Below, piece after piece: positions 1-37,602 of a stretch of DNA of 37,602 nt; positions within the stretch are counted from its first letter, which is position 1; every line of letters begins with the position of its first letter. The stretch is from Arenicellales bacterium (lineage in GTDB: Bacteria; Pseudomonadota; Gammaproteobacteria; Arenicellales; JAANXG01): contig JASJAT010000040.1 of the NCBI GenBank assembly GCA_030066885.1, positions 1-37,602 on the forward strand. The letters run 5' to 3'. The notes under the pieces were generated by a model that had not been told where the DNA came from, made no database searches, and saw only the letters and a program-made list of their open reading frames with translations. Both the position numbers and the translations under genes were made by a program.

Positions 1-836
1 GTAACCTGTATCAGCTTTTTCAAAGCCATGACTACCATTACAACCCCTGCTGCGTTCTGTAGCTGAAACGCCCCAGCCAGGGGAAGGTTTGGTAGCCCAT
101 AGTAACTGTCCTCAGGGCCAATCCAATCCCAACTAAAACCGTGGTCCATATACGAAAAGTGCTCACCGATCCGATAGAGGCTAGCTCCCGCCTTGGTGGC
201 GAATTCAACGACGGCATCGGGTGTATCTGGATCAGAACACACGGCCGGACAACCACCACGAATGATCCCGGCTTTCTCTGCCGCTATGGACTCCCGATCC
301 GCGCCTAACCAAAGCTGATGATCTATCGCCACGCTCGTAATTAGGGTGGCACACGAATCCACAGCGTTCACCGCATCTAAACGTCCACCCATACCCACCT
401 CTAACACAGCGATCTGCACTCCCTTTTGCTTAAAAAGGAGCAGCGCCGCAAGTGTTCCAAACTCAAAATAGGTAAGTGGAATGTCGCTACGTGCATCTTC
501 GATCGTTTCAAATGCCCAACAGAGTTCAGCCTCACTCACCATTTGCCGATCGACTTGAATCCTTTCAGCGTAACTGACCAGGTGTGGTGAGGTATAAGTA
601 CCAACGTGGAAACCGGCCTGGGAAAATATGGCAGTAAGCATTTCTACCGCAGAACCTTTACCGTTCGTACCAGCAACACTGATAACTTTATACTCCAACC
701 CGTCAGGAAGAATTTTGTGAAGGACTGCTTCCAAGCGATCCAGCGTAAGATCGATAGACCGAAAGTGAACGGATTCTATATACGCGAGCCATTGCCCCAG
801 TGAACGGTGGTCCTTCCCGTGTGCGGTATCAAGCAT
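1..836 (-). CDS. folC: Folylpolyglutamate synthase / dihydrofolate synthase FolC (3' part outside window)
   Basis: FolC ligates L-glutamate to dihydropteroate and then to folates in the cytoplasm, using ATP. The gene is read leftwards from an ATG at 836-834 and stays open to the window edge, so about 278 N-terminal residues are visible of a family usually 420-430 aa long. Seen directly: the P-loop VAGTNGKGS at residues 54-62, TSPHL shortly after it, FEFGTLAAL, and EVGMGGRLDAVN, all hallmarks of the Mur-ligase/FolC family. The ATG lies 5 nt after the accD stop, so it is probably translated from the accD transcript. The accD-folC order is classic for gammaproteobacteria. The C-terminal domain cannot be judged. 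Confidence 0.95.
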   Translation of the reverse strand, partial: MLDTAHGKDHRSLGQWLAYIESVHFRSIDLTLDRLEAVLHKILPDGLEYKVISVAGTNGKGSAVEMLTAIFSQAGFHVGTYTSPHLVSYAERIQVDRQMVSEAELCWAFETIEDARSDIPLTYFEFGTLAALLLFKQKGVQIAVLEVGMGGRLDAVNAVDSCATLITSVAIDHQLWLGADRESIAAEKAGIIRGGCPAVCSDPDTPDAVVEFATKAGASLYRIGEHFSYMDHGFSWDWIGPEDSYYGLPNLPLAGAFQLQNAAGVVMVVMALKKLIQV

Positions 837-841
837 CGTCG

Positions 842-1729
842 CTAACCCACAGATGATGATGCAGGTAGCTCCTCCCAATCAGGCATCAACGTACTCAGCA
901 AGTTGGCTACCTTTGATCGCATGTCCCGTCTATCTACGATCATATCTATAGCGCCATGGTCGAGCAGGAATTCCGCTCGCTGGAAACCATCCGGCAGGGT
1001 CTGCCTGACGGTCTGCTCTATAACACGCGGCCCGGCAAATCCAATTAATGCTTTGGGCTCAGCAATTATTACGTCCCCTAACATAGCCAAACTGGCTGAC
1101 ACTCCCCCCATCGTAGGGTCGGTGAGAACGGAAATAAACGGAATTTTGGCATTCGCCAGTTGTGTCAGCGCCGCACTTGTTTTGGCCATCTGCATTAGCG
1201 AGAACAACGCCTCCTGCATGCGTGCTCCACCGGAAGCACTGAAGCACACCAAAGGGATACGCTGGTCGATACACGCCTGTACCGCCCTTACGAATCGCTC
1301 TCCGACGACAGAACCCATCGATCCTCCCATGAATTCGAATTCGAAGGCGGCAGCAACCAGGGGTTTTTTTTCTAGTTCTCCTTGGCTGACAACCAGTGCG
1401 TCGGTGAGTCCCGTTGATTTTTGGGCCTCACTCAGTCGATCTTTATATCGCCGTTTGTCCTTGAATTTAAGCGTGTCTACTGGTCGGAGATCATGGGCAA
1501 TCTCGTGCTGCCCAGTTTGATCAAGAAATTGATTTAACCTGACTTGTGCGGGAACTCTTAAGTGTTGATCACATTTCGGACAAACTTCCAAATTCCTTTC
1601 TAGCTCAGCGCGATACAAAACCGCGCTGCAGTTTGGGCACTTTGTCCACAATCCTTCCGGTACACCCCGCTTTCCATCTCCAGTCCCCGACTTGATTTTC
1701 GGCGGGAGTATTTTCTCAAACCAATTCAC
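842..1729 (-). CDS. accD: Acetyl-CoA carboxylase carboxyltransferase subunit beta
   Basis: This is the beta subunit of the carboxyltransferase half of acetyl-CoA carboxylase; with AccA it moves CO2 from carboxybiotin to acetyl-CoA to form malonyl-CoA, the first step of fatty-acid synthesis. The 295-residue length is normal. The N-terminus carries the four-cysteine zinc ribbon (CPNC about residue 31, CPKC about residue 50), and the crotonase-like core includes [10 protein letters not shown] and [15 protein letters not shown] with the glycine-rich CoA/oxyanion loops. The ATG overlaps the trpA stop by 4 bp (ATGA), which indicates translational coupling, and folC follows after 5 nt. Confidence 0.97.
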
Positions 1730-2556
1730 GTCGCTATCGACTCAACATCCCGTGCGTGTTTCACGGCATTGCTCAAGCTTTCTATGAATGCCGTCGCTTT
1801 ATCAATCAGTTGGTCGAGGTCCGTAGCGTTGTCAGCAACGATACGGACCAACGCGCTACCCACGATCACCGCATCGGCAAAACGGGCGATATCGGCGGCA
1901 GCGGCGGGACTATCGATACCAAAACCAACACCCACCGGTACTTTAGATGCAGATTTTATAACGTCCAACCGCGACTCAACTTCAGCGGCATCGACATGGG
2001 AGGCGCCGGTGACACCCCGCAAAGATACGTAGTAGATGAAACCACTGGCTTGCTTACAGATTAGTTGGATCCGGTCCGCCGTACTTGTCGGCGCCAATAA
2101 AAACACCTGTGAGATGTTATGCTGGCGTAATATATCGCTGAGTTCAGCCCCCTCTTCGGGTGGCATATCGACAACGATGATTCCGTCCGCACCTGCTTCG
2201 GCGAGAGCGGCGGAAAAACTTTCATAACCCATAATTTCTATTGGGTTAAGGTAACCCATAAGTACTATCGGGGTTGTGTCGTTGTCTTTTCGAAACTCAC
2301 GGACAAGGTTTAACACGTCATTCGTTCCTACCCCTTGTGACAACGCACGCTCACTGGCTTGCTGAATAACAGGCCCATCTGCCATCGGATCCGAGAATGG
2401 AACTCCCAGTTCTACAATGTCAGCGCCGGCACTGACCAATGCATGCATGAGTGGGACAGTAGTCTCTAGATTGGGGTCACCCGCAGTAATGAAAGTTATC
2501 AATGCCGGTTGGTTTTTACTTTTGAGCTCGGCAAACGTCGTATCAATTCTGGCCAT
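1726..2556 (-). CDS. trpA: Tryptophan synthase alpha subunit
   Basis: TrpA cleaves indole-3-glycerol phosphate to indole, which is channelled to TrpB in the alpha2-beta2 complex. The 276-aa protein is a TIM barrel of normal length. Visible landmarks are [11 protein letters not shown] near the N-terminus, the catalytic glutamate in [15 protein letters not shown], whose second Asp is also part of the active site, and the phosphate-binding GFGIDSP and VGSALVR segments near the C-terminus. The start ATG shares one base with the trpB stop (TAATG), and the gene overlaps accD by 4 bp, so trpB, trpA and accD look like one coupled unit. Confidence 0.97.
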
Positions 2557-3773
2557 TAAATTTTAATACCTTCGATTTCAGCGACGGTGTGAATATCCTT
2601 GTCACCTCGTCCCGACAAGTTCACCACAATCGATTGATCAGCACGCATTTCCCGGGCCAGCCGTGCAGCATAGGCAACGGCGTGACTCGATTCCAAAGCC
2701 GGAATTATGCCTTCCAATCGAGTCAACAGGTGGAAAGCATCCAACGCTTCCTGATCCGTAATCGCAAAGTATTTAGCACGGCCTATATCCTTTAACCAAG
2801 CGTGCTCGGGTCCCACGCCAGGATAATCCAACCCCGCAGATACCGAATGGGTCTCGATAATCTGGCCATTGTCGTCTTCCATAAGGTAAGTGCGCTGTCC
2901 GTGTAGTACACCGACCTTACCCGCGCAAAGTGGCGCCGCATGTTTACCGCTGTCTAGTCCTTCACCCGCCGCTTCGACACCGTGCAGTTGGACCTGTTCG
3001 TCAGAGATAAAAGGGTAAAAGATTCCTATCGCGTTAGAACCACCGCCCACACACGCCACGATTGCATCGGGCAGTTTCCCTGTTTGCTCTATCATTTGTG
3101 TTTTTGTCTCGCGCCCAATGACCGACTGAAAATCGCGAACCATTACCGGATAAGGATGGGGGCCGGCCACAGTGCCGATAATATAAAAGGTGTTATCGAC
3201 ATTTGTGACCCAGTCCCGCAAGGCCTCGTTGAGCGCATCTTTCAATGTTCTTGAGCCCGATTCAACTGGCACCACCTCTGCGCCCAGCAGCTTCATCCGA
3301 TAAACGTTAATGGCCTGCCGTTTGATATCTTCGGTGCCCATATAAACGACGCATTCCAGGCCCAGACGGGCTGCAACAGTAGCACTAGCCACGCCGTGCT
3401 GGCCGGCACCTGTCTCTGCGATTATTCGGGGTTTGCCCAGATGTTGAGCTAACAAAGCTTGGCCGACCGTATTGTTGATCTTGTGGGCACCCGTATGGTT
3501 CAAGTCTTCTCTTTTCAGAAAAATCTTTGCGCCACCACAATGCTCTGTCAACCGTTCGGCCAAATATAAAGGCGAGGGACGACCGACATAATGCTTCAAA
3601 TCCCGATCAAAACTCGCGAGAAAATCTGGGTCTTTTACAAAACGCTGGTAGGTCTGGTTCAACTCATCCAGCGCATGCATCAAAGTCTCTGCAACGAAGA
3701 TTCCACCATACGGTCCAAAGTGACCTTTGGCGTCCGGTTGTTCGTATTTTGATTTAGCTTCAACTGCACTCAT
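2556..3773 (-). CDS. trpB: Tryptophan synthase beta subunit
   Basis: TrpB is the PLP enzyme that condenses indole with L-serine to make tryptophan. The 405-aa length is typical of the TrpB1 type that partners TrpA. The PLP lysine is seen in [10 protein letters not shown], the catalytic Glu in AETGAGQHG, and the PLP-phosphate loop in [22 protein letters not shown] marks the usual N-terminus. The start overlaps the trpF stop by 4 bp and the stop overlaps the trpA start by 1 bp. No leader peptide with tandem Trp codons is visible upstream of trpF, so classical attenuation is not supported here. Confidence 0.98.
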
Positions 3774-4408
3774 TTTTTGGTCTCTTTAACATCAACCGCG
3801 TTTACGGCACTAATGAATCGGCTAATCTCGGCGGCATCTTTCTTTCCCTTTTCGTGTTCGACACCGCTGCTGACATCAACAGCATAAGGCTGTACGGTAC
3901 GTATTGCTTCACCGACATTATCGGCATCTAGGCCGCCAGCCAGAATAACAGGTTTGACTATGGAATCCGGTAATCGCTGCCAGAAAAAAGATTCACCCGT
4001 CCCACCGTATATATCACTTTTCAATGTGTCCAATAACAGAGCCCTGGTGTCCGGAAAGTTACTTGCCAAGGTGCTGGCTTGTTCGATAGATCGAACACGC
4101 AGGGCTTTTATGTAGGGAATCCCATAAGAACTGCATAGTTGTGGGGACTCCTCACCATGCAATTGTAAAAGATTTAACGATACCTTTTTCAGTAAACTTT
4201 GTACTTGCTCAGTACTCTGATTGACCAATACACCTACCGCCGCAACGAAAGGAGGTAAAGTATTGATAATCTCTTGTGCCCGTTCGGCATCGATATAGCG
4301 CGAACTCGGCCGATAAAAAACAAATCCTAAGGCATCAGCACCTGCTTCGACCGCCGCATATGCATCTTCCTCTCGCGTTATACCGCATATTTTTACTTTT
4401 GTATTCAA
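3770..4408 (-). CDS. trpF: Phosphoribosylanthranilate isomerase
   Basis: TrpF performs the Amadori rearrangement of N-(5-phosphoribosyl)anthranilate to CdRP in tryptophan synthesis. It is a stand-alone 212-aa TIM barrel, not fused to TrpC as in enterics. The catalytic cysteine is in VKICGITR at the N-terminus, and the catalytic Asp/phosphate motif is in VDVSSGVE near residue 180. [12 protein letters not shown] and LQLHGEE are further family landmarks. It is the first trp gene of the trpF-trpB-trpA set. A 366-bp gap containing repeats separates it from truA upstream, so it may have its own promoter there, although I could not pick a convincing one. Confidence 0.96.
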
Positions 4409-4485
4409 TGAGTTACTTCCAATATTCGAGCCTGAACAGATTTACCTTGCACTATCCTCGTCTCGTCGTGCGACGGTCGTAGATC

Positions 4486-4538
4486 CTGTAGGAACAGTCC
4501 CCCTCGCCGTGATAAATCGGCCTGAGGTGCCCTTCTAA
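4486..4538. repeat. REP-like inverted pair (degenerate)
   Basis: This stretch begins CTGTAGGA, contains CTCGCCG, and reads back as the same kind of sequence on the other strand (compare GCGAGGGCACC...CCTACAG near 36039-36060). It matches the same degenerate pattern as the REP-like copies at 20612, 29788, 29967 and 36006. It lies in the otherwise gene-free 4409-4774 interval between truA and trpF. A short hairpin CGTCG/CGACG sits just upstream at about 4464-4475. This copy has decayed and the call rests on the pattern of the better copies. Confidence 0.5.
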
Positions 4539-4751
4539 ACCGGAGTGTCATTCAAGCCGTATTGTTCTCTCGCAATGGAGCAAAGCCCGCCAAGAAAGAC
4601 ATATTAACACTTTAGTATTTGGTCATTGTGCTGGGATAGTAGTAGCACCAGGACACGGCCTCGCAATGCCATCTTATAGGCTTTGCGAGCTTAGCGTGGC
4701 GAGAGCTCGTTTGAATGGACACAGGTCGAGGACTCTTAAAAGGTACTGTGT

Positions 4752-4772
4752 TAAAAAAGTATACTGTCCCCG
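4752..4772. repeat. Single end of the GTATACTGTCCCC palindromic repeat
   Basis: Positions 4754-4772 are identical over 19 bases to both ends of the 134-bp element at 35964-36097 (core AAAAAGTATACTGTCCCCG). Here there is only one end, and no inverted partner is visible in the 366-bp gap. Read on the minus strand it begins 2 nt after the truA stop codon and ends in a T-run, so it might also act as a weak 3' processing or termination signal. It is probably a solo end or remnant of the element. Confidence 0.7.
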
Positions 4773-4774
4773 AG

Positions 4775-5554
4775 CTACCAATATCGAACGGCCATGGTGG
4801 ATTCGGGAATATGGTAGTCTATCGGGTAGCTCACTGCGGCGAGGTATAGGCCATGAGGTGGGGCAGTGACTCCCGCCTTCGCACGGTCACGCGCAACTAA
4901 AACTTCTTCCACCCAAGATACGGATTTCTCACCCGCCCCCACTGCAACCAGTGTTCCCACTATGTTACGGACCATATGTTGCAAAAACGCGTCGGCTTCC
5001 ACGTCAAACCAAATCCAGCTCGCAGTAAATCCGATGTCCAAACACGATAAACGGCGTACCGGGCTTGTAGCCTGGCAGCCTGCGGCCTGAAATGAACTGA
5101 AATCATGTCGACCCAGCAGTGGAGTTTTCGCCGTACACATTGCCTCGACGTCAAGCAACCGGTGCTCCCAGCAAGCCCTTGTTCTAAACAGGGCGGAGGG
5201 CTCTCGCCTATTTAGAATGATATACCTATAAGACCGCTTTACCGCGCTGTACCGGGCATGGAATTCATCCGTCATTTCACGCACCCACAGCAGACACACA
5301 TCGTCTGGCAAATAAGTGTTTACCCCACGCAGCCACTGAAAAGGCGTACGCCGGGCTGCGGTATTGAAGTGAATCACCTGCCCGGTTGCGTGAACACCGG
5401 AGTCAGTGCGACCGGCAGCGATAACTTTTATAGGATGATTGGCAACTCTTGTAATCGCGTGTTCAAGGCACTGCTGTACTGTGCGCTTTTCATCCTGATG
5501 TTGCCAACCTTTGAAACCTGAACCATCGTACTCAATCCCTGCCGCGATACGCAC
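4775..5554 (-). CDS. truA: tRNA pseudouridine(38-40) synthase TruA
   Basis: TruA isomerises uridines 38-40 in the anticodon arm of many tRNAs. The 259-residue length fits the family. The catalytic aspartate is in AAGRTDSGVHA, and further landmarks are YDGSGFKGWQ at the N-terminus, YRYIILNR, and FLQHMVRNIVGTL in the second half. The gene follows fimV by 29 bp, the same order as in Pseudomonas. Its stop codon abuts a solo copy of the GTATACTGTCCCC repeat. The last roughly 15 residues look extended and variable, so the 3' end may have been reshaped by that repeat. Confidence 0.97.
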   Translation of the reverse strand: MRIAAGIEYDGSGFKGWQHQDEKRTVQQCLEHAITRVANHPIKVIAAGRTDSGVHATGQVIHFNTAARRTPFQWLRGVNTYLPDDVCLLWVREMTDEFHARYSAVKRSYRYIILNRREPSALFRTRACWEHRLLDVEAMCTAKTPLLGRHDFSSFQAAGCQATSPVRRLSCLDIGFTASWIWFDVEADAFLQHMVRNIVGTLVAVGAGEKSVSWVEEVLVARDRAKAGVTAPPHGLYLAAVSYPIDYHIPESTMAVRYW

Positions 5555-5583
5555 GAAGCTGAAAAAACCACATTCGACAATGT

Positions 5584-8500
5584 CTAGTTTATTTGCGCTG
5601 CCAGTTCTGCTGCCTGATTTTTCTGGTCAGGACTGCCTTCTTTCAGAACTTCATCGATAATACTTCTGGCGCCCGCTTTATCACCCATATTGAGATAGGC
5701 CTGTGCCAGATCGAGTTTAGTTGCGGCCTCGTCCCATTGCTCGGTTTGCTCTGCATCATCTCCAGCATTCTCGATGTCGGAATCGGAATCCAAACTGGTG
5801 GGTTCCAGTTCGAAGCTGGTCTCATCGAGGTTCTGGTCCTGTGCATCCTCGAGGCTGGCAAAATCCCGATCCAGAGCACCTTGTTCCACCGAGTTATCCT
5901 CTACACCAATTTGGGATTCTTTCAACGCCATCTCGGACTCTTCTGATAACTCTAAATCGAAGTCTATAAGTTCTTCTTTCGGCAAATCCTCTTGCGCAGC
6001 TTGGGTGGCCTTGGCTTCGGCATCCTGCGTATCAACGACTGGCTCTCCGAGGTCAATGTCAAAATCAAGTTCTGAAGGATCAGTAGTTGCGAAGTTCAAC
6101 ATTTCTGCGTTTTCAGAATCTTCAGGTGATTTTTCGTCAGGTGATTTTTCCGCTTCAGAAACTTCGGCAGACATCGACACAGCTGTTTCTTCCATCTGTT
6201 TACCCAGTCGGTCGAGTTCCTCATCTAATCCGACATTTTGGTCGGGGGCCGGGAATGGATGTAGGGCCGGGTCCAGTGTATCGGCAGGCTGCTCACCTTC
6301 TTCTGCACCGACCTCTGCAATGTCTTCTGATGCCGGCATAGGCTCTAATGAGCTCAGCTCAGTTGGGGTTTCTTCCGGCTCAGTGGGGACTTCCTCTAAC
6401 GATTCTGACGCCGGTGCAGTCGCCAGCACCTCTTCTAAAGTATCTGAGGCGGCTTCAGCTATAGTTTCCTCATTTGAAGATTCAATCTTAGGCTGCTCCA
6501 GTGTTTCGCTTATCGATTCAGTCAGAGACTCTTCTACGGAGCTTGGTACCTCCTGCGAAAACAGTGGATTGTTGGGATTCATTTTGAGCCCCATCTCAAC
6601 CACTTTATTCCAAGTTTCCGCATCTCCCTGCTCACCAGCCGGGTATAGTTCTTCTGCTAATGTCTCAAAAGAATTGAGATCATTTCGTTGCTGGTAGATC
6701 TCCAACAATTTAAGCTTCAGCTCGTGGCGGCTCGGATCCCTGCCTGCAGCTTCTTTTAAGACTTCTTCTGCTTGCTCGTCCCGACCGTACGCCAGGTACA
6801 CTTCAGCTTCGGCCAAGGGGTCAACTTCGTCGGCTTGCATTGTGCCCATGCCGGCCATACCAAAATCGCTTAAAAATGAGGTATCCGTGCCCGTTCCCGT
6901 TGCTTCAGTATCCGTCGTTTCTGTCTGTCCATCCAGCGCGCTACCGGACAGTATGCTTTCCTCGAATTCGGCGATCGACCGGCGGCGGCGCATGATCAAC
7001 AGCAACGCAACCAGCAATACCAATATGCCGACCACTGCGGCGATAATAGTCATTGAACTGCCAACGAACGTATCGAGCAGGCTCTCCCACCAGGCTTTTG
7101 AAGACCTTTGAACCACGGGTTGCGCGACCGGTTGCTCCGTGATGGGTTCTATCACAGCTTGCTCAGGTCGGGTCGCGGCTGCTTCTTGCCCTGTTTGCTG
7201 TTCGGCCTGTTGAGCTAGGGAGGCCTGTTGCGCAGCTTGTGCGGCCTCCTGCTGCGCTTGTAGTGCTTGTTGTTCCGCCTCGGCCACCTGCTGAGACGCT
7301 TGCTGCTCAGCTTGCGCAACCTGTTCAGCGGCTTGTTGTTCGACTTGTGCTGCTTGCTGCTGTGCTTGGGTCAGTTGCTCCTGAACTTGCGCCGCTTGTT
7401 GTTGGGCCTGTGTGGCTTGAGCCTGGGCTTCGGCTGCCTGTTGTTGGGCGAGGGCCAGCTCCTGGCTTTCCAATTCGACCAGTCTTTGCGCGTTCTCAAC
7501 CTGTCCTTCGAGCAGGGTGATTCTTTCCTGCATTTGTTTATTTTGCAGTTCACTCGACACCAGTGCCTCTTCAATCGTGGCGATCTGGTCTCTCAAAGCA
7601 GCGATCTCTTTGTCCGCGGCGGCCTTTACCGCATCGATTTCGGCTTGAGCGCCGGGTGAACCCGCGACCTGACCTTCTTCTTGCTCTAACGTAGCGCGTA
7701 CAATTTTCAACAAGTCTTGCTCAGCGGTGGCTGACCCTGCAGCAGGAGTTTCGGGTGCTGCTTCAGCGGTACTCTCCGCCGCCTCGGGCGCTGTCTCCGT
7801 AACCTCGGGGGTGGTCATCGCCGTCTCCGGCGCTGTCTCTGTTACCTCTGGTGCACCTTCTTCTGCCGGCTCGGCTGCAACTGCTGGTGCTTGTGCAGTC
7901 GTTTCCTCCGGCGTGGCTTGCATTGTTTCAGCTTCTGGTTCTGCAGGCGCGGTCGCAACTGTGGGCTCTGCGGCAGGCATTGGCGTCTCAGTCGACGCTG
8001 TGTCGGGGGTCGGAACTTTCATGACACCGCTGGTTTCCGCCAACGCCATTTTGTAAGACTCCCATTCGGCCAACTGAGTCTGATAGGTTTGGCTCGCTTC
8101 CTCCTTGGAGATTGACGTGACTGAATCGAAGTCAGACAGACGTAAAATCTGCCCGACTTTCAGACGGTTTATATTATTGTCCACAAACGCCTGAGGATTC
8201 TCTCTAAGCAGGGCAATCATAATTTGAAAAATATTCGCATCAGAACCACGTGTGTCGAGCCGGGACGCGATACCCCATAGCGTGTCACCACGCTCAGTCA
8301 TTCCATACTCCGCCCCGCTGAATTCGGATACCGAAGTTTGCTCTTGTAGCTGGGGTGCGGGTTCACTCTCTTTTTCAGGTTGCTGTGCCGCGGCCATGCT
8401 AGCGCCGCCCGGCTCGGCCTGCTCTGCTACACCTGGGGTGTTCACCGCGATGGATTGCTGCGCAGCGTACAGAGGTGGATCGAGCAACGCTGTGTATTCA

Positions 8501-8877
8501 CGAATCAATTTACCATCGGACCATTCGGCACGGATGAGAAAATGCAAAAACGGTTCTTTAACCGGTTGCGTCGTATTGATGCGAATGGCCGGATTACCAA
8601 CCTTCCGAATCCGGAACTCAAGCTGACCCAAGAAGACGTCGCGGTCGATGCCGGCGCGCTGGAAATCTTCCGCGGAACCCAAATTGACTTCCAAGGTCTC
8701 CAACTCGTTTTCGGTCACCGATTTCAACTCAATTTCAGCTACCAGGGGTTCATCTAGTGCTGAGAGCACTTTTAGGTTACCTAATCCTAAAGCATGGACC
8801 TGATTGACAAAGAAGAAGGCTACAAGACTGATTAAGAGCCTGCGGAGATCGAAACAGCGCTGGTGCCGGGTTGTCAT
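5584..8877 (-). CDS. fimV: FimV, LysM-containing polar hub protein for type IV pili
   Basis: FimV is an inner-membrane, peptidoglycan-binding scaffold that in Pseudomonas localises the type IV pilus machinery and tunes cAMP signalling. The 1097-aa protein has every family part in order: a signal peptide ending VHALG (cut near residue 30), the conserved N-terminal periplasmic domain, a LysM domain from about residue 195 (ERGDTLWGIASRL...VGQILRLS), an Ala/Pro/Glu-rich linker, a long Gln/Ala coiled coil at about residues 415-570, one membrane helix near residues 605-630 followed by RRRR, an acidic cytoplasmic region with a TPR-like segment (AEVYLAYGRDEQAEEVL), and the conserved C-terminal FimV TPR motif (LDLAQAYLNMGDKAGAR). 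It lies between asd and truA, as in Pseudomonas. Confidence 0.95.
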   Translation of the reverse strand: MTTRHQRCFDLRRLLISLVAFFFVNQVHALGLGNLKVLSALDEPLVAEIELKSVTENELETLEVNLGSAEDFQRAGIDRDVFLGQLEFRIRKVGNPAIRINTTQPVKEPFLHFLIRAEWSDGKLIREYTALLDPPLYAAQQSIAVNTPGVAEQAEPGGASMAAAQQPEKESEPAPQLQEQTSVSEFSGAEYGMTERGDTLWGIASRLDTRGSDANIFQIMIALLRENPQAFVDNNINRLKVGQILRLSDFDSVTSISKEEASQTYQTQLAEWESYKMALAETSGVMKVPTPDTASTETPMPAAEPTVATAPAEPEAETMQATPEETTAQAPAVAAEPAEEGAPEVTETAPETAMTTPEVTETAPEAAESTAEAAPETPAAGSATAEQDLLKIVRATLEQEEGQVAGSPGAQAEIDAVKAAADKEIAALRDQIATIEEALVSSELQNKQMQERITLLEGQVENAQRLVELESQELALAQQQAAEAQAQATQAQQQAAQVQEQLTQAQQQAAQVEQQAAEQVAQAEQQASQQVAEAEQQALQAQQEAAQAAQQASLAQQAEQQTGQEAAATRPEQAVIEPITEQPVAQPVVQRSSKAWWESLLDTFVGSSMTIIAAVVGILVLLVALLLIMRRRRSIAEFEESILSGSALDGQTETTDTEATGTGTDTSFLSDFGMAGMGTMQADEVDPLAEAEVYLAYGRDEQAEEVLKEAAGRDPSRHELKLKLLEIYQQRNDLNSFETLAEELYPAGEQGDAETWNKVVEMGLKMNPNNPLFSQEVPSSVEESLTESISETLEQPKIESSNEETIAEAASDTLEEVLATAPASESLEEVPTEPEETPTELSSLEPMPASEDIAEVGAEEGEQPADTLDPALHPFPAPDQNVGLDEELDRLGKQMEETAVSMSAEVSEAEKSPDEKSPEDSENAEMLNFATTDPSELDFDIDLGEPVVDTQDAEAKATQAAQEDLPKEELIDFDLELSEESEMALKESQIGVEDNSVEQGALDRDFASLEDAQDQNLDETSFELEPTSLDSDSDIENAGDDAEQTEQWDEAATKLDLAQAYLNMGDKAGARSIIDEVLKEGSPDQKNQAAELAAQIN

Positions 8878-8985
8878 AGGTTTGTACTCGTGTATGCCCG
8901 TTTATTTGTCGGAAAACCGCTTTTTTGACCTGCAGTTAGCTGGCCACTTTAGCAAATGTCCTCACAAAATAAGAATAACTTACAG

Positions 8986-10014
8986 TTACATATAGCTTTT
9001 TAGCAAATGTTCGGCGATCTGTACACTGTTTAGAGCTGCTCCTTTGCGCACATTATCGGCTACAACCCATAAGTTTAGGCCGCGGTCGTGGGAAATATCC
9101 TCCCTAATTCGGCCCACATACACGGCATCACGGGCAGCACCTTCGGTCACAGCAGTGGGATAACCGCCATCCACCATATCGTCTATTACCTCAACACCCG
9201 GTGCATGTCGCAGCAATTCACGTGCGGAATCGGCCGTGATCTTTTCCACGGTCTCCACATGAACCGCTTCGGAATGCCCATAAAACACAGGAATCCTTAC
9301 TGTAGTTGCGTTGACGCGAATAGACGGGTCACCCATTATCTTTTGGGTCTCCCAAACTATTTTCATCTCCTCTTTTGTATAGCCGTTTTCTTGGAAAACG
9401 TCTATATGTGGCAACGCGTTAAATGCAATTTGTTTCGGGTACACCTCGGTTTTGATCTTCTTGCCATTCAATAGCGCCGCAGTTTGTTCCGCCAACTCTT
9501 CCACTGCGTTCTTTCCCGACCCGGAAACAGCCTGATAGGTACAGACATTGATGCGCTCGATACCGACACTGTCGTAAATAGGCTTCAACGCAACCACCAT
9601 TTGTATGGTAGAACAGTTTGGATTCGCAATAATACCGTGATGCGTATAGTCTCGTATCGCTTCCGGATTCACTTCGGGGACCACTAAAGGTATTTCATCG
9701 TCATAGCGAAACTGAGACGTGTTGTCGATGACCACGCAGCCTCCGGCAACCGCGCGCGGAGCATGTAGTTTGGAAACAGCTGCCCCCGCTGAAAACAATC
9801 CGATATCGACCTTGCTAAAGTCGAACTTTGCCAGATCTTCTACTGGTATCTCGCTGCCGTTAAATTTAACTGACTTCCCTGCTGACCGTTCACTGGCTAA
9901 GGCGAATACCTCCCGTACCGGGAAATCCCGCTGGGCCAGAATTTCCAGCATACTTTCACCGACGACCCCCGTCGCGCCCACTACGGCGACGTTACAGTGT
10001 TTAGGTGTATTCAT
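8986..10014 (-). CDS. asd: Aspartate-semialdehyde dehydrogenase
   Basis: Asd reduces aspartyl phosphate to aspartate semialdehyde with NADPH, feeding lysine, diaminopimelate, threonine and methionine synthesis. The 342-aa length is typical of the shorter bacterial and Gram-positive-like Asd class. The NADP-binding VGATGVVGESML is at the N-terminus, the catalytic cysteine is in ANPNCSTIQMV near residue 131, and the segment RIPVFYGHSEAVHVE carries the substrate-binding residues including the catalytic His. It begins 13 nt after leuB ends, in the common gammaproteobacterial leuB-asd order. Confidence 0.97.
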   Translation of the reverse strand: MNTPKHCNVAVVGATGVVGESMLEILAQRDFPVREVFALASERSAGKSVKFNGSEIPVEDLAKFDFSKVDIGLFSAGAAVSKLHAPRAVAGGCVVIDNTSQFRYDDEIPLVVPEVNPEAIRDYTHHGIIANPNCSTIQMVVALKPIYDSVGIERINVCTYQAVSGSGKNAVEELAEQTAALLNGKKIKTEVYPKQIAFNALPHIDVFQENGYTKEEMKIVWETQKIMGDPSIRVNATTVRIPVFYGHSEAVHVETVEKITADSARELLRHAPGVEVIDDMVDGGYPTAVTEGAARDAVYVGRIREDISHDRGLNLWVVADNVRKGAALNSVQIAEHLLKSYM

Positions 10015-10027
10015 ACAGTTCAGGCCA

Positions 10028-11104
10028 TTAGGTTAGCGCTGCGATCACAGCATCACCCATTTGCTCGGTGCCCACACACTGGCCTTCATTGCGGAAAATG
10101 TCGACCGTGCGCAGCCCTTGTTTTAATACGGTCTCCACCGCATTGCTAACAAGGTCAGCCAATTCGGCATCACCCAGGGAGTAACGCAGCATCATCGATA
10201 CGGACAGTAAGGTGGCCAACGGATTAGCCTTATCAGACCCGGCGATATCGGGTGCAGAACCGTGCACAGGCTCGTACATCCCCTTGCCGTCGCTATCAAG
10301 CGAAGCGGAGGGCAACATCCCTATGGACCCAGTCAACATCGCAGCGATGTCCGAAAGAATATCTCCGAACATGTTGGTCGTGACCACCACATCGAACTGT
10401 TTAGGTTCACGGACCAGCTGCATTGCAGCGTTGTCGACATACATATGCGATAACTCGCAATCGGAATATTGATTTGCCACGCTCGTTACTACATCACGCC
10501 AAAGCTCGGTACATTCTAGAACGTTGGCCTTGTCTACCGAACATACCCGCCTGCTGCGCTTGCGCGCTACTTCAAACGCAGTATGGGCTATACGCTCGAT
10601 TTCAGATTCCTTATATACAAGAGTGTTAACCCCCTCCCGTTCGCCATCTTTAGTATTGCGCACCCCCCGCGGTTGTCCGAAATAAATTCCACCCGTAAGT
10701 TCCCTGACTATCATGACGTCTAAACCTGAGACGAGGTCAGGCTTGAGACTAGATGCATCAGCCAACTCAGCGTATGTCATTGCGGGTCGCAGATTTGCGA
10801 ACAGACCAAGCTCCGACCGCAACCCTAGCAGACCGCGCTCGGGCCGCTTGTCGAAGGGGAGTTGTTCCCAAGCCGGACCGCCCACTGCCCCCAACAATAT
10901 CGCATCTGCATCTTTAGCGCGCGCCAAGGTCTCGTTCGGCAAAGGAGATCCGGTTTCGTCATAGGCGGCACCTCCGACTAAACCGGTTTCCAACTCAACT
11001 CTTAAGTCGAGGTCGCTTTTCAGATGATTAATCAGCTTTTCTGCCTGGGCCATGACTTCCGGTCCAATACCGTCACCGCCCAAGATCAATACTTTCTTGG
11101 TCAT
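10028..11104 (-). CDS. leuB: 3-isopropylmalate dehydrogenase
   Basis: LeuB oxidatively decarboxylates 3-isopropylmalate to 2-ketoisocaproate with NAD+ in leucine synthesis. The 358-aa protein shows [11 protein letters not shown] at the N-terminus, [15 protein letters not shown], the specificity region [14 protein letters not shown], the metal/NAD loop [15 protein letters not shown], and the NAD-binding [12 protein letters not shown] near the C-terminus. It follows leuD by 70 bp and precedes asd by 13 bp in the leuC-leuD-leuB-asd run. No leucine-rich leader peptide is visible. Confidence 0.98.
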
Positions 11105-11174
11105 AATCTCAAAGGTATACCTGAGCCCCTTAGAAGGTCATGGTGAAAGGGTCTTACAGAACAACACGGGCACG

Positions 11175-11822
11175 TCAGGTCAGCTCGGCAAACAACCAAG
11201 GTGCTTCGTTTCGCCTCCGCGCTTCGTACTGCCGAATGTCGTCAGCGTGCTCTAACGTTATACCGATGTCATCCAGTCCATTCATCAACCTGTGCTTCAT
11301 GCCCGCATCGATTTCAAATTTGAACACCTCATCTCCCGGCGTGGTTATAGTCTGTTCCAGCAAATCCACTTTCAGGTGAAATCCAGCATTGGCATTTGTT
11401 TGTTCGAACAGACTCTCCACGATTTTATTATCCTGAATGATCGGCAGGAGACCATTCTTGAAACAGTTGTTATAAAATATGTCTCCGTAGCTCGGCGCTA
11501 TAATCACCCTAATGCCGTAATCCAATAGCGACCACGGTGCATGTTCACGAGATGAGCCGCAGCCAAAATTCTGCCGTCCCAACAACACTTGGGCGCCCTG
11601 GTACCTCTCCATGTTGATTTCAAAGTCCGGGTTCAGCCTGCGTTGGCTGTGATCATCCCCGGGCTCTCCGGGATCCAAGTATCGCCAATCGTCAAATAGG
11701 TTAGGTCCAAACCCGGTCCGCTTTATTGACTTGAGGTACTGCTTTGGAATTATCTGGTCTGTGTCGACGTTAGCTCTGTCAATCGGAAGAACGACACCAT
11801 CGATGCTGGAAAAAGCTTGCAT
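11175..11822 (-). CDS. leuD: 3-isopropylmalate dehydratase small subunit
   Basis: LeuD is the small subunit that joins LeuC to isomerise 2-isopropylmalate to 3-isopropylmalate. I chose the ATG at 11822, giving 215 aa; it is 2 nt beyond the leuC stop and yields the expected N-terminus [20 protein letters not shown]. An in-frame GTG at 11828 overlaps the leuC stop (GTGA), and a TTG at 11831 is also possible. Visible landmarks are [37 protein letters not shown] and [17 protein letters not shown], the swivelling-domain motifs of the aconitase family. Confidence 0.97.
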
Positions 11823-11824
11823 AG

Positions 11825-13228
11825 TCACCAATCCCTTATGTCAACAAAATGTCCGGCAATAGCTGCAGCGGCGGCCATAGCGGGTGATACAAGATGGGTG
11901 CGTCCGCCGCGACCCTGACGTCCCTCAAAATTCCGGTTTGAAGTCGACGCGCAGCGCTCGCCGGGGTCTAAGCGGTCAGCATTCATGGCCAAACACATCG
12001 AACATCCTGGCTCACGCCACTCAAATCCAGCCTCAGTGAAAACGTCGGCAAGACCCTCAGATTCTGCTTGTTGTTTAACCAAACCGGAACCTGGCACTAC
12101 CATGGCCAAATCGATATTGTCGGCCACGGACTTGCCGCGCACGATCCGTGCAGCCTCTCGTAGATCCTCAATACGTGCGTTGGTACAAGAACCAATGAAT
12201 ACTTTGTCCAGTTGTATGTCGGTAATGCGAGTACCGGGCTCGAGGCCCATGTAGGCCAATGCACGTCCTATACCTTCTTGCCGGGCTGGTTCGCTTTCCG
12301 CATTTGGGTCTGGCACGACACCGTTCACGGCCGTCACCATTTCGGGTGACGTTCCCCACGTTACTTGCGGCTCGATGTCCTCTGCTGCCAATTCGACTTC
12401 GAGGTCAAACTTGCCATCTTCGTCACTATGCAGATCAGACCAGGCAGAGCAAGCTTGCTGCCAAAGCTCACCCGTAGGCGCATAGGGTCGGCCTTCGACA
12501 TATTCCAAGGTAGTCTCGTCGCATGCAATGAGTCCAGCTCTGGCGCCTGCCTCTATGCTCATATTGCACATGGTCATCCTACCCTCCATGCTCATGGTCT
12601 GCACCGCTGAACCAGCGTACTCTATCACGCTCCCCGTTCCACCTGCGGTACCGATATGCCCGATGATCGCCAGAATAACGTCCTTAGCTGTTACGCCGTA
12701 GCCCAAACCCCCATTGATACTAATGCGTAGGTTTTTCGACTTTTTCTGCAGCAGGCACTGCGTCGCGAGAACATGCTCGACTTCTGACGTACCAACGCCA
12801 AAAGCCAGAGCAGCAAACGCCCCATGCGTTGAAGTATGAGAATCCCCACATATTAGGGTCATTCCGGGTAAGGTTGCACCTTGTTCAGGGCTGATCACAT
12901 GGACGATACCTTGACGGACATCGTCAATTGGATACTCAACGATTCCGAACTCCTTACAGTTCGAACTCAACGTGTCCACTTGCAGCTTCGATACGGGGTC
13001 GGTAATGCCCGAGGCACGGTTAACCGTCGGGATATTGTGATCGGCTACGGCCAAATTGGCATTCACACGCCACGGTTTTCGATTGGCCATGCGTAATCCT
13101 TCGAACGCTTGCGGCGAGGTTACTTCGTGAACCAAATGTCGATCGATATATAGCAAGCTGACGCCGTCGTCATCGGTGTGTACGACGTGTGTATCCCAAA
13201 GCTTGTCATATAATGTTTTTCCAGCCAT
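11825..13228 (-). CDS. leuC: 3-isopropylmalate dehydratase large subunit
   Basis: LeuC is the catalytic, 4Fe-4S-containing aconitase-family subunit of isopropylmalate isomerase. The 467-aa length is standard. The three cluster-ligating cysteines are seen in [12 protein letters not shown] and in [11 protein letters not shown], and the C-terminal substrate loop is [41 protein letters not shown] is the family signature region near residue 130. It is the promoter-proximal gene of the leu-asd-fimV-truA run. Only 55 bp separate its ATG from the divergent unknown gene at 13284, so any leu promoter must be in or overlapping that gene's start. Confidence 0.98.
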
Positions 13229-13283
13229 AGTTCGTCTTTAGTGTGAACAAATCAATCGGTCGTAGGAATTCAAAAAACAGCGT

Positions 13284-13778
13284 ATGTTAGCACATTACGC
13301 GAACATCACAGTGAATGAACAAACTAAAAACTTAACGCTGAAACAAACTAAGACGGCTCGATTTCGAGAGCTCGTAACGTGGTGGGCAGACCGTCTTGGT
13401 CGACACCAGGTGCCACTGATAGATAATACCGACAACATCAACGACTTTTTGGGTCCCGATGCCGTCCATCATGATCTCATTCAAAACGTAGTACGCTCTG
13501 TTTACCGCGCCAACAACTGCGGTCACTTGGACGCCTGCATTTTGCTCGAAGAGACTTTTACCGCACTGGGACAGGTAAGAGTGGCACTGATCGACTCAGC
13601 CCAAGCAGATGTTGATCAGATCAATTTATTGGACAACATCGGTTGGCAGACACGGCAATACTTTGGCTTAGAACCGGAAACTAGCTCGCCAACCCCCAAG
13701 CTCGACGCTCAACCCTCCGACGCAAAGATTGTGTCGTTTTCAAACACTGGGTACAAGTTACTCGTTACTAGGGACTAG
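13284..13778 (+). CDS. Hypothetical protein, 164 aa
   Basis: I do not recognise this protein. It is soluble, without signal peptide or membrane helix, and looks like an all-alpha domain: a basic N-terminal segment (about residues 15-30), an acidic and aromatic middle (LVTWWADRLGRHQVP; AVHHDLIQNVVRSVYRANN; DACILLEETFTALG), and a probably disordered Pro/Ser tail from about residue 130. It diverges from leuC with 55 bp between starts and converges on the MFS gene. An in-frame GTG at 13311 is an alternative start; neither start has a strong Shine-Dalgarno. The reverse strand shows only a 64-codon ORF, and the compositional pattern looks coding, so I think it is a real gene. Confidence 0.6.
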   Translation: MLAHYANITVNEQTKNLTLKQTKTARFRELVTWWADRLGRHQVPLIDNTDNINDFLGPDAVHHDLIQNVVRSVYRANNCGHLDACILLEETFTALGQVRVALIDSAQADVDQINLLDNIGWQTRQYFGLEPETSSPTPKLDAQPSDAKIVSFSNTGYKLLVTRD

Positions 13779-13837
13779 GGACTCTTCTGGTTTCCGGTTC
13801 TACGTCCGCTTCTATCTCTTCAGCGGGAAAGACGGTT

Positions 13838-14992
13838 TCATTGATTTACCAAGACCCGCTGATATGCCGGGCGAATGACAGAAATCACCAGTACCGCTGC
13901 AGCGATAGCGACGCCTGCCGCTGTAACGAAGGTCGATGCCGGTCCAACGTAGGCCCATATATATCCGCTATAGAAACTTCCTATGGCACCCCCAATGCCA
14001 AAACTCGTGCTGCCGTACAGTGCGATACCCCGGTGCTCGTGAGAACCTCGAAACATCTTACGGATAAGTTGCAATGCGGTGGCGTGATACGCGCCGAAAG
14101 TGACCGCATGTAGAGCTTGCGTCAGGGTAATTACCGTAACCGATTCCGGAAAAGCGGCGACCAAACTCCAGCGCAATGCAGTAACCACAAAACTCATTGC
14201 CAGCACCGACGGTAATGAAAAATGCCAGTGGATTCTATGCATATAGTAAAAAACGCCGATCTCACATAGCACACCAAATGCCCACAACACGCCTATCGCG
14301 CTTTTTGTATACCCATAGTCATTGAGGTAAATGGAGAAAAACGCGTAGAACGGTGCGTGGCTCGCCTGCATAAGTAAACAACAGACCAGAAGCGTTACTA
14401 TTTCCGGCCTCTTAAACAAGTCTCGAAACCGGGCTTGAATTTGTAATCGTTCCGCGCGTCCAGGTTCCGGTATAAGCAGTGTGGCGAACCACACCCCAAG
14501 CAAAGCAAAGGCAACAGCGGGTAAAGTCGTACTTGGACCGTAGTGTTCAACCATCGGGCCCAGGCCCAGGACAAACACGATGAAACCAAGCGACCCCCAA
14601 AGCCTTACACGCCCGTACAGCCTTTCGTCTCTCCCTAAATGCTTGAACGTGGTGGTTTCAACTTGTGGTAAAACCGCGTTCCAGAAAAAACTGAAGGCAA
14701 ACATTACCAGTGCAATCCACCAAAAGGTAACCGACCAGTACATGACCAGGAAAACGGCGAAGGCCATAAAAGCTGCCAATCGAACCACCGGCAACGTTCT
14801 CAGAGAATGGTCGGCGATCCATGCCCATATATTCGGTGACACAATTTTGGTCGCTAATAAAATGGCCATCAATTGACCGATCTGCTCAGGCGTAAGACCA
14901 ATCGACTGAAGGTACAAACCCAAGTAAGGCGTTAATGCTCCCAGCGATGCAAAGAAAAAGAAATAAAAAATAGATAGGCGCCAATAAGGCAT
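13838..14992 (-). CDS. MFS permease, phenylpropionate permease (HcaT/PPP) family
   Basis: This is a 384-residue inner-membrane protein with about twelve hydrophobic helices. The N-terminal pattern YWRLSIFYFFFFASLGALTP, LGLYLQSIGLTPEQIG and IWAWIADHS, and later GSLGFIVFVLG, resembles the PPP branch of the major facilitator superfamily that includes E. coli HcaT. The substrate cannot be read from sequence; members next to aroC are common and functionally unassigned. It is downstream of aroC on the same strand, but the 78-bp junction is an A/T hairpin repeat and shows no clear ribosome binding site. An N-terminal fragment shared with nucleoside permeases was considered and not favoured. Confidence 0.8.
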   Translation of the reverse strand: MPYWRLSIFYFFFFASLGALTPYLGLYLQSIGLTPEQIGQLMAILLATKIVSPNIWAWIADHSLRTLPVVRLAAFMAFAVFLVMYWSVTFWWIALVMFAFSFFWNAVLPQVETTTFKHLGRDERLYGRVRLWGSLGFIVFVLGLGPMVEHYGPSTTLPAVAFALLGVWFATLLIPEPGRAERLQIQARFRDLFKRPEIVTLLVCCLLMQASHAPFYAFFSIYLNDYGYTKSAIGVLWAFGVLCEIGVFYYMHRIHWHFSLPSVLAMSFVVTALRWSLVAAFPESVTVITLTQALHAVTFGAYHATALQLIRKMFRGSHEHRGIALYGSTSFGIGGAIGSFYSGYIWAYVGPASTFVTAAGVAIAAAVLVISVIRPAYQRVLVNQ

Positions 14993-14995
14993 AGA

Positions 14996-15089
14996 GATTA
15001 AAGTTTAAAGGTTAAAGCACAAAGAGCGTTAGGCAACTTTGTACTTTGCACTCTTTTTACTTTTTACTTTTTACTTTTTGCTTTTTACT
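14996..15089. repeat. A/T-rich hairpin repeat of AAAGT words, copy 1
   Basis: On the plus strand the left part (about 15000-15027) is made of AAAG words (AAAGTTTAAAGGTTAAAG) and the right part (about 15036-15089) of CTTT words, ending in a near-perfect heptamer tandem of TTTTTAC/TTTTTGC units. The two halves are imperfect inverted complements. The repeat fills the whole aroC-MFS junction and extends into aroC, whose last codons (VKSKK and the TAA) are written in the heptamer. A second copy is at 19763-19873. Confidence 0.75.
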
Positions 15090-16165
15090 AAAACCGGCGG
15101 CATCACATCGGCGTTCTGTCCACGGTGCCTAAGATAGTGATCCATTAATACGAGCGCCAGCATCGCCTCAGCGATTGGTGTAGCGCGTATCCCCACACAA
15201 GGATCATGTCGACCGGTCGTCACTACTTCGTGGGCACGACCCACCCGGTCAATAGACCTCGCCGGTACTTGTATGCTGGAAGTCGGCTTCAGTGCGATGC
15301 TGACGAGGATTTCCTGACCGGTAGATATTCCACCCAGCACACCTCCCGCATTGTTTGATAGGAAGCCATCAGGTGTCATTTCATCCCGGTGTTCAGAACC
15401 CCGTTGTGTGACGCTATCAAATCCGGCCCCGATTTCCACGCCTTTGACCGCATTGATACTCATCATCGCTTTTGCAATATCGGCATCCAGTCGATCGAAT
15501 ACAGGCTCTCCCAGGCCCGACACCATGCCTTGCGCCACCACATGTACTCGCGCTCCGATCGAATCGCCTTGTCTTCGAGTGTTTTCAATAAGGTCTGCCA
15601 GCTCATCCACCTTAGCCTGATCAGGAAAGAAAAAAGGATTACCTTCTACTTGATCCCAATCGAAATTTTCCACTCGTACCTCTCCAATCTGCGCGACGTA
15701 CCCGCGCACAACGATACCGGCTTGCTCTTTAAGGTATTTTTTCGCAATGGCCCCCGCCGCAACTCGAACCGCCGTCTCCCGCGCCGAAGACCGCCCGCCG
15801 CCTCTATAGTCGCGTGTACCGTATTTCTGTTCATACACATAGTCGGCGTGCCCCGGCCGATAGGTGTCTTTAATCTTTGAATAGTCCCGGGGCCGTTGAT
15901 CCTCGTTGTGAATAAGCAGGCCTATAGGCGTACCGAGTGTCTTGCCCTCAAACACACCGGAAAGAATCTGCACGGTGTCCGACTCTCGCCGTTGCGTAGT
16001 ATATTTGGACTGGCCGGGTTTTCGCCTGTCAAGGTCATGCTGTATGTCGGCCTCGTTCAACGTCAACCCTGGTGGACAACCATCGACTACTCCACCCAGT
16101 GCCGTCCCGTGGCTCTCGCCGAACGTCGTAAGCGTAAATAAAGTGCCGAAAGTGTTTCCTGACAT
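15071..16165 (-). CDS. aroC: Chorismate synthase
   Basis: AroC makes chorismate from EPSP by FMNH2-dependent anti-1,4-elimination, the last step of the common aromatic pathway that feeds the trp genes in this window. The 364-aa protein carries the three family signatures: [18 protein letters not shown] at the N-terminus, [22 protein letters not shown] in the middle, and [18 protein letters not shown] with [17 protein letters not shown] towards the end. The final residues VLVKSKK are encoded by a heptanucleotide repeat that continues past the stop. It starts 10 nt after the small ORF at 16176-16337, with a GATGAGGT ribosome-binding-site-like stretch. Confidence 0.98.
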
Positions 16166-16175
16166 CAGTAGGACC

Positions 16176-16337
16176 TCATCCGCTTCCTGTGTCCACGCGC
16201 ATGTAGGGATGGTCTTTACATGGGTGGTAGGACCTTAGCCCCGAGCTTTCTTTTAATTCATACAATGTGCGTTCAATGGCTTTGAACGCTGGCGCCAAGT
16301 CGACATATTCCGCGGCAGAGGGTGGGACAGGCCTCAT
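16176..16337 (-). CDS. Small ORF, 53 aa, between mrp and aroC
   Basis: An open frame of 53 codons fills the 178-bp mrp-aroC gap: its ATG is 6 nt after the mrp stop and its TGA is 10 nt before the aroC ATG. The product begins [15 protein letters not shown] and contains [14 protein letters not shown], which looks like an amphipathic helix, then [11 protein letters not shown] with Cys and two His that could hold a metal. There is no signal peptide. I do not recognise it. There is no strong Shine-Dalgarno, so coupling to mrp translation is likely. The tight fit within the operon is the main support; chance cannot be excluded for so short a frame. Confidence 0.5.
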
Positions 16338-16343
16338 AGCCGT

Positions 16344-17432
16344 TCAGGAATTTTGAATAACAATTGACGGAAACTTAGCGCTGTAGTCTTTCTTCTGGCT
16401 GGATAACTTGCCGGCCGCCCGACGTGCAATATCCTTGTATACCCTAGCAATGGTCCCGTCAGGATCAGCCACAACCGTGGGCCGGCCTGAGTCGGTGTCC
16501 ACTCTAATCCGCATATCGAGCGGTATCCCGCCCAGGTAATCCAAGCCATATTCTTCGGCGATGCGCCGCCCGCCACCCTCGCCAAAAATGTGCTCTTCGT
16601 GTCCACACTTGCTGCAGATATGCATGCTCATGTTCTCCACCACTCCCAGAATGGGGATCTCGACCTTTTCAAACATTTTGTATGCCCGGCGCGCGTCGAG
16701 AAGGGCAATATCCTGTGGTGTGGTGACGATTATCGCCCCACTTACCGGGACTCGTTGCGCCAAGGTCAATTGCGTATCTCCCGTGCCTGGAGGTAAATCG
16801 ATGATCAAGTAATCCAGATCATTCCAGCGCGTATCCTTCAGTAACTGCTCCAACGCCTGGGTAACCATGGGCCCGCGCCAAATCATCGGTGTTTCTTCCT
16901 CGATCAAGAATCCAATCGACATCGCCTGCAGGTGGTAACTCGTCAAAGGTTCCATACTCTTACCATCTTTTGATTCAGGCCTATTGCGAACTCCCAACAT
17001 CCTTGGTTGGCTTGGACCATAAATATCCGCGTCTAGTATTCCAACTTGCGCACCTTCGGCCGACAAAGCCAAAGCTAGGTTGGCTGAAACTGTTGATTTG
17101 CCCACGCCACCTTTACCCGACGCAACTGCGATCATGTTCTTTACGCCTTCCAAAGGCTTCACTCCCTTTTGTACGGTATGGGATACGATGTCCCAATCGA
17201 CTTTCACGTCAACCTTTTCAACCCCCTCCAGATTAGATACTTTCTGCTCAAGCTGGCTGGCTAGTTCCCGCGCCCAACTCTTCGCCGGATAGCCTAAGGT
17301 CAGGTCCACTTCTATATTGCCGTTGTCTATGGCGATATTCTTGAGGGCCTTCCCGGCAACCAGATCGCGATCGGTGTTTGGATCTATGACTTTTTTCAGG
17401 ACTTCCTGCACTTGCTCTTGGGTGATACTCAT
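16344..17432 (-). CDS. apbC: Mrp/ApbC/NBP35-type Fe-S cluster carrier P-loop ATPase
   Basis: This is a cytoplasmic homodimeric ATPase that binds and hands on Fe-S clusters (ApbC in Salmonella, NBP35 in eukaryotes). The 362-aa protein has an N-terminal MIP18/DUF59 domain (about residues 5-80) fused to a ParA/MinD-like NTPase: deviant Walker A GKGGVGKST near residue 107, LDADIYGPSQP, MIWRGPMVTQAL, the Walker-B region DYLIIDLPPGTGD, and the cluster-binding CSKC near residue 273. It is divergent from metG, a common gammaproteobacterial arrangement, and is followed by the 53-aa ORF and aroC. Its clients could include the Fe-S proteins LeuC, Nth and the RnfB-like ferredoxin nearby, but that is only a guess. 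Confidence 0.95.
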   Translation of the reverse strand: MSITQEQVQEVLKKVIDPNTDRDLVAGKALKNIAIDNGNIEVDLTLGYPAKSWARELASQLEQKVSNLEGVEKVDVKVDWDIVSHTVQKGVKPLEGVKNMIAVASGKGGVGKSTVSANLALALSAEGAQVGILDADIYGPSQPRMLGVRNRPESKDGKSMEPLTSYHLQAMSIGFLIEEETPMIWRGPMVTQALEQLLKDTRWNDLDYLIIDLPPGTGDTQLTLAQRVPVSGAIIVTTPQDIALLDARRAYKMFEKVEIPILGVVENMSMHICSKCGHEEHIFGEGGGRRIAEEYGLDYLGGIPLDMRIRVDTDSGRPTVVADPDGTIARVYKDIARRAAGKLSSQKKDYSAKFPSIVIQNS

Positions 17433-17603
17433 ATCTATCTCAAATGTCTCTAAATGTTACCAATATAGGGGCTTTGCGACTGTCTGCGGTCGTGGATCGG
17501 TTTCACTAATTATGAAACAACCAGCCTATTCTCTCATCGGGCCACAGGTTCGAACTAATCATACATTATCTCTGATGTTCAAGTTCCTTTCCGTGTAATC
17601 TCA

Positions 17604-17669
17604 CCGGTTAAGTCGGATAGATGAACTGAATCTTACACCTGCCCATTGGCGGAAAACCGATTTAACTGG
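17604..17669 (+). promoter_or_regulatory. Imperfect palindrome in the metG leader
   Basis: Positions 17604-17616 (CCGGTTAAGTCGG) pair with 17657-17669 (CCGATTTAACTGG) over 13 base pairs, two of which would be G-U in RNA. A small nested GCC-CATT-GGC stem is at 17641-17650. The structure ends 54 nt before the metG start codon. It sits in the 291-bp divergent metG/mrp region, which otherwise shows no gene and no recognised riboswitch. It may be a structured 5' leader or an operator; no known family matches. Confidence 0.4.
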
Positions 17670-17723
17670 TACCGTACGCCGCCTGCCGCAACCAGATAAA
17701 TAGACAACTCCTCAGGAAGTGAC

Positions 17724-19763
17724 TTGAATACTGATAAGCGCCGCATCCTCGTAACCAGTGCTCTACCCTATGCCAATGGTCCCATCCATATCGGCCACGT
17801 GCTGGAGTACATTCAGACCGATATATGGGTCCGTTTCCAGCGGCTGCAAGGACACGAATGTATCTACGTTTGTGCCGACGATGCCCACGGAACGCCCATC
17901 ATGTTGAAGGCAGAGGCTGATGGTGTCACCCCAGAAGAATTAATCGAGCGAATAGAAGCCGAACACCGCGCCGATTTCAGGGATTTCCACATCAGCCTGG
18001 ATAACTTTTATACCACGCATTCCGAAGAAAACCGCCAGTGCTCCGAATACATCTACCAACAAAACAAAGCCAAAGGTCACATCGCTCGACGTGTCATTGA
18101 GCAGGCCTATGATCCGGTCAAAGAGATGTTTTTACCGGATCGGTATATACGGGGTGAATGTCCGGTTTGCGGCACACCTGACCAATATGGGGATAGTTGT
18201 GAAAACTGCGGTTCTACATATAGTCCGACGGACCTTAAAAACGCTGTATCGGCCGTATCGGGTGCGACACCAATAGCAAAGGAGTCGGAACACTTTTTTT
18301 TTCGCCTGGGTGACTTCGAAGAAATGCTGAAGGTGTGGACGCGCGGTGAACACATTCAGCAGCAAGTCAGTAACAAGCTGCAGGAATGGTTCGACGCCGG
18401 GTTGCAAGATTGGGATATCTCCAGAGATGCACCGTACTTTGGGTTCGAGATCCCAGAAGAGAACGACAAATACTTCTATGTCTGGCTAGATGCACCGATA
18501 GGCTACATGGCCAGCTTTAAGAACCTGTGTGCACGCACCGACCTTGAATTCGATGATTTTTGGAACGAGGACTCCCCGAACGAGCTGATTCACTTCATCG
18601 GCAAGGATATTCTTTATTTTCATACGTTATTCTGGCCGGCCATGTTGGATGGGGCTGGCTTCCGCAAACCCAGCGCAGTGTATGCCCATGGTTTTTTAAC
18701 CGTAAACGGGCAGAAAATGTCTAAGTCGCGTGGTACTTTCATCACCGCCCGCACCTATTTAGACCACTTGAATCCTGAATATTTACGCTATTACCTGGCG
18801 GCTAAGTTGAACAACCGCGTGGAAGATTTAGACTTGAACTTCGACGATTTCGTTGCCAGGGTCAATTCAGATTTGATCGGGAAAGTCGTTAATATCGCCA
18901 GCCGTACAGCGGGGTTCATTACCAAGCGATTTGACGGGCGGCTGTCGGCCCACTTGATGAACCCTCAAATGTATCAAGACTTTGTCGACGCTGGAGGCAG
19001 CATCGCAAGTTGGTACGAGCGGAGGGAATACAGCCGTGCCATGCGCGAGATCATGGCCTTGGCGGATCACGCGAATCAGTTCATCGCCGAAAATAAACCC
19101 TGGGAGATCGCCAAATCGGTTGACGCTCAAGCATCTGACGAATCCAAAGCTTTACTGGATATATGCAGTCTGAGCCTTAATTTGTTCCGCGTTCTCGTGA
19201 CTTACTTAAGTCCGGTGTTGCCTGTAACGGCAAAACGTGTTGAAACGTTCTTGAATTGCCCGATTTCAGCACCTGGATCATGGCAAGCGCTGAACAAGCC
19301 TCTACTCAATCACAGCATCAACCCATACCAACATTTAATGAAGCGTGTGGATAAACAAGATATCAACGATATGATCGAAGACAGCAAGCACCAAAACGAA
19401 CCTGGCGCAAGCGCTACGGCAGACTCCACTGAGAACACCACAATCACTATCGACGAATTTGCCAAGGTCGATCTGCGCGTCGCCCGCGTCATCGAGGCCC
19501 AGCATGTAGATGGTGCGGATAAACTGCTGCGACTGACCTTGGATGTTGGGGATCACCAACGAACGGTATTTGCAGGCATAAAAGGTGCCTACGAACCGGA
19601 ACAACTGGCCGGAAAGTTAGTCGTTGTGGTCGCTAACCTGGCGCCGAGGAAAATGCGTTTTGGGGTATCTGAAGGTATGGTCCTGGCAGCGGGTCCTGGC
19701 GGTACTGATATATGGCTATTGTCGCCGGATGACGGAGCGCAACCGGGGATGAAAGTAAGTTAG
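17724..19763 (+). CDS. metG: Methionyl-tRNA synthetase
   Basis: MetG charges tRNA-Met in the cytoplasm. The 679-aa length fits the long dimeric type. The class I HIGH motif is in [13 protein letters not shown] near residue 20, the zinc-binding region has CPVC and CENC (about residues 146-162), the KMSKS loop is in [11 protein letters not shown] near residue 333, and a C-terminal tRNA-binding OB-fold of the Trbp111 type begins near residue 575 ([14 protein letters not shown]). The start is a TTG at 17724 with AGGAAG about 5 nt upstream; no ATG is available before the HIGH motif. The stop codon runs directly into the A/T hairpin repeat at 19763. Confidence 0.97.
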
Positions 19764-19873
19764 TTTAAAGTTGTAAAGTAAAAAGTTTAAAGAAAATACA
19801 CGAGTTATAATGTGGATTTTAGGGTCGTGCCTCTTCTTCCCCTCTTTAAACTTTGAACTTTAAACTTTGAAAC
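19763..19873. repeat. A/T-rich hairpin repeat of AAAGT words, copy 2
   Basis: The left arm at 19763-19792 (starts GTTTAAAGTTGTAAAG) and the right arm at 19844-19873 (starts CTTTAAACTTTGAAC) are imperfect inverted complements; the 11 bp next to the loop match exactly. The loop is 51 nt. It lies between metG and the rnfB-like gene, beginning at the metG stop and covering the first two codons, including the TTG start, of the next gene. It is the same family as the copy at 14996-15089. Confidence 0.75.
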
Positions 19874-20490
19874 TCAAAGAGATTGACAGCTGGCTTCCCC
19901 AGACCCAGTGTACTCAATGTGGATACCCCCGTTGTGAGGCTTACGCACAAGCCATCGCAGCAGGCGAAGCGGAAATCAACCAATGCCCACCGGGTGGTGA
20001 GATAACCATAAGCGGATTGGCCGCTCTCTTGGGCACCGCTGAAAGACCCCTGAATCCCAAGTTTGGCCACGTCAAACCAAAGGTGCTGGTGGCGATTGAT
20101 GAAGACCTGTGTATCGGCTGTACGCTGTGTATCCAAGCGTGCCCAGTAGACGCCATTGTCGGCGCCGCGAAATCCATGCATACCGTAATTGCCGCCGAAT
20201 GCACCGGTTGCGAGCTCTGTGTACCCCCCTGTCCAGTGGATTGCATTGAAACCTATCCGGCACCCAAAAAGACAACATTAGCCTCCTGGCGTTGGCCGGA
20301 CTATTCGCCCTCACAGACAGAGCGTGCCCGTCGGCAAACCCGAGCGCGGCTTGTAAGGTTGTACCAATTGAGCAGGGACAATGCACTCAAGAAAAAACAC
20401 CAGGCAATCCGGCGGCGAGGGGCAAGCGATCTGATCCAGAAGGAAATCAAGGCCGCGGTTCTTCGTACTCGCTCACGCCAACACCAGTAG
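19867..20490 (+). CDS. rnfB: RnfB-like soluble Fe-S protein (orphan)
   Basis: RnfB is the multi-cluster electron-transfer subunit of the Rnf/Rsx complex. This 207-aa version keeps the N-terminal four-cysteine cluster domain (CTQCGYPRC at residues 15-23 and Cys40 before PPGG) and two 4Fe-4S ferredoxin motifs ([28 protein letters not shown]), but it lacks the N-terminal membrane anchor of true RnfB and has a basic, helical C-terminal tail rich in Arg and Lys. No other rnf genes are in the window. An in-frame TAA at 19861 limits the start, so the TTG at 19867, inside the A/T repeat, is the best choice. It is followed by nth, as rsx operons are in E. coli. Confidence 0.85.
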
Positions 20491-20513
20491 CGAGTCGCTT
20501 GTTTTTTGGTAGT

Positions 20514-20547
20514 TAGCCCGCCTACCCATTATATGCTTGGCGGGCTA
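20514..20547 (+). terminator. Stem-loop after the rnfB-like gene
   Basis: TAGCCCGCC at 20514-20522 pairs perfectly with GGCGGGCTA at 20539-20547 across a 16-nt loop. It lies 24 nt after the stop codon of the rnfB-like gene. There is a T6 run before it rather than after it, so it is not a textbook Rho-independent terminator; it may stabilise the 3' end or be a repeat arm. Confidence 0.4.
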
Positions 20548-20611
20548 TACACCTTTGTGAGAGAACAAAACAGTCTGGATATCATTCTATTGTGCATGCG
20601 GCCTCAGGACT

Positions 20612-20644
20612 GATCGTTTCCCGGTGAGGGCGCCGCTCCTACAG
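20612..20644. repeat. REP-like half unit
   Basis: This stretch ends GTGAGGGCGCCGCTCCTACAG, one base-paired half of the same REP-like pattern seen at 29967-30057 (CGAGGCGCCGCTCCTACA). The opposite half is degenerate. It lies in the 197-bp rnfB-nth gap, 44 bp before the nth start. Confidence 0.6.
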
Positions 20645-20687
20645 ATTTTGTGGTCTAATCCAGCTCTTCTGTCCTGCATCTGGCGCC

Positions 20688-21320
20688 ATGAACCAGAAAA
20701 ACCGTACCGAGCTGTTTGCTCGGCTGAAAAAGCATATTCCAGCACCCACCACGGAGCTAAGGCACGGGTCCAAGTTTGAACTATTGGTCTCGGTAATGTT
20801 GTCGGCTCAGGCTACCGATGTCAGTGTCAACGAGGCCACGGAGCAGCTATACCGGGTCGCCAACACCCCAGCCGCTATGGCGAGACTGGGAGTACGTGGC
20901 CTCAAGCCCTACATAAAGAGTATCGGCTTATATAACACCAAAGCGAAGAATATCGTGGCCACAGCGCGTCTGATTCTAAAGAAACATAGTGGTGAGGTAC
21001 CGGATACAAGAGAGGCATTGGAAGCACTGCCTGGGGTGGGCCGCAAAACTGCAAATGTTGTGTTGAATACCGCCTTCGGTCAGCCCACTATAGCCGTGGA
21101 TACTCACATTTTCAGGTTGTCGAACCGAACCGGCTTGGCACCTGGAAAGACACCGCTGGCGGTAGAAAAAGAGCTGCTTAGGGTCGTGCCCAGCCAGTTT
21201 AAGCAGCATGCTCACCATTGGCTTATCTTACACGGCCGCTACACCTGTACGGCGCGAAAACCAAAGTGTACGGAATGTGCTATTAATGATTTATGTGAGT
21301 ATCAAAATAAGATCCTCTGA
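20688..21320 (+). CDS. nth: Endonuclease III (DNA glycosylase/AP lyase)
   Basis: Nth removes oxidised pyrimidines from DNA and nicks at the abasic site in base-excision repair. The 210-aa length matches E. coli Nth. The helix-hairpin-helix ALPGVGRKTANVVL contains the catalytic lysine, and the catalytic aspartate follows in IAVDTHIFR. The C-terminal 4Fe-4S cluster motif C-X6-C-X2-C-X5-C is intact (CTARKPKCTECAINDLC). The ATG at 20688 gives the expected N-terminus. It is probably a monocistronic or rnfB-nth transcript, with a weak hairpin 125 nt downstream. Confidence 0.98.
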   Translation: MNQKNRTELFARLKKHIPAPTTELRHGSKFELLVSVMLSAQATDVSVNEATEQLYRVANTPAAMARLGVRGLKPYIKSIGLYNTKAKNIVATARLILKKHSGEVPDTREALEALPGVGRKTANVVLNTAFGQPTIAVDTHIFRLSNRTGLAPGKTPLAVEKELLRVVPSQFKQHAHHWLILHGRYTCTARKPKCTECAINDLCEYQNKIL

Positions 21321-21444
21321 TGGACACCTTGAATTCACCATAAACTGTTGCTGCACTGCACAAAATAGCCAGAAATTGGGTTGATTTGTGCAGGAAAACC
21401 CTCAAAATTTGGATTTTTATCAATTATAAGATAATGCCGTTTAT

Positions 21445-21460
21445 CGGTTTATTTAAACCG
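21445..21460 (+). terminator. Possible weak terminator after nth
   Basis: CGGTTT at 21445 and AAACCG at 21455 form a 6-bp stem with an ATTT loop, followed by TTTATTATAATTTT. It lies in the 274-bp A/T-rich gap between nth and fimT. The rest of that gap (21461-21594) is T/C-rich and probably carries the promoter of the first pilin operon; I could not identify a convincing -35/-10 pair, because TTGACT and TATAAA at 21506-21524 are only 7 bp apart. Confidence 0.4.
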
Positions 21461-21594
21461 TTTATTATAATTTTAGCACCTTTCATCCCTTTTTCTTGTC
21501 TTTCTTTGACTCTCCCACTATAAAACATCTTTAAGAACTGGTTCGGTTAATTCCGGACTCGAATTTCTTAAGAAGACCGTGGGAACTTCTATAT

Positions 21595-22251
21595 ATGAAA
21601 AGAGATTTACGTCCATCCATCGGCTGGTCACGCCTGACCCAATATTGGGGATCGGGATTCACCTTGATTGAACTCATGGTGGCGATAGCTGTGGCGGCCA
21701 TTTTAATCACCCTGGCTACACCGAGTTTCCGCGTCCTAATCCAAAACAATCGGATTTCAGGTGCCGCCAACGATTTCGTATCGGTGTTTAACCTAGCCCG
21801 GGCCGAGGCAATCAAACGTGGAGCAGTCGTCTTCGTTTGCCGAACAGATGATCCACAGGCCAATCCACCGGACTGCCAGCGGGCAAATGACGCAGTGCAT
21901 GACGGTAATTGGTCGAATGGCTGGCTGATGTACGCCGTGCCAACCTCGGAGATAGTCAGTCTCAGGAGTCCTAACTACGACTACATCGATGGTACCGACA
22001 CAGTGGTGCGGTTAGGAGAAGGCCTGACTGGGGATGTCCGCATTACCTCGGACGCCGAGGGCAATCAATTTCTGGGCTACAACGCCGATGGCACATTATT
22101 CATGGATCCCGCAACACCTGGCGAGGCTAGATACGCGGTTTGCGACGATAGAAACGAATCTGCAGGTCGGCTGATTCGTGTTCCAGTTGCAGGCCGTGCC
22201 AGCGTTGATAACACGACGACAGCTACCGACAGCGATTGTTCACCGACATGA
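21595..22251 (+). CDS. fimT: Minor pseudopilin FimT/FimU (GspH family)
   Basis: This is a type IV minor pilin of the GspH/FimT family, a part of the priming complex that starts pilus assembly and sits near the tip. The prepilin peptidase site is clear: a 21-residue leader ending GSG, then FTLIELMVAIAV with Glu5, followed by a hydrophobic alpha1 helix. The motif RAEAIKRGAVVFVCR is typical of GspH/FimT. The C-terminal domain has three spaced cysteines. The ATG at 21595 has GGGAA about 8 nt upstream. It opens the first minor-pilin operon, and its stop overlaps the pilV ATG by 4 bp. Confidence 0.93.
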   Translation: MKRDLRPSIGWSRLTQYWGSGFTLIELMVAIAVAAILITLATPSFRVLIQNNRISGAANDFVSVFNLARAEAIKRGAVVFVCRTDDPQANPPDCQRANDAVHDGNWSNGWLMYAVPTSEIVSLRSPNYDYIDGTDTVVRLGEGLTGDVRITSDAEGNQFLGYNADGTLFMDPATPGEARYAVCDDRNESAGRLIRVPVAGRASVDNTTTATDSDCSPT

Positions 22252-22760
22252 AGATTTATCATCGAAAAACATCGTCTTTGAAAAACCACTGCAAGGGGAC
22301 ATCACTGATTGAGGTCATGGTGACAGTGGTCGTCCTCGCTATCAGTCTCATCGGTATTGCCGGGTTACAGATATTCGGTGTCCGTTATAACCACAGCGCT
22401 TATCTGCGCTCACAGTCGACCATGCTGGCTTACGACATCCTCGACAGGATGCGGGCTAACCGGGCGCAGGCGGCAACCACGAACGCGTATTTGATGGGTT
22501 TTGGCGATTCAATCCCGTCGCCGACGACGGACTGCTCGAATGTGGGTCAGACTTGCTCGCCCTTTGAAATCGCCCAATACGATCTCTCGCAATGGGCAAC
22601 TGCCGTCGCCAATGTGTTACCCGATGGTGAAGCACAGATTCAAATACAGGATCTGCCCGACCGACGAGTTTATACCGTTAGCCTGAAATGGCGCGATCGC
22701 AGGGACACGAATGACAACCAAGAAATCATCACTCCATTTGTATATCGCGCTGAGTTGTGA
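22248..22760 (+). CDS. pilV: Type IV pilus minor pilin PilV (copy 1)
   Basis: PilV is a minor pilin of the PilVWX-FimU priming complex. I chose the ATG at 22248, which overlaps the fimT stop (ATGA) and gives 170 aa; an in-frame TTG at 22236 is less likely. The leader of 17 residues ends CKG, then TSLIEVMVTVVVLAI with Glu5. MLAYDILDRMRANR after the helix is the usual PilV landmark. Its GTGA overlap with pilW indicates coupling. The equivalent gene in the second locus is at 30193-30864. Confidence 0.92.
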   Translation: MKIYHRKTSSLKNHCKGTSLIEVMVTVVVLAISLIGIAGLQIFGVRYNHSAYLRSQSTMLAYDILDRMRANRAQAATTNAYLMGFGDSIPSPTTDCSNVGQTCSPFEIAQYDLSQWATAVANVLPDGEAQIQIQDLPDRRVYTVSLKWRDRRDTNDNQEIITPFVYRAEL

Positions 22761-23962
22761 GCCAAGACATGACCATGAAATATACACGTATGAATAGTAT
22801 CAACCGTGCCCATACCAGCCTCGGTTTTGGTGTAATCGAATTGATGGTGGCTCTCGTGATCAGCATGTTCTTACTGGCCGCTGTGTCCACAGTTTACCTA
22901 AGCAGTAAACAAACCTTTAACACCAGTAATAACGTTGCCAGAATCCAAGAAAACTCTCGTTTTGCCCTGCACTTTATGAACCAGGATCTGCGCATGGCTG
23001 GATTCGCAGGGTGCACCCGGAATATCAATAGCATTCTAGACGTGACTGCATCGGCTTACGATGCCAACTTGTACGATCCGAGCCAAGTCGTGGGTGGTTG
23101 GGAATTCACCGGCACCGCACCAGGTGATACCTATGCGCTCACCACCCTCGATCCGGCTAGCGCCAGCGCTGGCAGTTGGACCGGCATGGGGGCAAGTGTA
23201 GTTTTACACGCTGATCTCAGCAGCCGCAATCCGGTCCCGGGCAGCGATGTACTGGTTGTTAAGCGAGCTAATACGCCCCTAGCCGTAAGATTTGACGCCA
23301 CCTGGGGGCCAAGTGGAAGTCAGTTTGACATTAGAGACGGACGACCGATCGATCCAGCGAACACCAGTAAACGGCTTCCCCCTATCGACCAATTTGATCT
23401 GCTAGTCCTCAGTAACTGCCAGCAAGCCGATCTCATACAAAACACAGACAGTAATCCGGATAGCACGGGTAAGATCGGCCGCGTTGCCGGCGCGGGTGTG
23501 CCGGGCAACTTTGATCCCGCGGCGAGTCCTTTGAGTCAAGCCTACGATGACGCCACAGACATCTATGCCTTTACCAGCCATGCGTACTTTGTCGCGCCTG
23601 GCAATGACGGCAACCCTTCTCTTTTCCGGCTTTCCTTTTCAAATGGACAACCTGCTGCGGGTGAAGAACAGGAGCTGGTGGAAGGTGTTGAGAATATGCA
23701 GGTGCTGTACGGCGAAGATACTACCGGTGACGATATCGCCAACAAGTACGTTGCGGCGGATGACGTCGCTGACCCCACTGCAGTTGTTGCAGTGCGTATC
23801 GGCCTTTTAATGCGGGCGATCAGTCATAACGAGGACTTCATCGATGAATCGCAAAAACAGTTTTTTATCGCCGACAACATAGAGATTCAACCGATTGTCG
23901 ATCCGAATCACCTCCGGTACGTCGCAAGCTCCACCATTCAACTGCGCAACCTCGGCCTGTAG
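22757..23962 (+). CDS. pilW: Type IV pilus minor pilin PilW (copy 1)
   Basis: This is a PilW-family minor pilin of 401 aa, large as usual for this family. The site is SLG then FGVIELMVALVISMF with Glu5, followed by ARIQENSRFALHFMNQDLRMAGFAG, the conserved segment just after alpha1. I use the GTG at 22757, which overlaps the pilV stop; in-frame ATGs at 22769 and 22775 would shorten the leader from 23 to 19 or 17 residues and are equally plausible. PilW and PilX are thought to couple PilY1 to the pilus tip. Confidence 0.92.
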   Translation: MSQDMTMKYTRMNSINRAHTSLGFGVIELMVALVISMFLLAAVSTVYLSSKQTFNTSNNVARIQENSRFALHFMNQDLRMAGFAGCTRNINSILDVTASAYDANLYDPSQVVGGWEFTGTAPGDTYALTTLDPASASAGSWTGMGASVVLHADLSSRNPVPGSDVLVVKRANTPLAVRFDATWGPSGSQFDIRDGRPIDPANTSKRLPPIDQFDLLVLSNCQQADLIQNTDSNPDSTGKIGRVAGAGVPGNFDPAASPLSQAYDDATDIYAFTSHAYFVAPGNDGNPSLFRLSFSNGQPAAGEEQELVEGVENMQVLYGEDTTGDDIANKYVAADDVADPTAVVAVRIGLLMRAISHNEDFIDESQKQFFIADNIEIQPIVDPNHLRYVASSTIQLRNLGL

Positions 23963-23975
23963 GTCTGTCGACATC

Positions 23976-24674
23976 ATGAAAAAGCAACAGTTCAAATCCA
24001 TACTCGAGCAACAGGGGGTGGCACTCCCGGTTGCATTGATATTCCTTTTAGTGTTGACCGTACTCGGCGTCAGTTCGTTGGGTACCAATGTTTTCGAAGA
24101 GAAAATGGCGGCAAACAGCCTTAACCGCGAGCTCGCTTTCCAAGCCGCAGAAGCGACCTTACGTGAAGGTGAACGTCATGTAGAAGCGACTTCCGATATT
24201 TTCTTGCAAGTGTTTTATGACGGTGGCTCCGTAGATCCCAACGGTGCCGCGCCGCCCAACGACGGTGACGGCTGTGCTAATGCTTACTGCACGCCGACCC
24301 ACCAGGACGCTGTCTTTGATCCAGCTAAGATACCGGGTGATTCTGGGTATCTGTACGACAGGTGGGTTGAACTCGATACGTCCACCGACCCGAATAACCT
24401 GCAGGTGTGGTCAACGGCCGGTCGCCACATCGAGTACACCAACTTCAACGCGCTCGGCCTCAACAGTGCGCCAAAGTACATCATCGAATTCATGGGGCAT
24501 TGGGTGCCGCCTACTGGATCGGCTTGTGATGGTGTCGATGCAGACCTGTTACCTGACGCCCCCAACGACGTATGGCCTTACTGTCCGAATGATCCAGGCA
24601 TGTATCGAATTACAGCGTTGGCCGAAACCGCGGCCGGTGCACGAGTCATGCTGCAATCAACCTACCGTAAATGA
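23976..24674 (+). CDS. pilX: Type IV pilus minor pilin PilX (copy 1)
   Basis: This is a PilX-family minor pilin. The ATG at 23976 gives 232 aa and a 14-residue leader (ends EQQG) before VALPVALIFLLVLTVLGV. As usual for PilX, and unlike the other pilins, there is no Glu5, which fits a tip position. ELAFQAAEATLREGE is a typical PilX landmark. Longer in-frame openings start inside pilW and are rejected. At the C-terminus TALAETAAGARVMLQSTYRK matches the family's closing strand. It follows pilW by 13 nt and is followed after 15 nt by the secreted small protein. Confidence 0.92.
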   Translation: MKKQQFKSILEQQGVALPVALIFLLVLTVLGVSSLGTNVFEEKMAANSLNRELAFQAAEATLREGERHVEATSDIFLQVFYDGGSVDPNGAAPPNDGDGCANAYCTPTHQDAVFDPAKIPGDSGYLYDRWVELDTSTDPNNLQVWSTAGRHIEYTNFNALGLNSAPKYIIEFMGHWVPPTGSACDGVDADLLPDAPNDVWPYCPNDPGMYRITALAETAAGARVMLQSTYRK

Positions 24675-24689
24675 CTGACGGAGGTAACA

Positions 24690-24983
24690 ATGCGTAATTT
24701 ATCTCGTTTTTTTATTGCTTTAACTGTTTTCATCATAGCGTCAACTCCGTCATTGGCACAGTTGCCCCACGTCCTCGTCACGGAAGTTCGTAGCGTGGAG
24801 GCAGACCGAATGATACTGCCCGGGGGAAAAGAATTACCCGTACACATAGAAGAAGACGAAACGTATGGCCCAGGGTTGGATAACTACCCGATGTTGCTCA
24901 GGGTCGGTTATATCGATCTGGCGCGCGTGCATTTAGCGCGAGGGGTAGTCGTAAAAGTCGAAGTTTTAGAAATGTACCAGTAG
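24690..24983 (+). CDS. Small secreted protein between pilX and pilY1 (possibly PilY2-like)
   Basis: This 97-aa protein has a clear signal peptide (basic start, hydrophobic core, cut after SLAQ or SLA near residue 23) and a mature part of about 74 residues that looks all-beta: LPHVLVTEVRSVEADRMIL, GGKELPVHI, and a final HLARGVVVKVEVLEM. The ATG has an excellent ribosome site (CGGAGG, 5 nt spacing). I do not recognise it with certainty. In Pseudomonas a small protein, PilY2, lies next to pilY1, and the size and beta-rich pattern would fit, although there it follows pilY1. No counterpart exists in the second locus. Confidence 0.7.
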   Translation: MRNLSRFFIALTVFIIASTPSLAQLPHVLVTEVRSVEADRMILPGGKELPVHIEEDETYGPGLDNYPMLLRVGYIDLARVHLARGVVVKVEVLEMYQ

Positions 24984-25007
24984 TTTGTACTGCGGAAGGT
25001 GATCAAC

Positions 25008-28000
25008 ATGCGTATTCGTCCCAATACCTTATTAGCGACAACCATATTGCCTACGGTGCTGTTGCTGGCATCGTTCACATCTCTGGTCGTGCCGTCGCCC
25101 GTCCATGGCCAATCCATCGGGAATTTCCGCTCGATTCCACCCACGTTGGAAGAGATTGTGGACCCGAACGTCATGATCAACTTGTCGGTGGAAACACCGA
25201 TGCAAGGGGCGGCATACAACGACCATTTCGACGCAGCCGATCCAAGCTATTGCGCCAGTGGAAGACCGGCTAAGGAAAGTGGGGATGCGATCGGAACGTG
25301 TTACGAGAGCACCAAAGAGTTCATCGGATACTTCGATTCGGAAAAATGTTACCAGTACAGCAGCAGCAACCAGCGCTTCGAACCTGTCGGTGGTACCAAC
25401 GGTGCTTACGAATGTGTTGGTGCCAACGATCCGTATTGGAGTGGTAATTTTCTCAACTGGGCCACCATGACCGCTATCGACGAATTCCGTTGGGCGCTCA
25501 CCGGCGGCAATCGGTATACCGATACGGCTTCTGAAACTGTGCTGGGACGCACCAATATGGGCCTCAGCAATGGCCACAACTGGTTTCCAGTAAAAAAGCT
25601 TTCTACCTCGATCAACGTAGATCCCTCCACTGTCACACCATACACCGACAGCACCCTCTACTTCACCAGCTATGACTATCGATTGAAGGTGGGCACCAGC
25701 ACTGCCTCCAGCAACCGCGCCAATAATCTCTATGTCAGGGTTCTGGTGTGTGACGACAATGCTGGACTGGAGGATTTCTGTATTCAATATCCAGATGGCA
25801 ATTACAAGCCAGAAGGACTCATGCATACCTACAGCGACCGTATGCGCTTTGCGGTAATGAGTTATCTAAACAATCCCTCCACAGGCCCTAGCCATGGACG
25901 ACACGGCGGCGTCTTGCGCTCAAATATCAAATACGTCGGCCCCGAGCAACCGAAGACCGGCGGTGGAGTGGAAACCAATCCCAATGCCGAGTGGGATATC
26001 AACAACGGTGTGTTCTTCGTGAACCCGAACCCGACAGATGCAGCAAACAGCGGTGTCGCGAACAGCGGTGTGATTAACTACATCAACAAGTTCGGCGCCA
26101 ACGGGTACAAAAGCTATGACCCCATCGGGGAGCTTTTCTACGAATGTATCAACTACTTCAAGAACCGTGGACCCACAACCGACTTCACCGTGGGACTCAC
26201 CCAGGAAGAGAAGGATGATTTCCCAGTTGTTATGAACTGGGAGGATCCGATTCTGTTCGAGTGCCAGAACAACTTCATCGTCGGTATTAACGACGCCAAT
26301 CCCTGGGAAGACAAGCGTCTGCCCGGTACTCCGGTGACTAGCCAAACGTATCAAGGGTATAACCTACGCGGGTCGAGTAATGACTGGGGCAACCCCAGCA
26401 ATTCAGATCCTGACTACAGCGTGCTGGATTGGACTAATTTGGTCGGTGAGCTGCAGGGCATCAATGGGACCAATCGAGACGTCGGCTGCGTGCCTGGGGA
26501 CTGTGACATGAACTGTAATTCAAAGTTCGTGAACCAGCTGGGCTACGCGATAGGAACCTGCCCTTACTCACCAAAACAAAATTCTTACTTTATTGCCGGC
26601 TTGTCTCACTATGCCAATACGCAGGATATCCGTAGCGATATCGATGGCAAACAAACGATAAAGACCTTCATGGTCGACACGCAAGAGTACAACGCCACAC
26701 CATTGGTGGGTGAAATGAACATGTTGTGGCTGACCGGAAAATACGGTGGATTCGAAGAGAAGAACTTCGTCGATACCAACTCCGACGGCAACGACAACGA
26801 ACCCGATCAAGCCGAGGAATGGGATACGGATGGCGACGGCAATCCAGATAACTATGTCTTGGCCAGCCGCCCGGAAAAATTGGTGGATGGCCTGGTTAAC
26901 GCCTTCGAAACTATCGACAAGCGTTTGAGCGCCGGTAGCGCAGCGGCAGTGGTGGCGAATACCGCTTCCGGTATCGGGCAGATTGTCCAAGCCCTGTATC
27001 AACCTATATATAGCGATACCAATCCCACGACAAAGGTCTTTCAAAGTGTCGAATGGGTGGGCTTAATGCACTCCGTTTTTATCGATGAGCGCAGTTTTCT
27101 GCGAGAAGATACCAATGAAAACGACGCCCTAGACGACTACGGCACCGACTATGTGGTCAATATCTATTATGACGTTGCCTTAGCGCGTACCCGGGTTGAG
27201 CGGTACAACTATGATGAACCGACAGACACCCTGACTTTAAACGACGTAGTAGAGATGGATGAACTTAAAACCATATGGAACAGCCGAGACGAGCTTGCAG
27301 CGCTGGACAACGATTCCGTCAAGACACAACGGAATTACACCTCCAAGATCGATGCTACCAACACGCGTTACATCATCGCTGGTGTGGATACCAGCCATGA
27401 TCCAGGTGACAACAAAACGTGGGGGAATATCAGTCCAAGTGAAGTGATCAGTTTTGAAGAATCCAGTATCAATGCCGGCAACTATCGCTTTTTCAGATTC
27501 GGTAATGAGAACAAGGTCAAGAAACTGGTTAATTTTATACGGGGTCACGAGGACCCCAGCACGGGCTACCGCACGAGAACCATAGACTACGATACCGATG
27601 GAATTAATGAAGTCTGGCGCCAAGGCGATGTCGTGCATTCATCCCCTATCGTCGTGGTGGCACCACGTGAGGGGTACGACACCGTGTACGGTGATAATAC
27701 CTATGCTGAGTTTCGTGAGCAGTATGCCGACCGGCGCCAAGTGGTTTACTTCGGCGGTAACGACGGCATGGTGCACGCCATCAACGCGGGTTTCTGGGAT
27801 TCGGCCAATTCGGAGTTCAAGCTTAAACTCGGTTCTGAAACCGAACACCCGCTGGGCTCTGAGCTGTGGGCCTATATTCCCGGCAACCTGTTGCCGCACC
27901 TTAAGTTTCTATCAGAGCCTAACTATCCGCACGTGTACTATGTAGATGGGCCTGCTCGTTCATTCGACGCGAATATCTTCACTCCGGATGCGACCCACCC

Positions 28001-29315
28001 CAATGGCTGGGGCACGATTTTAGTCATTGGTATGCGCATGGGCGGCAAAAGAATCACCATCGATGCGGATGGCGATCCCGGCACCGGTAATGGGGGTAAA
28101 GAAATCCGGACCCAATCTGCCTATGTGATCCTGGATATCACCGATCCTGAACAGCCGCCACAGTTGATTGCAGAAATTACGCATCCGTCACTGCATTTCA
28201 CAACCAGCCAACCGACATTGGTGAAGAAGCGTGTGCCGGCAGCAGGAAACGACTTCGTCAATCCAACCACCAACGAATGGTATTTGGCGTTTGGGTCGGG
28301 ACCCAATAACAGCAAGCTCAACACAGCGGAAGCCAACCCCGGTCAAAACGGCAGGGTTTTCTTATACGACCTGGTCAACAGGACCTTTGCCGCCGGTTTC
28401 ACAAATGGAAAGAACGTGGTCGACCAAAAACATAGATTTATCGGTAACCCGCGTGCAGTAGATTGGGACACGGATTATGTCGACGATGCAGTATATTTCG
28501 GTACCATCGAGGGTACAGTCTCTGCCCAGACAGGCGATCTTCAGCGTCTGCGGCTGTCTGATGACACCATTCATCAATTAATCGATCCGGGCGAACCGTT
28601 TGTTTCCCGGCCATCTGTTGTCGTAGATCAGCACGGCAGTAACTGGGTACACGCTGGTACGGGCAGGCTGTTTGTCCTGAGCGACAACGAAAATGTCGAG
28701 CAACAGAGGTTCTTTGGCATCATAGAACCCAAGGATTCTAACGGCGACCTGACCTGGGCCACGCTTAACTTGAGCGACTTGCAGAACGTCACCAATGTCC
28801 AGGTATTTGCAGACGGTACTGTCACCGATCCTGACAGCGTGCTGCCTCCGTTACTTCCGGATCCTCCAGGCGATACGTTTGACAACCTGGAAACGCACAT
28901 CAGGGAAAATACCGATGGCTGGTATTTCGACTTTGATGCCAACGGTACCGACCCGAGCACACGTAACGTCACGGAAGCCGTGCAAGTAAGCAGTGTATTG
29001 GTGTTTACGGACTACACACCGTTCCCGGACAGTTGTGAGCCCGAAGGAAACAGCAACCTGTGGGCATTGAACTACAGTACAGGGACAGCAGCTCCGTTTG
29101 GCGCCCTCGGAACCGACCCGGTGACCGATGTCGCTTTCGTCAAGACCGACCTGGGTAAGGGATTGTCTTCGTCTCCCATCATCCACCGTGGTTCAAAGAC
29201 AGGTGGGTCGGTTACAGGTATCACGCAGCAATCGACGGCGTCCGTTACCGGGACGACTATCAACCTGCCTCCGGTACCAACCGGTCGGCAATCTTGGCGG
29301 GAAATCGAGTTTTGA
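25008..29315 (+). CDS. pilY1: Type IV pilus tip adhesin / retraction regulator PilY1
   Basis: This 1435-aa secreted protein is made in the minor-pilin operon and thought to cap the pilus. I use the ATG at 25008 (GGAAGGT 7 nt upstream) rather than a GTG at 24999. A signal peptide ends about residue 31 (VHGQ). The N-terminal half has GNFLNWATMTAID, typical of PilY1, and DxDxDG-like loops (DTNSDGNDNE, DTDGDGNPD). From about residue 870 the C-terminal beta-propeller begins (WRQGDVVHSSPIVV, VYFGGNDGMVHAINAGF, ELWAYIPGNLLPHLKF). The propeller calcium loop is DWDTDYVDD at residues 1152-1160. It ends SWREIEF. The DxSxS MIDAS is not seen where it would be expected, near residue 52 (DPNVMINLSVETPM). 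Confidence 0.92.
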   Translation: MRIRPNTLLATTILPTVLLLASFTSLVVPSPVHGQSIGNFRSIPPTLEEIVDPNVMINLSVETPMQGAAYNDHFDAADPSYCASGRPAKESGDAIGTCYESTKEFIGYFDSEKCYQYSSSNQRFEPVGGTNGAYECVGANDPYWSGNFLNWATMTAIDEFRWALTGGNRYTDTASETVLGRTNMGLSNGHNWFPVKKLSTSINVDPSTVTPYTDSTLYFTSYDYRLKVGTSTASSNRANNLYVRVLVCDDNAGLEDFCIQYPDGNYKPEGLMHTYSDRMRFAVMSYLNNPSTGPSHGRHGGVLRSNIKYVGPEQPKTGGGVETNPNAEWDINNGVFFVNPNPTDAANSGVANSGVINYINKFGANGYKSYDPIGELFYECINYFKNRGPTTDFTVGLTQEEKDDFPVVMNWEDPILFECQNNFIVGINDANPWEDKRLPGTPVTSQTYQGYNLRGSSNDWGNPSNSDPDYSVLDWTNLVGELQGINGTNRDVGCVPGDCDMNCNSKFVNQLGYAIGTCPYSPKQNSYFIAGLSHYANTQDIRSDIDGKQTIKTFMVDTQEYNATPLVGEMNMLWLTGKYGGFEEKNFVDTNSDGNDNEPDQAEEWDTDGDGNPDNYVLASRPEKLVDGLVNAFETIDKRLSAGSAAAVVANTASGIGQIVQALYQPIYSDTNPTTKVFQSVEWVGLMHSVFIDERSFLREDTNENDALDDYGTDYVVNIYYDVALARTRVERYNYDEPTDTLTLNDVVEMDELKTIWNSRDELAALDNDSVKTQRNYTSKIDATNTRYIIAGVDTSHDPGDNKTWGNISPSEVISFEESSINAGNYRFFRFGNENKVKKLVNFIRGHEDPSTGYRTRTIDYDTDGINEVWRQGDVVHSSPIVVVAPREGYDTVYGDNTYAEFREQYADRRQVVYFGGNDGMVHAINAGFWDSANSEFKLKLGSETEHPLGSELWAYIPGNLLPHLKFLSEPNYPHVYYVDGPARSFDANIFTPDATHPNGWGTILVIGMRMGGKRITIDADGDPGTGNGGKEIRTQSAYVILDITDPEQPPQLIAEITHPSLHFTTSQPTLVKKRVPAAGNDFVNPTTNEWYLAFGSGPNNSKLNTAEANPGQNGRVFLYDLVNRTFAAGFTNGKNVVDQKHRFIGNPRAVDWDTDYVDDAVYFGTIEGTVSAQTGDLQRLRLSDDTIHQLIDPGEPFVSRPSVVVDQHGSNWVHAGTGRLFVLSDNENVEQQRFFGIIEPKDSNGDLTWATLNLSDLQNVTNVQVFADGTVTDPDSVLPPLLPDPPGDTFDNLETHIRENTDGWYFDFDANGTDPSTRNVTEAVQVSSVLVFTDYTPFPDSCEPEGNSNLWALNYSTGTAAPFGALGTDPVTDVAFVKTDLGKGLSSSPIIHRGSKTGGSVTGITQQSTASVTGTTINLPPVPTGRQSWREIEF

Positions 29316-29347
29316 GGATGCTTGTTTAAGCACATGTGGGGTAGATT

Positions 29348-29782
29348 ATGAAACGTCAATTCGGCATCACACTAATAGAACTGATGATCGTGCTTGCGGT
29401 CGTTGCGATACTGGGCGGTCTGGCTCTACCATCGTATTTGCAGTATTTATTGCGCTCACACCGTTCGGATGCTTACCAAGCACTGCTGAACTGCGCGGCC
29501 GAGCAGGAACGGTGGTTCACAGCCAACAACACCTACCTGACCGACGCCGCTGCGACAGCAAATGGCCGCTGTGGGACAGTATCCGGTGGAGTCCGCGTGT
29601 CGCCTGAACAGTACTATCAGATTACCGTAGATGCGAGTGGCGGGACATGCACGGCGGGAGTAGGTACCTGTTTCGTCGCCACCGCAACGGCGATCGGTAG
29701 ACAGGCGGATGACGTGGACTGTCCTACCCTGACCATCGACGACAACGGATTACAGCTCCCGGCCGACTGCTGGAGAAAATAG
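29348..29782 (+). CDS. pilE: Minor pilin PilE-like (copy 1)
   Basis: This is a small type IV pilin of 144 aa with a very short 6-residue leader ending FG, then ITLIELMIVLAVVAIL with Glu5, ALPSYLQYLLRSHRSDAYQALL along alpha1, and the AAEQERWFTANNTYL landmark of PilE/ComP-like minor pilins. Two pairs of cysteines (GTCTAGVGTC; VDC...ADCW at the end) would form the D-loop disulfides. TGGGGT lies upstream of the ATG. It ends the first operon, as pilE does in Pseudomonas. It is more likely a minor pilin than the major subunit because of its position and composition. Confidence 0.9.
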   Translation: MKRQFGITLIELMIVLAVVAILGGLALPSYLQYLLRSHRSDAYQALLNCAAEQERWFTANNTYLTDAAATANGRCGTVSGGVRVSPEQYYQITVDASGGTCTAGVGTCFVATATAIGRQADDVDCPTLTIDDNGLQLPADCWRK

Positions 29783-29787
29783 ATCAC

Positions 29788-29836
29788 CTGTAGGAGGCGC
29801 GCCTCGCGCCGATCGCTGCGATGGCGCTGCTCCTAA
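29788..29836. repeat. REP-like palindrome
   Basis: Imperfect palindrome beginning CTGTAGGAGGCGCGCCTCGCGCCGAT and ending GGCGCTGCTCCTA, starting 6 bp after the pilE stop. It has the size and GTAGGAG...CTCCTAC layout of gammaproteobacterial REP units. It is part of the gene-free 29783-30192 stretch, which also holds the 29843-29908 inverted repeat, the 29967-30057 pair and a T-rich segment (30085-30160) likely to include the promoter of the second operon. Confidence 0.65.
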
Positions 29837-29842
29837 ATACTG

Positions 29843-29908
29843 CTAGTAGCGAGTGTCTTGTATCTAGTGGCTAGGAAAACAACTAACGGATACCAAACTC
29901 GCTACTAG
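29843..29908. repeat. Inverted repeat with CTAGTAGCGAGT arms
   Basis: CTAGTAGCGAGT at 29843-29854 has its exact reverse complement ACTCGCTACTAG at 29897-29908, and similarity continues beyond the arms. A related sequence (AGTAGCGAGT at 20486-20495, followed like this one by CTTGT) overlaps the stop codon of the rnfB-like gene, so this seems to be a small interspersed repeat family. Confidence 0.65.
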
Positions 29909-29966
29909 TCGCTAACCACAGGCTACTGTTATACGCCATTACGTAGAGAACAATGCGGCGTAATCT

Positions 29967-30057
29967 CTGTAGGAGGCGCACCCACGCGCCGATAGGCTGA
30001 AAATACGGTACCCTCGCCACTTGTTTGATCAAATCGCGGCGAGGCGCCGCTCCTACA
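29967..30057. repeat. BIME-like pair of inverted REP units
   Basis: The left unit (CTGTAGGAGGCGCACCCACGCGCCGAT from 29967) and the right unit (AAATCGCGGCGAGGCGCCGCTCCTACA, ending at 30056) are in opposite orientation with a roughly 37-nt spacer. It is the best-preserved member of the REP-like family in the window. Such pairs are normally spread by a RAYT (Y1 HUH) transposase; none is encoded here. Confidence 0.75.
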
Positions 30058-30192
30058 CGCTTCTGGCAAAGAAAATACAACCGTACCTGTCTTTTCTGTT
30101 TTTATTCTTAATTTAACCCTTGCCCCCCTACTCTTTTCTCTGATTAAATAACGAGGTCATGTAAGTATTGATTCAGGATGGAGGAGTACTTG

Positions 30193-30864
30193 GTGACGTA
30201 CAGCACCAATACAGCGAAAGGATTTCGGTATCACGCTTGTCTTCAGTCAGATCCATACTCTGGTTCTGATTTCAATTTCTCTTTTTTCACAACCCACCAT
30301 GCTTTGGCATCAAGCCCGGTGATGCATGGACAAGCAATCCACACCTGTCGGTTGAACTACAACCCGCCTGGACAGCGTTGTAATGAATTCGCTGTTCAAC
30401 GATTGAACCAGAAATCCCGCCAGATTGGAGCAAGCCTGGTTGAAGTCATGATATCGCTGCTCATCTTGTCCATGGGGTTGCTTGGTATGGCAGCTCTACA
30501 AGGTTTGGGCACGCAGTACGGAAACGAAGCCTATTTCCGCAGCCAAGCTATCGTACAAACTTATGACATGATCGATCGCATGCGGGCCAATCCATCCGCG
30601 GTAGCGGAAGGAAAGTATGAACTAGATCCCATTCCAACCTCGTTCACAACGGACTGTATTCGTAACAAATGCGCCACGGGCGACCTCGCCAACTTCGACT
30701 TAGTCAACTGGAATCAGCTCAACAAAGAGCTGCTACCCGCCGGTGCGGGCTCAGTCACTCGACAAGGCGGTGTCTATACCGTACGGGTAACGTGGCAAGA
30801 AGACGCTAATGATGACGGTACAGCTGAAACCCAGAGCTTCAGCTTGAGCGCACGCTTATGGTAG
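30193..30864 (+). CDS. pilV: Type IV pilus minor pilin PilV (copy 2)
   Basis: This is a PilV-family minor pilin: RQIG then ASLVEVMISLLILSMGLLGMAALQ with Glu5, and IVQTYDMIDRMRANPSA as in copy 1. The start is uncertain. The GTG at 30193 has a strong Shine-Dalgarno (GGAGGAG, 6-nt gap) but gives a 79-residue leader, far longer than normal. An ATG at 30178 lacks spacing for a ribosome site. GTG/ATG at 30319/30322 would give about 35 residues, and a TTG at 30403 would give a normal 9-residue leader (MNQKSRQIG). It overlaps pilW by 7 bp. Confidence 0.88.
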   Translation: MTYSTNTAKGFRYHACLQSDPYSGSDFNFSFFTTHHALASSPVMHGQAIHTCRLNYNPPGQRCNEFAVQRLNQKSRQIGASLVEVMISLLILSMGLLGMAALQGLGTQYGNEAYFRSQAIVQTYDMIDRMRANPSAVAEGKYELDPIPTSFTTDCIRNKCATGDLANFDLVNWNQLNKELLPAGAGSVTRQGGVYTVRVTWQEDANDDGTAETQSFSLSARLW

Positions 30865-31826
30865 CGAACACCTTTCGGCGATACAGCTGTCTGCAGTCCG
30901 GGATCACATTGGTTGAGCTGATGGTTGCGCTGGTCATCGGCCTGGTATTGTCGAGCGCCGCAATAATGATCTATTCCAATAGCAAACATGCGTTTGGTGT
31001 ACAGGTCAATATTGCTAACGTGCAGGAAACCGGGCGCTACGTTTTACAGTTAATGCAGGAAGATGTCCGAATGGCTGGCTATTGGGGATTGAACTATCAA
31101 CCCAAGCGCATCAGGGCCGCGGAATCGATAATCTTGAACAATGAATGTACTAACGGCTGGTCGACGGATATCACCAAGCCAATCCATGTCTCGAACAATG
31201 ACAATTCGAGTTATGCAGAGTGTATCTCCAACGTCGACTACAAAGCAGGCACCGATATCCTGACCGTTAGACACGCATCGAGTACACCCGTCGCCGAGGA
31301 TGATATCGTCGCTGGTGACGTTTACCTTCACACTTCCCTAACCAGTGGCACATTGTTCGTCGCAGACGCTGACGGCACCATAGATACCGGCATCGAGGCA
31401 CAAGAATCCCCTGTATCCAATCACCGCTTGTTAGCCCATGCTTACTATATACGGCCATGGTCACGGACTGTGGGAGATGGTATCCCTACGCTGGCCAGAA
31501 AAGTGATCAGTGGGACGAGCGTGGTAGATGAGCCGCTAGCCGAATACGTGGAAGACTTACAGGTGACTTTGGGACTGGACATGGACTGGGATGGCAATGT
31601 TGATCGTTATGACAATGACGGCATCGCGGCCGCTGAAACAGACCATGTTATGACAATTATCATCGAAGTACTTATCCGCGCACCCACCGGAGAAGCCGAT
31701 TACACAAATGACAAAATTTATCAACTGGGTGACCAAGCTGGATCTACCCCGGCAGACAATTTTCGCCGTCAAGTTTTTCGGGAAACGATTTTCATGCGCA
31801 ACTGGACGGGTTTAGGATCTGTATGA
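30858..31826 (+). CDS. pilW: Type IV pilus minor pilin PilW (copy 2)
   Basis: This is a PilW-family pilin of 322 aa, about 80 residues shorter than copy 1. The leader of 15 residues ends LQSG, then ITLVELMVALVIGLVLSSA with Glu5, and ANVQETGRYVLQLMQEDVRMAGYWG matches the copy 1 segment after alpha1. The C-terminal part contains DMDWDGNVDRYDNDG, an acidic DxDxD-like loop, and RRQVFRETIFMRN, which resembles the closing strand of PilW. The ATG overlaps the pilV stop by 7 bp, and the stop overlaps the pilX ATG by 4 bp. Confidence 0.92.
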   Translation: MVANTFRRYSCLQSGITLVELMVALVIGLVLSSAAIMIYSNSKHAFGVQVNIANVQETGRYVLQLMQEDVRMAGYWGLNYQPKRIRAAESIILNNECTNGWSTDITKPIHVSNNDNSSYAECISNVDYKAGTDILTVRHASSTPVAEDDIVAGDVYLHTSLTSGTLFVADADGTIDTGIEAQESPVSNHRLLAHAYYIRPWSRTVGDGIPTLARKVISGTSVVDEPLAEYVEDLQVTLGLDMDWDGNVDRYDNDGIAAAETDHVMTIIIEVLIRAPTGEADYTNDKIYQLGDQAGSTPADNFRRQVFRETIFMRNWTGLGSV

Positions 31827-32332
31827 GCCACCAAATGAAACCGAGACTGCAGCAGCAGGGGGCCGTATTGGCCTTGACCTTGATTATCTTGCTCGTACTG
31901 ACGGTAGTGGGCGTAACGACGATGAATGCTTCCAGTATTCAAACTTTCCTCGCTAGAAATACTCAGTTCAAACAGATTTCCTTCCAGAACGCGGAAAGCA
32001 CGCTAGCGGCCGGTGAAGCGGCCTGGAATACGAAGATAGAAACCTGCTTCAGCGACGCCTCCAAATGTACCACCGACCTAACACCCCCCTTCATCAGCGA
32101 TGTGGACAACATTGATTGGAGTTCCATAGACAGCGAAGGGACCACACCCTATGGAAAATACGTGGTGGAATACCTAGGTTGGCGCCCGCTAGCGGGTGAG
32201 AATGATAAACGAACAAACCTATACCGTATCACCGCCCTCGGTTTGGGCCCGAATTCCCAGTCGACCACTTACGTACAAACTATGTTTAGAAAATGCATCA
32301 AGAATGACGGGGTGCCCTGTCCGGATACTTAA
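31823..32332 (+). CDS. pilX: Type IV pilus minor pilin PilX (copy 2)
   Basis: This is a PilX-family pilin of 169 aa, 63 residues shorter than copy 1. The 13-residue leader ends QQQG, followed by AVLALTLIILLVLTVVGV without Glu5, as expected for PilX. QISFQNAESTLAAGE aligns with ELAFQAAEATLREGE of copy 1, and LYRITALGLG...TYVQTMFRK aligns with the closing strand. It is translated from an ATG overlapping the pilW stop and followed after 21 nt by the truncated PilY1-like gene, whose product it probably presents at the tip. Confidence 0.92.
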   Translation: MSHQMKPRLQQQGAVLALTLIILLVLTVVGVTTMNASSIQTFLARNTQFKQISFQNAESTLAAGEAAWNTKIETCFSDASKCTTDLTPPFISDVDNIDWSSIDSEGTTPYGKYVVEYLGWRPLAGENDKRTNLYRITALGLGPNSQSTTYVQTMFRKCIKNDGVPCPDT

Positions 32333-32353
32333 CCCGCAATAAGGAAGCTTGTT

Positions 32354-35296
32354 ATGGAGACGAAGAATTGGATTAAAAGGGAAATCTACTGTGTGGCCTT
32401 GCTTACATTCTTAGCCATACCCTGGTCACCAGGGCACAGTGCGGGGATATACAGCACCATTGGTTCACCGGCGTTGTCTAAGTCCAACTTAGCTGAAGGC
32501 GGCGGCAGACTATACGAGGTGCGCTTCAACCCGGTGGAATTCACCGGTGACCTCATTGCCCGTTCTATCGGCGAAGACGGTAAATATACACCCGATGAGC
32601 TCGATGCCGATGGAGATCTATTGACCTTCAACGGGATTTGGCGGGCCCAGTACACTGTAGACAAACAATCTCAAAGACACGGTGGGGGTAACAGCGACTC
32701 TCGAATCATTATTACCTCGGGTAGCAATGGTGTCCAACTAGTCGGACGTAGATTCGATTGGGACCACAGCAATAACGGTTTGACCTTAGACGATGGTGCT
32801 AACGAAGATCTGAAGGCGCTGGTAGATCCATCCGCAACCGAAGCAGAGAAAAAAGACCAAAACTATAACGATCCGATCGTGAGTTGGGTCCGGGGCAGTG
32901 ATGAGTTTGAGGGCACCAGCAATATTGAATTACGTCAACGCCAGCACCCGCTCGGTAGCATTGTCCACTCCTCACCCCAATATGTTGGCGCACCATTTCA
33001 ACTATATACTTTTGACAACTACAAGTCTTTTCGAAGTGGCCTATCTTCGCGGACTCCCATGGTTTACGTCGGCAGCAACATGCTGCATGGATTCAATGCA
33101 AACGATGGGACCGAGGTTTTTGCCTATATTCCGCATGAAATCCTAGGTAGATTACAAGGGTTTGCGACCCAGGACTATGTCGAGACGTTTTTAGTCGATG
33201 GAACGCCCACCGTAGCCGATGCCCACGGTAACTTTGCCACGTGCAACAGCGACCCTTGTTGGCGAACTGTCCTGTTAGGAAGCTTGGGCGTAGGGGGTAA
33301 ATCGATCTTCGCCCTGGATGTAACCGACCCGGTCTCGCTCATCACCGACGTAATCGAGCCTGAGGCTGCGGCTGCGACGAATCTGTTTCTGTGGGAATTC
33401 ACCGACCCCGACCTCGGATTCACTACAGCGCGCCCTATCGTCGAACGCTTAGGTGATGGTACCTGGGTGGCTATCTTCGGTAATGGTCGCGGTACGGGTA
33501 AGGCGACCTTGTTTGTCGTCGATATTACCTCGGGTGGGCTGATTCAAAAACTGGAGATACCTTCCAAGGGGAACGGCAATGGACTGTCCTCACCGATCGG
33601 TTGGGACAGTGATTTCGACGACGATGTTGATTATATCTATGCGGGCGATTTCGAAGGCAATATGTGGCGCTTCGATTTTTCCGACGCGACTGGAAGCGGT
33701 GGCGCAAGCATCTCTCTCTCAAAGACTCCTTTAGTGTCGGTCACGGATCCGAACACGGGTATTGCTCTACCCATTACCGCAGCGCCAGTGGTCTCTCTCC
33801 ACCCAGATGACGGTTTGTTGGTGTATTTCGGCACCAGTGGTGAAGGCCAGCACAACAACGGACTATTCGGTGTCCAGGACGAGGGGATGGCCCTTGGCGT
33901 GGATCCCCCGCTGGTTGTACGAAACATCGCCCCTGCTCTGCATGGCCCTAACGATGTGGACCTGTCCCAAAGCAAATACCGGATCATCGCAGCGACGACA
34001 ACGCCCGAGAATCCTGTCGGTTGGAAGCTCGAGTTACCGGTGGGAGAACGCATACTGAATGATCCTATTCTGAGCAACAAGCGGGTCAGTTTTACCAGTA
34101 CCAACGGGATAGTCGATGACTTCAATCAAAATTGGTTTAGCGGTGTCGATTTCTTAACTGGCGGAGCACCGGTCCTACCGTTTCTCGACCTTAATAATGA
34201 CGGCCTGTTTGATAACAGCGACTTGCTTGTCGATATCGCCAACAAGGTCAACCAGTCTGGCACGGTGGTTCCGATAGGACGGTTTCTTGATGGGGGCGTC
34301 GTATCGGGACCCGTCTCAGCAAACGTCGATAACGGTCGCGATGTTGTATTTATCACTCAGGGCTTGGAGTCCTTGGAGGTCAATCAGGCTATGTTCGGTC
34401 TACCTGGCGGCCATTTCGACCAGGATACTTTCTCCATATCGGAAGCGCTAACTCATGAGCACACGCACGCATACGATGACAAGTACCATATCGATGGCGT
34501 CAATATGCTCAGTCCTGGAGGCGTTATCGCCAAACCGCCTGCCGTCGAAAGTGCGAGCGGGATCCTGAGCCAAAATCGAGCGCTACAAGAACTGCGTGAT
34601 GAACTTAACGATCAAGTCCTCTTGCGGGTAATCAACCCCTATTCCGTAGATACGAAGAAGCTGGCCGCCCAGCGCGCCACCCGGGGCCTCGACGGCAGCG
34701 TGGCCCCCCACGCGACTGTCTTTTACCAGTGCGGTCGGTCTGGTGAACGTTACATTATGCCAGCACCGAGCTTTAACTCATTGCCTCAGTCAGATCGAAC
34801 TTGTGTACTGAAGGATATCCATGAGCTGCGGATTAAGTTTAAAAGTATCAAAGCGCTGCGTGTGACGACGCCTGAATGTGTACAGGCAAATGAAACGGGG
34901 CCAATCTTGGGAGATCCTGCGGTCGGGTTCAACGGGTCTTATCGAGACGGCGCCATTACAGTGCAGGCGGTTCGCATGAGTGACAACGAAGTAGTATGGG
35001 AACACGTCAATTATGAACATCTGGATGATGCAAACATCCGGCACGACCTGGTTCCCAACGATAGGCCTGGTGGAAGCCGGGTACAGTGTGGTCTGTTCAA
35101 CGAAGACTTGCGGGTTTACGTGGATTTAAAAATATTGAATACCGACGATAGCGTACCCGAGCTTGAGCCGACTGATAGCGCTGGTAAGGGCATCGTCACG
35201 GTGTCGACCCAAGGGACACAATCGACCAAACGTATCGATATCATGCAATCTAAGTTCAACGATGGCCGAGTCTCCTGGCGTGAAGTCTTGAAGTGA
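32354..35296 (+). CDS. Short PilY1-like protein (beta-propeller type, N-terminal half missing)
   Basis: This 980-aa secreted protein is related to the C-terminal half of PilY1. The ATG has AAGGAAG 6 nt upstream, and a signal peptide ends near residue 30 (SPGHSAG). Soon after comes RFNPVEFTGDLIARSI, normally found just before the propeller, so the N-terminal half is absent. The propeller is seen in GSIVHSSPQYVG, MVYVGSNMLHGFNANDG, EVFAYIPHEIL and WRTVLLGSLGVGGKSIFALD, with a calcium loop DSDFDDDVD at residues 418-426 followed by YIYAGDFEGNMWRFDF. After it comes a roughly 400-residue extension with a dockerin-like DLNNDGLFDNSD loop and the motif HEHTHAYDDKYH at residues 701-712. It ends SWREVLK like PilY1. 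Confidence 0.88.
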   Translation: METKNWIKREIYCVALLTFLAIPWSPGHSAGIYSTIGSPALSKSNLAEGGGRLYEVRFNPVEFTGDLIARSIGEDGKYTPDELDADGDLLTFNGIWRAQYTVDKQSQRHGGGNSDSRIIITSGSNGVQLVGRRFDWDHSNNGLTLDDGANEDLKALVDPSATEAEKKDQNYNDPIVSWVRGSDEFEGTSNIELRQRQHPLGSIVHSSPQYVGAPFQLYTFDNYKSFRSGLSSRTPMVYVGSNMLHGFNANDGTEVFAYIPHEILGRLQGFATQDYVETFLVDGTPTVADAHGNFATCNSDPCWRTVLLGSLGVGGKSIFALDVTDPVSLITDVIEPEAAAATNLFLWEFTDPDLGFTTARPIVERLGDGTWVAIFGNGRGTGKATLFVVDITSGGLIQKLEIPSKGNGNGLSSPIGWDSDFDDDVDYIYAGDFEGNMWRFDFSDATGSGGASISLSKTPLVSVTDPNTGIALPITAAPVVSLHPDDGLLVYFGTSGEGQHNNGLFGVQDEGMALGVDPPLVVRNIAPALHGPNDVDLSQSKYRIIAATTTPENPVGWKLELPVGERILNDPILSNKRVSFTSTNGIVDDFNQNWFSGVDFLTGGAPVLPFLDLNNDGLFDNSDLLVDIANKVNQSGTVVPIGRFLDGGVVSGPVSANVDNGRDVVFITQGLESLEVNQAMFGLPGGHFDQDTFSISEALTHEHTHAYDDKYHIDGVNMLSPGGVIAKPPAVESASGILSQNRALQELRDELNDQVLLRVINPYSVDTKKLAAQRATRGLDGSVAPHATVFYQCGRSGERYIMPAPSFNSLPQSDRTCVLKDIHELRIKFKSIKALRVTTPECVQANETGPILGDPAVGFNGSYRDGAITVQAVRMSDNEVVWEHVNYEHLDDANIRHDLVPNDRPGGSRVQCGLFNEDLRVYVDLKILNTDDSVPELEPTDSAGKGIVTVSTQGTQSTKRIDIMQSKFNDGRVSWREVLK

Positions 35297-35501
35297 AAGG
35301 GAAAGATTAAGGAGCCTTCTGATCAATTTCAAACTTGGTCTTGACGGTGAGACGAAATCTGCTGGTCTCATTCAGAATACAGGTCATTGTGCTGAGATGT
35401 TAATCACACCGGAAGCGTATGAGACTACAAGCCGAATCAATCCAGTAAAACACACTGTTCTGGATTGCCGCGCCCCCCGGACCAAGTCCTGGGTCCTCGC
35501 A

Positions 35502-35960
35502 ATGGCCCGGGCTATTTTTGGGCAGGAACTAGCTAAGAATAAGGGCTTTACTCTGATCGAAATGGTTGTCGTGCTTGCGATCTTGGCGATTATCGTGAGT
35601 ATTGCCCTACCGAATTACCAGGATTACCTGAAACGAAGTCGACGCAGTGACGCGATGATTGCGCTAGAGAGAATCGCCAACGAACAGGAACAGTTTTATT
35701 TCGATTGGAATACCTACACCGATTCTTTCGAGGACCTCGATATGAGTTCCTTAAGCCCCGAGGGTTTTTATAGATTGAGTATAGAAACCGCGAACGACAC
35801 GTTGTTCATCGCTCGCGCTATTCCTGTCGCCGGCAGCAGCCAATTGGGTGATGGTGGCTTTGAACGGCACTCCACTGGGAAGGAAGGCTGGGATCGGGAT
35901 GGAGACGGTATATATGAATGCGACTGGCAGGACGCTGCCCGAGCCGGAGGCGGCTGCTAG
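35502..35960 (+). CDS. pilE: Minor pilin PilE-like (copy 2)
   Basis: This is a type IV pilin of 152 aa from the ATG at 35502; the open frame extends back to an ATG at 35397, but that would give a 50-residue leader. The leader used, 15 residues ending AKNKG, precedes FTLIEMVVVLAILAIIVSIALP with Glu5, then YQDYLKRSRRSDAMIALERIANEQEQFY. A DRDGDG calcium-like loop and only two cysteines (ECDW and the final residue) suggest a terminal disulfide loop. It closes the second operon, 205 nt after the PilY1-like gene, a gap with only a TGAGAC/GTCTCA inverted repeat. The stop codon is 4 bp before the 134-bp element. Confidence 0.88.
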   Translation: MARAIFGQELAKNKGFTLIEMVVVLAILAIIVSIALPNYQDYLKRSRRSDAMIALERIANEQEQFYFDWNTYTDSFEDLDMSSLSPEGFYRLSIETANDTLFIARAIPVAGSSQLGDGGFERHSTGKEGWDRDGDGIYECDWQDAARAGGGC

Positions 35961-35963
35961 ATA

Positions 35964-36097
35964 AAACCGGGGACAGTATACTTTTTAACATGATCATTTA
36001 AATATCTGTTGGAGGCCCGCCCCGGGCCGATTATTCACTGCGAGGGCACCATTCCTACAGTCTTTTGTAGTGCTAAAAAGTATACTGTCCCCGGTTT
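35964..36097. mobile_element. 134-bp MITE-like element with perfect 24-bp inverted ends
   Basis: Positions 35964-35987 and 36074-36097 are exact reverse complements over 24 bp, containing CCGGGGACAGTATACT with its internal palindrome AGTATACT. The 86-bp interior (about 36006-36060) is a REP-like inverted pair (TGTTGGAGGCCCG ... GGCACCATTCCTACAG). It codes for nothing and fills nearly all of the 149-bp gap between the pilE copy and the FIST gene. No obvious target-site duplication is seen. A single end with the same core is at 4754-4772. It is likely a non-autonomous element, probably moved by a transposase elsewhere; a Y1/RAYT family is my guess. Confidence 0.7.
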
Positions 36098-36109
36098 ACC
36101 TCAGCCGAA

Positions 36110-37258
36110 ATGCCGGGTAACCTGAGGGGTATGTACGGTGTGGAAAACCCTCGGCAGCGGAATGCGATAGTCACTACTGGTCTAAGTTACGGACGCCCTG
36201 ACCGGGTTGGGCATGTCGAGCGTGCCGTAAAAAAAGCCCTGAAAAAGGCAAATGCCGAGCAGGCAAACAGTGTTTTGTTATTTCTCACCTCTGATTATGC
36301 TCAAAATCCAACCCCTGCCCTGCGCACTGCGGCCCGTACTGCCAGTTGCACCCAAATCACCGGTGCCACCGGAGTGGGCATATTGAGTGAGGAAGAATGG
36401 GTAATAGACAGTTCCGGAGCCGTGGCGATGGTATTTACCGGTCAGGTTCAACTGGGTTTGACTCAACAGGCTGATAACGACCAACTCCGTCTGACTTTTT
36501 GCACACCCGAAGCGGTATCAGCACGCTGGTTGGATGAGCCGGTCAAACGTTTTGGCGCCGTCACCAGTGATGAATTCGGTCACGGTCCATTTGTAGTGTG
36601 GACATCCGGTGCGCTGGCCAAGGAAGGTTTCATAGAGACCACGTTGGAAGGCGTAACGAGTGCGGTCGCTGTGGCTCGCGGCATTCGAGTACTGACAGCA
36701 CCTATGCAAGTGGATGAGACTCGCGGTTACGACGTACATCGGGTTGGCAGTTACCCAGCGCTACACGTCCTCATTAACTCTTTGCCTGAATCGATACGTA
36801 AGCAGAAGCACGTGCCACTGCACATGCTAATGTGTGGCGTCACTTTCGGCGAGCCCGAAACGGCCATCGCAGAGGGCCGTTTTCGGTTAGACCATATCGT
36901 ATCTGCCAATCCTGAAGAACGCTCCATCACATTGTCACATGAATTACAGCCCGGCGAACGCTTGTTTTGGGCAATGCGTGACCGACTTACTGCCGAACGC
37001 ACCATGCTGGATGCGGTTCGTGATTGTCGGCGCCAACTCGGCGGCGTTCCCGACTTTGTCGTCATGTGTCCCTGCTTGAGCAGAGGTCCGGTGTTTTTTG
37101 GAGGCGGTGACAAAGACGTTATGGTAGTACGCGACGAATTCCCTAATACCCCGATCATCGGGTTCTACGGAAACGGTGAAATCGCCCCCCTAAACGAATA
37201 CAGCCACCTGCATCAATATAGTACCGTTCTGGCCGGTTTCCGCTATCTGCAAACGTAA
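36110..37258 (+). CDS. FIST-domain sensory protein
   Basis: This 382-aa soluble protein has a FIST N-terminal domain followed by a FIST_C domain. The N-terminal part shows NAIVTTGLSYGRPDRVGHVERAV and the Gly-rich GATGVGILSEEEW near residue 85; the C-terminal part ends with IIGFYGNGEIAPLN and HQYSTVLAGF, the characteristic FIST_C finish. FIST proteins are thought to bind small ligands and act in signal transduction, often linked to chemotaxis or cyclic-di-GMP domains, but this one stands alone. Starts are uncertain: ATG 36110, ATG 36131, or GTG 36140, which has GAGGGG 10 nt upstream. It begins 12 bp after the 134-bp element, whose right end could carry its promoter. Confidence 0.88.
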   Translation: MPGNLRGMYGVENPRQRNAIVTTGLSYGRPDRVGHVERAVKKALKKANAEQANSVLLFLTSDYAQNPTPALRTAARTASCTQITGATGVGILSEEEWVIDSSGAVAMVFTGQVQLGLTQQADNDQLRLTFCTPEAVSARWLDEPVKRFGAVTSDEFGHGPFVVWTSGALAKEGFIETTLEGVTSAVAVARGIRVLTAPMQVDETRGYDVHRVGSYPALHVLINSLPESIRKQKHVPLHMLMCGVTFGEPETAIAEGRFRLDHIVSANPEERSITLSHELQPGERLFWAMRDRLTAERTMLDAVRDCRRQLGGVPDFVVMCPCLSRGPVFFGGGDKDVMVVRDEFPNTPIIGFYGNGEIAPLNEYSHLHQYSTVLAGFRYLQT

Positions 37259-37431
37259 AAACCCCGGATAACGTGAAGTCTTTGCCGGTTGAAATTGAGC
37301 ACGTGTTCAAACTTGACCCGGAACATCCCGGACATTCTGCAATCAAACTCATTCGACGCAGGTCTATTTAGACCGACACAGCGGGGCTCGTTGCCCGGGG
37401 TGACGGCCTACACGCTACAATAAGTCAAGGC

Positions 37432-37469
37432 CCGTAGAGTGCCTCGTATAGGTTAACAATACTCTACGG
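37432..37469. repeat. Inverted repeat CCGTAGAGT/ACTCTACGG
   Basis: Perfect 9-bp arms at 37432-37440 and 37461-37469 with a 20-nt loop, 35 nt before the last gene's ATG. No T-run follows, so it is more likely an operator or leader hairpin than a terminator. The 37259-37431 stretch before it holds only a 32-codon frame (37273-37371, GTG start) with no recognisable match. Confidence 0.5.
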
Positions 37470-37504
37470 ATAGCTGTCGTCTCACTTGCTTCTGGAAAAA
37501 CCAT

Positions 37505-37602
37505 ATGAACTTAATGCAGGCGTTCGAAGCCACGATTAGACCCACTTTCAATCAAGTCCTCAAGGATAATGACCTAGGCTCGTTGCGTCGTGCCCCACTA
37601 CG
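37505..37602 (+). CDS. 5' end of an unidentified gene, cut by the window edge
   Basis: An ATG at 37505 opens a frame without stop to the edge (32 complete codons): MNLMQAFEATIRPTFNQVLK continues DNDLGSLRRAPL. It is soluble and basic at the end, with no signal peptide. It is too short to identify. It is preceded by an inverted repeat at 37432-37469 and a weak CTTCTGGAAAAACC stretch near the start, without a clear Shine-Dalgarno. Confidence 0.5.
   Translation, partial: MNLMQAFEATIRPTFNQVLKDNDLGSLRRAPL

Follow-up and report, generated by a model that had tools for sequence, protein, structure and literature searches.

Two operons for the tip of a type IVa pilus, each with its own PilY1, follow one another in the genome studied here. 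Is one of them a recent copy of the other, or have two separate sets been brought together, and what would a cell do with both?

Gene content of the two loci

The window (the whole stretch of DNA that was analysed, 37,602 nucleotides) lies on contig C154 of G000, a draft genome of 4.1 Mb with 250 contigs and 89% completeness, from which further minor pilins or pilus parts may therefore be missing. Locus 1 (fimT-pilV-pilW-pilX-small ORF-pilY1-pilE, 21595-29782) and locus 2 (pilV-pilW-pilX-pilY1-pilE, 30403-35960) are placed head to tail on the forward strand between nth and a gene with a FIST domain, with metG and nth upstream of the tandem and the FIST gene downstream. The genes for PilV, PilW, PilX, PilY1 and PilE come in the same order in both, which is the order of a type IVa minor pilin/PilY1 tip operon. 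Within each locus the genes overlap or are closely spaced, the widest internal gap being the one before pilE2, and all the reading frames are intact. Most of the families were recognised by Pfam or NCBIfam with two exceptions: the 97-aa protein of locus 1, without a match in either database, and PilY1-1, which stays under the cut-off of Pfam T4P_PilY1 (22.3 bits vs 28.1). The propeller of PilY1-1 matches PDB 3hx6 (2.8e-8), and so does that of PilY1-2 (2.7e-48).

A first-pass annotation of this DNA had described two complete tip operons in tandem that keep the gene order and differ in the lengths of PilW, PilX and PilY1, and all of this is borne out by the coordinates, the frames and the mostly expected Pfam families (Table 1). 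It had also considered the prepilin sites of both sets intact, and indeed FimT, PilV, PilW and PilE have either N_methyl matches or a GxxxxE motif visible by eye. Glu5 is absent from both PilX proteins, which is not a sign of damage because the relatives compared share this absence. Two of the open reading frames of locus 2 extend upstream of their likely starts, which are probably the TTG at 30403 for pilV2 and the ATG at 35502 for pilE2.

Table 1 Genes of the two tip operons and the gap between them
Feature	Coordinates	Strand	Length	Matches and remarks
fimT (GspH-type minor pilin)	21595..22251	+	218 aa	Pfam GspH 1.4e-15, N_methyl
pilV1	22236..22760	+	174 aa	NCBIfam TIGR02523 2.2e-25, over cut-off; Pfam Tt1218-like
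pilW1	22757..23962	+	401 aa	Pfam PilW 3e-25
pilX1	23976..24674	+	232 aa from ATG 23976	Pfam PilX_N and PilX C-term
Protein with signal peptide	24690..24983	+	97 aa	Between pilX1 and pilY1-1; orthologue in G002, 62%
pilY1-1	24999..29315	+	1438 aa from GTG, 1435 from next ATG	Canonical architecture
pilE1	29348..29782	+	144 aa	Pfam ComP_DUS 1.3e-19
Intergenic gap	29783..30402	.	~620 nt	Two GTAGGAGGCGC-type repeats and an inverted copy
pilV2	30403..30864	+	ORF of 228 codons, open from 30178	NCBIfam TIGR02523 3.2e-25; Pfam Tt1218-like
pilW2	30858..31826	+	322 aa	Pfam PilW 9.4e-19
pilX2	31823..32332	+	169 aa	Pfam PilX_N and PilX
pilY1-2	32354..35296	+	980 aa	Pfam T4P_PilY1; inverted architecture; propeller at residues 176-623
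pilE2	35397..35960	+	ORF of 187 codons	Pfam ComP_DUS 5e-16

The gap between the loci contains, at 29789-30057, the GTAGGAGGCGC-type repeats and their inverted copy (84% complementary over 25 nt), an arrangement resembling REP elements. The search of the window against Rfam gave no match, and no sigma-70 promoter consensus was found upstream of either locus. Separate control of locus 2 is possible. A single transcript of both loci, which would lead to mixed tips, is also possible, there being no recognisable promoter ahead of locus 2.

Origin of the two copies

A recent duplication in tandem, with rapid change afterwards, would leave the same gene order and the head to tail position. Such duplicates exist elsewhere, as illustrated by the tandem operons of G095, G332 and G123, which are sisters in our trees. 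In the window the paralogues of the two loci have 30-40% identity, and no direct DNA repeat of at least 40 nt is common to both. We built maximum-likelihood trees of PilW, PilY1, PilX, PilE and PilV from the operons of three genomes of the same genus, to which we added more from the family, the order and the class. The window copies fell in different clades in all five gene trees, each copy with its own relatives in other genomes. Forcing them to be sisters was rejected by the AU test for PilW (p=1e-5), PilV (3e-9), PilE (2e-7) and PilX (1.5e-64), and is contradicted by the PilY1 tree, where both copies are found in separate clades with 100/100 support. Considering the AU tests and the absence of a shared repeat, we reject a recent duplication, for which practically no chance is left. 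Judged from the trees and from the comparison of the site among related genomes (below), two old cassettes are stably paired in the tandem, in agreement with the first-pass annotation, which had spoken against a recent duplication and proposed separate trees as one way to check it.

The genes of locus 2 cluster with copies from G002, G001 and G003, and their next relative is the operon of G039, a genome of another family of the same order, in the PilV, PilW, PilY1 and PilE trees (the PilX tree has no resolution on this point). Joint inheritance of the whole cassette would give this result, the same outside sister in four trees. The genes of locus 1 cluster with those of G002 and then, in the case of PilW and PilX, with G047 and G051, both belonging to the same family as G039.

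History of the site and tempo of change

The synteny check suggested in the first-pass annotation was positive, since in the same-genus genome G002 the two operons occupy the same nth|FIST site with their order unchanged. Identity between the two genomes is 64-80% for locus 1 and 50-57% for locus 2. The orthology of locus 2 between them has weak support (92/77 in the PilW tree, 81/55 in PilV, 93/46 in PilE and 96 in the tree of the propeller), and it is possible that locus 2 was swapped by replacement in place. In G005, G006 and G008, which belong to other genera of the same family, the nth|FIST site is empty and the metG region runs to the FIST gene; they have instead, beside ispH-lspA-ileS, an operon whose PilY1 belongs to the PilY1-1 type. 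This second type of site is in turn empty in G003, where the gene after lspA is of the Fur family and homologous to the one found upstream of the G008 operon. At that place (L208:12681-13660, G003:C225) the Fur-family gene comes directly after lspA and ispH is missing from its usual location; a search of G000-G004 with an IspH query, run without a positive control, gave no match. G001 (8% contaminated, its extra copies being used with care) and G003 have no orthologue of PilY1-1, and their locus-2-type operons are found elsewhere. One of them, on G003:C89, forms part of another tandem, in which a third-type PilY1 with its pilE precedes a locus-2-type operon that carries a fimT of its own. This pattern of occupied and empty sites across the genus and the family indicates that, within the genus, cassettes have come and gone and have changed position.

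Between G000 and G002, dN was 0.38-0.49 for locus 2 vs 0.14-0.28 for locus 1 and 0.12 for metG, with synonymous sites saturated. The faster divergence of locus 2 could possibly come from relaxed constraint, and a weakly constrained relic heading for loss would explain it. However, the frames of locus 2 are intact in both species, and the locus-2-type genes of the close sister pair G001/G003 have dN/dS of 0.11-0.55, that is, below 0.6 and indicative of purifying selection. Besides, the single PilY1 detected in G282 and in G132 is of the PilY1-2 type. We regard a relic as very unlikely, and the decay of locus 2 that the first-pass annotation had contemplated finds no support in these data. The values suggest constraint together with faster change, as would be expected of a surface-facing tip.

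Across the class, the PilW profile matches 194 of 276 genomes, and about 43 of these 194 have at least two matches (hand count from the table). Five further tandems were read, in G095, G116, G123, G187 and G332, and in G187 the second operon is without fimT, as in the window. From the genomes compared, tandem or multiple tip sets are a recurrent arrangement. One genome of the class, G092, has eight PilW matches, an unusually large set of minor pilin operons. The tandem of G095 (L140, G095:C14), from another family, is a recent duplicate of the whole operon in which the PilE copies are identical and PilX and PilY1 have diverged, a pattern suggesting that conversion or selection acted unevenly over its length.

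An inverted PilY1

The less expected result of the analysis concerns PilY1-2, described as short in the first-pass annotation. It is a rearranged form and not a shortened one. PilY1-1 has the canonical architecture, with 843 aa ahead of the propeller and 67 aa behind it, whereas PilY1-2 has 175 aa ahead (signal peptide and a pre-propeller module) and 357 aa behind, ending in SWREV, a Trp-containing tail as in other PilY1. It has no N-terminal adhesin region and departs from the canonical layout, being a PilY1 homologue of different architecture. The family has been defined by a C-terminal propeller plus variable N-terminal domains (PMC13190605), and we came across no account of the inverted form in the openly readable literature.

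Mapping of the propeller by profile in 40 PilY1 separated two classes, nearly all the proteins having 400 residues or more ahead of the propeller and some 55-115 behind it. Among 38 complete PilY1, picked from the Pfam hit list across the class, a long post-propeller region was present in two (G132 and G185). A profile made for this region found it in five other genomes of the class (370 searched), and all five proteins have the same inverted layout. The post-propeller regions are related to one another by BLASTP, an HxHxYDD-like string occurring among them only in this genus, G039, G282 and G204. In a tree of the propeller only, 11 of 11 inverted proteins were found in one clade (SH-aLRT 98), which requires a single change compared with 10.4 in shuffles. 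On these phylogenetic grounds the inverted PilY1 is a subfamily of one origin. As the inverted form is the sole PilY1 detected in G282 and G132, it is probably sufficient for pilus function.

The post-propeller region of PilY1-2 had no Pfam match. Its best match in the PDB covered 26 residues of an unrelated protein and was weak (0.005), and was discarded as a known domain; the single-sequence fold prediction of PilY1-2 was unusable (pLDDT 31). Both propellers contain a DxDxDxxxD string, EF-hand-like and a putative calcium site, at residue 418 in PilY1-2 and 1155 in PilY1-1. No Pfam VWA was detected at E up to 1, nor DxSxS in the first 350 residues, in either PilY1; an N-terminal VWA domain with MIDAS is not universal in the family.

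Comparison with known systems

Gene content and order in the window are those of fimU-pilVWXY1Y2E of Pseudomonas aeruginosa, a bacterium not known to have more than one minor pilin set. The propeller of its PilY1 (3HX6) aligns with that of PilY1-2, which in comparison is without the N-terminal region and has ~300 residues more before the C-terminal tail. Several tip sets in one bacterium are already known, and our two-tip interpretation follows these precedents. Among the closest is Myxococcus xanthus, whose clusters 1, 2 and 3 (PMC8833165, PMC9109919, PMC13190605) are, like the loci of the window, several complete sets with divergent PilY1 and one type IVa machine. There, cluster 1 and cluster 3 are each sufficient for motility (PMC8833165), and a phosphorelay exerts divergent control over the operons of pilY1.1 and pilY1.3 (PMC9109919). 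The clusters of M. xanthus are described as separate loci, whereas those of the window are adjacent and the second one is without fimT. Furthermore, its PilY1 proteins differ in the N-terminal domains ahead of a C-terminal propeller, unlike PilY1-2 with its extra domain after the propeller. One of the M. xanthus sets comes with an extra periplasmic protein, TfcP, and by analogy the 97-aa secreted protein of locus 1 may be an accessory periplasmic factor for PilY1-1.

Xylella fastidiosa also has two operons of the same gene families (pilEVWX/fimT/pilY1) in one proteobacterium, located in different regions of the genome (PMC9956873), while in the window they are adjacent. Kingella kingae has two alternative tip adhesins, PilC1 and PilC2, loaded by a single fimTpilVWXE set (PMC12607826), whereas here the whole set is doubled.

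FimT deserves separate mention. The first-pass annotation was right that the second set is without fimT, none being found in locus 2 of either G000 or G002, and had made locus 2 dependent on the single FimT of locus 1. In that wording, the dependence finds no support. A further prepilin gene is cut by the end of contig C196, and its 52 visible residues fit the FimT profile best (33.5 bits vs 23.4 for PilE). In addition, the locus-2-type operon of G039 has its own fimT, as has that of G003:C89, and the one of G003:C306 has none. FimT/FimU appears as an optional member of these related operons, present in locus 1 and absent from locus 2 of G000 and G002. In Myxococcus, FimU matters least among the four minor pilins (PMC8833165). 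Sharing of FimT between the loci is plausible.

One machine and two tips as the favoured reading

Besides the ATPase of the type II secretion locus (C129), we found a PilT/PilU-like pair (C177), a PilB-like ATPase split over the ends of contigs C118 and C199, and, next to trp genes on C243, an additional unassigned ATPase. Type II secretion aside, a single set of ATPases for retraction and assembly is in keeping with one machine shared by both loci. Two PilA genes, each of 162 aa, are present on C36 (L112:7042-7530) and C94 (L113:3315-3803), with near-identical C-terminal halves, one of them beside genes resembling pilR and pilS, which means that the shaft may not be single.

We favour one machine with two tips. 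The reading is drawn from the three sets of Myxococcus and the two of Xylella, and we find it fairly probable that two complete cassettes from separate old lineages each build their own tip and priming complex on the same PilA shaft and PilB/PilT machine. The interchangeable tips of the first-pass annotation are accordingly kept as the best reading by analogy, with the single ATPase set on their side; the shaft may not be shared, given the two PilA genes. The PilY1-PilX-PilV-PilW-FimT complex of each cassette would start the polymerisation of the same PilA shaft and, served by the same PilB/PilT machine, the cell would produce pili with two different tips. In the model for Myxococcus, PilY1 has its N-terminal domain outermost and contributes a beta-strand to PilX through a short stretch at its C-terminus, with PilV, PilW and FimU located below (PMC11046646). 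Placing our proteins by analogy with this model, the ~840-residue N-terminal region of PilY1-1 would be the outermost tip of the first pilus. The second would present the propeller, with the extra domain between propeller and C-terminal tail, beside the PilX joint, the tail itself being expected to dock on PilX.

The two PilA genes could alternatively mean two separate fibres, each minor pilin set priming its own major pilin, and several fibres have been considered by the Xylella authors (PMC9956873). Yet the PilA proteins, by their C-terminal halves, look like recent copies, whereas the minor pilin sets diverged long ago, and only one ATPase set was found; we consider two fibres unlikely. A small chance, slightly better than that of two fibres, goes to a division of labour by process, with one set devoted to twitching and adhesion and the other to natural competence. 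This has been proposed for Xylella, where the two operons give mostly opposing mutant phenotypes and FimT3 is the DNA receptor (PMC9956873). The PilE of the window match ComP_DUS, which would point to competence, but both copies do, and the match does not discriminate between them. The GRxR motif, relevant to FimT in the context of DNA uptake, is not found in the FimT of locus 1.

Significance of the paired tip operons

PilY1-2 might represent a separate mode of building a tip, although we advance this tentatively. The outer N-terminal adhesin would have been dropped and the variable domain placed between the propeller and the PilX-docking tail, leaving the propeller or a side-mounted domain to face the surface, and cells with the pair could switch between end-on and side-on tips. 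The inverted subfamily would put to the test the current model, which always places the N-terminal domain of PilY1 outermost and has the C-terminus dock on PilX. With sets of separate origin side by side, this pair bears on the reasons why some bacteria maintain more than one tip set. Tip adhesins built in opposite ways and encoded next to each other offer a chance to test whether the identity of the tip sets the binding target of the pilus.
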